Positions 1 through 64,000 of a stretch of DNA of 64,000 nt are shown piece after piece (positions within the stretch are counted from its first letter, which is position 1; each line of letters opens with the position of its first letter). This stretch comes from Candidatus Sulfotelmatobacter sp. (lineage in GTDB: Bacteria > Vulcanimicrobiota > Vulcanimicrobiia > Vulcanimicrobiales > Vulcanimicrobiaceae): assembly GCA_035504415.1 (NCBI GenBank), contig DATJRY010000011.1:248001-312000 (forward strand), written 5' to 3'. The position numbers and the translations under genes were made by a program. The notes beneath the pieces were generated by a model, which did no database searches, was not told the origin of the DNA, and saw only the letters and a program-made list of their open reading frames with translations.

Positions 1-436
1 CGCGCTGGCGGTCGAGCCAGTACAGCGCGCGCTCGCGGCAGGCGCTGCGCAGCGCGATCGGGTCGGCGGTGCGGAAGTCTTGCCGGAGGTGGAGCAGGGT
101 CTCGCGCTCGATCGGCAGCCCGTGCATGTCCCAGCCCGGCACGAAGTCGGCCACCTCGCCGTCGAGCAGATGGATCTTGACCAGCGCGTCCTTGAGGAAG
201 CGGTTGAGGAAGGTCCCCATGTGCATGTCGCCGTTGGCGTACGGGGGACCGTCGTGCAGCGTGAACGGCGCGCCGCCCTGGGCGCGGTTGCGCGCGACCC
301 GCTTGCCGTAGACGTCGTGCTCGAGCCACCAGCGGGCCCGGTCGGGCTCACGCTTGGGCAGCTCGGCGCGCATCGGGAACGCGGTCGAGGGGAGGTTGAG
401 GGTCGAGCGGTAATCGCGGGCGGTGGTCTCGGGCAT
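1..436 (-). CDS. ileS: Isoleucine--tRNA ligase, N-terminal part (runs off the window)
   Basis: Only the first 145 codons lie in the window; the gene continues past position 1. It charges tRNA-Ile with isoleucine in the cytoplasm. The ATG at 436 opens a frame with the IleRS N-terminal pattern: LHDGPPYANGD at residues 60-70, then the class I signature as HMGT (72-75), then VPGWDMHGLPIE (99-110), the segment that joins the Rossmann fold to the editing domain insertion. The family signature is usually HIGH; here the last His is Thr, which other class I synthetases tolerate. It lies 15 bp downstream of the site-2 protease gene on the same strand. The identity is firm; the catalytic KMSKS loop is outside the window. 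Confidence 0.93.
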   Translation of the reverse strand, partial: MPETTARDYRSTLNLPSTAFPMRAELPKREPDRARWWLEHDVYGKRVARNRAQGGAPFTLHDGPPYANGDMHMGTFLNRFLKDALVKIHLLDGEVADFVPGWDMHGLPIERETLLHLRQDFRTADPIALRSACRERALYWLDRQR

Positions 437-451
437 GCGACCGGACCTGTT

Positions 452-1216
452 CTACGCGGCGGCGCCGACCTCCACGTCGGAACGCAGCTCGACCGGGGCC
501 GGCAGCGGCCGCGCGCCGCGCTCCTGCGTCCAGCTCTGCCGTAACAGGAAGGCACCCAGGACGGCGTACCACGCGTAGATCGGATCGTGGGTCGCGGCGA
601 CCGCCGACACGCCGGCCGCGACGAACGCCAGCGCGAAGCCGATCCCGACCCGCGACGCCAGCCGCGTCGCACGGCGCAGGTCGCCGAACCGGCGCCAGGC
701 CAGCGCGCGCAGCACGCGGCCGCCGTCCATCGGGAACGCTGGAATGAGGTTGAAGACCGCCAGCACGCCGTTCGCGACCGCGAGATACGCGGCCATCAGC
801 GCGGGAGCCTCGCCCCACGCGGCGCCGGCGAAGCGGTCCAGCAGGGCAAGCAGACCGAGTGCGACCAGCGCGAGCACCGCGCTCATGGCCGGTCCGGCGA
901 GCGCGATCAGCGCGTCCGCGCGCGGCGTCGCCGGTTCCTCGTCGAGCAGCGCGACCCCGCCGAACAGGAACAGCGTGATGGCGTCCGTCCGCACCCCGAA
1001 CCGGCGCGCGGCCAACGCGTGCGCGTACTCGTGGGCGATGACGCTGGCGAACAGCGCCAGCGCGCAGATCGCGGCCAGGGTCAGCGCTTCCCAGCGCGGC
1101 AACGCCGGCAAGCCGCCGGCGAGCACGACGGTGACGAACGCGTAGACGGCGAGCCACGAAACGTGCACGCCGACGCGAATGCCGCAGAGACGACCGATCG
1201 TTACAGTCCCTCGCAC
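452..1216 (-). CDS. Site-2 protease family (M50) membrane metallopeptidase
   Basis: This is a 254-residue intramembrane zinc protease of the S2P/FtsEX-independent Rip class, without PDZ or CBS domains. The zinc motif HEYAH is at residues 62-66 inside a hydrophobic helix, and the third ligand lies in the NLIPAFPMDGG segment (156-166), the typical M50 pair. Several further hydrophobic segments (about 20-40, 45-65, 80-95, 103-128, 145-160) make it a polytopic inner-membrane protein. Such enzymes cut transmembrane anti-sigma factors or signal peptides, but its substrate cannot be told from here. It sits between csaB and ileS on the same strand. Confidence 0.9.
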   Translation of the reverse strand: MRGTVTIGRLCGIRVGVHVSWLAVYAFVTVVLAGGLPALPRWEALTLAAICALALFASVIAHEYAHALAARRFGVRTDAITLFLFGGVALLDEEPATPRADALIALAGPAMSAVLALVALGLLALLDRFAGAAWGEAPALMAAYLAVANGVLAVFNLIPAFPMDGGRVLRALAWRRFGDLRRATRLASRVGIGFALAFVAAGVSAVAATHDPIYAWYAVLGAFLLRQSWTQERGARPLPAPVELRSDVEVGAAA

Positions 1217-1244
1217 CGTGATGCGCGACGTTCGCGCACGCGAG

Positions 1245-2360
1245 TTACGTGCCTGCCGACTTTCGTGTCGTTCGCATCACGATTTCGTTCAAGACCTCGA
1301 AGTTGCGCTCGGCGAGCCGCTCGACGTCGGAGCGCACGGAGCGCAGATGCGCGCTGAGCGCGGCGCGGCGTTCCCACGCGTCGTCGAGCCGCCGCGCCAG
1401 CTCCTCGCGCGACGGCATCGCGCTGCCCGGCACGAACAACGGTTCGAGCGGATAGTGCAGGTCGTCGGTCAGCGCGGCGACCTTCGGGTCGTACGGCAGC
1501 GAGATGAACGGGACGGCCAGCCGCGCCGCGATGATGAGCGCGTGCAGCCGCATCCCGATCACCAGCGAAGCGCGTTCGATGACCTGCGCGGCTTGGCCCA
1601 ATGGATAGTCGGGCAGCAGCACCGGCGCGGACGCGCAGCGGCGGATGACGGTGGTCGAGACCTCGGCGTCGGACGCCCCCCCGAGCGGGAGGAACGCGAC
1701 CCGGGCCCCGTAGCGATCGGCCAGCCGGTCGACGACGAACGCCAGCGCTTGCGCCGTCGCCTCGGCGCCTTGCCACTTGCGCATCGAGACGACGACCAGC
1801 GGCGTCCCGTCGTCGGCCAGCCCTTCGGCCGTCAGGTCGAGCGGCTCGCTGCCGGGTTGGAAGAGGAAGACGGGATCGGCGGTGCGCTCGATCGGAACCT
1901 CGGGCAACAGACCGTGCAAGAGCGAACGCGACTGCTCGTCGCGGACGGTCGCCGCGACGACGCCCTTGCAGCACGAGCGCACCACGGCGCGGCCCCAGAA
2001 GTCGAGCGGACCGACCGATTGCGCGAAGATCATCGTCGGGCGGCCGGCATGGACCGCCGAGCGGATGACGGCGCCGTAGTAGAGCAGGCTGCGCAGGCTG
2101 GTCACGTTCTGCAACAGCCCGCCGCCGCCCGAGAGCACGACGTCGGCGCGGTCGATGGCGGCCTTCACCCGCGTGCGGTCCATGCGCGGCGTCGCCTCGA
2201 CGCCGTAGGTCCGGGCCGTTTGCGCCGGATCCCCGCTCAGCACGTCGACCTCGCAGGCCGGCCAACGCGCGCGCAGCTGCTCGACGATGATCTCCAGCAG
2301 TGCCTCGTCACCGAGGTTGCCGAAGCCGTAGTATCCGCTGAGCAGGAAGCGCGGGACCAT
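1245..2360 (-). CDS. csaB: Polysaccharide pyruvyl transferase (CsaB family)
   Basis: The 371-residue protein matches the CsaB family in length and motifs: an N-terminal GYYGFGNLGDE segment (9-19), a glycine-rich VLSGGGGLLQN segment (75-85) and a later GMRLHALI segment. CsaB puts ketal pyruvate on a cell-wall polysaccharide, which in other bacteria is the anchor for proteins with SLH domains. It begins one base after the DUF5693 gene ends, so the two are almost certainly cotranscribed. The csaB-DUF5693 pairing is known in Firmicutes and related groups. The acceptor polysaccharide is not encoded in this window. Confidence 0.9.
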   Translation of the reverse strand: MVPRFLLSGYYGFGNLGDEALLEIIVEQLRARWPACEVDVLSGDPAQTARTYGVEATPRMDRTRVKAAIDRADVVLSGGGGLLQNVTSLRSLLYYGAVIRSAVHAGRPTMIFAQSVGPLDFWGRAVVRSCCKGVVAATVRDEQSRSLLHGLLPEVPIERTADPVFLFQPGSEPLDLTAEGLADDGTPLVVVSMRKWQGAEATAQALAFVVDRLADRYGARVAFLPLGGASDAEVSTTVIRRCASAPVLLPDYPLGQAAQVIERASLVIGMRLHALIIAARLAVPFISLPYDPKVAALTDDLHYPLEPLFVPGSAMPSREELARRLDDAWERRAALSAHLRSVRSDVERLAERNFEVLNEIVMRTTRKSAGT

Positions 2361-2361
2361 C

Positions 2362-4344
2362 TCACGCCGCGGACGGACGCAGCCGGCGGTAGATCGCGAT
2401 CGCGATCGCCCCGACGATGACGCCGATGACCGCCCCGTTGACCAGCCGCAGCGCCGAGATCGCCAGGTGGGTGTGGAGGTGCGAGAAGGTGTCGACCACG
2501 TCGCTCAGCCCTAGCCCGATCGCGAGCGCGAACAGCCAGCCCCAACGAGCGCGGTCGACCGGCATCAGCGCCGGCGCCAGCATCAGCGCCGGGAAGCCGA
2601 CCACGAACTCCTTGAAGCGCGGGCGGACCTGCAGCCAGGTGGTCAAGTGCGCGCGCAGCGCCAGCTCGAAGTTCGAGGGCGCGATGTCGCTCTGGTTGCC
2701 GCTGCGCACCAGCACCAGATAGCCCACGCCCAGGATCACGACGCCCAGCAGCAGCTGCAGCACCGTCACCGGCGCGCTGGCGAACCGGTCGGGCGGGACG
2801 CGCGCGCCCCAGCGCGGGGTGAACAGGTAGAGCGCGAGCGCCAACAGGGCGGGCAGGATCAGCACCAGCCGCACGCCGCTGAAGCGGTCGATCTCGAGCA
2901 TCGTCAGCGGCGTGGACAGCAAGCCGATCACCACCAGCACGCCGCCCAGCGTGACGGCGGTCGCCAGCGCGACGACCCGGATGCCGTCCAAGATCGCGGC
3001 GCCGGTGGTCGGCGCGCGCGGCGACCGCAGCGCCGGCGCGATCGCGGCGAAGCCGGCCAGCGGGAAGACGATCGCGCCGATCAGCGCCAACAGCTTGCGG
3101 GCGGCCATGTCGTGGTGGAGCGCGAAGCCGGCCAGCACCAGCACCAGGTCGAGCACCACGGCGACGACCAGCCAACGCATCCCGCCGATGCCGAACTCGC
3201 CGAGCAGCAGCAACACGATCGCGGGGACCGCCAGCGAGCAGAGCGCGATCTCCCACCACACGCTCACGAAGCGGTCGAACGGCGTCGCGCCGCCGATCCG
3301 CAGCCCCGAGGCGCGGATGCCGGCCGCGATCTGGCGGACCAGCTCGACGTTGGTCGCCTCGATCGAGCGCCCGTCCCACTCGTGCGCGAACGGCCGCAGG
3401 TAGACGACCCGCACGTTGCGCTCGCGCACCCCGAGCAGATAGCGCTGCACGATCTCTTGCGGCTGGAGCTTGTCTTGCTCGAGCTTGCTGATCGCTTGGA
3501 CGCGAACGGTCTGGCTCGGCAAGAGCCGCGCCAGACCTTCGTTCCCGGCCTGGTCTTGCTTGGGATCGTAGGTCTCGATGGTGCCGAAGCTGACCTTGAG
3601 CCGCTGCATCTCGGCCGCGGTCGCCGGCAGCTGGTCGGGATATCCGAGCACCTGATTGCGCAGCCCGAAGAAGATGACGGTCGAGACCCGGTTGCCGCGC
3701 ACCGCCCCGGCCAGCAGCCCGTCGATCTGCGGGGGACCGAAGCGCTCGTCGTTCTGCAGCCGCGGGATCAGCTTGAGGCCGAGCTCGTGCGCCAGCGCGA
3801 CGCGATCGGCCGGCAACCCCAGGCCGACCGTCTGGAAGTAATCGCTCTGCGTGCGGATCGCGAACACGGCCGGCAGCGCGCGCGGCGCCGTCAGCCGCCG
3901 CACCGCGTGCGCCGAGAACTTGAGCGGGAGCTGGAACGCGTAGCGCGCCGCGGTCGGACCGTCGTACGCGATCAGGTACATCTCGTCGGCCCGCAGCTGG
4001 TGAGCGCGGTTCAGGCGGCTCAAGGTCGGGTCGGTCAGTCCCGTCAGCCGGGCCTGGTCGAGCAGCGTCGTCCCGGCGTAGGCGGCGGCCGTCGACGAGG
4101 TGGAGACCGCGCCGCCCAGCTCCTCCTGGACCGAGAGCGAGGTCAGCCCGGCGCGCCGCAGCGCGATCAGGAACGCCCGCTCGTCGTAGGCGTACGACCG
4201 CGCCAGCGCCTGGAAGTCCTGATCGTCCATCGCGATCTCGACGCGGTTCGCGCGATGTTCGTGCCGTTCGCGGCGTACCGCGACAAAAAGGCAGGCGAGC
4301 AAACCGAGGGCCAGCAGCCCCAGCAACAGGCGGCGATACGTCAC
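2362..4344 (-). CDS. DUF5693 family polytopic membrane protein
   Basis: The frame is open from 4374, but the GTG at 4344 is chosen because the earlier TTG falls inside a terminator-like hairpin. The protein (660 aa) starts with a basic stretch and a membrane helix, continues with a soluble region of about 330 residues resembling the DUF5693 extracytoplasmic part, and ends with eight or more hydrophobic helices. DUF5693 proteins commonly neighbour csaB and have no established function; a role in cell-envelope polysaccharide or S-layer attachment is inferred from that linkage. There is no clear Shine-Dalgarno before either start, and the leader RNA upstream may control translation or transcription. 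Confidence 0.82.
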   Translation of the reverse strand: MTYRRLLLGLLALGLLACLFVAVRRERHEHRANRVEIAMDDQDFQALARSYAYDERAFLIALRRAGLTSLSVQEELGGAVSTSSTAAAYAGTTLLDQARLTGLTDPTLSRLNRAHQLRADEMYLIAYDGPTAARYAFQLPLKFSAHAVRRLTAPRALPAVFAIRTQSDYFQTVGLGLPADRVALAHELGLKLIPRLQNDERFGPPQIDGLLAGAVRGNRVSTVIFFGLRNQVLGYPDQLPATAAEMQRLKVSFGTIETYDPKQDQAGNEGLARLLPSQTVRVQAISKLEQDKLQPQEIVQRYLLGVRERNVRVVYLRPFAHEWDGRSIEATNVELVRQIAAGIRASGLRIGGATPFDRFVSVWWEIALCSLAVPAIVLLLLGEFGIGGMRWLVVAVVLDLVLVLAGFALHHDMAARKLLALIGAIVFPLAGFAAIAPALRSPRAPTTGAAILDGIRVVALATAVTLGGVLVVIGLLSTPLTMLEIDRFSGVRLVLILPALLALALYLFTPRWGARVPPDRFASAPVTVLQLLLGVVILGVGYLVLVRSGNQSDIAPSNFELALRAHLTTWLQVRPRFKEFVVGFPALMLAPALMPVDRARWGWLFALAIGLGLSDVVDTFSHLHTHLAISALRLVNGAVIGVIVGAIAIAIYRRLRPSAA

Positions 4345-4364
4345 GGGCCCGCGTTTTCGGCCCG

Positions 4365-4399
4365 AAAACAACAAGACCCGCCGTGGGCGGGCCTTGTTG
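4365..4399 (-). terminator. Intrinsic terminator-like hairpin upstream of the DUF5693-csaB operon
   Basis: Arms CAACAAG-A-CCCGCC (4369-4382) and GGCGGG-C-CTTGTTG (4386-4399) pair over 14 positions with one mismatch and a GTG loop. Read on the minus strand the hairpin runs into TTTT at 4365-4368, so it should end minus-strand transcription just before the DUF5693 start. Confidence 0.65.
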
Positions 4400-4570
4400 C
4401 CGTCGCGTAGCAGGTTGCCCTACTACCGGGTGTGGGCGACGTTGATAGCGCCTTGCGGCGCGCCCACCCGCGACGGTGGGGAGTGAATTGGAAACGCCGA
4501 CCGGGAATCCTCCGGCCGCTGCGTCGTCCCGAGTTAAAACTGCTTTACTAGGTCGCGGTACGGTAAAGCC
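4400..4570 (-). ncRNA. Structured leader or small RNA of unknown family
   Basis: This 170-bp stretch between echA-like and DUF5693 genes holds no convincing ORF but folds well. CCGTCGCG (4400-4407) pairs with CGCGACGG (4469-4476), enclosing TGGGC/GCCCA (4433-4437 with 4462-4466) and a GCGCC-TTGC-GGCGC stem-loop (4448-4461). A further stem pairs 4542-4548 with 4563-4569. It ends in the terminator at 4365-4399, so the minus strand is the likely sense. It could be a riboswitch controlling csaB or a stand-alone RNA; I looked for 6S, SRP, T-box, SAM and c-di-AMP signatures and found none. Confidence 0.45.
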
Positions 4571-4582
4571 GTGTGCGCCGCG

Positions 4583-5368
4583 TCAGGTGCGCCATACCGG
4601 ATCGCGCTTGCCGACGAACGCGCCCATGCCTTCTTGCGCGTCCTCCGCCAGCGCGTTCATCGACATGACTTCCTTCGCGTACGCGTACGCTTTGGGCTGG
4701 TCGAGATCGATCTGCGCGTAGAACGCCGCTTTACCCAGCCCGACGACGAAACTGGCGGCGTCGGCGATGCGCGCGGCGAGCGCGCGCGTCGCGGCGCTCA
4801 GCTGTTCGGGCGGCACGACGCGGTTGACCAATCCCCACTCGGCGGCGGTCTGGGCGTCGATCGGCTCACCGGTCAGCAGCATCTCCATCGCGCGCTTGCG
4901 CCCGATCGCGCGCGTCAGCGCGACCATCGGCGTGGTGCAGAAGAGCCCGATCTTCACCCCGGGCGTCGCGAAGCGCGCTTCGCTCGACGCGACGGCGAGG
5001 TCGCAGGTCGCGACCAGCTGACAGCCGGCTGCGGTCGCGATCCCGGCGATCTCGGCGATCACCGGCTGCGGGATCGCCTGGACCGTCTGCATCAGCTTGA
5101 CGCACACGTCGAAGGTGCGGCGATAGTCGTCGACGCTGCGCGCCAACATCTCGCGCAGATCGTGACCGGAGCTGAAGGCCGGACCGACGCCGCGCAGCAC
5201 GACGACGCGCACGCCGCGATCGGCGCCGAGCGCCTCGAACGCGGCCGTCAGCTCGAGCATCACCTCGAGCGAAAGCGCGTTCCGCTTCTCCGGACGATTG
5301 AGCGTCAGCGTCGCGATCCCGTCGTCGAGATCGAGCAAGAGGTGCTGATACAACGTCGTCGCGAGCAT
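4583..5368 (-). CDS. Enoyl-CoA hydratase/isomerase family protein
   Basis: A 261-residue crotonase-fold protein starting at the ATG at 5368. It contains LTLNRPEKRNAL (about 22-33), the first oxyanion-hole region FSSGHDLREM and the second, IAEIAGIATAAGCQLVATCDLA. The family hydrates or isomerises acyl-CoA thioesters in the cytoplasm. The two catalytic Glu of classic hydratases are not both present: the second region has C/Q where GGG-E is common, so the exact reaction is open. The sequence most resembles the ECHDC3-like branch. It stands alone, with the structured RNA downstream. Confidence 0.85.
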   Translation of the reverse strand: MLATTLYQHLLLDLDDGIATLTLNRPEKRNALSLEVMLELTAAFEALGADRGVRVVVLRGVGPAFSSGHDLREMLARSVDDYRRTFDVCVKLMQTVQAIPQPVIAEIAGIATAAGCQLVATCDLAVASSEARFATPGVKIGLFCTTPMVALTRAIGRKRAMEMLLTGEPIDAQTAAEWGLVNRVVPPEQLSAATRALAARIADAASFVVGLGKAAFYAQIDLDQPKAYAYAKEVMSMNALAEDAQEGMGAFVGKRDPVWRT

Positions 5369-5412
5369 GAAGGAAGGTTCGGGTCGCCCGTACCCGGCGC
5401 CCTTTCGGGCGA

Positions 5413-6552
5413 CTACTTGCCCCACGGCCAGGGGAACCCGAAGGTGAGCGCGCCGCCCAGGTTGGTCGGACCACCGGGGATCGGGCGCTGCTGCTGGATG
5501 AGCACGCGGGCGTGGCGGCCGACCTGGGCCTCGGCGTACCACAGCAAGGTGCGGGTCGCCGCCGGCGCGGCGGACGCGTCTTCGCGGATGCCGACGTAGG
5601 CGTGGTCGCCGAGCGCCCAACGCAGCCGTGCGAAGCCGCCGGTGGAGGCCAGCGGGTCGCCCGCGCCGTCGGCATTAACGTCGTGGCCGTACCACTGCTC
5701 GGCCAACAGCTCGAGCCGCCCGTGCCGCGCGTCGACCGAGATACCCTCGCGCGTGTACGCGTCGTCGAAGGTCGGCTTCGCCAACTGCGCGATCGCCGCG
5801 TCGCCGTCGAGCAGGTCGAGCCCGACCCGCACGTCGTTGGTGACGACCGGGACGCGGAAGTACAGTCCGTACTCGGGCGCGGCGAACGTCTGTGACGTGC
5901 CGGTCGCGACCGGCTTGCCGCCGTACGCCGAACCGGCCGCGTTGCCGAACGCGATCGTCGTCGCCAGCGTCGCGACGCCGACGGGGCGCTCCATCTCCAG
6001 TCCCCAGCGCGGCGTCGCCAGCGTGAGATCGTCGAGCCCGAAACGCGTCCCTTCGTAGCCGTAGGTCGTCAGCGTGTCGTTGCGCTGCGCGGGCGAGTGC
6101 ACCAGCGGCAACTCGAACAGGCCCAAGCGAAACAGGATCTTCGAGGGCTGGTCCTTGTACGCGAGGTAGCCCAAGAACAGCGAGGACGGACCGCCTTCGC
6201 TGCCCAGGCTCTCGTGGAAGAACGCTTCGACGTCGCCGATCTCGGCGGCACCCAGGATCGCGCCGGCCGGCACCGTGCGTTCGCTGCCCGGTTCGGGCGG
6301 ATTGGTGTAGCCGATCTGCTCGCGCAGCGCGAGGATCGTCGTCCCGTGCTTGGGCAGGCCCGGCAGCCGGTATCCGTTGTTCCGGAAGGCGTTGCCGAAC
6401 GCGTTGAGCTCGGGCAGCACCGAGTGACAGACGCCGCACTGGAAGCCGTAGCGTTGCGCGAAGATCGGAATCGCTTGCGCCGGACGTGGCGCGAGCGCGC
6501 CGCTCGCGACGGACGCTACCGCGAGCAGCGCGACTCGCAGCTTATCGAACAA
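5413..6552 (-). CDS. Secreted CxxCH protein with predicted outer-membrane beta-barrel
   Basis: Begins at a TTG (6552) that overlaps the end of the cupredoxin gene by 11 bases, so the two are translationally linked. Residues 1-27 form a signal peptide ending near AQA. A single haem c motif CGVCH is at 39-43, followed by about 330 residues of alternating aromatic and polar strands and a terminal aromatic-rich strand, typical of outer-membrane barrels. A c-type haem at the mature N-terminus and a barrel suggest surface or periplasmic electron transfer. The substrate is unknown, and the barrel assignment is by pattern only. Confidence 0.7.
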   Translation of the reverse strand: MFDKLRVALLAVASVASGALAPRPAQAIPIFAQRYGFQCGVCHSVLPELNAFGNAFRNNGYRLPGLPKHGTTILALREQIGYTNPPEPGSERTVPAGAILGAAEIGDVEAFFHESLGSEGGPSSLFLGYLAYKDQPSKILFRLGLFELPLVHSPAQRNDTLTTYGYEGTRFGLDDLTLATPRWGLEMERPVGVATLATTIAFGNAAGSAYGGKPVATGTSQTFAAPEYGLYFRVPVVTNDVRVGLDLLDGDAAIAQLAKPTFDDAYTREGISVDARHGRLELLAEQWYGHDVNADGAGDPLASTGGFARLRWALGDHAYVGIREDASAAPAATRTLLWYAEAQVGRHARVLIQQQRPIPGGPTNLGGALTFGFPWPWGK

Positions 6553-7015
6553 CGATCGCTCCGCGCATCGGCGCGCCGTAGTGGAAGAAGCAGCCGTAGA
6601 GGTAGGTGCCGGGCTTGTCGGCCAACAGCTTCTGCGAGGCGTTGTTGGGCGCGAGCGCCCCGGTGCTCCAGCCGCCCGAGAGCGTCGTCCCCGACGCGGT
6701 CAGCGCCGACGAGCCGAACGGCGAGGCGGCGGGAAAGCTCGTCGCGCTCATCGAGGTCGAGGTGTGCGCGAACGAGTCCTTGTTGACGAACACGACGTAC
6801 GTGCCGGCCTTGACGGTCGTCACCGCCGGCATGAAGCCGCCGCTGCTCCCGTACGGCGTCGAGGTGACGACGGAGGCCGTCAGCGAGATCGCGATCGAGG
6901 TCGTCGTCGCGTTCGAGGTCGTCGCCGAGCCGCCGCTGCTCCCCGATCCGGGGGCGCCGGCGGTGCAGCCGCACAGCGCGGCCGCGAGCACCACGGACAA
7001 AAGCGGAATGCGCAC
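6542..7015 (-). CDS. Cupredoxin-like lipoprotein
   Basis: The GTG at 7015 starts a 157-residue protein with a short signal peptide and a lipobox LCGC (lipidated Cys17). After a Ser/Thr/Gly-rich linker comes a plastocyanin-like domain: an early His in KDSFAHTS and a C-terminal C-x3-H-x3-M ligand set in YGCFFHYGAPMRG. These four residues are the usual type I copper ligands. It is a periplasm-facing, membrane-anchored electron carrier by inference. The stop overlaps the start of the CxxCH protein, suggesting the copper and haem proteins pass electrons to one another. Confidence 0.8.
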   Translation of the reverse strand: MRIPLLSVVLAAALCGCTAGAPGSGSSGGSATTSNATTTSIAISLTASVVTSTPYGSSGGFMPAVTTVKAGTYVVFVNKDSFAHTSTSMSATSFPAASPFGSSALTASGTTLSGGWSTGALAPNNASQKLLADKPGTYLYGCFFHYGAPMRGAIVVR

Positions 7016-7071
7016 ACGCGCACTCTCGCGCGCCGGCGTGAGCCCGCGATGAGGCGGCGCTCGGCCGCGGC

Positions 7072-8007
7072 TCAGACTTCTTTCAGATCGAGGCGGGGCA
7101 GCCGCGCGACGAACCGGTTGCGCTCTTCGAGCACGACGTCGCCGCCGTGCGCGCGCGCGATCGCGCGGCAGATCGCCAGGCCCAGCCCGGTGCCGCCGCC
7201 GTCCTCGGCGGCGCGCACGAAGCGCTCGAAGATCCGCTCGCGCAAGCCGCTCGGCACGCCCGGACCGTCGTCCTCGACGCTGAGCGCGGCGCGTTCGCCC
7301 TGCGCGCGCACGCGGATGCAGATCGTCGCCGTCGCGTGGCGCGCCGCGTTCTCGAGCAGGTTCTCGACCAGCCGGCGCAAGCGATGCGCGTCGCCGACCA
7401 CCCACACCTCGTACTCCGCGTCGAGCTCCCAGCGCACGCCCTCGCGCAGCGGCACCGTCAGCGCGGTGCGCGCCAGCGCCCCCAGCTCGACCGGTTCCGC
7501 CAACTGCGGCGCGACGCGTTCGGTCCGCACCAGCGCCAGCAGGTCGCCGACGCCGGCCGCCGCCTCGACGGCGACCGCGGCGATGCGCTCGAGGCTGGCC
7601 TCGCGCTCGTCCGGTGCGCCCGCGCGCGCGGCGGACGCCAAGCTCGCGATCCGCGCCAGCGGCGTGCGCAGCTCGTGCGCCGCCTCGGCGGCGAAACGCG
7701 CTTCGCGCTCGCGCGCCGCGACCAGCGGGCGCACCGAGATGCGCGCCAACACGTACGCGGCGGCGCCGGCGAGGATCAGCAGCGGGACGTCGAGCAGCGC
7801 CAGGCCCAGCACGATGCGCCGCATCGCCTCGGCGTAGACGGCTTGGCCCTCGGGCGTGCCGAGCACCGGCTCGAGCATGTCGTGCTGCGCGCGCGCCAAG
7901 TAGACGTACGCACCCGCGTCGAGCGCCACCAGGACGACGACCAGGATCGCCAGATACGAGAGGCAGAGCCGCGCGACTACGCGTGCAATGAGTAGCCGAC
8001 TCCCCAC
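7072..8007 (-). CDS. Sensor histidine kinase
   Basis: Start taken as the GTG at 8007, which overlaps the response-regulator gene by 31 bases; no later start precedes the first membrane helix. The 311-residue protein has two hydrophobic helices (about 13-37 and 70-97) around a very short external loop, then a HisKA box AAHELRTPL with the phosphorylated His, an N box LVENLLENAARHA, a G1 box VEDDGPGVP and a G2 box GGGTGLGLAI. The small external loop suggests it senses something in or near the membrane. Cognate of the OmpR-type regulator encoded just upstream. Confidence 0.92.
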   Translation of the reverse strand: MGSRLLIARVVARLCLSYLAILVVVLVALDAGAYVYLARAQHDMLEPVLGTPEGQAVYAEAMRRIVLGLALLDVPLLILAGAAAYVLARISVRPLVAAREREARFAAEAAHELRTPLARIASLASAARAGAPDEREASLERIAAVAVEAAAGVGDLLALVRTERVAPQLAEPVELGALARTALTVPLREGVRWELDAEYEVWVVGDAHRLRRLVENLLENAARHATATICIRVRAQGERAALSVEDDGPGVPSGLRERIFERFVRAAEDGGGTGLGLAICRAIARAHGGDVVLEERNRFVARLPRLDLKEV

Positions 8008-8645
8008 ACGGTGGTGATGCGATCGCGCGCGCCGACCGCCGCGAGCTTGCGCCGCACGGCGCTCACGTAGACGTCGACGACGTTGCTCGACCCGTCGAAG
8101 TCGTCGCCCCAGACCCGCTCGAGGATCTGCGCGCGGCTGAGCGCGAGCCCGGCGTTGGCGGCCAGATATTCGAGTAACCGGAACTCCGTCGCGCCCAGCG
8201 GCACCTCGCGGCCGCCGACGTGGACGGCGCGCGCGCCGCGGTCGACGACCAGATCGCCGACGGAGAGCGAAGAGCGGATCGGCAGCGGGCTGCGGCGCAG
8301 CAGCGCGCGCACGCGCGCCGCCAGCTCGTCCTCGACGAACGGCTTGACCAGGTAGTCGTCGGCCCCGGCATCCAGGCCGCGCACGCGGTCCTCGACCGCG
8401 TCGCGCGCGGTCAGGAACAGCACCGGCGTCGCGATCCCCTCGGCGCGGGCGGCGCGCGTGAGGGCGAACCCGTCGCGGCCCGGCAACACGACGTCGACGA
8501 CGGCGGCGTCGTACGTCCCGCGCAGCAGCAGCTCGTAGCCGCTCTCGCCGTCGGGAGCGACGTCGACGGCGTACTTGCGCCGTTCGAGCATGGTGCGCAG
8601 CGCCTCGGCGATCTCGTGCTGGTCTTCGATGACGAGAATGCGCAT
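7977..8645 (-). CDS. OmpR-family response regulator
   Basis: This 222-residue two-domain regulator has a receiver with acidic pair E7/D8, phosphoacceptor D51 in VVDVVLPG, and Lys in LVKPF near residue 101. Its C-terminal winged helix (about 127-222) carries the recognition-helix region SNVVDVYVSAVRRKL. It is phosphorylated by the overlapping histidine kinase and binds DNA as a dimer. It follows the TPR gene by three bases. The neighbouring TPR protein, cupredoxin and CxxCH genes are plausible targets, but no binding repeats were identified. Confidence 0.94.
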   Translation of the reverse strand: MRILVIEDQHEIAEALRTMLERRKYAVDVAPDGESGYELLLRGTYDAAVVDVVLPGRDGFALTRAARAEGIATPVLFLTARDAVEDRVRGLDAGADDYLVKPFVEDELAARVRALLRRSPLPIRSSLSVGDLVVDRGARAVHVGGREVPLGATEFRLLEYLAANAGLALSRAQILERVWGDDFDGSSNVVDVYVSAVRRKLAAVGARDRITTVWGVGYSLHA

Positions 8646-8648
8646 CGG

Positions 8649-9455
8649 TCAGAGCTTGTCCCGCAGATCGGCCGCCAGCGCGCGCAGCACCGGATCGGCC
8701 GCGTCGTGCGCACAGCGATCGAAGGCGATCCGGGCGTCGGCGCGCTGACCGTCGCGCAGCAGAACGGTGCCCAGCGCGAAGCGCGCGCGCGCGTACGCGG
8801 GCGAAAGCGTCAGCGCGCGCTCGAGCTCGGCGCGCGCGGCGTCGTCGCGTCCCGCGCGCAGCTCGACCAGCGCGAGGTCGTAGTGCGCGACGGCGTAGGC
8901 CGGGTCGTTGGTCAACAGCGTGCCGAAGTCGCCGCGCGCGGTCGCGAGGTCGCCGCTCTGCAACGCGGCCAAGCCGCGCCCGTAGCGCGCGAGCGCCGCC
9001 TGCGGATCGAGCGCGACGAAACGATCGCCGGCGGCGCGCGCCGCGGGCAGGTCGCCGCGGCGCAGCTCGATCGCAACCAGGTTCGCGGCGGCGGCGGCGA
9101 AGGAGGGGTCGAGATGCAGCGCTTGGTGCAGGAGCTCCGCGGCCGCGTCGTCGCGGCCGAGGTTCGCCTCCGCGAGCGCGAGGTCGTAGCGAGCCGTGGA
9201 TCCTTGCGGCTCGGGCGGGTCGAGCGCGACCGCACGCTTGAACTCGGCCTCGGCGCCGGCCCACTCGCCGCGGTTCTCCGCGGCGAGTCCACGCTCGAAG
9301 CGTTCGTGCAGCTCGCGGCGCAGCGCCAGCGCCGCCAGCGCGCGCGGGTCGGTCGTGCGCGGCGCGGCGGTCGGCGTCGCGTACGTCTGTGCGAGCGCGC
9401 CGGCCGACGCCGCGGCGAACAACGCCAGCGCGAACACGGGCGCGCGCGACCGCAC
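8649..9455 (-). CDS. Secreted TPR-repeat protein
   Basis: The GTG at 9455 begins a 268-residue protein with a signal peptide ending near GALA. The rest is four to five tetratricopeptide repeats, visible as recurring A-x-Y-x2-A and LxLDPxxAxA patterns, for example AEFKRAVALDPPEP and LLHQALHLDPSFA. TPR proteins are periplasmic scaffolds and have no catalysis. It sits between a 76-residue membrane protein (one base apart) and the two-component pair (three bases apart), so it may be part of the signalling system's input or output. Confidence 0.75.
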   Translation of the reverse strand: MRSRAPVFALALFAAASAGALAQTYATPTAAPRTTDPRALAALALRRELHERFERGLAAENRGEWAGAEAEFKRAVALDPPEPQGSTARYDLALAEANLGRDDAAAELLHQALHLDPSFAAAAANLVAIELRRGDLPAARAAGDRFVALDPQAALARYGRGLAALQSGDLATARGDFGTLLTNDPAYAVAHYDLALVELRAGRDDAARAELERALTLSPAYARARFALGTVLLRDGQRADARIAFDRCAHDAADPVLRALAADLRDKL

Positions 9456-9456
9456 G

Positions 9457-9687
9457 TCAGTCTCCGGGCAGTCCGGCGGCGGCGGCCGTGTGCGCGCGGG
9501 CGGCTCGCTCGGGCGCGCAATCCCAGCCGGTTCGGCCGTTCTCGGTGATCGGGCCCAGCAGGGCCGGCGGTGCGCTCGGGACCAGCGCCGCGGGGTCGCC
9601 GAGGACCAGCTCGGCGCCCATGGCGCCACCGGCGCACGCGGCCACCGCGAGCGCGAGGGCTATCAGCCAGCGCCGCAGGCCCGTCAC
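9457..9687 (-). CDS. Small membrane protein, unknown
   Basis: The proposed GTG at 9687 gives 76 residues: a basic start, one hydrophobic helix (about 5-25), then a Pro/Ala-rich tail with one Cys. Its TGA is one base before the TPR gene's GTG, the spacing of translationally coupled genes; that is the main reason for calling it. A longer frame opens at 9768 but would overlap the divergent gene's start. No family is recognised. Confidence 0.5.
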   Translation of the reverse strand: MTGLRRWLIALALAVAACAGGAMGAELVLGDPAALVPSAPPALLGPITENGRTGWDCAPERAARAHTAAAAGLPGD

Positions 9688-9721
9688 GTGCGGTAGTGTA
9701 CGGCGGGGTCGTGAACGATTC

Positions 9722-11419
9722 CTGAGGAGCGGCCCGGCCCTCGGCCTACTCGCCTTGCTGGTCGCCACGCTGCTCGCGTTCGTCCGCCCGGCGGCCGCCG
9801 ACGAGCTCGTCGTCGGCGCGCTGCGCGATCAGGACGGCCGCCCGGTCGCTGGGGCGCAGGTCGTCGCCCGCGACGCCGGCGGGAGCGTGCTCGGCCGTGA
9901 TCGGAGCGCGGCCGACGGGACCTTCGCGCTGAGCGTCCCCGTCCGGCCGGTCACCCTCGACATCCGCGCCGCAGACACCGATCCCCAGCGGGTGCGGGTT
10001 CCGGCCGCCGGGCCGGTGGTCGCGATCCTGCCCCGGCATCGCGCCGCGGACCTGATCCCGACGGTCGCCGATCTCGCCGCGCTGCCGGCCGGCGACCTGG
10101 CCTCGCTGGCGTCGGTCGTCCCCGAGCGGTTCACCGGCTACAACGGGATCGACGATCGCGGGCTGGGCGGCGGGTACGGGGCCGTCACGATCGCCGGCCT
10201 TCCGTTCTACCGCCGCGGCGACGGCGCCGACGCGACCTCGCTCTTGCCGGACCACGCGGCCGGCTCGCTGAGCGTGACCGATCCCCTCGATGCCCTGTGG
10301 TACGGCGATCGCGCCGGCGGCGGCGTGATCGACGCCGACCCGTTCGACCGCCAGGACACCGTCCGGGCGACCGACCGCGACGCGCTGGTCGCCGGCGGCG
10401 GCGACCCGACCGCGATTCTGGCGACCTCGTGGGACCCCGACGGCGTGCGGCAGCTGGCCGGCGTGCGCGCGACCGGATCGCTCGGGCCGGTGCAGGCAGC
10501 CTTCGTCGCGCTCGCCGGCGACACGCCCGACGCCACCTACGGCGGCGTCGGGCTCGACCTGCGTACCGCGACGACCGCGCTCGATCTGGGCGCGCACCTG
10601 GCGCTGACCCGCGACGCCGCCGTGTCACCGTACGACGCGCCGAGTCTGCCCGACGTCGGCAGCGTCGCCGAGCTCGACCTCGACGCGTCGGCACGCGGGC
10701 CGGACGCGCTCGCGGTCCGCCTGCGCTGGCTCGACGAACAGGATCTCTTCGAGGGGGGCAGCGGTGCGCACGAAGACGCGGCGCTGGTGATCGGGACGAC
10801 GCGCGGCTCGGCCGTGCGCACGACGATCGCGCTAGCGCTGGCGTACGGTGCCGATCGCGATGACGACGACACTCGCACCGGGCTCGCGCTCTTGCCGTCG
10901 ATCTCGGCGGTCGCGCCGTTGAGCGCGGATTGGACGGCGCACGCGGGCCTGGGCGATGCGACGATCGGGATTCCCGGGACGGCGATCGCGCGCAGCTCGC
11001 TCGGCCAAGCCGGACTCTCGTACGCCGATCACCGCCGGCTGCTCGGCGACGTGATCGCGTACGCCGACGGCACCGACGATCCCGACGCGGTCGTGCGCGG
11101 CTACGCCGCCTCGCTGGGCTGGGAGTTCGCGCCGCTGCTCTCGCTGCGCGCGTGGGCGGCCAGCGACGGCGACGTCTACGAGCGGCTGTTGCCGATCTAC
11201 GCCGGCGGCCCTCTCGGGTACGGCACGGCGGACCGAACGACGCAACGGCAACTGCTCTGGTTGACCTGGGACGTTCCGTTGCGGCTGGATCTGCTGGTGC
11301 GCAACGGCGCGCTCGAAGGCGCGGCGCGCATCCCCTTCTCCTCGCGCTTCGCGCTGGCGGTCGGCTCGTACCGCCGCGGCGCGACGCGCGTCTTCTCGGT
11401 GGGAGTGACCGGACGCTGA
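9722..11419 (+). CDS. TonB-receptor-like outer-membrane protein with N-terminal carboxypeptidase-regulatory domain
   Basis: The frame shows a signal peptide (GLLALLVATLLAFVRPAAA), a CarboxypepD-reg-like beta-sandwich (DELVVGALRDQDGRPVAGAQV onward), a plug-like region and alternating strands ending in an aromatic-rich C-terminal segment. At about 565 residues it is short for a TonB receptor. The start is uncertain: no ATG, GTG or TTG follows the upstream stop before the signal peptide core, except TTG at 9755. CTG at 9722 is given as the outer limit. The gene heads a run with a GH47 glycosidase (stop and start overlap as TGATG) and a solute-binding lipoprotein, which suggests glycan uptake. 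Confidence 0.65.
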   Translation: MRSGPALGLLALLVATLLAFVRPAAADELVVGALRDQDGRPVAGAQVVARDAGGSVLGRDRSAADGTFALSVPVRPVTLDIRAADTDPQRVRVPAAGPVVAILPRHRAADLIPTVADLAALPAGDLASLASVVPERFTGYNGIDDRGLGGGYGAVTIAGLPFYRRGDGADATSLLPDHAAGSLSVTDPLDALWYGDRAGGGVIDADPFDRQDTVRATDRDALVAGGGDPTAILATSWDPDGVRQLAGVRATGSLGPVQAAFVALAGDTPDATYGGVGLDLRTATTALDLGAHLALTRDAAVSPYDAPSLPDVGSVAELDLDASARGPDALAVRLRWLDEQDLFEGGSGAHEDAALVIGTTRGSAVRTTIALALAYGADRDDDDTRTGLALLPSISAVAPLSADWTAHAGLGDATIGIPGTAIARSSLGQAGLSYADHRRLLGDVIAYADGTDDPDAVVRGYAASLGWEFAPLLSLRAWAASDGDVYERLLPIYAGGPLGYGTADRTTQRQLLWLTWDVPLRLDLLVRNGALEGAARIPFSSRFALAVGSYRRGATRVFSVGVTGR

Positions 11420-12798
11420 TGCTTCGCAACCGTTTCTTGGGCACGCTCGGCGCGGCGCTCGCCGCCGGCCGAGTGACGGCCGCGTCCGCCGCGACGCCGC
11501 CGCCCGCGCGCGTGGCCGACCAGGTGCGCGCCGAGTTCCGCCACGCGTGGGACGGCTACGTCCGCTTCGCGTGGGGCGCCGACGAGGTCAAGCCCGTCAG
11601 CGGCACGCCCAGCGACTTCTTCATCCCCGGGCACTCGCTCGGCCTATCGATCGTCGAAGCGCTCGACACGCTGTACGTCATGGGCTTGGACGACGAGCTG
11701 CAGCGCGCGGTGCGCTGGATCGTCGACCGGCTCGACTTCGACGTCGACGGCGACGCGCAGATGTTCGAGGCGATGATCCGGCTGGTCGGCGGTTTGATCG
11801 CCGGCTACGCCGCGACCGGCGAACGCGTGCTGCTCGAGCGCGGCCGCGATCTCGCCGACCGGCTGTTGCCGTGCTTCACGAAATCGCCCACCGGCGCACC
11901 GTACCGGTACGCCAACCTGCGCACCGGCGCGGTGCGCGAGCCGCACATGAACCTGGCCGAGATCGGCAGCAACATCCTCGAGTACGGCGAGCTGACCCGT
12001 CTGACCGGCGATCCGAAGTACCTGGCCGCGTCGAAGCGCGCGTACGCGACGGTCATCGCGAAGCGCACGCCGTTGAATCTGCTCGGCACGTACTTCGACG
12101 TCGAGCAGGGGACGTTCGCCGACGTCCGCGACGTCGCGCCGAATCCGCCGGTCGACTCGTTCTACGAGTACCTGTGGGGCGGCTGGCAGATGCTCGGCGA
12201 CACCGAGTGCCGCGACTGGTACCGGATGCTGACCGACGCGATCTTGCGCTGGCAAGTCGACCACGTCGCGGGGCGGCTGTGGTTTCGCCAAGTCGACGCG
12301 ACGACCGGCGCGCCGCTGGGCACCGAGCAAGTCGAGCTGGCCGCGTTCTACGCCGAGCTGGTCGCGAAGGGCGGCGACCGGGCCGTCGGCGAGGCGTACT
12401 ACGACTCGTGGACGTGGATGGCGCAGCGCTACGGCATAATCCCCGAAGTCTTCGACTACGCCACCGGCGTGGTGACGGCACCGAGCAACGAGCTGCGGCC
12501 CGAGTACCTCAACGCCGCCTTCGACTTGTGGTTCCTCACCGGCAAGCAGAAGTACCGCGACACCGCCTACGCGTACTTCGACGCGATGCGCACCTACTGC
12601 CGCGTGCCCAACGGCTACACCATCGTCCAGGACGTGCGGCCGCGCCCGATGGTGCTCGGCGATCTCTTCCCCGCCTACGCGTTCTCCGAGAACTTCAAGT
12701 ACCTGTACCTGATGTTCGCGAGCACGCCGCGCTTCGATCCGGCGCAGTACTATCTGAACACCGAGGGCAAAGTGCTGCGCGGGCTGGTGCGTGCGTAA
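11419..12798 (+). CDS. Glycoside hydrolase family 47 alpha-1,2-mannosidase-like protein
   Basis: The ATG at 11419 overlaps the preceding stop by one base. This 459-residue protein opens with a signal peptide (to about residue 25) and has the GH47 barrel pattern: HSLGLSIVEALDTLYVMGL near 75, AQMFEAMIRLVGGLIAGY near 118, LAEIGSNILEYGELTRLTG, DSFYEYLWGGWQML, and LRPEYLNAAFDLWFLTG carrying the acidic E near the active site. GH47 enzymes trim alpha-1,2-mannose and need Ca2+; they dominate in eukaryotic ER and Golgi, with fewer bacterial members. It is presumably periplasmic, and the neighbouring solute-binding protein may handle the product. Confidence 0.85.
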   Translation: MLRNRFLGTLGAALAAGRVTAASAATPPPARVADQVRAEFRHAWDGYVRFAWGADEVKPVSGTPSDFFIPGHSLGLSIVEALDTLYVMGLDDELQRAVRWIVDRLDFDVDGDAQMFEAMIRLVGGLIAGYAATGERVLLERGRDLADRLLPCFTKSPTGAPYRYANLRTGAVREPHMNLAEIGSNILEYGELTRLTGDPKYLAASKRAYATVIAKRTPLNLLGTYFDVEQGTFADVRDVAPNPPVDSFYEYLWGGWQMLGDTECRDWYRMLTDAILRWQVDHVAGRLWFRQVDATTGAPLGTEQVELAAFYAELVAKGGDRAVGEAYYDSWTWMAQRYGIIPEVFDYATGVVTAPSNELRPEYLNAAFDLWFLTGKQKYRDTAYAYFDAMRTYCRVPNGYTIVQDVRPRPMVLGDLFPAYAFSENFKYLYLMFASTPRFDPAQYYLNTEGKVLRGLVRA

Positions 12799-14410
12799 GG
12801 CCGCGCTGGCGCTGGGCGTGGCGCTGCTGGTGCTGTGCGGCTGCACGCGCGACGCGGGCACCGGCGTCGGCGGGCGCCATCCGTGGACGCAGCCCGGCGT
12901 GCTGCGCCTGGGCGACATCGCCGAGCCCGACAGCCTCAACCCGCTGCTCTCGACGATGGACCTGAGCTACGACATGTCCTCGCTGATGTTCTCGTATCTG
13001 GTCACGGCGAACGCGCAGGGAGCGCTCATCCCCGATCTGGCGACGGCCGTACCCACGGTGGCGAATCACGGCATCTCGGCCGACGGGCGCAGCGTCACCT
13101 ATCACCTGCGGCGCGGCGTGCGCTGGCACGACGGCGTCCCGTTCGACGCGCGCGACGTCGCCTTCTCGTGGCGCGCGATCATGAGCCCGCGCAACAACGT
13201 CCTGCACCGCGAGGGCTACCAAGAGGTCGTGCGGATCGACACGCCCGACCCGTACACGGTCGTCGTCCGCCTGCGGCGGCGTTATCCGCCCTTCGTCACC
13301 CAGTTTTTCACCACGCTGCAAGAGGGCGCGAAGCCGGTCGTGCCGGCGCACCTGTTGGCGCGCTACGCCGAGATCAACGACGTCCCGTTCAACGCCGCGC
13401 CGGTGGGGACGGGGCCGTTCCGCTTCGTGCGCTGGGACCGCGGCCGCGACATCGTGCTGGAGCGCAACGACGCCTACTTCCGCGGCCGACCGAAGCTGGA
13501 TCGCGTGGTGCTCAACGTCTTGCCCGACGCCAACACCGTCGCCACCAGCCTGCAGACGCACGCGATCGATCTGATCGTCAACGGCAACCCGGTCATGTAC
13601 CAGCGCTTCCACGACGTGCCCGGGATCGTCGACCGGGTGACGCCGTGGAACGCGCTGCGGCTGATCATGTTCGACGACGCGCGGCCGGCGATGCGCGAGC
13701 CGGCGGTCCGCCGGGCGCTCAGCGTCGCGATCGACGTGCGCACGCTGATCGCCAAGCTGACCTTCGGCACCGGTGCGGCGACCGGCGAGCTGGGCGCGCC
13801 GACCTCGCTCGGGTACGCGCAGCTCCCGCCCTATCCGTACGATCCGGCGCTGGCGCGCGCGCTGCTCGAGCGCGACGGGTGGCACCTCGGTCCGGGCGGC
13901 GTGCGGGTCAAGAACGGCGCGCCGCTCGACCTGCTCTTCGTCGTTCCCGCCGGCGCCGACGAGCAGAACTTCGCCGTGCAGATCCAAGCGATGCTGGCGC
14001 AAATCGGGGCGCGCGTCACCATCAAGACGTTCCCGTACAAGGGGATCTTCGCGTTCGACGGTCCGATCGTGCGCGGGAGGTTCGATCTCTCGGTCTACGG
14101 CAACACGCTCAACTACGACCCCGACAGCACCAGCCTGCTCGGCTGCAACCAGTTCGTGCCCAAAGGCGAGAACGAGTCGCGCTTCTGCGATCCGCGCGTC
14201 GACGCGCTCGAACGCGCCGGCCTGGCCACCGACGATCCGGCCGAGCGCGCCGCGATCTATCGCCGGATCGGCCGCATCGTCCATGACGCGGTGCCGTACT
14301 TACCGCTCTACCTGCGCCGCCGCATCTCGATCTACAACGACGACCTGCACGGCTACGAACCGGCACCGATCGCCGGCCCGTGGTGGAACGCCTGGACCTG
14401 GCAGATTTGA
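12791..14410 (+). CDS. Family-5 (oligopeptide-type) ABC transporter solute-binding lipoprotein
   Basis: The GTG at 12791 lies inside the end of the mannosidase gene (8-base overlap). The 539-residue protein has a lipobox LCGC (Cys about 18) and the SBP-bac-5 pattern: LRLGDIAEPDSLNPLLS, the GRSVTYHLRRGVRWHDGVPFDARDVAFSW segment, VGTGPFRFVRWDRGRDIVLERND, and a C-terminal hinge with YLPLYLRRRISIYN. Such proteins bind peptides, nickel or oligosaccharides. No permease or ATPase gene follows, so its transporter must be elsewhere. Linkage to GH47 hints at a manno-oligosaccharide or glycopeptide ligand; this is inference. Confidence 0.9.
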   Translation: MRKAALALGVALLVLCGCTRDAGTGVGGRHPWTQPGVLRLGDIAEPDSLNPLLSTMDLSYDMSSLMFSYLVTANAQGALIPDLATAVPTVANHGISADGRSVTYHLRRGVRWHDGVPFDARDVAFSWRAIMSPRNNVLHREGYQEVVRIDTPDPYTVVVRLRRRYPPFVTQFFTTLQEGAKPVVPAHLLARYAEINDVPFNAAPVGTGPFRFVRWDRGRDIVLERNDAYFRGRPKLDRVVLNVLPDANTVATSLQTHAIDLIVNGNPVMYQRFHDVPGIVDRVTPWNALRLIMFDDARPAMREPAVRRALSVAIDVRTLIAKLTFGTGAATGELGAPTSLGYAQLPPYPYDPALARALLERDGWHLGPGGVRVKNGAPLDLLFVVPAGADEQNFAVQIQAMLAQIGARVTIKTFPYKGIFAFDGPIVRGRFDLSVYGNTLNYDPDSTSLLGCNQFVPKGENESRFCDPRVDALERAGLATDDPAERAAIYRRIGRIVHDAVPYLPLYLRRRISIYNDDLHGYEPAPIAGPWWNAWTWQI

Positions 14411-14420
14411 TCGGCGCCGC

Positions 14421-15203
14421 TCAGCGGGTGAGATACGGTTGCGCCCAGCGCAGCCCCGCGCGCGTGTCGGCGCGCGGGCGGTACTCGCAGCCGATCCAGC
14501 CGTCGTACCCGAGCTCGTCGAGCACGGCGAGCAGATAGGCGTAGTTCACCTCGCCGTGGTCGGGCTCGTCGCGGCCGGGGTTGCCGGCGATCTGCACGTG
14601 CGCGTAACGGCCGGCCAACGCGCGCATGCGGTGCGCCAGATCGCCTTCGCTGATCTGCGCGTGATAGAGGTCGAGCTGCAGCGCCAGGTTCGGTTCGTCG
14701 ACGCGCTCGATGATCGCGATCGCCTCGGCGGTCGTGCGCAGCAGGTAGCCGGGGTTGTCGCGGGCGTTGAGCGGCTCGATCAGCACGGTGACGCCGACCG
14801 GTGCCGCCGCGCACGCGGCGCGACGCAGGTTCGCGACGTAGGTCTCGACGTACGCGGCACGGTCCGCGCCGGGCGGCACGATGCCGGCCATCGCGTGCAC
14901 GAGCGGCACGCCGCACGTCCGCGCGTACGCGAGTCCCGTGCGCACCGCGGCCGCGAAGTCCGCCTCGCGGCCCGGCAGCGCGGCGAGCCCGCGTTCGCCC
15001 GCGGCCCAATCGCCCGGCGGCAGGTTCACCAGCACCAGCTCCAGCCCGTGCGCCTCGAGCCGCTCGCGCACCGTCTCCGCCGCGAGCTCGTACGGGAAGA
15101 GCACTTCGACGCCGCGGAATCCGGCGTCCGCGGCGGCGGCGAACCGTTCGCGCAACGGCAGCTCGGTGAACAGCCAGCTCAGGTTCGCGGCGAGCTTGGG
15201 CAC
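14421..15203 (-). CDS. hyi: Hydroxypyruvate isomerase family sugar isomerase
   Basis: A 260-residue TIM-barrel protein with the Hyi/OtnI pattern: AANLSWLFTELPLRERF at the start, FRGVEVLFPY, VLIEPLNARDNPGYLL with a metal-binding Glu, LQLDLYHAQISEGD with Asp and His ligands, HVQIAGNPGRDEPDHGEVNY, and IGCEYRPRADTRAGL. It interconverts hydroxypyruvate and tartronate semialdehyde, or related 2-oxo-tetronates, in the cytoplasm. Length matches the family. It converges on the solute-binding protein gene and precedes nothing obvious in a glyoxylate pathway, so the exact substrate is open. Confidence 0.88.
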   Translation of the reverse strand: MPKLAANLSWLFTELPLRERFAAAADAGFRGVEVLFPYELAAETVRERLEAHGLELVLVNLPPGDWAAGERGLAALPGREADFAAAVRTGLAYARTCGVPLVHAMAGIVPPGADRAAYVETYVANLRRAACAAAPVGVTVLIEPLNARDNPGYLLRTTAEAIAIIERVDEPNLALQLDLYHAQISEGDLAHRMRALAGRYAHVQIAGNPGRDEPDHGEVNYAYLLAVLDELGYDGWIGCEYRPRADTRAGLRWAQPYLTR

Positions 15204-15210
15204 CGCCGGC

Positions 15211-16002
15211 TCAGGCGGTACGCGGTTCGACGAACAGCGTTTGCGTCGCGACGCCCAGGTAGCCGTCGTCGTCGGCCAGCCGCGCCGTCGTGACGCCGCC
15301 GCCGTCGTCGCCGAGCGCCGTGCGCGCGTCCATGTAGATCCACTCGCCGCGCGGCTCGCGCGCCAGCGCGATCGAGAGCGAGGGCGGCACGAACAGCCAC
15401 TCCTTGAACGGCAGCTCGCCGCTGATGCCGTTGGCCGAGTCGACGATCAGCAGCAGCCGCTCGAGCGGCGTCGGCGCGAGGCCGGGAAAGAGCGGCAAGT
15501 CGACGCGCGTCCACACGTGCGCGGGTCCGAGCGCGTTGAAGCCGCCCTCCACGAAGCGCCACTCGATCGACTTGGCGTAGCCCCAGCCCGACAGTCCGAA
15601 CGCGGCGCCCGGTGTCGCTTCGGGGGGACGCGGCGGCGGTGCGTCGGCGGGCGTCACGCCCGGCGGAACGTGCAGTCCGGGCGCGCGCGCGATGCGCCAG
15701 ATGCTGGTGCGCACCACGTCGCGGCCGCCCGCCGAGAGCGTTGCCTCCAGAAACTCGATCCGCTTGCCGGGCCGCACGACGCGCGTGGTGACCTCGATCT
15801 CACCTTGCGGGATCGCGCCGAGAAACTCCGAGCTGACGCGCGCCACGCGCACGTCGTCGCGCGGGTACGCCTCGTTCAGCGCGTGCACGAGCAGCGTCGT
15901 CGGCGGGCTGCCGTGCTGCAGGTTCGCGCCCCACGGGCTCGCGGTCGCCGCGCCGGCGTGAAAACGGCCGGGGCCGAGCCGCTCGAAGTACGCGTTCGCC
16001 AT
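15211..16002 (-). CDS. Acyl-CoA thioesterase-like protein (TesB/double hot-dog type)
   Basis: Start set at the ATG at 16002 (MANAYFERLG); a frame extends eight codons further to 16026. The 263 residues read as two fused hot-dog domains: an N-terminal half with ANLQHGSPPTTLLVHALNEAY and TTRVVRPGKRIEFLEATLSAGGRDVVR, a Pro-rich linker near 145-160, and a C-terminal half with PFKEWLFVPPSLSIAL and YLGVATQTLFV. The family hydrolyses acyl-CoA. It lies seven bases from the isomerase gene on the same strand and just downstream of tRNA-Val. Confidence 0.78.
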   Translation of the reverse strand: MANAYFERLGPGRFHAGAATASPWGANLQHGSPPTTLLVHALNEAYPRDDVRVARVSSEFLGAIPQGEIEVTTRVVRPGKRIEFLEATLSAGGRDVVRTSIWRIARAPGLHVPPGVTPADAPPPRPPEATPGAAFGLSGWGYAKSIEWRFVEGGFNALGPAHVWTRVDLPLFPGLAPTPLERLLLIVDSANGISGELPFKEWLFVPPSLSIALAREPRGEWIYMDARTALGDDGGGVTTARLADDDGYLGVATQTLFVEPRTA

Positions 16003-16035
16003 GCGGAGAAGTCGGCCGTGGTGCATGGCGCTTCC

Positions 16036-16110
16036 TGGTGGGCGATGACGGATTCGAACCGCCGACCCTCCCCGTGTAAAGGGGACGCTCTACCGCTGAG
16101 CTAATCGCCC
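16036..16110 (-). tRNA. tRNA-Val (anticodon TAC), CCA encoded
   Basis: Read on the minus strand it gives a full cloverleaf: acceptor GGGCGAT/ATCGCCC, D arm GCTC-GAGC, anticodon stem TCCCC/GGGGA with loop TTTACAC (anticodon TAC), and T arm with GGTTCGAATCC. Discriminator A at 16039 is followed by a genomically encoded CCA (16036-16038). Confidence 0.96.
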
Positions 16111-16173
16111 GCGCCGTCGAGCGGCCTTCGCCGCGGCGGGAGCGCGCTCCCCGGACGGGGCACAAGGAGCAGA

Positions 16174-17580
16174 ATGCAGCAACGGCGGCTGGCCCTCGAC
16201 GAAACGCGCCCGATCTGGCGCACGATGCTGATCTTCTTGTTGCCGCTGATGGCGAGCAACTTCTTGCAGTCGGCCTCGTCGACGTTCAACAGCATCTACC
16301 TGGGTCAGCTGATCGGCGTGCGCGCGCTGGCGGCGGCGTCGGGCTTCTTCCCGATCGTCTTCTTCATGATCTCGTTCTTCGTCGGCCTCGCGAGCGCCAG
16401 CTCGGTGCTGATCGGACAGGCCTACGGCGCGCGCGACGAGGACCGCATCGAGTCGGTGGCCGGCACCACGCTGACGCTGGCGATCGGGCTCGGACTGGTC
16501 GTCGGCGTCCTGGGGGCGCTGTTCATCACGCCGCTGCTGCACCTGATCGGGATGCCCGCCGACGTCTTCGCGCTGGCGGTGCGCTACGCGCGGGTGACGT
16601 TTCTTTCGCTGCCGCTGCTGTTCGTCTACCTCGCCTACACCACGTTCGTGCGCGGCACCGGCGACACGCGCACGCCGTTCGTCGCGCTCATCGTCAGCAC
16701 CGCCGTCAGCTTGGTCGTCACGCCGGCACTGATCGAAGGCTGGCTTGGCCTGCCCAAGCTCGGCATCGTGTCGGCCGCGGTCGCGAACATCGTCGGCAGC
16801 GCGGCGGCGCTGGCGTTCATGCTGATCGCGCTGGCGGCGGAGAAGAACCCGCTGGCCTTCGACGCCGGCTTGGCGCGGCACATGCGCATCATGCCGAAGG
16901 TCGTGGTCTTGCTGCTGCGCTTGGGCATCCCGACCGGCGTCCAGTTCGTGATGATCTCGCTGGCCGAGATCGCGGTCATCTCGCTGGTCAACCGCTTCGG
17001 CTCGTCGGCGACGGCGGCGTACGGCGCGGTCAACCAGATCGTCTCGTACGTGCAGTTTCCGGCCATCTCGATCGGCATCTCCGCGTCGATCTTCGGCTCC
17101 CAGGCGATCGGCGCGAAGCGTTTCGACCGGCTCGGCCACATCGCGAAGGCGGCCGTCGGGCTCAACTGGGCGATCGGCGCGATCCTCATCACGCTGGTCT
17201 ACGTCTTCGACCGCGACATCCTACGCCTGTTCGTCACCGATCCGACCGTGGTCGAGTTGGCGCACGGTCTGCTGGAGATCACGCTGTGGAGCTACGTGAT
17301 CTTCGGCACCTCGGCGGTGCTGTCCGGACAGATGCGCTCGAGCGGCAGCGTGCTGTGGCCGACGCTGCTCTCGATCGTCTCGATCTGGGCCGTCGAGGTC
17401 CCGGTCGCGTACGGGTTGGCGCCGCACCTGGGCTTGACCGGCGTGTGGATCGCCTACCCGGTCGCGTTCTGCGTCGGCCTGGCGCTGCAGTCGGCCTACT
17501 ACTTCGGCGTGTGGCGGCGCCAGCGGCTGACGACGCTGCTCGACGACCTCGACGGCAAGGAGCTGCCGGTCGCGACCTAG
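16174..17580 (+). CDS. MATE family efflux transporter
   Basis: A 468-residue polytopic protein of twelve hydrophobic helices arranged as two similar halves, the MATE layout. Recognisable pieces include RTMLIFLLPLMASNFLQSASSTFNSIYLGQLIGVRALAA in the first half, IGQAYGARDEDRI, and AVNQIVSYVQFPAISIGISASIFGSQAIGAKRFDRLGHIA in the second. MATE pumps export cationic drugs or metabolites using Na+ or H+. ATG at 16174 follows GGAG with good spacing. Its stop overlaps the stop of the convergent cytochrome P460 gene (CTAG). Confidence 0.93.
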   Translation: MQQRRLALDETRPIWRTMLIFLLPLMASNFLQSASSTFNSIYLGQLIGVRALAAASGFFPIVFFMISFFVGLASASSVLIGQAYGARDEDRIESVAGTTLTLAIGLGLVVGVLGALFITPLLHLIGMPADVFALAVRYARVTFLSLPLLFVYLAYTTFVRGTGDTRTPFVALIVSTAVSLVVTPALIEGWLGLPKLGIVSAAVANIVGSAAALAFMLIALAAEKNPLAFDAGLARHMRIMPKVVVLLLRLGIPTGVQFVMISLAEIAVISLVNRFGSSATAAYGAVNQIVSYVQFPAISIGISASIFGSQAIGAKRFDRLGHIAKAAVGLNWAIGAILITLVYVFDRDILRLFVTDPTVVELAHGLLEITLWSYVIFGTSAVLSGQMRSSGSVLWPTLLSIVSIWAVEVPVAYGLAPHLGLTGVWIAYPVAFCVGLALQSAYYFGVWRRQRLTTLLDDLDGKELPVAT

Positions 17581-18275
17581 TCGGTCGGCGCCGAGCAGTT
17601 CTTGATCGAGAAGCCGGGGTTGAGCGTGTTCTTGCGCGCCGCCAGCGGACAGAGCTGCGGATAGAACTCGACCATCGACTTCTGCACCGCGCCGTGCGCG
17701 GTGTGGCACTGGAAGCAGGCATGTCCGGTCGGCTGATCGTCGGCCCACGGCTGCGTCGGCACGTAGCCGCCGCGGCCGGCGTCGAACGTCACCCACTTCC
17801 ACGAGGTCCCCGGATAGCGCGCGTCGTCGCGCAGCTCTGCTTCGAGGTCGAGCAGGTCGCCCTGCACCGAGCCGGTGCTCAAGCCGGGTCCCGGGCCGGA
17901 GACGATCTGGCTCTTGTCCTTGGCCGAGCGGATCTCGAGGACGAACATCGTGCGGTCAGGCCACGTGCCGGTCTGTTGGAAGGCGCGGTACGCCGCGGGC
18001 GTGACGAAGACGTTCTGGAAGACCGGCGTGCCGCCGGCCGCCGCGACCGCCAGCGGGAGGTGCGCGCGCGCGCCGGCGCTGAGCAGTCCCTGCGGGTAGG
18101 TCATCGAGAAGCCCGTGCTCACGAACACCCAGCCGCGATAATCGGCCGGCGGAATCACCTTCCCGTCAGGCGTGAAGCGCGGACCGTCGACCGGTGGAAC
18201 GGGCTGGGCCGTCAGCGGCGCGCGGACGCCCGCCAGCACCAGCACGACGATTGCGAGCAGCACGGTCCACCGCAT
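17577..18275 (-). CDS. Cytochrome P460 family protein
   Basis: Starting at ATG 18275 it encodes 232 residues with a signal peptide (about 1-23). The P460 domain covers most of the protein, with DYRGWVFVSTGFSMTY (45-60) and NVFVTPAAYRAFQQTGTWPDRTMFVLEIR (88-116), and the c-type haem motif CFQCH at 187-191. P460 proteins are periplasmic and bind a cross-linked haem in hydroxylamine or related oxidation; the crosslinking Lys cannot be fixed by eye. It may instead be a simple c-type cytochrome of this fold. Convergent with the MATE gene. Confidence 0.82.
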   Translation of the reverse strand: MRWTVLLAIVVLVLAGVRAPLTAQPVPPVDGPRFTPDGKVIPPADYRGWVFVSTGFSMTYPQGLLSAGARAHLPLAVAAAGGTPVFQNVFVTPAAYRAFQQTGTWPDRTMFVLEIRSAKDKSQIVSGPGPGLSTGSVQGDLLDLEAELRDDARYPGTSWKWVTFDAGRGGYVPTQPWADDQPTGHACFQCHTAHGAVQKSMVEFYPQLCPLAARKNTLNPGFSIKNCSAPTD

Positions 18276-18390
18276 GCGACACACCCCTTCCCGAGCAAGC
18301 GCTCTGTGAGGCGCGGTGTACGCGCCGACGAACGGTCACTCCTACGCAAACGGTGTTGCGTTCCGGCGTTCGGTGGGGGAGAATGATTGC

Positions 18391-18579
18391 GTGGGCATCG
18401 AGGCAGTGGTCCTCGTCGGCGCAGTCGGCTTCCTGATCTTGGGATGCACGATGGGGTTCGCCACGGAGACCGACGCCGTCACGACGCCGCACCCGCGGCG
18501 GCGGGCGCCGTTCACGGTCGTGCGCATTCGCCACCTCGACGACGACGGCGAAGTCCACTGGCGCGTCGGCTGGAATTAA
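18391..18579 (+). CDS. Small single-helix membrane protein, unknown
   Basis: The GTG at 18391 follows GGGGGAGA and yields 62 residues: a hydrophobic helix at about 3-22, then a basic, His-rich tail ending HWRVGWN. It has no recognised family. It is called because of the ribosome-binding site, the helix and the hairpin terminator just downstream; an earlier in-frame ATG at 18316 would add a poorly coding extension. Confidence 0.5.
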   Translation: MGIEAVVLVGAVGFLILGCTMGFATETDAVTTPHPRRRAPFTVVRIRHLDDDGEVHWRVGWN

Positions 18580-18616
18580 CCCTTAAACGGCGGATCGGCC
18601 GAAGGCCGAACGCGAC

Positions 18617-18637
18617 GGCTTCGCCGTAGGCGAAGCC
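18617..18637. terminator. Perfect 9-bp hairpin between convergent genes
   Basis: GGCTTCGCC (18617-18625) and GGCGAAGCC (18629-18637) flank a GTA loop, between the small membrane protein and the end of livF. No U-run follows on either strand, so it is a probable but unproven bidirectional terminator. Confidence 0.45.
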
Positions 18638-18639
18638 AC

Positions 18640-19347
<708 letters not shown>

Positions 19348-19348
19348 G

Positions 19349-20074
19349 CTAGACCGCTCCGAGATAGGCTTCGATGACGGCCGGATCGCGCTGCACGACG
19401 TCGGGCGAGCCGTCGGCGAGCTTGCGCCCCGACGCCAGCACCACGATGTGATCGCAGACGCGCATCACCAGCTGCATGTGATGCTCGACCATCAGGACCG
19501 AGGTCTCGAACTCGCGCGCGATCGTCTGGATGCGGCCGCCCAGCGCGGCGACTTCTTCGTGGTTGAGCCCGGCGGCGGGCTCGTCGAGCAGCAGCAGCGT
19601 CGGATGGGCCATCAGGGCGCGCGCCAGCTCGATCGCCTTGCGCGTCCCGTAGGGCAGACCGCGCACCCAGCGCGTCGCCAAGCCGTCGAGGCCCAAGCGT
19701 TCGAGCACCTCGTGGGCCTCGGCGGTGACGTCGTCCTCGGACCGCCCGCGCGAGCGCGCGTGCGCGCCGACCCGCACGTTGTCGAGCACGCTCATGTGGT
19801 CGAACAGCGCGACGTTCTGGAACGTGCGCGCGATCCCGCGGCGAGCGACCTCGAACGGAGCGATCCGCAAGAGGTCCTCGCCGCGGAAGAGCACCCGCCC
19901 CGCGCTGGGCTGGTACAGCCGGGTGATGCAGTTGAAGCAGGTGGTCTTGCCCGCGCCGTTCGGGCCGATGAGGCCGGTGATGTGGCCTTCGGCCGCGTCG
20001 AACGAGACGTCGGTCAGCGCGTTGATCCCGCCGAACCGGATCGTCAGGTCGCGAACGGAGAGCAAGGGTTCCAC
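19349..20074 (-). CDS. livG: Branched-chain amino acid type ABC transporter ATP-binding protein LivG
   Basis: A 241-residue ATPase with Walker A GPNGAGKTT, the LivG hallmark RLYQPSAGRVLFRGEDLL, signature LPYGTRKAIELARAL and Walker B LLLLDEPAAGLNHEE. GTG start at 20074, four bases after the solute-binding protein gene. It pairs with LivF to drive the LivH-LivM channel. Confidence 0.95.
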   Translation of the reverse strand: MEPLLSVRDLTIRFGGINALTDVSFDAAEGHITGLIGPNGAGKTTCFNCITRLYQPSAGRVLFRGEDLLRIAPFEVARRGIARTFQNVALFDHMSVLDNVRVGAHARSRGRSEDDVTAEAHEVLERLGLDGLATRWVRGLPYGTRKAIELARALMAHPTLLLLDEPAAGLNHEEVAALGGRIQTIAREFETSVLMVEHHMQLVMRVCDHIVVLASGRKLADGSPDVVQRDPAVIEAYLGAV

Positions 20075-20078
20075 GCCG

Positions 20079-21338
20079 CTACTTCGCGTCGCTCATCGAC
20101 GAGGAACGCGTGTCGGTGAGGACGCCCATCGGCGACCAGTCCGTGCCCAGCCAGCGCGCCGTGATCAGCTGCGTGATCGGGAAGCGGAAGGTCGGGGTGG
20201 TGCGGACGACGGTGCCCGGATACACGAGCGGGTTGTTGGTCTCGTCCAGGTGCGTGACCGCGTCCATCAGCTTGGCCCGGGTCAGGTCGCGGCCGGCCCG
20301 CTTGAGGCAGTCGACCATCGTATATGCGATCGCGACGCCGTACAAGTAGTTGCCGTCGGTCGGGTCGCCGCTGGGCAGGTACTTGGCCATGATCTCTTTG
20401 TAGAACTTGATGCCCGGATCGTTGGCGTAGCGCGCGTCGTTGCCCGGGTCTTTCAAATAGATGGTCGTGATGATGCCGTTGACGGCCGACGGTCCGGCGA
20501 CCTTTTGCACCAGACGCATGTACGTCACCACGTTGGAGACGTTGTTGAGGTAGGTCAGCGGATGCCAGCCCTGCTTGGCCGCCGAGATCATCCCTTGGAT
20601 CGCGAACTTCGGCGTCGCGAAGATCATGTAGGTGTCGCAGCCGGCCGCCTTGAGCGAGGCGACCTGCGCGTTGACGTCGGGATCGCTGGTCTCGTACGAG
20701 GCCATCTTGACGATCTGGTTGGTGTGCTTGCCCAAACCGCGCTTGAGGCCGGTGATCAGGTCGGCGCCGTAGTCGTCGTTCTGGTAGAGGATGCCGATCT
20801 TCGCGTGCGGATGCTCGCGGGCGATGTCCTCACCGTAGATGATCGCTTCGGCTTGATAGTCGGGTTGCCAGCCGATCGTCCACGGGAACTGCTTGTAGTC
20901 GCGGCCGAACTTCGAGGCACCCGTCGCGACGAACACCTGCGGCACGCCGTTCTGGTTGAGGTACGGCCGGATGGCGGTATTGACTTCCGTGCCCAGCGAG
21001 TCGAACACGGCGAAGACGTGATCCTGCTCGACGAGCTGGTGCACGTCCTGGACCGCCAGCGGCGGGCTGTAGCCGTCGTCGAGGTCGATCCATTTGATCT
21101 TACGGCCGTTGACCCCGCCGTGGTCGTTCACGTAGTCGAAGTACGCACCGATGCCTTTGCCGATGTTGCCGTACGCCGACGCCGGACCGCTGAACGGGTG
21201 GTCGCCGCCTAGGATGATCTCGTTGTCCGAGACGCCTGGGTCGGCCGCGAACGCGGGAGCGAACGTCGCCCCGGTCACGGTGAACGCGAACGCTGCTGCG
21301 ATCAGACCGATCGCCGTTCGAGTGACTTTTCGTACCAC
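20079..21338 (-). CDS. ABC transporter solute-binding protein, LivK/leucine-binding type
   Basis: A 419-residue periplasmic binding protein beginning at GTG 21338, behind a GAGGAGGTC ribosome site. Residues 1-31 are a signal peptide ending AFA. The mature part has the type I binding-protein pattern IILGGDHPFSGPASAYGNIGKGIGAYFDYVNDHGGVNGRKI, YQNDDYGADLITGLKRGLG and NGIITTIYLKDPGNDARY. Relatives bind branched-chain amino acids, amides, urea or aromatic acids; the ligand is not evident. Middle gene of the transporter operon. Confidence 0.92.
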   Translation of the reverse strand: MVRKVTRTAIGLIAAAFAFTVTGATFAPAFAADPGVSDNEIILGGDHPFSGPASAYGNIGKGIGAYFDYVNDHGGVNGRKIKWIDLDDGYSPPLAVQDVHQLVEQDHVFAVFDSLGTEVNTAIRPYLNQNGVPQVFVATGASKFGRDYKQFPWTIGWQPDYQAEAIIYGEDIAREHPHAKIGILYQNDDYGADLITGLKRGLGKHTNQIVKMASYETSDPDVNAQVASLKAAGCDTYMIFATPKFAIQGMISAAKQGWHPLTYLNNVSNVVTYMRLVQKVAGPSAVNGIITTIYLKDPGNDARYANDPGIKFYKEIMAKYLPSGDPTDGNYLYGVAIAYTMVDCLKRAGRDLTRAKLMDAVTHLDETNNPLVYPGTVVRTTPTFRFPITQLITARWLGTDWSPMGVLTDTRSSSMSDAK

Positions 21339-21378
21339 GAAGACCTCCTCGGCTGCGCCGAATGGCGCTGGGTGTGCG

Positions 21379-22401
21379 CTACTCGCGCGTTGGCTGATGG
21401 GTCGCGATGGGAACGGATGAGGACACGGGTTCGGATTCGAGGGCGAGCGGCGGGCTCGCGTTGCGCAGGCGCGCGAACGCGCGATGCAGGCCGCCGGCGA
21501 TCCCGTCCGGGAGGAACAGCATCACCAGGATCAGGACCACGCCGTACACGACGGACGGGGCCCCGTTGTTGATCTTCTGCGCGACGAGCGGCAGAAATTG
21601 CACGATCAGCGCGCCGAAGATCGCGCCCCAGAAGCTCATGATGCCGCCGATGACGGCGCCGACCAAGAGCTGGATCGAGAGCGTCGCCTGGAACGAGTCG
21701 GGACTCAGGTACGCGTTCGACATGGCGAAGAACGCGCCGGCGACGCCCGCCAGCGCGGCGCTCCATCCGAACGCCAGCGTCTTGTAGACGTAGGGATTGA
21801 TCCCGAACGAGACCGCCGCGATCGGATTGTCGCGCAGCGCGCGCAGCGCACGGCCGAAGCGCCCGCGGACCAACAGCGCCGAGAGCAGGAAGACGACGCC
21901 GACCGAGAACCAGGTCACGTAGTAGAGCCAGTTCTGCGCCGTCGACGGAAACCACGCCGGCGCGCCGACCGGGTCGAGCGTGAGGCCGTTGAAGCCGCCG
22001 GTGATCGACTTGAAGTGCTTGAGCAAGGTCGGCATCGCGACCGCGAGCGCGAACGTCGCCAGCGCCAGGTACGCGCCTTCGAGCCGCAACGCGACCAGAC
22101 CGATCAGCAGCCCGACGACGCCGCTGAGCACCGCGGCGAGCGGGACGCCCAGCGCGTAGGGGACGCCCCAGAAGTGCGCCACCACGGCGAGCACGTAGCC
22201 GCCCAGCGCGAGGAACGCGCCGTGACCGAGCGAGATCTGACCGTTCATCCCGGTCAGCACGACCAGGCCCAGGCCGGCGATCGCGAACTCGGCGACGAAG
22301 ATCATGTCGAAGACGAGGAACGAGGGCAACACGAACGGCACGATCGCGATGACGATCACCGCCAGCGCGACGAGCGCGTTGCCACGCATCGAGACGGGCA
22401 C
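21379..22401 (-). CDS. livM: Branched-chain amino acid type ABC transporter permease LivM
   Basis: Begins at GTG 22401, which shares bases with the livH stop (TAGTG). The 340-residue protein has about ten hydrophobic helices and the LivM signature MNGQISLGHGAFLALGGYVLAV (near 58), GLTLDPVG, and RALRDNPIAAVSFGINPYVYKTLAFGWSAALAGVAGAFFA. It forms half of the inner-membrane channel with LivH. Confidence 0.94.
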   Translation of the reverse strand: MPVSMRGNALVALAVIVIAIVPFVLPSFLVFDMIFVAEFAIAGLGLVVLTGMNGQISLGHGAFLALGGYVLAVVAHFWGVPYALGVPLAAVLSGVVGLLIGLVALRLEGAYLALATFALAVAMPTLLKHFKSITGGFNGLTLDPVGAPAWFPSTAQNWLYYVTWFSVGVVFLLSALLVRGRFGRALRALRDNPIAAVSFGINPYVYKTLAFGWSAALAGVAGAFFAMSNAYLSPDSFQATLSIQLLVGAVIGGIMSFWGAIFGALIVQFLPLVAQKINNGAPSVVYGVVLILVMLFLPDGIAGGLHRAFARLRNASPPLALESEPVSSSVPIATHQPTRE

Positions 22402-23279
22402 TAGACGCGCTGCACCGTCGTGCGGCCGAACAGTCCGGACGGCCGCACCACCAACACGAAGATGATGACGACCAGCGCGGCGGTCAGCTTGAGCTCGTTG
22501 CCGATCGCCGGGACCAGCGCGACCAGGTTGAGGCCGACGCCCAGCAGCAAGCCGCCGATGACGGCCCCGATCGGGCTCTCGATCCCGCCCAGCACGGCGG
22601 CCGCGAACGCGTAGACCTGCACCGACTGCATCATGTTCGGGTCGAGGAACACGACCGGCGCGATCATGATCCCGGAGATCGCGCCGACCACCGCCGCCAA
22701 TCCCCACCCGAGCGCGAGCATCCAGCTCACGCGGATGCCGAGCACGCGGCTCTGCTCCGGATAGAGCGCCGCCGCTCGCATCGCCAAGCCCAACTTCGTC
22801 TTTTGGAAGAACAGCGAGATCAGCGCCAGCGTGCCGAGCGAAACGACGATGACGCCGATGTCCTGCAAGCTGAAGCCGACGCCCGCGATGGAGACCGGCG
22901 TGGTCGGGAACGGCGAGGGGAAGTCCTTGACGACGTAACCCCAGATCGCGCCGGCCAGGCCGTTGAACGCGATCAGCAGGCCCAGGGTGATGATGACGAT
23001 CGTCAGCGGTCCGGCGCGCTCGACGGGCCGGATCACGACGCGCTCGAGCACGACGCCGCCGACGAACGCCGCCACGATCGTCAGCCCAAAGGCGGCCCAC
23101 AGCGGCAGGCCGTTCTGCGCCAACTGCCAGGCGATGTAGGTGGTGAACATCGCCATCTCGCCCTGGGCGAAGTTGATGACGCCCATCGAGCGGTAGATGA
23201 GAACCAATGCGAGCGCTAAACTCGCGAACACCGAGCCCGAAGCGAGGCCGCTGACGATTTGTTGCGCCAGTTCGTGCAA
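22401..23279 (-). CDS. livH: Branched-chain amino acid type ABC transporter permease LivH
   Basis: Start assigned to TTG 23279, ten bases after GGAGG; a longer frame to 23342 has no such site and reads as Pro/Gly-rich leader. The 292 residues contain the LivH pattern QQIVSGLASGSVFASLALALVLIYRSMGVINFAQGEMAMF, ERVVIRPV, AMRAAALYPEQSRVLGIRVSWMLALGWGLAAVVGAISGIM and IESPIGAVIGGLLLGVG. First gene of the operon livH-livM-SBP-livG-livF on the minus strand. Confidence 0.94.
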   Translation of the reverse strand: MHELAQQIVSGLASGSVFASLALALVLIYRSMGVINFAQGEMAMFTTYIAWQLAQNGLPLWAAFGLTIVAAFVGGVVLERVVIRPVERAGPLTIVIITLGLLIAFNGLAGAIWGYVVKDFPSPFPTTPVSIAGVGFSLQDIGVIVVSLGTLALISLFFQKTKLGLAMRAAALYPEQSRVLGIRVSWMLALGWGLAAVVGAISGIMIAPVVFLDPNMMQSVQVYAFAAAVLGGIESPIGAVIGGLLLGVGLNLVALVPAIGNELKLTAALVVIIFVLVVRPSGLFGRTTVQRV

Positions 23280-23375
23280 GCCGGTGGGTCCTCCCGACAA
23301 ATCCAACAAGGACGAGGGTCGGTTCTTTGGACCCGGGGCCAAACGGGACCTGCGAACTTTTTTTCGCGCGGACCC

Positions 23376-24332
23376 CTACTGCACGGCAAAGCGAGCGATG
23401 GCGTCCCGCGCGCGGCGCACGATCTCCGCACCCAGGTCGGCCGGTTCGAGCACGCGCACGCCGTCGCCCATCGTGATGATCAAGGAGATCGCGAACTCGC
23501 GCATCGGAAAGCGCAGCCGCACGCGCGCCTGCGCGCCGTCGTTCGCCAGCAGCTCGAGGTTGAGGAACGGCGCCCAGCGTTCGACGGTCTCCGGGCTCAT
23601 GCGCGCGACGACGTCGAAGGTCTCCTGGCCGACGGCGCGTCCTTCCAGCGAGGCGGTCGAGGTGCGCCAATACGCGTCGAGGTCAAAGTCGGCCGGCCGG
23701 GTGAAGTGCTCCGCGGTCGCGTCGGCGGCGACGATGCGCTCGGCGCGAAACGTGCGCATCCCCTTGCCCAGCTCGTCAGCGACGAGGTACCAGATCCCGG
23801 CCTTCGCCACCAGACCCAACGGGTCGACGAGCCGGTCGGTCTCGGCCCCGGCGCGGTCACGGTAGCGCAGCCGCAGCCGGCGGCTCTCAGCGGCGGCCGC
23901 GCGCAGTCGCCCGAGCAGCGAGGTCGGCTGCTCGGTCCGGTACCAGCGGTTGTGGTCGACCAGGATCGTGCCGCGCGTCTCTTCGGCGGCGCGCCGTTGC
24001 AGCGCCGGAAGCGCGCCGGCCAGCTTCTGCAAGGCCGCACCGTGCGCGGGCGCGATGCCGAGGTCCGCCATCGGACCGGCGCTGGCCGCGAACAGCGACT
24101 GCAGCTCTTCGGTCGTGAACTGCGCCAACGCGCGGCGGTAGTCGTCGGCCAGCACGACGCCGCCGTGCGGCCCGCGCTCCATGAAGACGGGAACGCCGGC
24201 GGCGCTGAGCGCTTCGACGTCGCGGTAGACGGTGCGCATCGACACCTCGAGCGCGCCGGCCAGCTCGCGCGCCGTTCGGCGGCGCGTCCCCTGGAGCAGG
24301 AGCATCAGCGAGAGCAGCCGCTGCGAGCGCAC
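23376..24332 (-). CDS. WYL-domain transcriptional regulator (YafY/DeoR-like)
   Basis: GTG 24332 is preferred because GGAG sits nine bases before it; the frame extends to 24365, which would run through the operator palindrome. The 318-residue protein has an N-terminal winged helix (RSQRLLSLMLLLQGTRRRTARELAGALEVSMRTVYRDVEALSAAGVPVF), a WYL domain (about 130-210, with RAGAETDRLVDPLGLVAKAGIWYLVADE) and a C-terminal WCX extension. WYL regulators bind small ligands or nucleic acids. It diverges from the two-domain VOC gene around a perfect palindrome, the likely site of autoregulation. Confidence 0.9.
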   Translation of the reverse strand: MRSQRLLSLMLLLQGTRRRTARELAGALEVSMRTVYRDVEALSAAGVPVFMERGPHGGVVLADDYRRALAQFTTEELQSLFAASAGPMADLGIAPAHGAALQKLAGALPALQRRAAEETRGTILVDHNRWYRTEQPTSLLGRLRAAAAESRRLRLRYRDRAGAETDRLVDPLGLVAKAGIWYLVADELGKGMRTFRAERIVAADATAEHFTRPADFDLDAYWRTSTASLEGRAVGQETFDVVARMSPETVERWAPFLNLELLANDGAQARVRLRFPMREFAISLIITMGDGVRVLEPADLGAEIVRRARDAIARFAVQ

Positions 24333-24351
24333 CCCGTGATTCTCCGGCGGC

Positions 24352-24376
24352 GTATATGACAGCACCTGTCATATAC
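24352..24376. promoter_or_regulatory. Perfect 11-bp palindrome, likely operator of the WYL regulator
   Basis: GTATATGACAG (24352-24362), spacer CAC, CTGTCATATAC (24366-24376). It lies 20 bp upstream of the WYL regulator start and 20 bp upstream of the VOC gene start, so a protein bound here could control both divergent genes. It is AT-rich within GC-rich DNA and doubles as probable -10 region. Confidence 0.75.
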
Positions 24377-24395
24377 GAGCGGTACGCTAAAGCAC

Positions 24396-25178
24396 ATGAA
24401 CGAGAGCACGCGCGCAAGCGCTTCCATCTGCGGCATCGATCTGGCCGGGCTGATCGTGAAGGACGTGCCGGCCGAGATCGCCTTCTACCGCGACGTCCTG
24501 GGCATCGCGCCGACCGCCGTCGACGACGAAGGCCGCGGCGCCGAGTTCACGTTGGCGGACGGCACCACGTTCGGCGTCTGGAACCCCGGTGAGGACGGCG
24601 AGCTGCAGCCCGGCCTGGTCATCTTCTTCGCTGTCAATGATGCCCGCGCGGCGATCGACGCCATCCGTGCCCGCGGCGGTGCCATCGGCGACCCGTTCGA
24701 GAGCCCGGTCTGCGTGATGGGCTGGGGCAGCGACCCGGACGGCAACGGCTTCTGCGTCCACCAGCGCAAGAACCGCGCCGACGACGCGCCCGCGCCGGCG
24801 GCCGGCACCGACCCGGCCGACGTCATCGGGACGGACCTCACCGGTTTCGTCGCGAGCGACGTGCCGCGGTCGATCGCATTCTATCGCGACGTGCTCGGTC
24901 TGACCCCGACGCAGGTGTACGCCGACGACCACGGCGCGGAGTTCACGCTGGCCGACGGCTCGACGTTCGGCGTCTACAACCCGGGCGGATCGGTCGAGCT
25001 CCCGCCGGCCGGCGCCGGGATGCTGGCGGTCCGCGACGCGCGGGCCGCGGCCGCGCGCGCGCGCTCGCGCGGCGCGAAGGTCATGGATCCGCAGGCGAGT
25101 CCGGTCTGTCTGATGGCGTTCGGCACCGACGCCGCGGGTTTCGGCATCTGCCTGCACCAGCGCACCGCGAGCGACTAG
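24396..25178 (+). CDS. Two-domain VOC (glyoxalase/bleomycin-resistance fold) protein
   Basis: The 260-residue protein is a tandem duplication: residues about 12-128 and 145-258 each hold a VOC domain and share FVASDVPRSIAFYRDVLGLTPT-like, GAEFTLADGTTFGVWNPG-like and SPVCLMAFGTDxxGxGFCLHQR-like segments. Each repeat keeps His or Glu at positions where VOC enzymes bind metal, though this is by eye. Functions in the family range from dioxygenases to resistance proteins. The gene diverges from a WYL regulator gene and is probably controlled by it, so a small-molecule-induced detoxification role is plausible. Confidence 0.85.
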   Translation: MNESTRASASICGIDLAGLIVKDVPAEIAFYRDVLGIAPTAVDDEGRGAEFTLADGTTFGVWNPGEDGELQPGLVIFFAVNDARAAIDAIRARGGAIGDPFESPVCVMGWGSDPDGNGFCVHQRKNRADDAPAPAAGTDPADVIGTDLTGFVASDVPRSIAFYRDVLGLTPTQVYADDHGAEFTLADGSTFGVYNPGGSVELPPAGAGMLAVRDARAAAARARSRGAKVMDPQASPVCLMAFGTDAAGFGICLHQRTASD

Positions 25179-25195
25179 CGCGCGGTGCGCTCCGC

Positions 25196-28000
25196 TTAGC
25201 GCCCCGTGTGCAGGCGCAGTTGCGCGCGCACGGTGCGCGGCGGGATCGGCAGCAGGTCGGGCAGGTACGTCGTCTGCCCGACCGACGTCGCGGCGACCAG
25301 CGGCTCACCGATGTTCGGCGCGGGCAGGTTGCTGAAGTTGTTGGTGTTGAGCAGGTTCTCGACCGAGATTTGGAACTCGAGCGACTTGTTGATCGGATGC
25401 CGCAGCGTGAGGAACAGCTCCGCGAACGGCGGCTGGTAGAACGGGTTGTTCTTCCCTTCGTAGTCCACCGCCAGGCGCGCCACCGAGCCGTCGCTCCAGG
25501 TATAGCCCAGCGAGCCGAAGCTCTTGAGGTACGGGATGCACGTCGCCAGGCCCGGCGTGAACAGGCCGGTACCGCAGACTTGGACGTTGTTGACCGGGAA
25601 GGCGGGGCTCAAGTTGTACGCGTTGAGCGGGATGCCGCTGAACACCGAGCTGTCGGCCGTTACCGAGACGCTGTATCCCCAACCGACGGGGGGCGCATAG
25701 GTGTACTTGACCGTCGCGATCTTCGCGGTGAGCTCGGCGACGTTGATCGGCAGGAAGATGCCGAGCACGTCGTTGGACGGGTTCGTCGCGCTACCTTGGA
25801 ACTCGCTCACGACCTCCGAGTACTCGAGCTGCTGAAAGACGTCGTGCACGACCGCGTACTCGAGGTCCGCGCTGAGCACGGCGCCGTTCTTGAAGCGATG
25901 GTCGACGCCGCCGGTGAACTCCGAGCTGAACTCGGGCAGCAGCTGCGGGTTCTTCTCGGTGTAGATGCCGGCGGTGTAGGTCGGCGCCGACTGGGCGAAG
26001 GGCTGGTACGCGGGCAATCCGCTGACGTCGCCGGCGAACGGGAAGGTGTGCGAGGTGCCCCACGCCAGGCGGAACGAGTCGTCGGCGCCGGGCCGGAAGA
26101 TCGCCGCCACGTGCGGATCGAACCGCGTCTCCGCGCGTTGCAAGTTGACCAGCGACTCCGCACCGGTCGCCACGTCGACGACGCCTTGCGATCCGGCCAG
26201 CGTCCAGGTCGTGTCGTACAGCCCGGCGTCGAACGTCAGGTTGCGCACGGCGTGGAAATCGCCCGTCAGCGCGAGCGTGGAGAAGCGCGTCCCGGTCAAC
26301 GGGACGGTGACGTTGCCGATCGCGTTGGCGTAGGCGAACGTGCTCTGCCCGTGGAAGTCGTAGGTGAACTGCAGCGTGTCGTCGCCGAACGGGTGGATGT
26401 ACGAGAACGTGTTCCCGTACAGCTTGTCCTGCTCGTAGAACGTGTACGGATACTGGAAGCACTCGATTTGGCCGTTGGGGGTGGTGTAGGTCTGGCCTTT
26501 CGAGTTGGTCGGCTGCGAGTAGCTGAACACCGTGCCCGGCGGACAGGTCCCGCCGACTGCCGTGTACGCGGCCGCATCGGCGTTCGGCGGGCTATAGAAC
26601 GACGGGTAGAAACCCTCGTCGTAGCCGTCGTACGACTCCGGCTGGATGTTGCCGACGTAGGGGCGCAGCAGCAGCGTGTCGTTGCCGATCGAGGTCCGGA
26701 ACTGCGCGGTGTAGAGCTGCTGGGTGTTGGTGATCTGGGTGCCGGGATACCACTGGATGGCGTTGATCGTCTTGCCGGTCAGGTTCGCGTACGCCGGGTT
26801 CCCGCAGATCATCGGGTCGGAGTTGTACATGCACGACTCGATCAGCGTCGGGCCCAGCGCGTTGCCCCAGGCGGTTCCCTGCGGCGAGTAGCCGCCGTAC
26901 GAGCCCAGGAAACCGACGTCGAACGAGGTGCCGGGGCTGAAGTTGTACCGCAGCTTGAGCAGCTGGCCCTTGTCGAACTCCGACCCGCTCTCGTCACCGC
27001 AGAACTGCACGATGCCGGCCGAGGCGCTGGAGTTCGCCACCGAGCCGTAGTCCTCGGACACCGCGCAGCCGTACTTGTGGAAGTACGGTCCGTTGATGCC
27101 CGCGACGCCCGCCGCGACGACGTACTGCAGCCGATCGGCCGCGCCGGTCGCGATCACGTTCGTGTACTGCGAGTTGTAGTTGTCCAGCCCGGTCGTGACC
27201 TGGGCCGTCGTGCGCTGGGTGAAGCCGGGCGTGAGGATGTTGGCCGTGCCGCCGACCGCGAGGTTCGCGAACGGCGTCGTGTTTCCGGGACCCGACTGCG
27301 TCTCGATGCCGCCGACCAGGTAGCTGGGGAACAAGTGGCTGAGCCACACGCCGTACTGCCCGAGCGCGACCGGGTGACCGTCGATCAGCACCTGCGTTTC
27401 GTACGGCTGCAAGCCGCCGACGATGATGGCCGTGTCCTGCTGGCTGCCCAAGTGCTCGATGGTGACGTCGCCCTGGGTCTGCAAGGCGGTGTTGATCTGC
27501 GGGCTGGCGATGTCTTCGAACGTCTGCGCGGGAACGTAGTCGCTGACCGCCGCGCCGGCGTTGATCGTGCTCGCGCCGCGTCCGCTGGTCGAGACGCGGC
27601 CGATCGTGCGCAGCGAGGAGAGGTCGACGCGCGAAAGGGTGACGCTCAGCGGCTGCGACGAGCCGGCCGTCACGGCGACGTCGTTCAGCGTCACCGGTTG
27701 GAAGCCGCCGCGCGTCACCGCGATCGTGTAGATGCCGGGTTTGACGACCAGGACGAAGTCGCCGGTCGGGTCGGTCGTCGCGGTCGCCGTCTGCGGTCCG
27801 CTGGCGGTGACCACCGCGCCCGCCACCGGCGTCCCCGAACCGTCCTTCGCCGTCCCGGTGATGGTAGCGGTCTGCGCGGCCTGCGCGACGAGGGCCGGCG
27901 CGCTCGCCGCCGCGCCGGCGGGAGGCGTCGGTAAGAAAGCCAGCAGAGAGGCGGTGGTAACGGCAAGCGCCCCAGGCCCAAAACGATGTGTCCGCATCAT
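25196..28000 (-). CDS. TonB-dependent receptor with N-terminal carboxypeptidase-regulatory domain
   Basis: A 934-residue outer-membrane protein: signal peptide (to about residue 31), CarboxypepD-reg-like domain (about 44-120, ITGTAKDGSGTPVAGAVVTASG onward), a plug (about 150-270, with DVTIEHLGSQQDTAIIVGGL and VLIDGHPVALGQYG) and a barrel of aromatic strands. The end SVENLLNTNNFSNLPAPN is a typical TonB-receptor C-terminal region, here followed by a longer tail than usual. Ligand unknown; no iron-siderophore genes are near. It diverges from the second receptor gene at 28270, sharing a 269-bp intergenic region, and both share the TxGRxSTSGxG motif. Confidence 0.9.
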   Translation of the reverse strand: MMRTHRFGPGALAVTTASLLAFLPTPPAGAAASAPALVAQAAQTATITGTAKDGSGTPVAGAVVTASGPQTATATTDPTGDFVLVVKPGIYTIAVTRGGFQPVTLNDVAVTAGSSQPLSVTLSRVDLSSLRTIGRVSTSGRGASTINAGAAVSDYVPAQTFEDIASPQINTALQTQGDVTIEHLGSQQDTAIIVGGLQPYETQVLIDGHPVALGQYGVWLSHLFPSYLVGGIETQSGPGNTTPFANLAVGGTANILTPGFTQRTTAQVTTGLDNYNSQYTNVIATGAADRLQYVVAAGVAGINGPYFHKYGCAVSEDYGSVANSSASAGIVQFCGDESGSEFDKGQLLKLRYNFSPGTSFDVGFLGSYGGYSPQGTAWGNALGPTLIESCMYNSDPMICGNPAYANLTGKTINAIQWYPGTQITNTQQLYTAQFRTSIGNDTLLLRPYVGNIQPESYDGYDEGFYPSFYSPPNADAAAYTAVGGTCPPGTVFSYSQPTNSKGQTYTTPNGQIECFQYPYTFYEQDKLYGNTFSYIHPFGDDTLQFTYDFHGQSTFAYANAIGNVTVPLTGTRFSTLALTGDFHAVRNLTFDAGLYDTTWTLAGSQGVVDVATGAESLVNLQRAETRFDPHVAAIFRPGADDSFRLAWGTSHTFPFAGDVSGLPAYQPFAQSAPTYTAGIYTEKNPQLLPEFSSEFTGGVDHRFKNGAVLSADLEYAVVHDVFQQLEYSEVVSEFQGSATNPSNDVLGIFLPINVAELTAKIATVKYTYAPPVGWGYSVSVTADSSVFSGIPLNAYNLSPAFPVNNVQVCGTGLFTPGLATCIPYLKSFGSLGYTWSDGSVARLAVDYEGKNNPFYQPPFAELFLTLRHPINKSLEFQISVENLLNTNNFSNLPAPNIGEPLVAATSVGQTTYLPDLLPIPPRTVRAQLRLHTGR

Positions 28001-28269
28001 CCCTCAACGACGCGCGAGCGATTCAGCATAGGATAGCCAGCTCGCGCTCGTTCGTCATTCGACATTTGGCAAGCGAGAAGACCGCCACCACGGCGGAGGG
28101 TTCACAAGGAATTCTGGGACGAACCTGGCAAGCGCGAGCGGACGAGTGTTCCCTCGGCGGATCGCTGGCCGGACGGCGAGGCGCATAAAGCGACCTTAAC
28201 GCGAGGCTGGTAGCTCTGGGTCGGGGTGTGACTCGACGTTTCCCTTCGTCATTTTGAAAGGACGAACGC

Positions 28270-31200
28270 GTGCGCTATCCCCTCAGCGCAGCGCTGGCTT
28301 GTCTATTCGCCCTCTGCTCGCTTACCGGACCCGTTCGTGCGGCGGTACCGGCGACGCAGGCCGCACAGACGAGCTCCGCGCCAACCATCACCGGGACCGT
28401 CGCCAGCGCGCGCGGCACCGGTCTCGCCGGCGCCGACGTGACCGCCACCGGCCCGGTCACGGTCAGCGCTCAGACCGACGCCGCCGGACACTTCGCGATC
28501 GCGGCACCGCCCGGCTTCTACACCATCACCGTCACCCACGGCGGCTATCAGACCGCATCGACGCAGGTCGCGATCACGGCCGGCGCACCGACCGCGGTCA
28601 ACGTGACGCTGCAAGAGACGACGCTCTCGACGCTGACCACCATCGGCCGCACCTCGACCAGCGGCAGCGGCAATCAAGCCCGCTTCGACATCGGCTCGAG
28701 CGCGCAGGCCACCTTGAGCATGCAGCAGTTCCAGAACCTCGATCAGCCGGCGATCACCAACCTCATCGCGACGCTGCCCGGCATCAACGCCTCCGAGAGC
28801 GCGACCAACGTCAACAACAGCTTCCTCATCCACGGGCTCCTCAACGAGACGAAGGTCACCCTCGACGGTCACCCCGTTTCCTCGGGCGTCTCCGGAACCT
28901 ACACCGCCGACTACACCGGCTCGGGGATCATCGGCGGCGTCGACGTCCTGTACGGCATGGGCCTCAACGGGCCGACGGCCGGGCAGTCTGGCGTCGGCAC
29001 GATCAACTTCCGCACGCCGGACTTCACGGCGCAGGACAGCGGCTTCGTCAAAGCCGGCAAGGACAGCTACAACGGCAGCCTCTACACGATCTTGCTCGAC
29101 CGCAACTTCGACGGCGGCAAGATCTCGATGATCCTGGGGCGCTCGTTCGACGGCTACCGCGGTCCCTCGTACGACCACGACGTGGACGTCATCGACGGCA
29201 CCAACGGGATGAACACCGCGACCACGGTCATCCCGCAGACCTTCAACTACACCGTCCCCTCGTTCACCAACCTCGCGGCGGAGGGGCTGTACGACGCCAG
29301 CAACACGTACGTGCTGACCGACAACTTGGCCAAGCTGCGTTTCTCGTTCTCGGGCGCGACGCAGCTGACGCTCGAGTACGTCGGCTTCTACGGCCAATTC
29401 GATCCGCAAGGCGGCGCGTACGGTCAGTACATCGGCCAGAACACCGTCCCCGAGTGCGTCAACAAGGTCAGCGGCGCGTTCGTCGGCGCCAGCGGCGCCG
29501 GCTGCACGCTAACCTCGATTTATCAAGCGCCCTCGGTTCAAAATCAGATCGGGACGACGCAGGGCTTCTACACGTTCTATCCCGGCTCGGCGGTGCGCTT
29601 CAGCCAGCCCAGCCTGAACGCCGACTTCCGCACCACCATCGGCAACGACACCGTGCTGTTTCGGCCGTACACGGCCGACATCACGCGCAACATCGACGGG
29701 ACCGGCGAATCCGAGGTCCCCGGCGAGGACGGCAACGGCTGGTTCCAGGTGATCAGCGACGCCAACTGCACCGTCCAGTTCTCCGCGCCGACCGCGACCG
29801 GCGGCGCCAAGGGACCGTGCTTCCCCGCCGGCGCCGGGATCAACACGCTGCCGTACGTCAACAATCCCACCGTCCCGCACACCTACGGGACGACGACCAC
29901 GCCGTACACGTGCACCGCGGCGACGCCGTGCTACACGACGGGGACGGCGCAAGACAACGCCGGCCAGTACGGCTACGGCACGCCGTACAGCACCAACGAG
30001 TACGACCACCTCAACGGCTACACGTTCAGCTACATCCACCCGGTCGGCGCCAACACGTATAGCTTCAGCGTCGACCACTTCCTCGACGACACGATCCAGA
30101 TCCTCAACGACACCAGCACACCGCTGGCGGGCTGTACGCCGGTCATCAAGGGCGGCGCGCAGCCGCCGGTCGGCACCATCGGCTATCAGCCGAACTGTCT
30201 GCTGAACTCCACCAACGGCACGGCCGCGACGGCCAGCCTGCCGACGACCGACATCGGCACGCCGGACACGCAGATCTACCAGACCGACATCTCGCTGACC
30301 GGCCAGTTCCAGCTCACCCCCAAGCTCGAGTTCGACTGGGGCAACTACCTCACGACCTACAAGACCAACGTCACCTTCGAGAACCCGGCGATCGTGGCGG
30401 CCTTCCAAGCCGCGTATCCGGGCTCGGCCAACAACGCGTACATCAACGAGCAGCCGGTCGACCCGGTCTCCGAGCTGATCACGAAGTCGCACTACGATCC
30501 GCACTTCGGCTTCGTGTTCCGCCCCGACCGCGACACGGCAGTGCGCCTCAACGGCGGCTCGTCGGTGGTGGTGCCGTACTCGACGCTGATCTCGGGCTAC
30601 ACCACGATCAACGAGGGCGCCTCGTCGACGACCGTCACCGTCAAGAACCCGTTCCTGGAGCCGGAAGAAGTCGTCGGCTACGATCTGGGCAGCGACCGCC
30701 GCCTGTCCAACGGCGCGGTGTTCTCCGGCGATCTGTGGTACGACACCGTGCACAACCCGTGGCTGACCGAAACGACGGTCGAACCGATCGCCTACTGTCA
30801 GCGCATCTCGGGACAGTGCTTCCAGTCGAGCACGCTCAACGGCCCGCAGCGCATCTCGAAGGGCGCGCAGCTGTCCATTACCGACCAGCCACGGTTGGGC
30901 TGGGGCTACTACGGCAACCTGACGCTCGAGCACGTCTACTACGAGAACCTGCCGGCTTCGTACTTCGGCACGGCGACGAAGCAGACGAACATCGACGGCC
31001 TGGAGGCCAACGGCGTTCCGTACGCGACCGCGTACGCGTCGGCACAGTTCGCCTTTCCCCACAACGGCCTGGTGCGACTGGGCGTCGACTACGAAGGCAA
31101 CGACAACGAATACAACGTGCCCGCGTTCTACATCTTCGACATGACCGCGCACGTCGACGTCGGGGCCGGCTTCCAGCTGCAGCTCTCCGGGCAGAACATC

Positions 31201-31362
31201 TTCAACCGGAACTTCGGCAACGATCTGGTGCGCGCCATCGAGTACCAGGGACAGGTCCAGATCGGCTACTCGTCGGTCTCCGGCTACGGCGAAGGCCAAG
31301 TGCTGGGGATCATCGAGCCGCCGTTCCAGACCTTCACGCTCTCGATCAGCCACCACTTCTGA
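28270..31362 (+). CDS. TonB-dependent receptor with N-terminal carboxypeptidase-regulatory domain
   Basis: A 1030-residue homologue of the divergent receptor: signal peptide ending near VRA (1-24), CarboxypepD-reg domain ITGTVASARGTGLAGADVTATG (about 39-110), TTIGRTSTSGSGNQARFDIG, a plug (NLDQPAITNLIATLPGINASES, FLIHGLLNETKVTLDGHPVSSG) and a barrel ending QTFTLSISHHF with the aromatic C-terminal residue required for outer-membrane insertion. The GTG at 28270 follows GAAAGGACGAAC. Ligand not predictable. The preceding 269 bp holds the divergent promoters and no recognisable Fur-type or riboswitch element. Confidence 0.9.
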   Translation: MRYPLSAALACLFALCSLTGPVRAAVPATQAAQTSSAPTITGTVASARGTGLAGADVTATGPVTVSAQTDAAGHFAIAAPPGFYTITVTHGGYQTASTQVAITAGAPTAVNVTLQETTLSTLTTIGRTSTSGSGNQARFDIGSSAQATLSMQQFQNLDQPAITNLIATLPGINASESATNVNNSFLIHGLLNETKVTLDGHPVSSGVSGTYTADYTGSGIIGGVDVLYGMGLNGPTAGQSGVGTINFRTPDFTAQDSGFVKAGKDSYNGSLYTILLDRNFDGGKISMILGRSFDGYRGPSYDHDVDVIDGTNGMNTATTVIPQTFNYTVPSFTNLAAEGLYDASNTYVLTDNLAKLRFSFSGATQLTLEYVGFYGQFDPQGGAYGQYIGQNTVPECVNKVSGAFVGASGAGCTLTSIYQAPSVQNQIGTTQGFYTFYPGSAVRFSQPSLNADFRTTIGNDTVLFRPYTADITRNIDGTGESEVPGEDGNGWFQVISDANCTVQFSAPTATGGAKGPCFPAGAGINTLPYVNNPTVPHTYGTTTTPYTCTAATPCYTTGTAQDNAGQYGYGTPYSTNEYDHLNGYTFSYIHPVGANTYSFSVDHFLDDTIQILNDTSTPLAGCTPVIKGGAQPPVGTIGYQPNCLLNSTNGTAATASLPTTDIGTPDTQIYQTDISLTGQFQLTPKLEFDWGNYLTTYKTNVTFENPAIVAAFQAAYPGSANNAYINEQPVDPVSELITKSHYDPHFGFVFRPDRDTAVRLNGGSSVVVPYSTLISGYTTINEGASSTTVTVKNPFLEPEEVVGYDLGSDRRLSNGAVFSGDLWYDTVHNPWLTETTVEPIAYCQRISGQCFQSSTLNGPQRISKGAQLSITDQPRLGWGYYGNLTLEHVYYENLPASYFGTATKQTNIDGLEANGVPYATAYASAQFAFPHNGLVRLGVDYEGNDNEYNVPAFYIFDMTAHVDVGAGFQLQLSGQNIFNRNFGNDLVRAIEYQGQVQIGYSSVSGYGEGQVLGIIEPPFQTFTLSISHHF

Positions 31363-31562
31363 CCGGCCGTGCGCGCTACTCGATGCGGAAGAGCTCCACG
31401 AACCGATCGAGTAGCGCGCGCTTGCCAAGCCACGGCCCATCGTCCCCCGGCCGTCGTGCCGGGCATGAACGGCATGACGACGAACGCCCTCTTCATGGAC
31501 CCGCCGGCAACGTCGTCGGCCTGCACCATCAACCGCCGATCTTCCCGTGAAAGGCGACAGCT

Positions 31563-32036
31563 ATGAACGAGATCACTCCGTTCCTGTGGTTCGACGACCG
31601 AGCCGAAGAAGCGGTCGCGTTCTACACCTCGGTCTTCCCCAACTCCGGCGTCGACAACGTCGCCCACTACGGCGAAGGCGGTCCGGGCGAAGCGGGCACG
31701 GTGATGTCGATCGAGTTCCACCTCAACGGCAGACCGTTCGTCGCGCTCAACGGCGGCCCGATCTACACGTTCACGCCGGCGATCTCGTTCGCGATCGCGT
31801 GCGAGACGCAGGCCGAAGTCGACCGGCTGTGGGACCGGCTCACCGACGGTGGGCAACCGGTGCAATGCGGGTGGCTCACCGACAAGTTCGGCCTCTCCTG
31901 GCAGGTCGTGCCCAAGCGCTTCTTCGAGCTGATGGACACCGAGGACGCGGACCAGCGTAAGCGGGTCATGGAGGCCATGCTCGAGATGGTGAAGTTCGAC
32001 GTCGCGGCGCTCGAGCGCGCGGCGGTGAACGCCTAG
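31563..32036 (+). CDS. VOC family protein, PhnB-like
   Basis: A 157-residue single-domain protein beginning MNEITPFLWFDDRAEEAVAFYTSVFPNSG, the opening of the PhnB/3-demethylubiquinone methyltransferase-like VOC family, and containing LNGGPIYTFTPAISFAIACE and DRLTDGGQPVQCGWLTDKFGLSWQVVP. Members lack a proven enzyme role. GTGAAAGG precedes the ATG. Its stop overlaps the convergent HxlR gene by four bases. Control by that regulator is possible, but the gene pair is convergent. Confidence 0.85.
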   Translation: MNEITPFLWFDDRAEEAVAFYTSVFPNSGVDNVAHYGEGGPGEAGTVMSIEFHLNGRPFVALNGGPIYTFTPAISFAIACETQAEVDRLWDRLTDGGQPVQCGWLTDKFGLSWQVVPKRFFELMDTEDADQRKRVMEAMLEMVKFDVAALERAAVNA

Positions 32037-32449
32037 CCCGCGCGCGGCGCGCGGCGGGCCGCGCGTTCGGAGTCGAACGCGCGGCGTGCGCCTTGCAGGT
32101 CGCCCAGGTGCACTTCGATCCAGTTGACTAGCGCGCTCACCTGCTCGGCGCAGTCGCGGCCCAGCGGCGTGAGCGCGTAGACCACGTGCGGCGGCACGAC
32201 CGGGAAGCTGGTGCGCCGCACCAGGCCGTCGCGCTCGAGCTCGCGCAGGGTCTGGGCCAGCATCTTCTCGGAGATCCCGCCGATGGCGTCGCGGATCTGC
32301 GAATAGCGCCGCTCGCCGCCCGCGAGCTGCCGCAGCACCAGCGATGCCCACTTGGTCGCCAGCTTGCTGAGCACGTCGCGCGCGACGCAGCTCGCGCTGT
32401 TGCAGTTGCCGAGCCGGTTTCGCTCGAGCGGCTCCTCGGCCGTGGTCAT
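32033..32449 (-). CDS. HxlR family winged-helix regulator
   Basis: A 138-residue protein beginning at ATG 32449 behind GGAGGAGCG. It has the HxlR pattern ARDVLSKLATKWASLVLRQLAGGERRYSQIRDAIGGISEKMLAQTLRELERDGLVRR (about 23-79) and a winged end YALTPLGRDCAEQVSALVNWIEVH. Cys15 and Cys21 sit before the helix, as in thiol- or aldehyde-sensing members. It diverges from the lytic transglycosylase gene, with an imperfect inverted repeat between. Confidence 0.92.
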   Translation of the reverse strand: MTTAEEPLERNRLGNCNSASCVARDVLSKLATKWASLVLRQLAGGERRYSQIRDAIGGISEKMLAQTLRELERDGLVRRTSFPVVPPHVVYALTPLGRDCAEQVSALVNWIEVHLGDLQGARRAFDSERAARRAPRAG

Positions 32450-32478
32450 CGCTCCTCCGTCACGTTCCGCCGGATCGT

Positions 32479-32497
32479 TACTTTCTTTTCGGTAGTA
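32479..32497. promoter_or_regulatory. Possible HxlR operator
   Basis: TACT (32479-32482) and AGTA (32494-32497) form a short inverted repeat in an AT-rich patch 30 bp upstream of the HxlR start. HxlR proteins bind such half sites, but the match is short and may be chance. Confidence 0.3.
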
Positions 32498-32602
32498 TAG
32501 ACGGAGCCGGCCGCTCCGCCAAGGGGGTGGCTTGTGCTCGGTGACACCTTTGCCAAGGCGAGGTGGGGACGGAGCTCCCGTCCAGCCGAACGAGGGAGGC
32601 GT

Positions 32603-33523
32603 ATGGGTTACCCCATGCGGCGTCTTCGCGTCTCCCTCGGGGCGTTCGCAGCGCTGCTCCTGGCCGTGCCCGCGCTCTTCGCGCCGCGCCCCGCTTCGGC
32701 GGAGCTGGTACCGGTCGTCGCGCGCTACTCCTCGGTGTTGGCGTCGGTCAACGGCAACCTGTCGGCGGCCTCGCGGGCGAACATCGCGGAACGGCTGCTG
32801 CTGCTCTCCTCGTACTACCAGGTCGATCCGCGGCTGCTGCTGGCGATCGTCTCGGTCGAGTCGAGCTGGCGTTCGACGGCGGTCTCGCCGGTCGGGGCGA
32901 TGGGCTACGGCCAGCTGATGCCGGCCACCGCCGCCAACCTCAAAGTGCAGTCGCTCGAGCCGTACGAGAACCTCGACGGAACGGCGCGCTATTTGCGCCG
33001 CCTGCTGATGCGGTACGCCGCGCTCAAACCGGAGGCGCGCGTGCGCCTCGCCGTCGCGTCGTACAACGCCGGCCCGTACGCGGTCGACCGCTATCACGGC
33101 GTACCGCCGTACCGGCAGACGCAGGACTACGTCCGTCGCGTGCTCGCCCAGTGGCAGCGTTTCTCGACGCTGCTCGACGCGCCGTCCGAACGCGCCGTCG
33201 CCACGCTCGTCAACCGCGCCGCGACGACGCCGGCGCCGGCCGCGCCGGAGTCTCGGCAGTACGCGCGCGCCCGCTCGCGGACCGACGAGCGCGTCTCGCG
33301 TACGCTCGCGCAGCACGTCCTGCGCCCGAGTCGGCTGGCGGCACCGGCACGTTCGATGATCCACCTCGCCGCGACGTCGATCACGCACGACACGACGCTG
33401 GCCGTAGCGACACCCGAACCGGTTGTCCGCTACGAGCCTTCACACTCGTTCTTCGCGCGCCTGTTGGGTATCAAGCACAAGGTCGTCGCGCCGGCCGTCC
33501 CCGACACCCCGAACGTCTACTGA
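32603..33523 (+). CDS. Lytic transglycosylase, SLT domain
   Basis: ATG 32603 follows GGGAGG by four bases; the 306-residue protein has a signal peptide ending near ASA (about 31). The SLT domain spans about 60-180: IVSVESSWRSTAVSPVGAMGYGQLMPATA with catalytic Glu in SVESSW, and VASYNAGPYAVDRY later. It cleaves peptidoglycan between MurNAc and GlcNAc in the periplasm, forming 1,6-anhydro ends. The C-terminal third is Ala/Arg-rich and low-complexity, perhaps a wall-binding tail. Isolated gene. Confidence 0.92.
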   Translation: MGYPMRRLRVSLGAFAALLLAVPALFAPRPASAELVPVVARYSSVLASVNGNLSAASRANIAERLLLLSSYYQVDPRLLLAIVSVESSWRSTAVSPVGAMGYGQLMPATAANLKVQSLEPYENLDGTARYLRRLLMRYAALKPEARVRLAVASYNAGPYAVDRYHGVPPYRQTQDYVRRVLAQWQRFSTLLDAPSERAVATLVNRAATTPAPAAPESRQYARARSRTDERVSRTLAQHVLRPSRLAAPARSMIHLAATSITHDTTLAVATPEPVVRYEPSHSFFARLLGIKHKVVAPAVPDTPNVY

Positions 33524-33559
33524 CGGGGTAGCCGGTGCTCGCCGTGCAAGAAGCACGGC

Positions 33560-34267
33560 GTGACGCCCGACGATCTGCGCGCCGAGGTCGCGAAACTGCG
33601 CTGGTACCACGGGATGCAGCTTGGCGACGTGCGCACGCCGGGGCAGCGCGACGTCGGCGAGCTGTGCGACTTCCTCCGCCTGCCGGCGGACCTGCGCGGT
33701 CGCCGCGTCCTGGACGTCGGCACGTTCGACGGTGGCCTCGCCTTCGCGTGCGAAGCGCGCGGCGCGGCCGAGGTCGTCGCGCTCGACGTCGTCGAGCACC
33801 CGACGTTCTCGCTCGCCCACGCCGCCCTGCGCTCGCGCGTGCGGTTCGCGGAGGGAAACACGTACGACCTCGATCCTGCGCGGCTGGGGACGTTCGATCT
33901 CGTCATCTACGCCGGCGTGCTCTACCACCTGCGCTATCCGCTGCTGGGGTTGGATCGTCTGCGCGCCGTCGCGACCGGCGAGGTGCACGTCGAGACGCAC
34001 ACCGCGCGCCTGCTCACGCGCCGCCCGGCCGCCGTCTTCTACGAGCGGGACGAGTTGAACGGCGACTACACCAACTGGGTCGGCCCCAACGACGCCGGCG
34101 TGCGCGCGTGGTTCCGCTCGGCCGGCTTCACCATCGAGCGGCTGGGCCACCGGCGCGAGCGGGTCAGCTATCTCGCCCGCGTCGAGGCCGGCCCACCGCC
34201 GATCTTCACACGCGACTGGCCGCAAGCGTACCGCCCGTTCGGCTTCGCGACCGACCCGAACGCCTAG
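33560..34267 (+). CDS. CmoB-like SAM-dependent methyltransferase
   Basis: A 235-residue protein, GTG start. WYHGMQLGDVRTPG at 15-28 is the DUF1698/CmoB-type opening, followed by motif I VLDVGTFDGGLAFACE, VVALDVVEHP and LVIYAGVLYHLRYPLLGLDRL. CmoB itself transfers a carboxymethyl group from carboxy-SAM to wobble uridine in tRNA; this shorter protein lacks the CmoB N-terminal domain and may act on another small molecule. Not in an operon with cmoA. Confidence 0.75.
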   Translation: MTPDDLRAEVAKLRWYHGMQLGDVRTPGQRDVGELCDFLRLPADLRGRRVLDVGTFDGGLAFACEARGAAEVVALDVVEHPTFSLAHAALRSRVRFAEGNTYDLDPARLGTFDLVIYAGVLYHLRYPLLGLDRLRAVATGEVHVETHTARLLTRRPAAVFYERDELNGDYTNWVGPNDAGVRAWFRSAGFTIERLGHRRERVSYLARVEAGPPPIFTRDWPQAYRPFGFATDPNA

Positions 34268-34288
34268 CCGACGGCTCTGCGCTGGACG

Positions 34289-35011
34289 CTATTGGCCGGC
34301 GCTCTCGCCGCCGTCGACGTGTAGGATCTCACCGGTCACGAACGGCGCGGACTCCAGGTAGAGCACGGCACCCACGACGTCCGCGATCTCGGCCATTCTG
34401 CCCAGCGGCTGCAACGTCGTCGCCGGTGTCTGCACCGGGACGGCCTGCTTCGCGCTGTTGGTCGCGCTCGGCGAGACGGCGTTGACGCGAATGCCGCGCG
34501 CTGCGTACTCGAGCGCGAGCGCCCGCGTCGCCGCGGTGAGGCCGCCTTTCGTGAGCGAGGTGAGGACCGCCGGGACCCGGGAGCTGGGATGATCCGCGAC
34601 GCTGGCCGCCATGTTGACGACGTGACCGGCCCGCTGCTCGAGCATCGGGACGATCGCCGCCTGGGTGACGTGAAAGAAACCGCCCAGGTTGGTCGCGACC
34701 AGGTCTGCGAAGTCGGCGTCCTGGTACTCGGTGAAGGGCTTGGACATGAACGCGCCGGCGTTGTTGATGAGCGTGTCGATGCGGCCGAACCGGCGCAGGG
34801 CTCGTTCGACGATGTCCGACGCGGTGGCGCGCAGCGAGATGTCGCCGGCGATCGTGAGGACGTCGGGATCCGTGGACGGCTCGATCGCGCGCGCGTTCGC
34901 GACGACCGCGTAGCCGAGATCGCGAAACGCTTGCACCAGCCCCGCACCGATACCCCGCGACGCGCCCGTGACGATGACGACCTTCCGCTGCGCGTCGTTC
35001 CCCGTAGCCAT
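34289..35011 (-). CDS. Short-chain dehydrogenase/reductase
   Basis: A 240-residue SDR starting at ATG 35011: TGASRGIG (15-22) cofactor motif, NNAGAF, catalytic Ser in AASVADHPSS, and then the unusual feature: the catalytic Tyr of YxxxK is not obvious, since the region reads VLTSLTKGGLTAATRALALEYAARGIRVNAVSP with Lys but Leu or Thr at the Tyr place. End LYLESAPFVTGEILHVDGGESAGQ is typical. It is five bases from the epoxide hydrolase gene. The missing Tyr may mean lost or changed activity. Confidence 0.85.
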   Translation of the reverse strand: MATGNDAQRKVVIVTGASRGIGAGLVQAFRDLGYAVVANARAIEPSTDPDVLTIAGDISLRATASDIVERALRRFGRIDTLINNAGAFMSKPFTEYQDADFADLVATNLGGFFHVTQAAIVPMLEQRAGHVVNMAASVADHPSSRVPAVLTSLTKGGLTAATRALALEYAARGIRVNAVSPSATNSAKQAVPVQTPATTLQPLGRMAEIADVVGAVLYLESAPFVTGEILHVDGGESAGQ

Positions 35012-35016
35012 GGGCC

Positions 35017-36360
35017 CTAGCCCCTGCGCAGGCTCGTGAACGCGGCGCGCATCTCCTCCGCGAAGATCTGCGGCTGCTCCCAGGCGGCGAAGTGACCACC
35101 CGCCGCCGCTTTGTGGAAGTAGATGAGATGGTGAAAGGCGCGCTCGGTCCAACTGCGCGGCGCCTCGTAGATCTCGGCGGGGAACACCGTCGCGGCGGCG
35201 GGGATCGAGACGTTGGCGGCGTTGATCGGACTGACTTTGTTCTCCCAGTACGAACGCGCCGCCGACACACCCGTGCCCGTCACCCAGTACAGCGTGACGT
35301 TGTCGAGCACGTCGTCGCGCGTGAGGCTGCCCGCGCTGTGTCCGTCGACGGTGTGGCCGGCCACCGCCGAGACGACGGCCGCCGCCGGCTGGCCGTTGCC
35401 GTCACCGTGATCCAGCAGCCACGCCGCCAGCCCGACCGGCGAATCCGCCAGACCGTAGAGCGTTTGCGGCCGCGTGCGCATGAATCCCGCGTACGCGAAC
35501 TGCTTCCCGTAGAGCAGTTGCAGCTGCTGGTAGGCGTGCAGCTCATCCGCCGACAGGCCGGGCGGGGGCGGATCGCCGCACGTGAGCGACTTCGCGACGT
35601 CGACCGGAACGGTCGCCGGCAAGCTCGTGTGGATGCCGGCGAGCTCGGGCGCCGCCTGCTCTCCCATCAGCGTCGTCACGACCGAACCGAGGTCGCCGCC
35701 CTGCGCGACGAAGCGCGTGTAGCCCAGGCGTTTCATCAGCACGGTCCACGCACGCGCGGTGTGTGCCGTGTCCCAGCCGGTGACGGTCGGCCGGGCCGTG
35801 AACCCGTACCCGGGGATCGACGGCACGACGACGTCGAACGCGTCGGCCGGCGTTCCGCCGTAGGCGGTCGGATCGGTCAGCGGCGCGATGATCTTGAGCT
35901 GCTCGATGATCGAGCCGGGCCAGCCGTGCGTGACGATCAGCGGCAGCGCGTTCGCGTGCTTGGAGCGCACGTGGATGAAGTGGATGTCGAGGCCGTCGAT
36001 CTCGGTGAGGAACTGCGGCAGCGCGTTCAGCTTGGCTTCGCACGTGCGCCAATCGTAGTCGGTCGCCCAATACGCGGCGAGTGCCTGCATCAGAGCGAGC
36101 GGGACGCCTTGCGAGTCGTCGCTGACCGTCTCGCGGTCGGGCCACTGCGTCGCGGCGATGCGCCGCCGCATCTCCGTCAACGTGGCCTGCGGAACGTTTA
36201 CGTGAAACGGGCGAACGGACGCGTCGCCCGACGTCGCCTGCGCGACCTGCGTCGCGGCGACGGCGCCGCGCGCGGCAACCAGGGTGAACGGAATCGCCGC
36301 GAGCGCTGCGGATGCCGTGGTGCAAAAGCGACCCCGGGTCGGACCTGACGTTGCTGACAT
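35017..36360 (-). CDS. Secreted epoxide hydrolase-like alpha/beta hydrolase
   Basis: ATG 36360 follows GGAGGGAACT. The 447-residue protein has a signal peptide or twin-Arg-like N-terminus (about 1-36), an EHN-type N-terminal region ([25 protein letters not shown], 51-75), oxyanion motif HGWPGS at 145-150, and the nucleophile D223 in GGDLGS. A late His lies in [10 protein letters not shown]. These are the epoxide hydrolase features; substrate unknown. It is likely cotranscribed with the SDR gene downstream. Confidence 0.88.
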
Positions 36361-36410
36361 AGTTCCCTCCGCCCGGCACGATACCACGACCGCCGCCTGA
36401 CAAAGAGGGA

Positions 36411-36821
36411 CTAGGAGCCCCCGGACCGCCGTTCCGTCGCGTCGAGCGCGCTGATGCTCACGTAGTAGCCGTCGAGATCGCGAACCGAGAACTCCATCGT
36501 TCCGGTGTTGGGGTTCACGTGCGGCTCCTCTTCGAATCGGTCGACGAGCCCACGCGCGTTGCGCAACGCGTCCTCGAAATCGTCGACGCGAAAGAACAGG
36601 AGGAGGCCGTTGCCGGGCTTGGGATCATCCGGATTCGTCAGCGGTGGGTGCTCCTCGACGCCCCACGCGTGCAGGTTCAGCAGAACCGTTTCGTCCGCGT
36701 CGACGATCCGACCGAAGTCGTCGTGGGCCGGCGCCGACGGCGGCAGGCCGAGCAACGTCTGGTACCACGCGAAGCTGCGCGGCACGTCAGCCACGCCGAT
36801 GATCGTCCACAAGCACTTCAT
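36411..36821 (-). CDS. VOC family protein
   Basis: A 136-residue single VOC domain beginning [28 protein letters not shown], with [22 protein letters not shown] and [17 protein letters not shown]. Small glyoxalase-fold protein of unknown substrate. It lies 17 bases after the YciI gene; VOC and YciI genes often occur together. Confidence 0.85.
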
Positions 36822-36838
36822 GCGGGTCTCCGAGGGAG

Positions 36839-37276
36839 CTACGTTCTCGTGGTCTGATTCGGGAGCTGCGCTCGGGCACGTACTTTGCGTTGGATTTCCG
36901 CTTCGGAGAGGACCGGCGCGAACTCTTCCATCTCGAAAACCTGGCGGATCTCGATTTCGGATTCGCCGCCGTCCGGGTTGGGGCAACGCTTGACCCACGC
37001 GATGGCCTCGTCGAGCGACCCGACCTCCCAGAGCCAGAAGCCGGCGATGAGCTCCTTGGTCTCGGTGAAGGGACCGTCGATGACGGTACGCGACGTGCCC
37101 GAGAATTTGACCCGGGCGCCCTTCGAGCTGGGATGCAGGCCGTCGGCGGCGAGCAGAACGCCTGCCTCGATCAGCTCTTCGTTGAATTTGCCCATCTCGG
37201 CCAACATCTGCGGATCGGGAGGAGCGCCTCCTCGTTCCGACTCCGGGGTTGCCTTGACGATGACCATGAATCGCAT
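36839..37276 (-). CDS. YciI family protein (DGPF domain)
   Basis: A 145-residue protein with the family pattern MRFMVIVKA at the start, GVLLAADGLHPSSKGARV, VIDGPFTETKELIAGFWLWEV (about 65-85) and CPNPDGGESEIEIRQVFE. Members often sit beside ECF sigma factors; their role is unknown, though a ferredoxin-like fold with conserved His/Asp is established. First gene of a short operon with the VOC gene. Confidence 0.88.
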   Translation of the reverse strand: MRFMVIVKATPESERGGAPPDPQMLAEMGKFNEELIEAGVLLAADGLHPSSKGARVKFSGTSRTVIDGPFTETKELIAGFWLWEVGSLDEAIAWVKRCPNPDGGESEIEIRQVFEMEEFAPVLSEAEIQRKVRARAQLPNQTTRT

Positions 37277-37350
37277 TGCGAGGTCTCCTCTTCGGTTGCG
37301 GTCCTGACTCTCTGCTGATGCGTCGAACGGACCCTCGTCGAATCGACATG

Positions 37351-37374
37351 AAAAACCCCGTCGTGAGACGGGGT
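37351..37374 (-). terminator. Intrinsic terminator facing the YciI operon
   Basis: ACCCCGTC (37355-37362), loop GTGA, GACGGGGT (37367-37374), with five A on the plus strand at 37351-37355 giving a U-run on the minus strand. It ends minus-strand transcription coming from the right, although no minus-strand gene is evident for more than 1 kb in that direction. Confidence 0.75.
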
Positions 37375-37413
37375 CATGGCGCTCGCTGCAGATTCGCCCC
37401 CGGGGGCCCTGTT

Positions 37414-37428
37414 CTCCCAGATTCGTCC
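37414..37428 (+). repeat. 15-bp repeat, left end of the defence-like island
   Basis: CTCCCAGATTCGTCC here is exactly inverted at 46245-46259, beside the tRNA-Glu gene. The two copies point inward and bracket the accessory genes, as terminal inverted repeats would. No flanking target duplication is evident. Confidence 0.5.
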
Positions 37429-38327
37429 GTCGTTGTTCGCTGTTGTCCCAATTGGACTCCAGGAGAGCTGCTCCAGAGGCGTGGTCAGAGCGGGTTTCGG
37501 TCGATCATCGCGGACCGGACCTTCTGCCGGAGCCAGCCTTCTACGGATCGTCGCCGTCAAGGAGGACAGGCCCCTTTCCCAGACAGACCGTGGCGAGTTG
37601 AATTCGGCCTACCTTACACTACTCTGCTCGGGATCCGGCGCTTGGTGTCGCGTTAGACGAGCTAGTCTGGGAGGCTCCGCGAGCCGCGGCCCTCGGTAGC
37701 GGGGCGTCCCCGGCGAGCGGCTTAACCGAGGCTTGGACTTGTGCTTGCCAATCCCCAACGACGAGCCGAGCGGTCACGGGTCAGGTCGACGGCGCCGGAC
37801 GAATCGGGATGCTCGTCTTCCCGTTCGTCGGACAAGGCTCTTCAGACACGGCTCATCGTGCGATGCGACGGCGTGCGCCCAAGTGGCCCGTCGGACCCTG
37901 GGAGGACGACCCGAACGGGGCAAGTGACCTAAGTCGCAGCCTTCTCGCCGACGCTTCGAAAAAAGCAACCTCCTTGCTTTTCCTGGCTTCAATCTTGCCC
38001 CGTAGCAGCAGGCTTTGCATTGGGTCTAAAAACGGGCCCTCGTGGATTTTGGCTGTTTCGTCGACAGCCATCAAGAGCACGTGATCTGACGCCGACTTGG
38101 ATCATTTTGTATGATCGAAATGCGATGTGTTGCTCCAGATGGAGGCAAGTTCATTGCATTTTTGCCTTCACCGCCGATTAAACACCAATTTGGAGCGCGA
38201 GGAACTCCCGGAAACCCTTGCAGGTGCTCTTCCAATGAGTTATGCTGGGCAAGTCGCCGCCCACTACAGCATCCGAAGGGATGGGGCCCGACCCGGAGCC
38301 CCCTTTGGGGACCGGTTACTAAAAGCC

Positions 38328-38357
38328 GGGGCCCCCGTGTACAGACACGGGGGCCCC
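38328..38357. repeat. Perfect 13-bp stem hairpin upstream of the DGQHR gene
   Basis: GGGGCCCCCGTGT (38328-38340), loop ACAG, ACACGGGGGCCCC (38345-38357). A second stem CCCC-CTTT-GGGG lies about 20 bp before it. No U-run follows, so it is more like a leader structure or a protein binding site than a simple terminator. Lies about 60 bp before the chosen start. Confidence 0.7.
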
Positions 38358-38419
38358 AGGGAGCCTAACTCCAAGTGCATCCTAGCACATCGGCCGCCGG
38401 CAGCGCCAGCGGCTATAGT

Positions 38420-39826
38420 ATGCCATACCCGGCCGAGACGAAGGTCTACGGCCACTCTACTATCGTCTACCACCCGCCGACCGTCGACCCGACTGGTCGC
38501 CAGCAGACCGGGCTGGAAGTCGCTCAAGCGGCTGCCCAGCGTGAGATGTTCAACGCCGGTGGTGGCGCGATTGTTAGCGGCATTCTCTTTGAACAGGGCG
38601 AGCGCCCGATGCTCATGGGGACGCTCGCTTTTAACTTCGTCTCGACCATCCTGACCTCGGACTCCGCGAGCGCCGTGGCGACGACCGAGGAGGTGCAGGA
38701 CAAGAGCAACCGTCCTAAGGACGACAATCACACGAAGGCCATCATCTCCTACCTCAAGGAGACGGTCCCGACGGGACTGTTCATCTTGCCGAGCTTGACG
38801 GCGAACGTGATGGCGAAAACGCGCATCCACACGTTCCTGGTCGAGGGCGATCAGCAGCCGCCGAGCCGGTATGCGTACATGTACTTGCCGCTGCAGTCGG
38901 TGCTGCGCATCACCGACGGACAGCATCGTCAGTCCGCGATCAAGCAGTTGCTCGATGAGGTCAAGAACGACACGGGTTCGCTCGAGCACCTGAATCGTTC
39001 GTCGATCCCGGTGATGATCACGCTGACGAGCGATATCAAGCAGATCCACCAGGATTTCGCCGACTGCAGCAAGGGTCGCGAGATGCCTAAGTCGCTGCTC
39101 GCCGTCTATGATCGTCGTCACCCCGCGAACGGGCTGGTGATGGATCTCGTCGAGTCGTGCGGCATCTTCAAGGAGAAGACCGACTCGACGAATCTCAAGC
39201 TCGGCAAGAAGAGTCCGGGTCTGTTCCTCGCCAACATGGTTCGTCAATCGGTCAAGACGTTCCTGACCGGCGGTTACGGCATCGCCGAAGAAGACTTCGA
39301 GACGAAGGCAAAGGACATGTTCGGCTCGAGTGCGAGCACCTCGTACGCCGAGGCAAGCGCGTTCATGGTCAAGTACCTCAATCAGGTCACCAACGCGATT
39401 CCGAAACTCAAGGAGTACGCCGAGTTGACTCCGCTCGAGGTGCAGGCGCGGTTCGCCGAACTGCGCAACGCCGGGTGGCTGTTCTTCACGGCGACGGGCT
39501 TGGCGATCATCGCGCGCATCGGCTGGGCCATCCGTCGCGACGGCGTCGTGAACTGGGAAGAGGCGGTCGCGCGCATGGGAGACCCCGCTGTCATCGACTG
39601 GCACCGCGCCACGAACAAGGACTGGGCGGCGCTCGGCGTCGCGACTCCGACCCGCGTCTCGACCGGTCACCGGTCGGTCATCAAGGGCGCCGAGTACGTC
39701 GCTACCCACATCGGCTTGAACCTGCCGTCGTTGGTGGTCCGCGAGGACAAGGACGATGAGACGGTCGGCGAGAGTACCGACGATCAGACCAACGTCGGCG
39801 CCGACTCCGAGCTGGCGGCGGTGTAG
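38420..39826 (+). CDS. DndB-like DGQHR-domain protein
   Basis: A 468-residue protein (start ATG 38420; GTG 38375 is possible and adds 15 residues). The diagnostic motif is ITDGQHRQSAIKQLL, with DGQHR at 166-170, in a ParB-like fold; upstream MYLPLQSVLRI also fits the family. DGQHR proteins include DndB, which represses or tunes phosphorothioate DNA modification, and DpdB of the deazaguanine DNA modification system. The C-terminal half (about 250-440) is helical with no recognised motif. DndC, D and E are not in the window. The next gene follows by five bases, so an operon is likely. Confidence 0.8.
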   Translation: MPYPAETKVYGHSTIVYHPPTVDPTGRQQTGLEVAQAAAQREMFNAGGGAIVSGILFEQGERPMLMGTLAFNFVSTILTSDSASAVATTEEVQDKSNRPKDDNHTKAIISYLKETVPTGLFILPSLTANVMAKTRIHTFLVEGDQQPPSRYAYMYLPLQSVLRITDGQHRQSAIKQLLDEVKNDTGSLEHLNRSSIPVMITLTSDIKQIHQDFADCSKGREMPKSLLAVYDRRHPANGLVMDLVESCGIFKEKTDSTNLKLGKKSPGLFLANMVRQSVKTFLTGGYGIAEEDFETKAKDMFGSSASTSYAEASAFMVKYLNQVTNAIPKLKEYAELTPLEVQARFAELRNAGWLFFTATGLAIIARIGWAIRRDGVVNWEEAVARMGDPAVIDWHRATNKDWAALGVATPTRVSTGHRSVIKGAEYVATHIGLNLPSLVVREDKDDETVGESTDDQTNVGADSELAAV

Positions 39827-39831
39827 ACGAC

Positions 39832-40053
39832 ATGGCTACCGCAACGGAGGTCATGGGCAAGGTCTTCAAGCCGGGCGATAAGGTCGAGGCTTCGGGGATC
39901 TACAAGGTCACGCACGACCCGGCTCACACGCAGGAGCATGACGTGACCGTGATCTACGACAAGAAGTTCCCGCCGTGCAACAAGTGTGGGAACCGCCCGC
40001 GCTTCAAGGCAGTGCGCCTCGCGCGTCACATCGACAGCCACGAGAACTTCTAG
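39832..40053 (+). CDS. Small YjzC-like zinc-ribbon protein
   Basis: A 73-residue protein: GKVFKPGDKVEASGIYKVTH (9-28), then HTQEHDVTVIYDKKFPPCNKCGNRPRFKAVRLARH. The KPGD-SGIY opening resembles YjzC, and CNKC plus His residues form a plausible one-zinc ribbon. Short proteins of this pattern are found as single genes and fused to others in accessory regions; no function is established. It is five bases after the DGQHR gene and is followed by a 12-bp-stem hairpin. Confidence 0.75.
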   Translation: MATATEVMGKVFKPGDKVEASGIYKVTHDPAHTQEHDVTVIYDKKFPPCNKCGNRPRFKAVRLARHIDSHENF

Positions 40054-40070
40054 TCCTCGTTCGTCTAAGT

Positions 40071-40110
40071 GATCATGAGGGGCGCCTTGTCCGAGGGGCC
40101 CCTCATGATC
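40071..40110. terminator. Perfect 12-bp stem hairpin after the zinc-ribbon gene
   Basis: GATCATGAGGGG (40071-40082) pairs with CCCCTCATGATC (40099-40110) around a 16-base GC-rich loop; three T follow at 40116-40118. It may end transcription after the first two island genes or separate two transcripts of the island. Confidence 0.6.
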
Positions 40111-40203
40111 CTGGTGTTTACCGGTAGGTCGCCGCGAGCGACCCGGGAAACGACCGGCTCCCGACGACCTAGCCGGTACCAATCTTACTGCCGGAGATCT
40201 AGC

Positions 40204-41943
40204 ATGGCCGATCTCATGCCGGTCCATCCAGTCCCTCATCGCCTGCATGTTCGCCGCCTCGCGGCCGATCCTGCGATGCGCGGCCTCATCCGCCCGATCT
40301 ACGCGGGCGCGTTCGATCTCGACCCGCAGGGTGGGTTCGACCAAGCTCGCGACGTCGTCGACATCTGGCTCCGCACGCACGACACGGTAAGACCGTATGT
40401 GGCAGACCGGCCGCCAGGCGATTTCGAGATTGAACGTCATCTCGAGCGCGATCATCTTATCGCCCAACGTGTGACAAGCCCCGACGGGAACACCATCGTC
40501 TATCGTCTGCAGCACCAAGAACGCGACCGCGACGGCACATGGGATCCGATCCGCAACTGGCGCACCGAGGTAACTCTCGACCGTGAAGCCGATGGCGACC
40601 AGGTATGGATCGCGACGCGCCAGTTCTTCACGGGCGTCGCGAGCGACAAGCGCCGCTGCTCGCCGCCGCGCTTCATTAGGACGCTGCTGGAGAAGCAAGC
40701 GCTCTCAGACCTGGACATCATGGTCCCCGGACCGCGCGTACTCGACATCGAAGCCGAGGCGGGCCCGCTCGCGGATCTGCTGCTCGACGAGGACCGCGAC
40801 TTCCCAGTTGTCGTGCTCGCCGACGGTTGTCCGCTCAATGCTGAGCGCGTGGCGACCGACTCGGCTGGACTCGCGCACGTCGTCCGTCTCTCGCGTCACG
40901 TACGCCTCGCGCTCATGGTCACGCTCGCCGAGAACAGCGGCGAGGCCTACGAACTCCAGCACGGTGCGGTCAGCACGTTCTATCCGCCGGCCCACGGCAA
41001 ACGCCCATTGGCGCCGGCTGCGAAGTTCGAGACCATCATCGGCTGGCACGGTGACGGCGAAAGTGGTCCGCCGGCGTTCGCGCACTGGCTGCATGAGGAA
41101 ATCGCCCGAGCGGTCGTCCTGCGGATGCTCAACGACCCCGCGCATCGTACCGTCGAGAAGATCAAGGCCAACGCTGTCGGCGAGCGCCGCGTACAGTTGA
41201 GCGAGCAGCGACCCAGCGCGCAGACTGTCCAAGCGGATCTCGAGGCGGCAAACGAGATAATTGCGCTCTATGAAGAGGACAATGACAAGCTTAGCGCCGA
41301 CATCAAGGAGCTGACGCTGCGCGCGGAGGCTTACCTCAACGAAAGCAAGTCACTCGGCGAAGCGCTTCGGAACGAGGAGCGGCGCAACTGGGCCTTGCAG
41401 ACCGAGCGTGCCTCGTTGCTCCATCTGCTCGCGACGAAGAACGGCCAGACCTCCGTCGTGATCGACGCCGAGTTTGTCGAGCGGCTCATTGACTCGCATC
41501 CTGCTCCACAAACGGTGGTCGACGCCGTGGAGGCGGCGAAGAACCTCTTCGGCCTGTACGGCGCGCGCGTGGTTGTGTCGGATACCGCGTTCACCTCGTC
41601 GTTCGACTCTCCGTTCAAGCGTCCCACAGACGTGCTGGCGGCCCTGCTGCGTCTCGGTTTCCTTTGGAAGGATATTCGGAACACCCGCCGTCCGATCGAG
41701 GAAACCGTCCGTCAGGTCGTTCGCTTTCCCTGCGCGCTTCACGAGTCGTTGACGGCGACAAACAAGTTCGGTGGCGAGCGGATCGCGACATTCGACGGCG
41801 GGCAGGCGCAACTTGAGAAACACGTTAAGATCGGCAGCGGTGGTGCCGATGCGTCGGTGCGGATCTACTTCGGCGATAATGCGGAGGGAGAACTGCTCAT
41901 CGGACATGTCGGACGGCATCTCACGGTGGCGAAGACGCAGTAA
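40204..41943 (+). CDS. Unknown protein with central coiled coil, island gene
   Basis: ATG 40204 follows GGAG by seven bases; 579 residues. I see three parts. Residues about 1-335 form a mixed alpha/beta region with PVVVLADGCPLNAERV and LAHVVRLSRHVRLALMVTLAENSG followed by a tyrosine and YPPAHG pattern (about 260), seen in uncharacterised actinobacterial proteins. Residues 340-412 are a charged coiled coil (VQADLEAANEIIALYEEDND onward). A C-terminal domain (about 415-579) ends VRIYFGDNAEGELLIGHVGRHL. No enzymatic motif is visible. The SIR2-like gene begins 27 bases later, so the two are likely coexpressed; a sensor or adaptor for SIR2 is inference. Confidence 0.7.
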   Translation: MADLMPVHPVPHRLHVRRLAADPAMRGLIRPIYAGAFDLDPQGGFDQARDVVDIWLRTHDTVRPYVADRPPGDFEIERHLERDHLIAQRVTSPDGNTIVYRLQHQERDRDGTWDPIRNWRTEVTLDREADGDQVWIATRQFFTGVASDKRRCSPPRFIRTLLEKQALSDLDIMVPGPRVLDIEAEAGPLADLLLDEDRDFPVVVLADGCPLNAERVATDSAGLAHVVRLSRHVRLALMVTLAENSGEAYELQHGAVSTFYPPAHGKRPLAPAAKFETIIGWHGDGESGPPAFAHWLHEEIARAVVLRMLNDPAHRTVEKIKANAVGERRVQLSEQRPSAQTVQADLEAANEIIALYEEDNDKLSADIKELTLRAEAYLNESKSLGEALRNEERRNWALQTERASLLHLLATKNGQTSVVIDAEFVERLIDSHPAPQTVVDAVEAAKNLFGLYGARVVVSDTAFTSSFDSPFKRPTDVLAALLRLGFLWKDIRNTRRPIEETVRQVVRFPCALHESLTATNKFGGERIATFDGGQAQLEKHVKIGSGGADASVRIYFGDNAEGELLIGHVGRHLTVAKTQ

Positions 41944-41970
41944 GGACACGTCCGCCTTGGAGCTGGCCGG

Positions 41971-42927
41971 ATGACGGTAGTCTTCGCCGGGGCCGGTGCG
42001 AGCGCCGTTGGGCGGGCGGCGCGCCTCGCTGTCGATCTTCTGCGTTTGGCGCCCGAGTACGATGGAGGCCGTCGGCGTCACGCACGCGAGCTGCACGTCA
42101 TAGAGGCGTGGAATGAGCGGCAAGCAATCGGTCCCGTAGCGCTCGAAGCGTGGTTCTCCGAACTTCAGGCGAGCGATGACCCAAGAGACCTCGCCCTGTT
42201 CCACGACCTCGCAGCCCTGATAGCGCACAACCTGGCGCAGGACATGGCGCACACGCGTAACTACCGTACCCAGTTCACGACGCTCACGAAGATCGCAGGT
42301 AGCACGCAGGTTCCGGACCAAGAGAACCTTTGGACGACGCTCGGAGCGATTCCGCATCTGGCGGTCGTCACGACCAACTACGACATCATCATCGAGCGCG
42401 GATTGCGCTTCAAGCCGACGCGACGTTCACCAGGATTCCACTACGGCATCGTCGGCGAACGGCTTGAGGGAGCGCTCTTTCGTGGACACGGACAGGATAC
42501 GTCGACCTCCGGCCGGGTGCCGCTCTACAAGTTGCACGGTTCGTTGTCCTGGAGCCTCGCGCCCGGTGGCCGCATCATGCGGTATGTAGACTGCCGGCCG
42601 GCGATCACAGGCCGGGCATTCATCGTTCCGCCGGTACGCGAAAAGCCGGTCGCGCCGCGCGGACTCGAGCACGTATGGTCAGGCGCAGCGTCCGTCCTCG
42701 CCGCAGCGCGCAGGCTGATCGTCATCGGCTATAGCGCGCCGGAGTACGACTGGGCGGTGCGCGATCTGCTTGCGCGGCATCTCACGTCGACCGCCCGAGT
42801 CGACGTATTCAACCTGTATCCCGAGGAAGCCGAAACCTATCGACGGCTGCTGCCGGGACGGACGGTTGAGTTCCACGGCCCCCTTCCGGCAGGCTTGCCG
42901 GTCTTGCGCGAACTCGCGTGCGCTTGA
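41971..42927 (+). CDS. SIR2-like NAD-binding protein, probable defence effector
   Basis: A 318-residue SIR2-fold protein. GAGAS (6-10) is the Rossmann loop, TTNYDIIIERGL (134-145) the SIR2 signature of defence-type sirtuins, KLHGS (187-191) carries the His expected at the catalytic place, and VIGYSAPEYDWAV (251-263) is near the C-terminus. SIR2 domains in ThsA, DSR and SIR2-HerA degrade NAD+ upon phage infection; these motifs support NADase over deacetylase function. It lacks an attached effector domain of its own, so regulation probably comes from the coiled-coil protein encoded upstream. Confidence 0.85.
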   Translation: MTVVFAGAGASAVGRAARLAVDLLRLAPEYDGGRRRHARELHVIEAWNERQAIGPVALEAWFSELQASDDPRDLALFHDLAALIAHNLAQDMAHTRNYRTQFTTLTKIAGSTQVPDQENLWTTLGAIPHLAVVTTNYDIIIERGLRFKPTRRSPGFHYGIVGERLEGALFRGHGQDTSTSGRVPLYKLHGSLSWSLAPGGRIMRYVDCRPAITGRAFIVPPVREKPVAPRGLEHVWSGAASVLAAARRLIVIGYSAPEYDWAVRDLLARHLTSTARVDVFNLYPEEAETYRRLLPGRTVEFHGPLPAGLPVLRELACA

Positions 42928-42935
42928 TCTCGCGA

Positions 42936-44609
42936 CTACTTCGTGGTCGTCGCGGGAAGGAACGCACATAGCGATGCCGGCAGCGGCAGCGATGCTAGGG
43001 TTCTGGGCTCGAACTTCTTGAGGTCGCCGAAGTACGTCACGGCGTGCCCCTCGTAGGTCGGGGCGGCCGCGTTGAGCGCGTCGACCGCAGTCCGCATCTG
43101 CTCCTCCGACATCGGGACCTTCGGCGTCAGGCCGATGGCGATGTTGAGGATCCCAAGCTGGTCGGGATTCCGGGCGAACGCCGGTGGGCGACGCGCCATG
43201 TAGGTCGCTACGATGGGCGGTCGCGCGACGTTCAGAACCCACCACGGATTGCGCTTCTGCGCGTTCGAGCCCGCGGAGACGACCAAGCCCTGCTCGTCCG
43301 AACGTTCGCCGGTCTTTAAATACGCGTCAAGCGCCGGATCGTCTTGACGACGGAGCGTCTTCGGGATGTTCAGGACGATCTTGAGGTCCGGCCGGCGCCA
43401 CAGGACGCCGTTGGCAGCGATGATATCCTCAGCACGGGTGACGGTCGGGACGCCGTACTTCGCGACGCCGAGGACCTTTGCGCGGTCCGGCGTCAGGGCG
43501 AAGAACTCGTTGCTGCCGGTGGCCGTTCCTCGGGTCACCCTGAAGAGGTCGCCGATGGTCGGTCCGTGGTCGTCCACAGCGTGTGGATTGCGTGCAGCGT
43601 GTGTCCATCCCCGCGCCGCTTCCAGCCGCTCGCGGGCGATCACGACGCCGCCTTCGCCGGCCAGGTGCCGCGGCACCTCGGCCACAGGCACCCCCAGGGC
43701 GATGCGTTTGGGCGTGTCGTGCTGACCGATCACGAATTGCGTGAGTGCAGCCGTCGTCTTGACCGCGGTGAACGTGAACGTCTTCGGTTCGATCACCGTC
43801 ACGCCGGTGCCCCCCAGGCCGTTCAGGAATAACTCGCGCACGAGCCCTCCGGTGCGGTTGTCTAGCCATTCGGCGCTGGTAACGTAGCAGCCGACATCCC
43901 CGCCTAGCGCCAGCGTCTTCGTCTTCGCGAAGAAGAGGAGGTGAAGGCCCGCGTTCAGGTTGGAGTGATGTTCGGTTTCGAGCGCGACTTCCAGGCCGCG
44001 CTCCTTCGCGCGGCGGCTGACCTCGTGGTGGCGCACGAAGGGCGGATTGCCCAGCCAACCGACCCGCATCTGACCGGTGCGCGGGATCATGTCGCGGCTC
44101 ATGGTGAGGAAGTCGGCGTGCCGCACCGTCCAGCGCTCTGGAGCCAGGGTCGCGAGGACCGCCCGGGCGACGAGCGTTGCCGCCGGGTTCTTGTCGATTG
44201 CCAGAACTGCTGTCCCCGGCGAGCGTCGCGCGACGGCCGCTGCAAAGCGCCCGCTGCCGCAACCGGGATCGATCACCAGTTCCGGATGTTGCTCCAGCAT
44301 CCAGGTCACCATCGGCTCGACGAGCGCGGTCGGGGTGTAGAACATGCCGGTCGACCGGCGCTTCGAGCGGTCGTGCAGGCGCTGCAGCGCCTCGCCGAGC
44401 GGGTCTTCGCCGGCGCGGATGGCGGACGCCAGGTCCTCGACGATGGCTCGAGGCAGAGCGGGGCGCAGCATCGCCCACCTCACGAGACGGTTCTCGCCGC
44501 TTGTGCGGCGGCCGCCGCAGCGGGACTTCGCCCCGAGATCGATGGCGGCGCGAACGACGTCGACGACGTCGTTGAAGACCGCTGCGGACGCCTCGACGAT
44601 CCTCACCAC
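42936..44609 (-). CDS. N6-adenine DNA methyltransferase, Eco57I/TaqI-like
   Basis: A 557-residue methyltransferase (GTG 44609; ATG 44471 with a GAGGTGGG site is the alternative). FYTP at 90-93, SAM motif DPGCGSG at 114-120, HADFL near 164, and catalytic NPPF at 188-191 identify a gamma-class N6-adenine methylase. The C-terminal region (about 320-557) resembles a target-recognition domain. No nuclease domain is fused. It ends nine bases from the SIR2 gene end, convergently. The GIY-YIG-like gene upstream on the same strand could be a partner nuclease. Confidence 0.9.
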   Translation of the reverse strand: MVRIVEASAAVFNDVVDVVRAAIDLGAKSRCGGRRTSGENRLVRWAMLRPALPRAIVEDLASAIRAGEDPLGEALQRLHDRSKRRSTGMFYTPTALVEPMVTWMLEQHPELVIDPGCGSGRFAAAVARRSPGTAVLAIDKNPAATLVARAVLATLAPERWTVRHADFLTMSRDMIPRTGQMRVGWLGNPPFVRHHEVSRRAKERGLEVALETEHHSNLNAGLHLLFFAKTKTLALGGDVGCYVTSAEWLDNRTGGLVRELFLNGLGGTGVTVIEPKTFTFTAVKTTAALTQFVIGQHDTPKRIALGVPVAEVPRHLAGEGGVVIARERLEAARGWTHAARNPHAVDDHGPTIGDLFRVTRGTATGSNEFFALTPDRAKVLGVAKYGVPTVTRAEDIIAANGVLWRRPDLKIVLNIPKTLRRQDDPALDAYLKTGERSDEQGLVVSAGSNAQKRNPWWVLNVARPPIVATYMARRPPAFARNPDQLGILNIAIGLTPKVPMSEEQMRTAVDALNAAAPTYEGHAVTYFGDLKKFEPRTLASLPLPASLCAFLPATTTK

Positions 44610-44819
44610 TCCTCCATCCTACGCGCTACTGTGCTATCTGGGTGGCACCCTGATCAACGCCTTTCGTTCGTCCTGTGCGAACCGGAGGCTTCTTGGTGCC
44701 GCGAGCGGACTGGATCATTAATTTGGATCGGTGCGCGTCAAGCGACCCACCCGCGCACTTCATCTCGCGCTGTCCGCGTCCTTCGGTGCTGCGACCGAGG
44801 CCGTGTCAGCCGACTCGGG
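44610..44819. other. Gap between methyltransferase and GIY-YIG-like genes
   Basis: 210 bp, AT-richer than flanking genes, no ORF I can support. It probably carries the promoter of the methyltransferase gene. Confidence 0.5.
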
Positions 44820-45329
44820 TCATCGGATAGCCATCATCGCTTTGAAGCGGCGTTCGGGAATTCTGGGGGCGCCTTGAACGCGACCCGCGCCCATGACGCG
44901 GTGCACGGTGATCGCCGTCTCTTTGGTCCCAGAGATGTTCTTCAACTCGGGATTCCGCTGCTTCCCGAGCGCGATCAAACGTTCTTCGAGGGCGAAGATG
45001 GCAGTCTCGTTCGGCCGGCCGCGACCGCGGTCAAGCGTCACGAAGTACATTACCGGCGTACCCTTGAGCGTATCCAACAGCACGTCGTTGTACTTTCCGA
45101 TCTTGTGCTGCTGGAAGCACTCGCCCTCGAACGAGGCAGTCGTGCGGCCGACGTAGTGCGGGATTGTGCCGCGCCCGCTCCGGATACCGAACACGTAGCA
45201 CCCGATGCGCTCGTCGCAGCCAGCAACCTCCCAAAACTCGTCGAGTGCCCTGGAGTCGACGTGTCTCGCACCGGTGCGCCCCACGCGGGTGGGAATCTCG
45301 AATGGACCCGTCACGGTAAAAGATGCCAC
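44820..45329 (-). CDS. GIY-YIG-like nuclease domain protein
   Basis: Start chosen at GTG 45329; the open frame runs to 45524, but the extension is Arg/Gly-rich and non-coding in look. The 169 residues show a weak GIY-YIG pattern: CYVFG at 44-48, PHYVGRT at 57-63, KIGKYNDVL and a conserved Glu near 115 in FALEERLI, where the metal ligand would be. A catalytic Arg is not clear. This subfamily is uncharacterised. Proximity to the adenine methyltransferase suggests restriction, but it could be independent. Confidence 0.65.
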   Translation of the reverse strand: MASFTVTGPFEIPTRVGRTGARHVDSRALDEFWEVAGCDERIGCYVFGIRSGRGTIPHYVGRTTASFEGECFQQHKIGKYNDVLLDTLKGTPVMYFVTLDRGRGRPNETAIFALEERLIALGKQRNPELKNISGTKETAITVHRVMGAGRVQGAPRIPERRFKAMMAIR

Positions 45330-45824
45330 GAGTGCCGATACGCCGGCCACCACTTGCGTCCTTGGCCGTCTGCGTGTCCTGCACCGTACAAACTCGTTCT
45401 GCGCAAGACTATTTTGGGGGCCGAGACGGGCATGATCCGCGATCCGCCCGCCCGACGGCCGGAAAAACACACCGCCCCGCGACCAACGGACTAAACCCAA
45501 TCGGTCGCGGGGCTCCGGATGCACAGCCGCGAGGTCCGGGCGAGGTCCTCGACGTCATAGACCTGCTGCTGGGATCGCCGCAAGCTGTTACCAGATCTGG
45601 TGGACTCCGCCGCGGGGGGAATATGCGGCGCACGATCACCGGTCTCCGCGCCCTCGGCGAGCGCGCGTCGCCATGTCTGCTTCCTCGCCCCGGAAGCGCG
45701 GAGGAAGTTCAGCGTGATACGTCGCGATCAGGATCGTAACACGCCGCCGGCAAGTTGCAGCAACAGCCGCTTGGGTCAGGCCTGCGGATGACACATTAGG
45801 CCTGGACCCAGCATTAGGGGATGC
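45330..45824. other. Intergenic stretch between small island genes
   Basis: About 495 bp with the inverted repeat at 45475 and no ORF I would call. Short frames on both strands lack a ribosome site or family resemblance. May be a decayed gene. Confidence 0.5.
45475..45512. repeat. 10-bp inverted repeat upstream of the GIY-YIG-like gene
   Basis: CCCCGCGACC (45475-45484) and GGTCGCGGGG (45503-45512) are perfect complements around 18 bases. Possible terminator between minus-strand units or a binding site; no U-run. Confidence 0.45.
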
Positions 45825-46181
45825 CTAGGCGAGACCGAGGTTTTCCTTCGGCACCTCGACCATGACGATGCCCCGCTCCTTGAACGTCCCCGTCGGTCCG
45901 TCGGCGCCACGGATGAAGAACGCGAGGCCCGCGCCCAGATCCTCGACGGCTTCAACGACACGAAGACCTTGCAGGAACTCGTCGATGTCCTCAGCCGTCC
46001 AATGATCGAGCACATTCGCGGCGACGTGCGAAACGACCAGGGTGCCTTCGTGCCCGTTTGCGGCGTACCGCACCACCCAGATGTCGCGGTCCGGCGAGAC
46101 CCAACTGTGTTCAACTGCTGCGCCGGCCGTGTTCAGATGCACGAGCATGCGCCCTTCCGTTTTGCCGAAGTCGCCAGTCAT
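45825..46181 (-). CDS. Hypothetical protein at the island's right edge
   Basis: ATG 46181 gives 118 residues; ATG 46148 is a shorter choice. The protein is acidic and globular in look, with HLNTAGAAVEHSWVSPDRDIWVVRY and GTLVVSHVAANVLDHWTAEDIDEFLQGLRVVE; no family recognised and no signal peptide. It lies 64 bp inside the right-hand copy of the 15-bp repeat. Possibly an accessory or immunity-like protein; nothing in the sequence decides this. Confidence 0.55.
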   Translation of the reverse strand: MTGDFGKTEGRMLVHLNTAGAAVEHSWVSPDRDIWVVRYAANGHEGTLVVSHVAANVLDHWTAEDIDEFLQGLRVVEAVEDLGAGLAFFIRGADGPTGTFKERGIVMVEVPKENLGLA

Positions 46182-46244
46182 CGCCCTTATATGCCAAATT
46201 CGGCTGGACACGGGCTGCCCTACTCCCAAATTCACCGGGTGGTT

Positions 46245-46259
46245 GGACGAATCTGGGAG
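46245..46259 (-). repeat. 15-bp repeat, right end of the defence-like island
   Basis: GGACGAATCTGGGAG, exact inverse of 37414-37428. It also forms an imperfect hairpin with ACTCCCAAATTC at 46222-46233. It sits 12 bp from the 3' end of tRNA-Glu. Confidence 0.5.
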
Positions 46260-46271
46260 TGTGCAGCAAAT

Positions 46272-46346
46272 TGGTAGCGCCAACGGGAGTCGAACCCGTC
46301 TCTCCGCCTTGAAAGGGCGGCGTCCTAACCGATAGACTATGGCGCC
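46272..46346 (-). tRNA. tRNA-Glu (anticodon TTC), CCA encoded
   Basis: Minus-strand cloverleaf: acceptor GGCGCCA/TGGCGCT (with a G-U at 1-72), D arm GTCT-GGAC, anticodon stem CCGCC/GGCGG with loop CTTTCAA (TTC), T arm CGGGTTCGACTCCCG, discriminator A, encoded CCA at 46272-46274. Its 3' end faces the accessory island, a usual place for insertion. Confidence 0.95.
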
Positions 46347-46407
46347 GAACCGCGCGGGCTTGGGCTTCGACCGGCGGGGAACCTGCCGCGGCGAAAGCTC
46401 GAGGACG

Positions 46408-46479
46408 TGGGCCCGGCTGGATTCGAACCAGCGCGCGACCAGTTATGAGCCGGCTGCTCTACCGCTGAGCTACGGGCCC
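46408..46479 (-). tRNA. tRNA-Met/Ile2 (anticodon CAT)
   Basis: Minus-strand cloverleaf: acceptor GGGCCCG/CGGGCCC, D arm GCTC-GAGC, anticodon stem GCCGG/CTGGT with loop CTCATAA (CAT), T arm CTGGTTCGAATCCAG. Initiator features (three G-C pairs in the anticodon stem) are absent; elongator Met or lysidine-modified Ile2. CCA not encoded. Confidence 0.93.
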
Positions 46480-46586
46480 ATCCGCCCTCGACCGGCTGTT
46501 TCGCCGGGGCGGTTGCATGCGCCCGCGGCGCGCCAGGAGGGCCGGCGCGCCGCGGAGAGGGTCGGGACGAGGAGAGCGGCCGACCG

Positions 46587-47330
46587 CTAGTGGCGACCGC
46601 CACCGCCGCGCGCGGCCGGCGCGCGACCCGCGCCGCCCCGGTAGCCCGCCGCGCCGCGGTACGCACCGGCGTAGCCACGGTATGCGCCGCCGGCGTAGCC
46701 GCGATAGGCGCCGACCGGGCCGCGATAGCCGCCGCCGGCCCAGACGCGGCCGTGGTACGGGTGGCCGTGATAGTAGTAGCCGCCGCCGAAGCCAAAGCTC
46801 AGCACGACCGGCGCTCCGCCGTACCAGCCGTAGTAGACCGGCGCCGGGTACGGATAGTAGACCGGATAGGGATAGGCGTAGGGCGGATACGCCGGCGGCG
46901 GGGCGACCGCGTACGGGTCGGGCTGGACAACCGGCGCGGTGTCGACCGGCGCGGTGTCGTCGACCGGCGGCTGATCTTGCGCGACCGGCACCTGCGGCGG
47001 CGGGGCCGGCGGCGGCTCGGAGGCGGTCGCGCCGACGTCGATGGTCGTCGCGTCGAACCAGTGGCCGGCGTTGTAGCCGTGGATCGTCACCGACATGCCC
47101 GGCGCGAGCTGCGTGCCGGCGGGACGAACCGCCGTCTGCTCGCCGAGCGCGACGTCGTCGGTGAAACCGCGAACGTCGTCGACATAGAGATGTTCGCCAC
47201 CGTCGAACTGCTTGACGGTCCCTTGGATGGTCTCATTCGGGAACGGCTGCGCCGAGGCGGCAAACGGGGAACCGAGCGCGATGGTAAGCATCGCGCCGAG
47301 CGCGGAAATCATGGCGAGGGTCGAGCGCAC
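46587..47330 (-). CDS. Secreted Tyr/Gly/Pro-rich protein, unknown
   Basis: AGGAGGG lies six bases from GTG 47330 but abuts ATG 47336, so GTG 47330 is the likelier start (247 residues). A signal peptide ends near ASA. A small beta-rich part follows (QGTVKQFDGGEHLYVDDV to ATTIDVGATA, about 30-95), like an OB-fold or DUF5666-type domain, then a Pro/Tyr-rich stretch and a C-terminal GYRG/AYRG repeat tail rich in Gly, Ala and Arg. The tail looks disordered or adhesive at the cell surface. No family named with confidence. Confidence 0.75.
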   Translation of the reverse strand: MRSTLAMISALGAMLTIALGSPFAASAQPFPNETIQGTVKQFDGGEHLYVDDVRGFTDDVALGEQTAVRPAGTQLAPGMSVTIHGYNAGHWFDATTIDVGATASEPPPAPPPQVPVAQDQPPVDDTAPVDTAPVVQPDPYAVAPPPAYPPYAYPYPVYYPYPAPVYYGWYGGAPVVLSFGFGGGYYYHGHPYHGRVWAGGGYRGPVGAYRGYAGGAYRGYAGAYRGAAGYRGGAGRAPAARGGGGRH

Positions 47331-47414
47331 GTGCATCCCTCCTGGAGCACTACGGGAGGTGGGGACGTCTGCGTTCGACGACCCCACCCCTACGCCCGCG
47401 CCGGTCGGTGAACC

Positions 47415-49206
<1,792 letters not shown>

Positions 49207-49222
49207 AGCGCAACGGTGATAC

Positions 49223-50014
49223 GTGCCCGGTCCCGACGCACCTCTCGACGTCGCGCGCGTGCGCGCCGCCCTCGCCGGAACGCGCTTCGCGGACGTGCGC
49301 TACGTCGCGGAGACGGGCAGCACCAACGACGATGCCACGACGCTGCTGGGCGATCCGGCGGCAGCCGGTGCGACGTTGGTCGCAGAACACCAGACGGCCG
49401 GTCGCGGCCGCAAGGCCGGTCGCAGCTGGGTCGCCCCGGCCGGCACCGCGCTGACCTTCACCGTCGTCCTGCCGCGCACGGTCGCGAGCGATGCGCTCTG
49501 GGCGGTACCGTTCTGGGTCGCGCTCGCGCTCGCCGACGGGATCGAAGCGGCGGGCGGTCCGCGCCTGGAGCTGCGCTGGCCGAACGACCTCGACCTGAAC
49601 GCGCGCAAAGCCGCCGGCATCTTGTGCGTCTCGCGCGTCACCGGAGAGGTGGCCCACGTCGGCTCCGGGATCGGTCTCAACGTGCGGCGTCCGCCCGACG
49701 CGGCGATCGCGGCGATCGTGCCCGCGCCGGCGTATCTCTCCGACGCGACGCCGCAGCTCGAACGCGAGACGCTGCTCGCCGCGATCCTCGGCGCGTTCGA
49801 CGGGTTGCTCGACGTGCTCGACGATCCCCCGGCGATCGCGCGCGCCTGGGAGGCGCGCGCCGAGCTGCGCGGGCGCCCCTATCGGCTGCGGCTCGACGCC
49901 GACGGCACCTTCGTCGACGGCATCGCGCAACGACTCGGCAGCGACGGCGGCCTCGTCCTCGACGTCGACGGCCGCGAACGCCTGGTCCACCTCGCCGACG
50001 CGCGCGTCGTCTAA
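49223..50014 (+). CDS. birA: Biotin--[acetyl-CoA carboxylase] ligase
   Basis: A 263-residue ligase lacking the repressor helix-turn-helix of E. coli BirA, so class I. GSTNDDATTLLGD near 33, GRGRKAGRSWVAPAGTALTFTVVLP (biotin-AMP loop, about 60-85), LRWPNDLDLNARKAAGILC with the catalytic Lys, and a C-terminal SH3-like domain GRPYRLRLDADGTFVDGIAQRLG. It attaches biotin to the carboxylase carrier protein. GTG start. Confidence 0.93.
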   Translation: MPGPDAPLDVARVRAALAGTRFADVRYVAETGSTNDDATTLLGDPAAAGATLVAEHQTAGRGRKAGRSWVAPAGTALTFTVVLPRTVASDALWAVPFWVALALADGIEAAGGPRLELRWPNDLDLNARKAAGILCVSRVTGEVAHVGSGIGLNVRRPPDAAIAAIVPAPAYLSDATPQLERETLLAAILGAFDGLLDVLDDPPAIARAWEARAELRGRPYRLRLDADGTFVDGIAQRLGSDGGLVLDVDGRERLVHLADARVV

Positions 50015-50062
50015 TCGACCGTCCGGGAACCGGCCGTGGGACTCGCATCGCGCGACGAGGGA

Positions 50063-51793
50063 TCAGGGGGTCAGTTGGATCGCGTCGGGGTGGCTCAAGC
50101 CGGTCGAGATCGTCGTGGGCGTCCCGGTGTAGGGCGGTGCGTAGATCGATATCGTGCTGTTTGCCTGGTTCGCGACGAACAGGTCTCCGGCGCCGTCCAG
50201 GACGAGCGCGTTGGGCTGTGAGAGGCCCGAGAGGGTCACGACCGGCGCGCCGGTGTACGGCGAGGCGTACTCCGTGACGGTGTTGCCGGCGTGGTTCGCC
50301 ACGAACAGATTCCCCAGCGGGTCGAAGACCAGCGACTCCGGACCCGAGATGCCGCTGCTGATCGTCACTTTCGGCGACCCCGTGTACGGCGCCGCATACT
50401 CCGTCACCGTCTCGCCGGTCTGATTCGCGACGAACAGATCGCCGGCGGCGTCGAACGCAAGCGAGCCGGGATAGTTGATGCCGGTGCTGATCGTCACGGC
50501 CGGCGCGCCGGTGTACGGCGAGGTGTAGCCGGTGACTTTGTTGCTCGACAAATTGCCGACGAACAGTTCGCCGGACGTGTTGAGCGCGATGGCCCCCGGC
50601 TCGCTGATGGTGTTGGTGATCGACGTCGGCGTGCCGGTGTACGGCGGAGCGTATTCGGTCACCGCGCTGGAATCTATCACGAAAAGGTCGCTGACCGCAT
50701 CCAGTCGCATCTGCTTGGGGCCGTTCACGCTGCTGCTGATGCTCGTGATCGGGGCGCCGGTATACGGCGGGGCATATTCCGTCACGGTGTTGAGGGACTC
50801 GTCGGCGACGAAGAGATTCGACGATGCGTCGACGGCCAACGAGAAGGGCTCGGAGAGCGAGTTCGTGATCGTCGCGGGCGTTCCGGTGTACGGCGGCGCA
50901 TACGCCGTCACGTCCCCGGCGCTCGGATTCACGGCGAACAGCGTCTGGACGTCGTTCTTCACCGAGAACGTCGCGCTGCAGACCGCGCCGCTGATCGAGC
51001 AGGTGGAGTCGCTGTAGGCCGCGGTCAGCGAGAACGTCTCGCTCGTCCCGTTCGTGCCGGGTGGTGTGAGTTTCACCGTGTTGGGGGAGGTGGCGGTGGG
51101 ATTGGCGATTGTGAAGCCGCTGCCGGCGGACTGCGCGAGCGTGAAGGTCGGCGAGCCGGGTCCGACGATCACGTTGCCGTCAGGATCGAGTGCCTCGACG
51201 ATGAGATTCTGCGCCCCCGCGCCGTACAGCGTGAAGCCGCCGCTCTGCGAGCCCTGCACAGGGTACGCGGCGCCGATGACGTGCAGCGAGGCCGGAATGC
51301 CCGAGAGCGTCAGCGCGATCGCGTTGGCTTGACCTTCGGCGATCGTGAAATCGACCAGTTGGCCTTGCGAGAGCTCGTTGCCGGTTCCATTCGCGCCGTC
51401 GTAGGTGGAGATCGCCGCGTCGTACGATCCGGCCGGCAGCGATATCGTCAGCGTGCACGACGTCGACGCCAACGTCGAGCTGCAGCCGTTCGAGGTCGGC
51501 GTCAGCCCGACGGTCTCGTTGACCTGGCTGCTGCCGCCGGGATTGGTCACGATCGAGACCGTCATGCTGGCGGTCGCCGGCGAGACGTAGCGCGGCGAGC
51601 GGCGCGCGCTCGCGGTGGAGGCGCTCGCCTTCGGAACCGCGATCGTAAAGCGCGCCGTCCCACGGTCGGCGCCGACCGGCGACGTTGCCGCCGGACCTCC
51701 GGGCGCCACGGCTGCAGCGCCGCCACCACAGCCCGCAAGCAGGACGGCGATCGCGACCAGCGATCCCAGACGCGAAAAACGATCGGCCGACAT
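50063..51793 (-). CDS. Secreted beta-propeller lipoprotein with seven repeats
   Basis: A 576-residue protein. Residues 1-22 end in a lipobox LAGCGGG. A carbohydrate-binding-like or Ig-like region follows (about 55-290). From about 300 to the end there are seven PYTG-x-P repeats of 42-43 residues, of the form VTEYAPPYTG-(T/A)P-x-TIS-x-GL-x-P-x-L-x-D-x-x-G-(D/N)LFVAN, matching NHL/YncE-like blades. The repeats are strongly conserved in DNA too. Such propellers are binding scaffolds. It converges on birA; ligand unknown. Confidence 0.85.
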   Translation of the reverse strand: MSADRFSRLGSLVAIAVLLAGCGGGAAAVAPGGPAATSPVGADRGTARFTIAVPKASASTASARRSPRYVSPATASMTVSIVTNPGGSSQVNETVGLTPTSNGCSSTLASTSCTLTISLPAGSYDAAISTYDGANGTGNELSQGQLVDFTIAEGQANAIALTLSGIPASLHVIGAAYPVQGSQSGGFTLYGAGAQNLIVEALDPDGNVIVGPGSPTFTLAQSAGSGFTIANPTATSPNTVKLTPPGTNGTSETFSLTAAYSDSTCSISGAVCSATFSVKNDVQTLFAVNPSAGDVTAYAPPYTGTPATITNSLSEPFSLAVDASSNLFVADESLNTVTEYAPPYTGAPITSISSSVNGPKQMRLDAVSDLFVIDSSAVTEYAPPYTGTPTSITNTISEPGAIALNTSGELFVGNLSSNKVTGYTSPYTGAPAVTISTGINYPGSLAFDAAGDLFVANQTGETVTEYAAPYTGSPKVTISSGISGPESLVFDPLGNLFVANHAGNTVTEYASPYTGAPVVTLSGLSQPNALVLDGAGDLFVANQANSTISIYAPPYTGTPTTISTGLSHPDAIQLTP

Positions 51794-51954
51794 GTCGAAT
51801 TATCCCTTGGTGGAAGGCAAACGATCTCGCGCGTTCCCTGGAGGGCGGGCGCCCCCTGCCGTCCGGCTCGACATAGAACGGTACCGTCTGATGCCGACGC
51901 TCGCTCTTCCCGGCGCGCCGCCGTGTCGCGTTGCGTGATCCGGCGGCTGCTACG

Positions 51955-53478
51955 TTAGCCGATCGCCGCCAACAGCTTCGTGCCGTTCGGACTGCCCAGG
52001 CCCGTGCAGGCATCCCAGCCCGGACCCGCGCTGTAGGCGCCGTTGTTGCCGCTGGTGACGTCGTGGAACGGCGTCTCGCCTTGCGCGTACAACGCCGGGT
52101 TGACGAAGCCCAGCGGTTGTTTCGCGCTTTGGTTGAGCCGCGCGATCAGCGCGGCCCACAGTGGCGCGACGGCGCTGGTCCCGCCGAACACCGTGTCGGT
52201 GCCGTCGATGCGCACGGAATAGCCCGTGTTCGGATCGGCGTCGCCGGCGACGTCGGGAACGCCGCGGCCGACGTGCCCGTCGTTGACCGACGGCGGCACG
52301 CCGGCGGTGGTCTGCCAGCTCGGCAGCGAGAACTGATCGCTCACGCCGCCGCCGGTCGCGCCGCCTTGCGCGCCGTCGTTCCACACGACCTCGCTCGCGA
52401 TCACGCTGCCGCTGCCTTGCAGCGTCGTTCCGCCACAGGCCAGCGCGTGCGGACTCGACGCGGGGAAGTCGACGTGCGCCTTGCCGTCGGTGACGCCGTC
52501 GCTCGACCCGCCGTCGCCGGCGGCGACGCACACCGTGATACCGAGGTTGCCGGCGTCGGTGAACGCTTGATCGAACTGCGTCATCGCTTGTGCGGTCCAG
52601 GTCGATTCGGCACCGCCCCAGCTGATCGAGATCACGTCGACCGCCGGCGTAGTCGCGTGCACGGCGGTCGTGATCGCGTCGAGAAACCCCTGATCCGTGT
52701 TGGGCGCGAAGTAGACCGCGATCGCCGCGTCGGGCGCGACCGAGCCGGCGACCTCGATGTCGAGCATCACCTCGCCGTCGGGCCCGTCGACTTGACCGGT
52801 CGGCGCGTTCGTCGCGCCGTCGACCGAGACGGCCGTCACGCTCGGCACGCTCACGCCCAGAGCACCGAAGTAGGTCTGCAAGTCGCTCGTCTGATAGCCG
52901 CCGCCCAGCTCGACCAGCGCGATCGTCTGGCCCGCGCCGGTGGTGCCGGCGGGAAAGCCGTACAGATCGGCGATCTGCATCGGATCGTAGGCCGTCGCTG
53001 CGGCGGCGGCCGGGCGGAACTGCGCGCGCGCCTGCGGCCGCTCGTCCAAGCCGAACACGCCGACCACGATGTCGCCCAGCTCCGCGGGCACGCTGAGCGC
53101 ACCGCTGCGGCCGCGGAACGAGCCGCCGCCGTGATCGTAACTGCGCAGCTCGGTCCCGAAGGCCGCGCCGAGCGCGCCGACGGTGCCCGACAGGCGGACC
53201 GTGCGCCGCGCCAGATCGTGCGAGACCACGCGCAAGCCGGCGTCGCGCGCGAAGCGTTCGACGGCCTCGACGTCTTCGCGCGTCGCGCCGAAGCGGCGCG
53301 CGTACTCGTAGCGGTCGAACGGCGCACGACCGGGCCGCGGCTCGGGCGGCGTCTCGCGCGGGCGCAGCAGCACGCTGATCTCGGCGACGTCGTTCGGGTC
53401 GGCGGGACCACGATCGCCCGCACCGCTGGGAACGGTGCGCTCGGAACCCGGTACGGTCTGACGGCTGAACTCACCCAT
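51955..53478 (-). CDS. S53 family (kumamolisin-type) serine-carboxyl peptidase
   Basis: 507 residues: a pro-kumamolisin domain (about 30-150) then the catalytic domain (about 160-507). Catalytic E236 and D240 in GEVMLDIEV, oxyanion D322 in CVAAGDGG, nucleophile S435 in FGGTSAVAP, and a calcium-site end DVTSGNNGAYSAGPGWDACTGLGSP. Sedolisins work at acid pH. No signal peptide is seen at this start (ATG 53478), so export is by another route or the enzyme is internal. Isolated gene, downstream of a hairpin. Confidence 0.92.
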   Translation of the reverse strand: MGEFSRQTVPGSERTVPSGAGDRGPADPNDVAEISVLLRPRETPPEPRPGRAPFDRYEYARRFGATREDVEAVERFARDAGLRVVSHDLARRTVRLSGTVGALGAAFGTELRSYDHGGGSFRGRSGALSVPAELGDIVVGVFGLDERPQARAQFRPAAAAATAYDPMQIADLYGFPAGTTGAGQTIALVELGGGYQTSDLQTYFGALGVSVPSVTAVSVDGATNAPTGQVDGPDGEVMLDIEVAGSVAPDAAIAVYFAPNTDQGFLDAITTAVHATTPAVDVISISWGGAESTWTAQAMTQFDQAFTDAGNLGITVCVAAGDGGSSDGVTDGKAHVDFPASSPHALACGGTTLQGSGSVIASEVVWNDGAQGGATGGGVSDQFSLPSWQTTAGVPPSVNDGHVGRGVPDVAGDADPNTGYSVRIDGTDTVFGGTSAVAPLWAALIARLNQSAKQPLGFVNPALYAQGETPFHDVTSGNNGAYSAGPGWDACTGLGSPNGTKLLAAIG

Positions 53479-53492
53479 GGCGCGTTCAGTGT

Positions 53493-53519
53493 ACCCGCGC
53501 GACGCCGCGCCGCGCGGGT
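53493..53519. terminator. 9-bp GC hairpin between S53 peptidase and DUF3343 genes
   Basis: ACCCGCGCG (53493-53501) pairs with CGCGCGGGT (53511-53519). No U-run on either strand; weak evidence. Confidence 0.35.
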
Positions 53520-53522
53520 GCG

Positions 53523-53738
53523 TTACTTCACGACGCCGCCGAGCTGCACGTTGGCGCTGGCCAGGACGGCGACGGCGGTCGACTCGACCGCGCCGTCGAC
53601 GCTGAGCGCCAGGTTCGCCGGCGCGTTGACGTGCGCCGGCTTCGGAATCATCTTCGCGGCGACGCCACCGTCCTTGAGCGCCTTGGTGGCGATCATCGTG
53701 TCGGCGTTCGACGCGAAGAACAGAATGACGTCGGCCAT
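53523..53738 (-). CDS. DUF3343-like small protein (Se/S-carrier-like) without its Cys
   Basis: 71 residues beginning MADVILFFASNADTMIATKALKDGGVAAKMIPKP, the family's beta-alpha-beta opening, then APANLALSVDG where relatives have an SSDCG-type segment with the functional Cys. No Cys is present in the protein, so Se/S transfer is unlikely. It sits three bases after the cache protein gene, as a third member of the chemoreceptor operon. Confidence 0.65.
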   Translation of the reverse strand: MADVILFFASNADTMIATKALKDGGVAAKMIPKPAHVNAPANLALSVDGAVESTAVAVLASANVQLGGVVK

Positions 53739-53741
53739 CGG

Positions 53742-55085
53742 CTACTTGGAGCCGGTGACCAGTTGATCGAGACCAGCGGCGACTTCGTTGAGCTCGTTGA
53801 CCCGCGTGACGGCCTGCGCGGTGCGCGCCGCCATCTCGCTGGCCAGCGTGTCGATCACGATCACGTCGCCGAGGATCTCTGCGTTGAGGGCCGATGCCTC
53901 GCCGACCGTCTCGGCGACCGCCGACTGGGTCGCGACGCCGCCGCCGGCCGGTGCGACCTCGGCGGCGATACGCGAGAGCAGCTCGCCTTCGCGCTCGATC
54001 GCAGCGCGCGTCTGTGCGACGTGATCGCCCGAGACCTCGCTGCCGACGATGACCATGGACAGCTCCTTGGCCGACGCGCGGACCTGGCCGCTGCGCCGGA
54101 TGAGCTGGCGCGAGATGCGTTCGACGACCGGGATCCCGATCAGCAGCCCGATCAGGATGCCGACCACGCCCCACAGCAGCAGCGAGAAGATCGTGTGCGA
54201 CTGAATGTCTTGGAACGTGCCGAGCGGCACGCCGAACCACTGCTCGGCGATGACGTTGTTCTGATCGTCGAGCACCGGCTGCACGCGCGCGATGTACTGC
54301 TCGCCGCCCTCGGTGTCGACGCCGGTCCAGGTGGTGGTGGTCGAGCCCAGCGCGGCGGGGACGGGCTCGTCGACCAACCGCGTTCCGTCGGCCCGCGAGA
54401 TCGAGCTCGAGATCAACTGGCCGTCGAACAGCACCGCGGCCTTGCCGCCCAGCGCGTGCGCCGCTTCGTCGACGACGTCGTAGTAGTGGTTCATCACGAT
54501 GCCGCCGTAGACGACGCCGATCGTGCGTTCGTTCTGGTCGGAGATCGGCGTCGCCGAGATGACGGCCAAGCCGTTGTCGACGCCCGCTTTGCCGCTGGTC
54601 GTCGACTCGATCTGCGGGACCAGCTGTTCGGCATCGAGCTCCGCGTACGGCAGCACCGCGGCGGTGCTGACGGTCTCACCGTCGAGCGCGCGTTTGACGA
54701 ACGGCGAGCCGTTCGTCGTCCCCGTCTTGCCGCCGTTGGCGCGCGCCAGCACCTTGCCGCTCGCGTCGATGACGGTCAGGAACGAGAGCCCGGCTTGGCG
54801 CGCGATGCCGCTGAGCGTGTCGGACAGCTTGGCGCCGTTGCGCGCGGCGGTGTCGCGCCGCACCGCGTCGTCGATCGCCGCCTGGGTGACCAGCAGCTTG
54901 ACCGCGTCGCGCTTGCCGTCCCAGTACCCGGCGAAGCCGGTCGATCCGCTGGTGACCTGTTGCGCCGCCAGGCGATTGAGGTCGGTCGCCATCGTCTGCC
55001 GCGCGGCGATCGCGGAGATCGCCGTCGAGATGATCATCGCGATCACGAGCGTGCCGATGATCTTGGTCCGCAGGCCGAGCTTCAT
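53742..55085 (-). CDS. Cache-domain membrane sensor without an MA signalling domain
   Basis: 447 residues: TM1 (about 8-28), a long extracytoplasmic region (about 29-290) with a double-cache pattern, [21 protein letters not shown] and [34 protein letters not shown]2 (about 308-332), and an alpha-helical tail of about 110 residues rich in Ala/Glu. It does not carry the hairpin tip that binds CheA/CheW. Its start overlaps the end of the MCP gene by four bases (ATGA-type). It is probably the sensor half of a split receptor; this is inference. Confidence 0.8.
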
Positions 55086-56749
55086 GCCGGGGCCTCCTCC
55101 ACTTTTCGGTCCTTGATAGTGTAGCGTCCCAAGTGGCCGTCGATCGCGGCGGCGCGCTGGTTCATCTCCTCGACGGAGGACAGGATGCGCTGGGCGGCCG
55201 AGGTGACCTCGTCGTTGACGTAGGTCAGCACCTCGACCGAGGAGGCGTTCTGCGCGCTGATCGAGGTGATCGCCTCGAAGGCGCTCGAGACCTCGCCGGA
55301 GTGCGAGGCCATCTGCGTGGTGGCGGCCAGGTTCGCGCCGACCGACTTGGTGATGTCCTCGATCGAGCGGATGACGCGGAAGGCGTTGTCCGACATCGAG
55401 CGCGTCACGTCGTTGATCTGGCCGATCTGCTGGTTCGAACCGAGCACGGCGCTGACGATCTCGCGCAACGCGTCGGAGGCGTTGTCGGTCGAGACCACGC
55501 TCTCTTCGAGCCGCTCGGAGAGCCGCGTCATCGCCTCGGTCACCTGCCCGATGACGCCCTGCGTCGAGCCGATGTGCGAGGCGATCTCCTTGGTCGCCTG
55601 AACGCTGCCGTCGGCGAGCTTGCGGATCTCGCTGGCGACGACGGCGAAGCCGCGGCCGTGCTCGCCGGCGCGGGCCGCCTCGATCGCGGCGTTGAGCGCG
55701 AGTAAGTTCGTCTGCTCGGCGATGCGGTCGATGACCTTGACGATGTCGCCGATCTGATCGGAGTTGGTGCCCAGACGCTTGATGTCGCCGCCCAGCTCGG
55801 CGATGGTCGAGCGGATCGTCGACATCGCGTCGACAATGGTGTGAATCGCGTTGCCGCCGCGGTCGGCGGTCAGCGTCGTCTCCGAGGAGATCGTCAGCAG
55901 CGAATCGACCTGCGCGGCGACCTGCTCGATCGACGCCGACATCGCGGTGACCGAGAGCGCGGTCTCGTCGAGCGAGCGCGTCTGCTGTTGTGCCGAGCCC
56001 GCCAGGTCGGTGATCGCGTCGGTCATCGAGCGCACCTTCGACTGCGCGCCTTCGACGATGCGCGATTGCTCGAGGATCCCTTCCTCGAGCTGCTTCTGCG
56101 CGATCGCGCCGCCCTCGATGACCGCCAGCGAGCTGGCCGCGGTCGACTGGAGCTCGCCGCCGGAGATGCTCAGCCGCTGCGCTTCACCGTGCATCGCGCC
56201 CAAGAAGTCGCGCATCCCGAAGATCAGCTTGTTGAGCCCGATCGCGAGCGAGCCGAGCGGGCCGTCGGCGATCGCCAGGTTCTTGGTGAAGTCACCGGCC
56301 GCGACTTCGCGGATCCCCGCGTTGAGCGCGGCGATGTGCGCGCCCAGCGCGTTGCCGGGCAGCGCCAGCCGTTCGCCGCCGCCCAGCGCCGCGACCGGTT
56401 CGTCGGCGAGGTCCTCGGGCGCGGCCGGCGCCGCGGCCAACAGCCACGAGAACGCCGCGCCGGCCACGAAGATCGCCAGCGCCGCCGCGATCGCGTCGGG
56501 CGAGCCCGGCGGCGTGTGCACGAGATAGGTGGCGGCGCCGGCCGCCACGCTGGCCAACAGCCCGGCCAGCGGTCCGGCGAGTGCCGCCCCGGCGGCCACG
56601 CTCAGCAACGCGAGCGGCGCCAAGGCGGGAAGCTGCGGACACGCCGGGATCGCCGCCGAGACGACCACCGCCGCGATGCCCACGAGGAGGCGCCGCCCGG
56701 CGGACGAGCGGCGGCGAGCGGTGAGCAATCGCTCCAAGGTCAGGCCCAA
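55082..56749 (-). CDS. Methyl-accepting chemotaxis protein without periplasmic sensor domain
   Basis: 555 residues. The N-terminus has four to five closely spaced helices (about 20-125) and no room for a ligand-binding domain, followed by a HAMP-like stretch and an MA domain with the tip [38 protein letters not shown]. Signals to CheA via CheW. Overlap with the cache-protein gene strongly suggests the two act together. No che genes are in the window. Confidence 0.9.
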
Positions 56750-56901
56750 CGACGATCCTCAGGGGCAGAAAAAAGCGCACCGGCATGTGCCGCAGCGCAC
56801 ACCGTGGTTAAGGGATCGGTCGTTCGTCAGCGCGTCTTCAGCGCCTTGTGCCTGCCGCCGAGCAGGCCCGACTATACAAGTGGATAGCGCCGTTTTCGGA
56901 C

Positions 56902-57438
56902 TCAGGCAGGACGGTTGGCCCGGCTGCGGCGCTCGCAGCTCTCGCAGAAATGCGAGAACTTGTTGTCGGTGTCGAAGATCGAGTTCGAGTAGTACATCGC
57001 GCAGCGCGCGTTGTAGCAGTGGCGTAAACCCAGCGCGTGCCCGATCTCGTGCACGCTCTCCTTCAGCAGGCGCTGGAAGAGCGCGTTGTCGTCGCTCGGG
57101 TCGCCGTAGAACTCCGAGCGCAAGCGATGCACCGAGACGACCGCGCAGCGCTGCGTCTCGCTGGCCGACCCGAACACGAACTGGTGCGAGGTCTTGTAGA
57201 GATCGAAGTCCGTCACGCCCAGCACCAGCGCTTCGCGCGCGTCGTACGCCGCGGTCAGCCGGTTGACGAGCGAACCGACGAACAGCTGGCCGCGCGTGCT
57301 GTTGAGCGCGCTCTTGGGAACCGCGAGCGGCGTGCGCACGAACGCCCCGGCGAGAAAGCGTTCCTCCAGACAGAGCGCGAGCCGGGTCAGAGTACCCGGG
57401 TCGATCGCGTTGATCGGGACGATGCTGATCTCGCGCAC
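56902..57438 (-). CDS. amzA: Archaemetzincin-like zinc metalloprotease
   Basis: The GTG at 57438 gives 178 residues. The metzincin motif HEIGHALGLRH is at 130-140, followed by C141 and the four-Cys set C141, C146, C165, C168 (CYNARC and CESC), the archaemetzincin structural zinc site. Function is unknown; the family hydrolyses peptides in vitro. No signal peptide. The gene is divergent from acpS. Confidence 0.92.
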   Translation of the reverse strand: MREISIVPINAIDPGTLTRLALCLEERFLAGAFVRTPLAVPKSALNSTRGQLFVGSLVNRLTAAYDAREALVLGVTDFDLYKTSHQFVFGSASETQRCAVVSVHRLRSEFYGDPSDDNALFQRLLKESVHEIGHALGLRHCYNARCAMYYSNSIFDTDNKFSHFCESCERRSRANRPA

Positions 57439-57504
57439 GGCCGCGGTTTGGATTCGGGCTGCGAGGTGGGTGGTCCTGGGCACCGCGCGGCGAAGGCCCG
57501 TGCG

Positions 57505-57867
57505 ATGATCATCGGAATCGGGATCGACCTGGCGGAGGTCGCGCGCTATCGTTTCGAAGGCGAGCAGCGCGAACGCTTCGCCCGCAAAGTCTACACCGAG
57601 GAAGAGATGGCGTACGCGCTGCGCAAACGCAACTGGCCCGAGCGGCTGGCCGGCTTCTTCGCGGCGAAGGAAGCGACGCGCAAAGCCTTCGGTCACGCGA
57701 TCCCGTGGCGCGCCGTCGGCGTCACCCACGAGCGCAGCGGCAAGCCCGTCATCCGGCTGTTCGGCAAATACGAGCAGCTGCTCGCCGCACGGGGCGTGCG
57801 AGCGGTCCACCTGACTATCACGCACACCGCCGCGACGGCCGCCGCGGTGGTCGTGCTGGAGGGCTGA
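57505..57867 (+). CDS. acpS: Holo-[acyl-carrier-protein] synthase
   Basis: 120 residues; MIIGIGIDLAEVARY with Mg-binding D8, FAAKEATRKAFG with Glu and Lys, and HLTITHTAATAAAVVVLE. It transfers 4'-phosphopantetheine to the Ser of ACP. The next gene starts three bases later, a common pairing of acpS with the NAD(P)HX repair gene. Confidence 0.95.
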   Translation: MIIGIGIDLAEVARYRFEGEQRERFARKVYTEEEMAYALRKRNWPERLAGFFAAKEATRKAFGHAIPWRAVGVTHERSGKPVIRLFGKYEQLLAARGVRAVHLTITHTAATAAAVVVLEG

Positions 57868-57870
57868 GCC

Positions 57871-59433
57871 GTGCGCGCGGTGACCGCGGCGCAGATGCGC
57901 GCGATCGACGCCGCCGCCGTCGCGCGCGAGGGCGAGGTCGCGCTGATGCGCGCTGCCGGCGCCGCGATCGCGCGGCTGATCGACGCGACCGCGCGGGCCG
58001 AGGGCGCGGTGGTCGCGCTGGCCGGTCCGGGCAACAACGGCGGCGACGCGTACGCGGCCCTGGCGGCCTACGGCGGGACGCGGCGCCGGCTGGTCTACGC
58101 CGACCTGGGGGTCGAAGGCAGTCCGGCGCGGCGCGATGCCCGCTTCCGCGCGCGCATCGCCGGCGTCGAGGAACGCCCGTTCCCGCCCGACCCCTCGGTC
58201 TTGCGCGACGCGGCCCTGATCCTCGACGGCCTGCTGGGGGTCAACGCGCGGCTGCCGCTGGATCCCGGCACGGCGGCGCTGGTCGAGGCCGCCACCGCCT
58301 CGGGCGCCCCGGTGCTGGCGCTCGACGTGCCGACGGGGATCGATCCGAGCACCGGCGCGGTCGGTTCTCCGGCGATCCGCGCGGCGGCGACCGTCGCCCT
58401 GGGCCGCCCGAAGCTGGGCTGCTTCCTCGAGGGCGGGCGGGACGCGACCGGGGCGCTGTGGTGCGCGCCGATCGGGATGCGCGACGCCGACGCCGACGGG
58501 ATCGACGACCCGCCCAGCGAGGTCCTCGACGACGCGGCCTTCGCCGCGCTGCTCCCGGTCCGCTCGGAGGACGCCGAGAAGCGCAGCGCCGGCGCGCCGT
58601 TGATCGTGGCCGGCTCGACCCAATTCCCGGGGGCGGCGGTGCTGGCGGCGATGGGCGCCGCGCGGGCCGGGGCGGGCTACGTCACCGTGGCGGCCCCGGA
58701 GGGGGCCGCGGCCGCGCTGCGGGCCCATCTGATCGAGCAAGTCGTCGTCACCTACAAGGAAGACGACCCCGCCGCGGCCGTGCGGACCATCCTCGATTTG
58801 ACCAACCGCTGCAGCTCGATCGGGATCGGGCCGGGCCTGGGGCTCTCGGACGCCTTCGGCACGATCGTCAACGGCGTGCTGGCCGGCTCGGACCTGCCGG
58901 CGGTCGCCGACGCCGGCGCGCTCTTCCACCTCGCCAAGCGCCTGGGCGACTATCGCACTCGCCCGCTCGTGCTCACCCCCCACGCCGGCGAGTTCGCCCG
59001 GCTCAGCGGGCAGGGGATGATCGCGCCCGGGCAGCGGCTGGCGCGGCTGCGGGCGTTCGTCAGCGAGCACGGCATCACGACCCTGCTCAAGGGCCGCACG
59101 ACCGTGATCGGAACGCCGGCGGCGACCTACCTCAATCCGACCGGGACCAGCGCGCTGGCGACGGCCGGGACCGGCGACGTGCTGACCGGGATCGTCGCCA
59201 CGCTGCTCGCCCAGGGCTGCAGTCCGGCCGACGCGGCGCGGCTCGGCGCCTACTGGCACGGCCGGGCCGGCGCCCGCGCCCAGGCGGCGCGGCCGCGCGG
59301 CGTGATCGCTCGCGACGTCGCCGATGCGCTCGGCGCGGCGGCATGCATCGGCCCCACGGACGCGTCGCTCGTTTGCCTCTTCGAGCGTGCCGACGGTGCC
59401 GGAACCGTCGCAAAACCTGGCAACCACATGTGA
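57871..59433 (+). CDS. nnrED: Bifunctional NAD(P)H-hydrate repair enzyme (epimerase and dehydratase)
   Basis: 520 residues from GTG 57871. The N-terminal YjeF-type epimerase (1-210) has GPGNNGGDAYAAL and LDVPTGIDPSTG; the C-terminal ribokinase-like dehydratase (about 225-500) has GPGLG, VLTPHAGEFARLSG, LKGRTTVIG and the GTGDVLTGIVATLLAQG active-site loop. It restores hydrated NAD(P)H. Last residues are a short non-conserved tail. Likely cotranscribed with acpS. Confidence 0.93.
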   Translation: MRAVTAAQMRAIDAAAVAREGEVALMRAAGAAIARLIDATARAEGAVVALAGPGNNGGDAYAALAAYGGTRRRLVYADLGVEGSPARRDARFRARIAGVEERPFPPDPSVLRDAALILDGLLGVNARLPLDPGTAALVEAATASGAPVLALDVPTGIDPSTGAVGSPAIRAAATVALGRPKLGCFLEGGRDATGALWCAPIGMRDADADGIDDPPSEVLDDAAFAALLPVRSEDAEKRSAGAPLIVAGSTQFPGAAVLAAMGAARAGAGYVTVAAPEGAAAALRAHLIEQVVVTYKEDDPAAAVRTILDLTNRCSSIGIGPGLGLSDAFGTIVNGVLAGSDLPAVADAGALFHLAKRLGDYRTRPLVLTPHAGEFARLSGQGMIAPGQRLARLRAFVSEHGITTLLKGRTTVIGTPAATYLNPTGTSALATAGTGDVLTGIVATLLAQGCSPADAARLGAYWHGRAGARAQAARPRGVIARDVADALGAAACIGPTDASLVCLFERADGAGTVAKPGNHM

Positions 59434-59468
59434 GTCAGCGCGCTCCGTATTTGATAGTCTTTGACGGT

Positions 59469-60761
59469 ATGGTCAAGGTCTCACCCGGCGCCCTGAGCCG
59501 AGCGCTCGCCCTGTGCGCACTCTCCGCGTGCGCGCTGACGGCGTGCAGTCACGCGCAACGCGCTCACTCGACGGCCAATGCGGTCGTCCCCGTCATCACC
59601 GCCGCGGACGGTACCGTCTCGCCGGTCTCGGAGCTCTCGGGACTGATCGCGCCGCTGCAAAACGTCGGCATCACCTCGTCGCTCTCGGAACCCACCGACG
59701 TGATCACCGTCCAAGAAGGCGATCTCGTCCGCAAAGGTCAGGTGTTGGCGCGGCTGGACACGGCCGATCTGGTCGCCGAGTACAACTCGGACATGGCGAC
59801 CTACAACAGCGACATCGCCAAGGCCGATCAGACCTACGACCAAGCCGGCCTGACCATCATTCAGAACTCGAACACGGTCGATCAAGCGCGCGCCGCGGTC
59901 CGCGCCGCGCAGCACACGCTGGCGGTCGACGCGCTCAACCTCAAGCGCGACGCCGAGCTGCTCAAGAACGGCTACGTCGCGCAGCAGACCTACGACCAGC
60001 AAGCGCTGACGGTCAAGAACGATCAGGAGACGATCGCGCAAGATCAGGTCACGCTGGCCAACGACGTCAAGCAGGTGCAGGCGAACGGTTCGACCTCGAC
60101 CGGCTTGCAGGGCGCGACCGTGCAGTCGGCGCGCGCCGCCGCGGAAGCCGCGCTGGCGCAAGCACAGCAGGTGAAGGTCTCGATCTCGAAGGCCGTCATC
60201 TACTCGCCGATCGACGGCGTCGTCGTCAACCGCAACCTCAACCTGGGTGAGTATCCCGGCACGCGCCAGATATTCACGCTGCAGGAAACCGATCGCGTCT
60301 ACGCCGTGCTCAACGGCTCGGGCGGACAGATCGTCGGTATCCGCGCCGGCAGCCCGGTCGCGGTCGAGAGCACGCTCCTGCCGGGCAAGAAGATCTACGG
60401 CACGACGGTCGGCGTGCTCAGCCCCGTCCAGCCGGGTGCGACCAACTTCGTCGTCAACGTCGTCATCGACAACGCGCGCAATCTGCTCAAGCCCGGCATG
60501 GTGGTGACGGGGCTCGCGCAACTGCCGTCGGCGACCGGCGTGCGCATACCGAGTACGGCGTTTCTGGACACGACCAACTCGACGGTCGAGGTCGTGCGCG
60601 ACGGCATCGTGCACACCGCGAACGTCCTGCTCGTCGCGCAGGACGACAAGAACGCGGTCGTGCGCGGGCTCCAGCCCGGCACGATCGTGGTCGCCAACGG
60701 TCAGTTGGGCTTGTCCGACGGCGAGCCCGTTACCGTGCAGCAGACCGTCGCGGAGAAGTAA
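59469..60761 (+). CDS. RND efflux periplasmic adaptor lipoprotein
   Basis: 430 residues. Lipobox LTAC (Cys about 26), a lipoyl-like half VTSVQEGDLVRKGQVLARLD-type pattern (about 80-105), a long helical hairpin (about 110-245), the second lipoyl half KAVIYSPIDGVVVNRNLNLGEYPG, then a beta-barrel domain and a membrane-proximal domain (GTTVGVLSPVQPGATNFVVNVVIDN). It links the inner-membrane pump to an outer-membrane channel. Pump gene starts six bases later. The -35/-10 region is unclear; the ATG at 59469 has a weak ribosome site. Confidence 0.9.
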   Translation: MVKVSPGALSRALALCALSACALTACSHAQRAHSTANAVVPVITAADGTVSPVSELSGLIAPLQNVGITSSLSEPTDVITVQEGDLVRKGQVLARLDTADLVAEYNSDMATYNSDIAKADQTYDQAGLTIIQNSNTVDQARAAVRAAQHTLAVDALNLKRDAELLKNGYVAQQTYDQQALTVKNDQETIAQDQVTLANDVKQVQANGSTSTGLQGATVQSARAAAEAALAQAQQVKVSISKAVIYSPIDGVVVNRNLNLGEYPGTRQIFTLQETDRVYAVLNGSGGQIVGIRAGSPVAVESTLLPGKKIYGTTVGVLSPVQPGATNFVVNVVIDNARNLLKPGMVVTGLAQLPSATGVRIPSTAFLDTTNSTVEVVRDGIVHTANVLLVAQDDKNAVVRGLQPGTIVVANGQLGLSDGEPVTVQQTVAEK

Positions 60762-60767
60762 GCGCGC

Positions 60768-63700
60768 ATGCTGACCAGCCTTTTCGTCAAGCGCCCGACG
60801 CTGGTGTTCGTGCTGCTCGCGCTCATGCTGCTGGCAGGCGCGCTCGCTGCGAGCACGCTCGTCCAGCAACAGTTTCCGAACGTCTCTCAACCGACCGTCA
60901 GCATCAACGTGCAGTACCCGGGCGCATCGACGACGGTGATGCGCGACGCCGTCGTCGAGCCCATCGAGAACGCTCTCGCGGGCGCCGCGAACCTGCAGAC
61001 GACGAGCTCGACGATCCAGCAAGGTCAGGCTTCGATCGTCGCGACGTTCTATATCACGTCCGACGAGAACACCGACCTCACGAACACGCAGACCGCCATC
61101 ACCCAGGCCGAGCACAACCTTCCGACGTCGATCCAGCCGCCGACGCTGGCCATTCGCGACCCGTCGCAGGCGGTCGTCGTGGTGATCTCGCTCTCGTCCT
61201 CGAAGATGACGGCCGGAGAGCTCAACCTGATCGCGACCGGTCGCGTCGTGCCCGACATCGAGCAGATCCCCGACATCTCGAACGTGAGCGTCGGCGGACA
61301 GGTCACGCCGGCCTTCGAGGTCGTCGCGAACCCGACCGCGCTCAACGCGTACGGCCTTACGCTGAACGACCTCATCAGCACGGTCGCCGACAACAACCTG
61401 CGCGCCCCGGGCGGCATCGCCTACGGCCCGAACCGCGAGACGCAGATCGACATCCGCGGCGACATCGAGACGCCCGAGTCGATCGCCGGGCTGCCGGTTT
61501 CGGCCCCCAACGCTCCGGCGAACGCGGCCGCGACGACGGCGGCCGGCACCATCGACCCCTGGACCTCGGCTTCGCAGGTCGTTCGCGTCGGTGACGTGGC
61601 GAGCGTCGTCGACGGCTACGAGCCGCGGCGCCAGGTCGCCGCGATCAACGGCATCAACGGCGTCTTCCTGCAGATCCAAAAGTCGTCGACGTCGTCCGAG
61701 GTCGACGCCTCGAACCACGTGATCGCCGCCCTCCCGCGCATCGAAGCGCAATTCCCCGACATCAACTTCTCGGTCGTCCACGTCCAGTCGAAGTACACGG
61801 CGCAGCAGATCGACAGCGTGATCCGCACCTTGACCGAAGGGATCATCTTGACGGGCATCGTCATGCTGTTCTTCCTCGGCTCGTGGCGCAACGCGATCGT
61901 CGTGCTGGTCGCCATCCCGGCCTCGCTGTGCGTCGCGCTGTTCGTCATGAAGATGATGAACCTGACACTCGACACGATCTCGCTGCTCGGCATGACCTTG
62001 GTCGTCGGCATCCTGGTCGACGACTCGACGGTCGTGCTCGAGAACATCGAGCGCCACTTCGAGCTGGGACAGTCGCCGGCCGAAGCCGCGGTCAGCGGCC
62101 GAACCGAGATCGGGACGGCGGCCGTCGTCATCACCCTAGTCGACGTGGTCGTGTTCTTGCCGATCGCGTTCCTGCAGGGACAGGTCGGCCGCAACCTGGC
62201 CGAGTTCGGCATCGTGGTCGTCATCTCGACGCTGACCTCGCTGTTCGTCTCGTTCACGATCACACCGAGCCTCGCCGGCAACTGGGCGCTCAAGTCGCAC
62301 TGGAAGCCGCCGTTCTTCATTCGCGCCTTCGAGCGCGGCTTCAGCAACGTGCGCTCCTGGTACGCGCACAAGGTGTTGCCGTGGGGGCTCTCTCATCGCG
62401 TGATCGTCGTCGCGGTCTGTGCCGCCTCGTTCGTGTTCGCGATGTCGTTGGTCCCGCTGGGCATCGTCGGCTCGACGTTCATCCCGCCGGTCGACCGCGG
62501 CGAGATCTTCATGCAAATCACCTATCCCGTCGGGACGCCGCTGGCGACGACCTCGCAGGCGGTGTTCACGCTCGAGCGCGCGATCCGTCGGTATCCCGAC
62601 ATCGACGCCGACACGGCGGTGGCGGGCGGCTACTCCTCGCCGTTCGGGGGCTTCCTGGTCCAAGGCAACGTCGGGCAGGTCCACCTGTTCTTGGACGACG
62701 ACCGGCGCCATTCGACGAACTACTGGGTCAGCCAATACACGAAGCTCGCTCACAAGGTCTTGCCGGACGCGAACGTCGTGGTCATCCCGGCGACGGGCAC
62801 CGGCGGCGGCAACGCGCAGCCCGTCGACGAGCTCGTCACCGACGTCTCGGGCGGCGACCCCACCCCGTACGCGGAAAAAGTCTATCAAGCACTGGTTCAG
62901 ACGCCGGGAGCGACGAACGTCTACAGCGCCGCATCGCAGCTCACCCCGCAGGTGGAGCTGCGCTTCGACCGCGCCCGCGCCCGCGCGCTCAACGTGAGCA
63001 TCGGGAACGCCGCCACGGCGGCCGAAGCCGCGTTCGGCGGCGCCATCGCCACCCAGTTCAACACGCCCGACGGCCTCGAGCAGGTCCAAGTCATCTATCC
63101 GCTCGAGGACCAGTCACAGCTCTCGGCGATCTCGGAGATCCCGGTTCGCGCGACCAACGGGAGCGTCGTCCACTTGGGCGACTTCTCGACCTTCGTTTGG
63201 ACCCCGGCGCCGCCGCTGATCACGCGCGTGGATCGCAACAGCGTCGTCGACATCAGCTCGAACGTCGCGCCCGGCGAGTCGCTCTCGAACGTCCAGAAGG
63301 CGTTCACGGCGCGCGTCAAGGCGCTCAACCTGCCCAAGAACATCATCGTGCGGCCGCGTCCGCTGGGTCAGCAAGATCTGATGGGTCAGACCCTCGAGGG
63401 CCTGGGCGGCTCGCTGATCCTCTCGGTCGTCCTGGTGTTCTTGCTGATGGTCGCGCTCTACAACAGCTATCGCTCGCCGCTGATCATCTTGTTCTCGGTC
63501 CCGGTGGCCGCGTTCGGCGCGCTCGGCGCGCTGGCGATCACGCGCGGGACGCTCAACTTGTTCTCGCTGATCGGGACGATCTTGCTGGTCGGGATCGTGA
63601 CCAAGAACGGCATCCTGCTGGTCGACTACGCGAACACGCTGCGCGAGCGCGGCCGTTCGAAGCTCGACGCGATCAAGGAGAGCGCGTTCACCCGGTTCCG

Positions 63701-63989
63701 CCCGATCATCATGACGTCGATCTCGGTCGTGGCCGGCAACTTCCCGCTGGCGCTGGCGCTCGAGCCGGGCTCGGAAGTGCGATCCAGCCTGGGCGTCGTC
63801 GTCATCGGCGGCATCCTCAGCTCGCTGGTACTCACGCTGGTGCTGGTGCCGGTCATGTACATGTACTTGGCGCCCGAGCACTTCCACGGCAGCCACCACA
63901 TCGAGTCGACCGACGACGACGGCGACGGGCGCCACGTCGTACCGCACGGCATCGTCGACGGACACGGGACGCTGCCCGCGCGGGCCTGA
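60768..63989 (+). CDS. RND multidrug efflux permease (AcrB/HAE1-like)
   Basis: 1073 residues, with two sets of six helices around large periplasmic domains. Visible: FVKRPTLVFVLLALMLLAGA at the N-terminus, VGILVDDSTVVLENIERH with the two proton-relay Asp, PIAFLQGQVG, VDRGEIFMQITYPVGTPLATT and, in the second half, LGTILLVGIVTKNGILLVDYANTLRERG. The tail is acidic and His-rich. It takes drugs or lipids from the periplasm or membrane and uses the proton gradient. No outer-membrane factor gene follows in the window. Confidence 0.95.
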   Translation: MLTSLFVKRPTLVFVLLALMLLAGALAASTLVQQQFPNVSQPTVSINVQYPGASTTVMRDAVVEPIENALAGAANLQTTSSTIQQGQASIVATFYITSDENTDLTNTQTAITQAEHNLPTSIQPPTLAIRDPSQAVVVVISLSSSKMTAGELNLIATGRVVPDIEQIPDISNVSVGGQVTPAFEVVANPTALNAYGLTLNDLISTVADNNLRAPGGIAYGPNRETQIDIRGDIETPESIAGLPVSAPNAPANAAATTAAGTIDPWTSASQVVRVGDVASVVDGYEPRRQVAAINGINGVFLQIQKSSTSSEVDASNHVIAALPRIEAQFPDINFSVVHVQSKYTAQQIDSVIRTLTEGIILTGIVMLFFLGSWRNAIVVLVAIPASLCVALFVMKMMNLTLDTISLLGMTLVVGILVDDSTVVLENIERHFELGQSPAEAAVSGRTEIGTAAVVITLVDVVVFLPIAFLQGQVGRNLAEFGIVVVISTLTSLFVSFTITPSLAGNWALKSHWKPPFFIRAFERGFSNVRSWYAHKVLPWGLSHRVIVVAVCAASFVFAMSLVPLGIVGSTFIPPVDRGEIFMQITYPVGTPLATTSQAVFTLERAIRRYPDIDADTAVAGGYSSPFGGFLVQGNVGQVHLFLDDDRRHSTNYWVSQYTKLAHKVLPDANVVVIPATGTGGGNAQPVDELVTDVSGGDPTPYAEKVYQALVQTPGATNVYSAASQLTPQVELRFDRARARALNVSIGNAATAAEAAFGGAIATQFNTPDGLEQVQVIYPLEDQSQLSAISEIPVRATNGSVVHLGDFSTFVWTPAPPLITRVDRNSVVDISSNVAPGESLSNVQKAFTARVKALNLPKNIIVRPRPLGQQDLMGQTLEGLGGSLILSVVLVFLLMVALYNSYRSPLIILFSVPVAAFGALGALAITRGTLNLFSLIGTILLVGIVTKNGILLVDYANTLRERGRSKLDAIKESAFTRFRPIIMTSISVVAGNFPLALALEPGSEVRSSLGVVVIGGILSSLVLTLVLVPVMYMYLAPEHFHGSHHIESTDDDGDGRHVVPHGIVDGHGTLPARA

Positions 63990-64000
63990 CGCCAGGGCGC

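Follow-up and report, generated by a model that had tools for sequence, protein, structure and literature searches.

The window analysed here, a stretch of 64,000 nucleotides from Candidatus Sulfotelmatobacter sp., carries on its minus strand a gene of the enoyl-CoA hydratase/isomerase family (ECH; 4583-5368; PF00378, E 3e-62), followed by a structured RNA of about 120 nt and by the genes for a DUF5693 membrane protein (2362-4344; PF18949, E 4.1e-125) and a csaB-type polysaccharide pyruvyl transferase (1245-2360; PF04230, E 5.1e-35). Read 5' to 3', the RNA is built from a variable loop, an invariant core, a covarying hairpin and a 3' stem, the last of which acts in most relatives as an intrinsic terminator. 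A comparison with these relatives indicated that DUF5693 most likely starts at the GTG at 4344, 20 nt past the U-run, and the TTG at 4374, with which the longest open reading frame begins, was set aside on the same basis. The interval from the terminator to the start of DUF5693 contains a perfect 17-bp inverted repeat (GTTTTCGGCCCGAAAAC, 4353-4369), which overlaps the U-run. The motif GCGAA is found 0-40 nt past the terminator in 53% of 64 main loci (defined below), as compared to 4% in shuffled sequences and none of the nine orphan loci; part of this signal may stem from the start region of DUF5693.

The distribution of the RNA is narrow. Of 41 genomes searched with BLASTN, 17 contain the RNA, including the one from which the window comes. 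A covariance model (R1), built from 15 of the 18 loci extracted (alignment A2), was applied with a cut-off of E <= 0.001; 71 of the 99 family genomes contain a match, and the numbers are 72 of 117 at class level and 73 of 149 at phylum level. Two of these matches lie beyond the family, one in G027, where locus L060 shows the core, and one in G138 (33.8 bits, model match only). When the genomes of 84,980 species were scanned with the core pattern, 92 stretches matched and 80 were listed as loci, among which R1 confirms only metagenome-assembled genomes (MAGs) labelled Eremiobacterota, WPS-2 or 'bacterium'. The core-pattern matches in Actinobacteria, Chloroflexi, Acidobacteria and Sphingomonas had no R1 match below E 0.1 anywhere in the record and were discarded as chance, and viral contigs, plasmids and phages yielded 0 RNA matches each. 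The carriers are Eremiobacterota/Vulcanimicrobiota, and the RNA occurs almost nowhere outside the one family. Two loci among the weakest R1 matches (L061 and L062) appeared by eye to consist of a terminator only and were dropped, and the degenerate L059 was left out of the counts. In total 74 different loci were retained, comprising 65 main loci (beside ECH and/or DUF5693) and 9 orphans; as the species are related, these counts do not represent independent events.

The original prediction had described nested stems at 4400-4407/4469-4476, 4433-4437/4462-4466 and 4448-4461, ending in a terminator with a U-run near the gene start; it had held that the usual riboswitch classes do not fit and had named covariation in homologues as a check. 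All of these stems exist at those positions. As folded, from P1 to the U-run, the RNA spans 4365-4480 (minus strand, z -6.2), and the covariance model matches here over the full length of the model (1-108 of 108). The minus strand of 4362-4480 folds at -73.3 kcal/mol, which was equalled by none of 200 shuffles (z -6.2), whereas the plus strand stands out less (z -2.4 for 4365-4500 and -1.1 for 4365-4570). The general layout of the main loci is GTGGGC or GTGGGT, 11 to 48 variable nucleotides, CGTCGCCCACACCCG, hairpin B, GCGACG and, without a gap, the terminator stem.

Covariation is clear in two helices of this structure, hairpin B and the terminator stem. Hairpin B (4407-4426; arms GTAGTAGG and CCTGCTAC, loop GCAA) shows changes on both sides in 5 of its 8 pairs while being 100% paired in 33 distinct rows, a covariation score that was reached by 0 of 500 shuffles. 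At least seven contiguous pairs are present in 72 of the 74 loci; the other two have one mismatch and an N, respectively. The intrinsic terminator (4365-4399; z -6.6) was also correctly anticipated and is read on the minus strand, with a covarying 14-bp stem (4369-4382/4386-4399), a loop at 4383-4385 and a U-run at 4365-4368. A simple terminator scan of 3800-5200 listed no terminator: it requires five T, and the first eight bases of this tail contain only four. The stem abuts the core, and core and terminator are not mutually exclusive. A T run of at least four is found in 37 of the 46 main loci with a short hairpin B, as against runs of at most three in 14 of the 19 with a long one; termination in the latter may therefore be weak. 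In one clade (L070, L100, L116, L138 and relatives) hairpin B is enlarged and carries a conserved CCCGACAAAAAGGG-like tip, and the U-run is eroded.

The core is almost devoid of variation, with about 40 invariant nucleotides. The 5' strand of P2 (4462-4467) reads GTGGGC in 62 and GTGGGT in 3 of the 65 main loci, and is hence kept in all of them despite a following loop of 11 to 48 nt, where GTGGG would be expected by chance in about 9% of shuffled 60-nt stretches. Its counterpart GCCCAC (4432-4437) is invariant in alignment A3, which comprises 34 of the 65 main loci, all with 20-nt hairpins; the inner stem of the original prediction is part of this 6-bp pairing. Helix A would be formed by CGTCGC (4436-4441) and GCGACG (4401-4406). 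The latter strand is invariant in the 65 main loci; the former is present in all of these and in 6 of the 9 orphans, whereas two of the remaining three orphans still pair via G-U and one has an A. Between helix A and hairpin B lies the C-rich stretch CCACACCCG (4427-4435), identical in 34 of 34 rows. P2 (GTGGGC:GCCCAC) and helix A, which are deduced from the complementarity of their strands and from the fact that GTGGG is kept between variable flanks, appear to form jointly an H-type pseudoknot, in which the two helices overlap by two bases and helix A is cut to 4 bp (CGTC) when P2 is complete. Five of the six P2 pairs and all four pseudoknot pairs never vary, and covariation thus cannot prove either helix. 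The small hairpin P2a within the P2 loop (4448-4461; sequence and fold) has, by eye, counterparts in several loci of the same genus and is not evident outside it. Of the proposed nesting, the inner pairing was borne out by conservation, but conservation of the outer P1, whose 8 bp in the window join 4469-4476 to 4400-4407, does not extend beyond the genus: the longest such helix in the main loci averages 4.58 bp versus 4.35 bp in shuffles, and P1 was not retained as part of the conserved fold.

Taken together, a new structured RNA family, confined to one family of uncultured bacteria, is well supported. In line with the predicted misfit to the usual riboswitch classes, Rfam 15 gave no family match in the region at gathering score and none up to E 10 in 4300-4620. 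Literature searches on small RNAs in Eremiobacterota or riboswitches in WPS-2 returned nothing relevant by title, a search on csaB and riboswitches only unrelated titles among the matches listed, and a search on DUF5693 no hits. Within the scope of Rfam 15 and these literature searches, the RNA is undescribed, and it adds a new RNA family to a phylum with very few studied regulators.

Upstream of the RNA, there is a probable promoter region (4487-4548). It comprises an imperfect dyad (4533-4548), GAGGATTC (4505-4512) and TTTCCAAT (4487-4494), which recur by eye in the same order and with similar spacing in loci of the same genus. The dyad is close to GTTAAG-N4-CTTAAC and lies at a near-constant distance from AAGGAT/AAGGAAT in several of these loci; it is possibly an activator site. 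A promoter further upstream would lengthen the 5' end by a few nucleotides beyond 4480. In an analysis of 73 of the 74 loci, promoter-like sites upstream of the RNA exceeded shuffles overall (Stouffer z 3.8 for 65 related loci). Many of the best sites are located 22-40 nt before GTGGG and are clear in only some loci; the best site of the window itself scores z 0.2. The orphans L053 and L056 have a TAGAAT box just upstream.

The genomic context of the main loci is well conserved on both sides. ECH lies upstream, no more than 160 nt from the core, in 60 of the 65, at 331 nt in one and about 2.3 kb away in two, and was not found in two. DUF5693 begins no further than about 160 nt downstream of the core in 59 of the 65, and at 843 and 1955 nt in two others; in the four without a match the sequence ends within 200 nt (three loci) or after 689 nt. 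In L054, L078, L084 and L089 ECH is absent or 2.3 kb off and the RNA is still with DUF5693, and in L071 a hydrolase gene was inserted ahead of DUF5693 at, by eye, the same short distance past the terminator. In L083, a main copy, the RNA is directly followed by a convergent gene that resembles a homoserine acetyltransferase by eye. The nine orphan copies among the 74 loci (L051, L052, L053, two in L055, L056, L057, L058 and L060) are situated away from DUF5693 at unrelated places in 8 genomes, mostly ahead of convergent genes and in several cases between them, and their flanks vary from a TonB receptor, catalase and HTH protein to lipoproteins and a resolvase. An automatic search did not recover the GTGGG strand in 5 of the 9, including L056, which has ATGGGC; the GTGGGG of L060 lies 65 nt upstream and was not counted as P2. 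Most P2-less orphans keep the same inner terminator strand, as judged by eye.

Downstream of both L052 and L058 lies a CarboxypepD_reg lipoprotein region, and by eye the two also have an HTH gene in common; L055 contains two similar cassettes with a resolvase in between. The orphan copies may travel with mobile cassettes; tRNA-linked integration was dismissed, as a scan of nine loci of this type revealed no tRNA. Among the genomes of the family that do not carry the RNA, DUF5693 is present in 21 of the 24 searched (out of 28; five outgroups were also searched), and nine genomes have ECH and DUF5693 as close neighbours with no RNA (G012, G019, G066, G067, G068, G071, G072, G075 and G092). On a DUF5693 tree of 75 rows, six changes of the RNA label are needed, which fits an early gain followed by several losses.

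What follows directly from the computation is that the hairpin and the terminator stem are conserved, that the core is invariant and where the RNA lies; these findings can be read in several ways. Our tentative preference, held with somewhat less than even confidence, is that the RNA is a family-specific structured 5' leader of the DUF5693-csaB unit, in which read-through is set by binding to the core. Transcription would start at a putative promoter between ECH and the RNA, and the transcript would fold while being made, with GTGGGC pairing to GCCCAC, CGTC to GACG in the presumed pseudoknot, and hairpin B closing. In most genera transcription would usually end at the terminator just ahead of DUF5693 and yield a stable RNA of about 120 nt, and DUF5693 and csaB would be made from the fraction that reads through. 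That fraction may be set by a protein or a small molecule, the candidate ligand, binding the invariant core. The leader reading is favoured by the fold and its covariation, by the same-direction position of DUF5693 shortly past the terminator, by the loci where the RNA stays with DUF5693 when ECH is absent or distant, and by the spacing in L071. Moreover, the 20 nt between the U-run and the GTG in the window leave too little space for a separate DUF5693 promoter. A motif that is commonly found upstream of coding regions is conventionally taken as cis-regulatory, according to PMC2864571. However, ECH is a neighbour of the RNA about as consistently as DUF5693 is, and plain synteny could thus explain the position; the orphans, L083, the RNA-free genomes that keep ECH next to DUF5693 and the compatibility of core and terminator also count against a leader.

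The possible switch cuts both ways. Pairing between GTGGG and the terminator's inner 5' strand is possible in 32 of 32 RNA terminators, versus 19% of 103 controls, where the controls were other stem-plus-T sites in the same loci (putative terminators) and the RNA terminators share ancestry. Yet this antiterminator, the sole candidate found for mutually exclusive pairings that toggle the terminator, costs a median of 18 kcal/mol against the P2 state (64 of 65 main loci), which makes a simple thermodynamic switch unlikely, and the same strand is kept, by eye, in most orphans that lack P2. A protein-dependent or kinetic switch may still be compatible with such a cost. The proposal of a new pyruvylation regulator or a small RNA stood as far as a conserved structured RNA directly 5' of DUF5693-csaB is concerned: neither of the two outcomes named beforehand as refuting it, a match to a known RNA family or missing covariation in homologues, was observed. 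The orphans, L083 and the failure to find a plausible switch bring its small-RNA option close in likelihood to its regulator option.

Only slightly less likely than a leader, and able to hold at the same time, is a separate small RNA gene, equipped with a promoter and a terminator of its own, which would act in trans, for example by pairing via the invariant C-rich strand or by protein binding, and would merely have been inherited between ECH and DUF5693. The orphan copies, the TAGAAT boxes of two of them and the L083 copy are consistent with this, as are the self-contained terminator, the C-rich stretch and the loss of the RNA with unchanged neighbours. The 59 main copies directly ahead of DUF5693, where a promoter for DUF5693 alone would find little space or none, argue against it, as do the differing contexts of the orphans, the GTGGGC strand being missing from at least five of the nine, and the long-hairpin loci without a proper U-run. 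Searches for Hfq were positive in 6 of 9 carriers and in 3 of 5 non-carriers; that it was not found in the other three carriers speaks against an sRNA, and a link between Hfq and the RNA was rejected, the occurrence of Hfq not being tied to carriage. Within the phylum Hfq is patchy (9 of 14 genomes searched, G000 included). We consider it quite unlikely that the RNA is an elaborate terminator or insulator that separates ECH from DUF5693-csaB, with the core stabilising the 3' end. The gapless junction of core and stem and the orphans between convergent genes would suit that role, but the invariant nucleotides and the far-off conserved GTGGG exceed the needs of a terminator, and in one clade the U-run is eroded while core and stem persist. 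A leader-peptide attenuator is hardly credible: in the window a short frame begins, by eye, with a GTG at P2 and stops within the core, but the P2-to-core distances occur in all three frames, which excludes a conserved open frame from this GTG, and no base of the core varies, unlike coding sequence.

A more far-reaching version of the leader reading, which we regard as rather doubtful, is a pseudoknotted riboswitch-like sensor that would tune csaB-type wall pyruvylation via read-through into DUF5693-csaB, with the terminated product also acting in trans. Pyruvylation of wall polymers anchors SLH-domain proteins, and to our knowledge no RNA control of this modification is known so far. If the RNA does control DUF5693-csaB, it would be the first such case known to us.

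With respect to known systems, 6S RNA (RF00013) is likewise small, structured and present in the phylum, but RF00013 is not matched here and 6S RNA sits at other places in relatives, and this identity was rejected. The preQ1-II type riboswitch adopts an H-type pseudoknot whose two stems have a hairpin lying between their 3' strands, a fold that the present RNA probably shares; the present RNA has no Rfam match up to E 10, differs in sequence and has a terminator instead of a ribosome-site platform. It departs from the usual trans-acting sRNAs of bacteria in its unusually invariant pseudoknot-like core, its fixed place ahead of one operon and in not being tied to Hfq, but shares with them a length of about 120 nt, a possible promoter of its own, an intrinsic terminator and a conserved C-rich stretch. 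From terminator-controlled riboswitch and attenuator leaders it differs in that no credible mutually exclusive pairing was found, in its orphan copies and in having no ligand assigned, whereas it has in common with them the invariant structured core, the intrinsic terminator and the position just ahead of one conserved operon.
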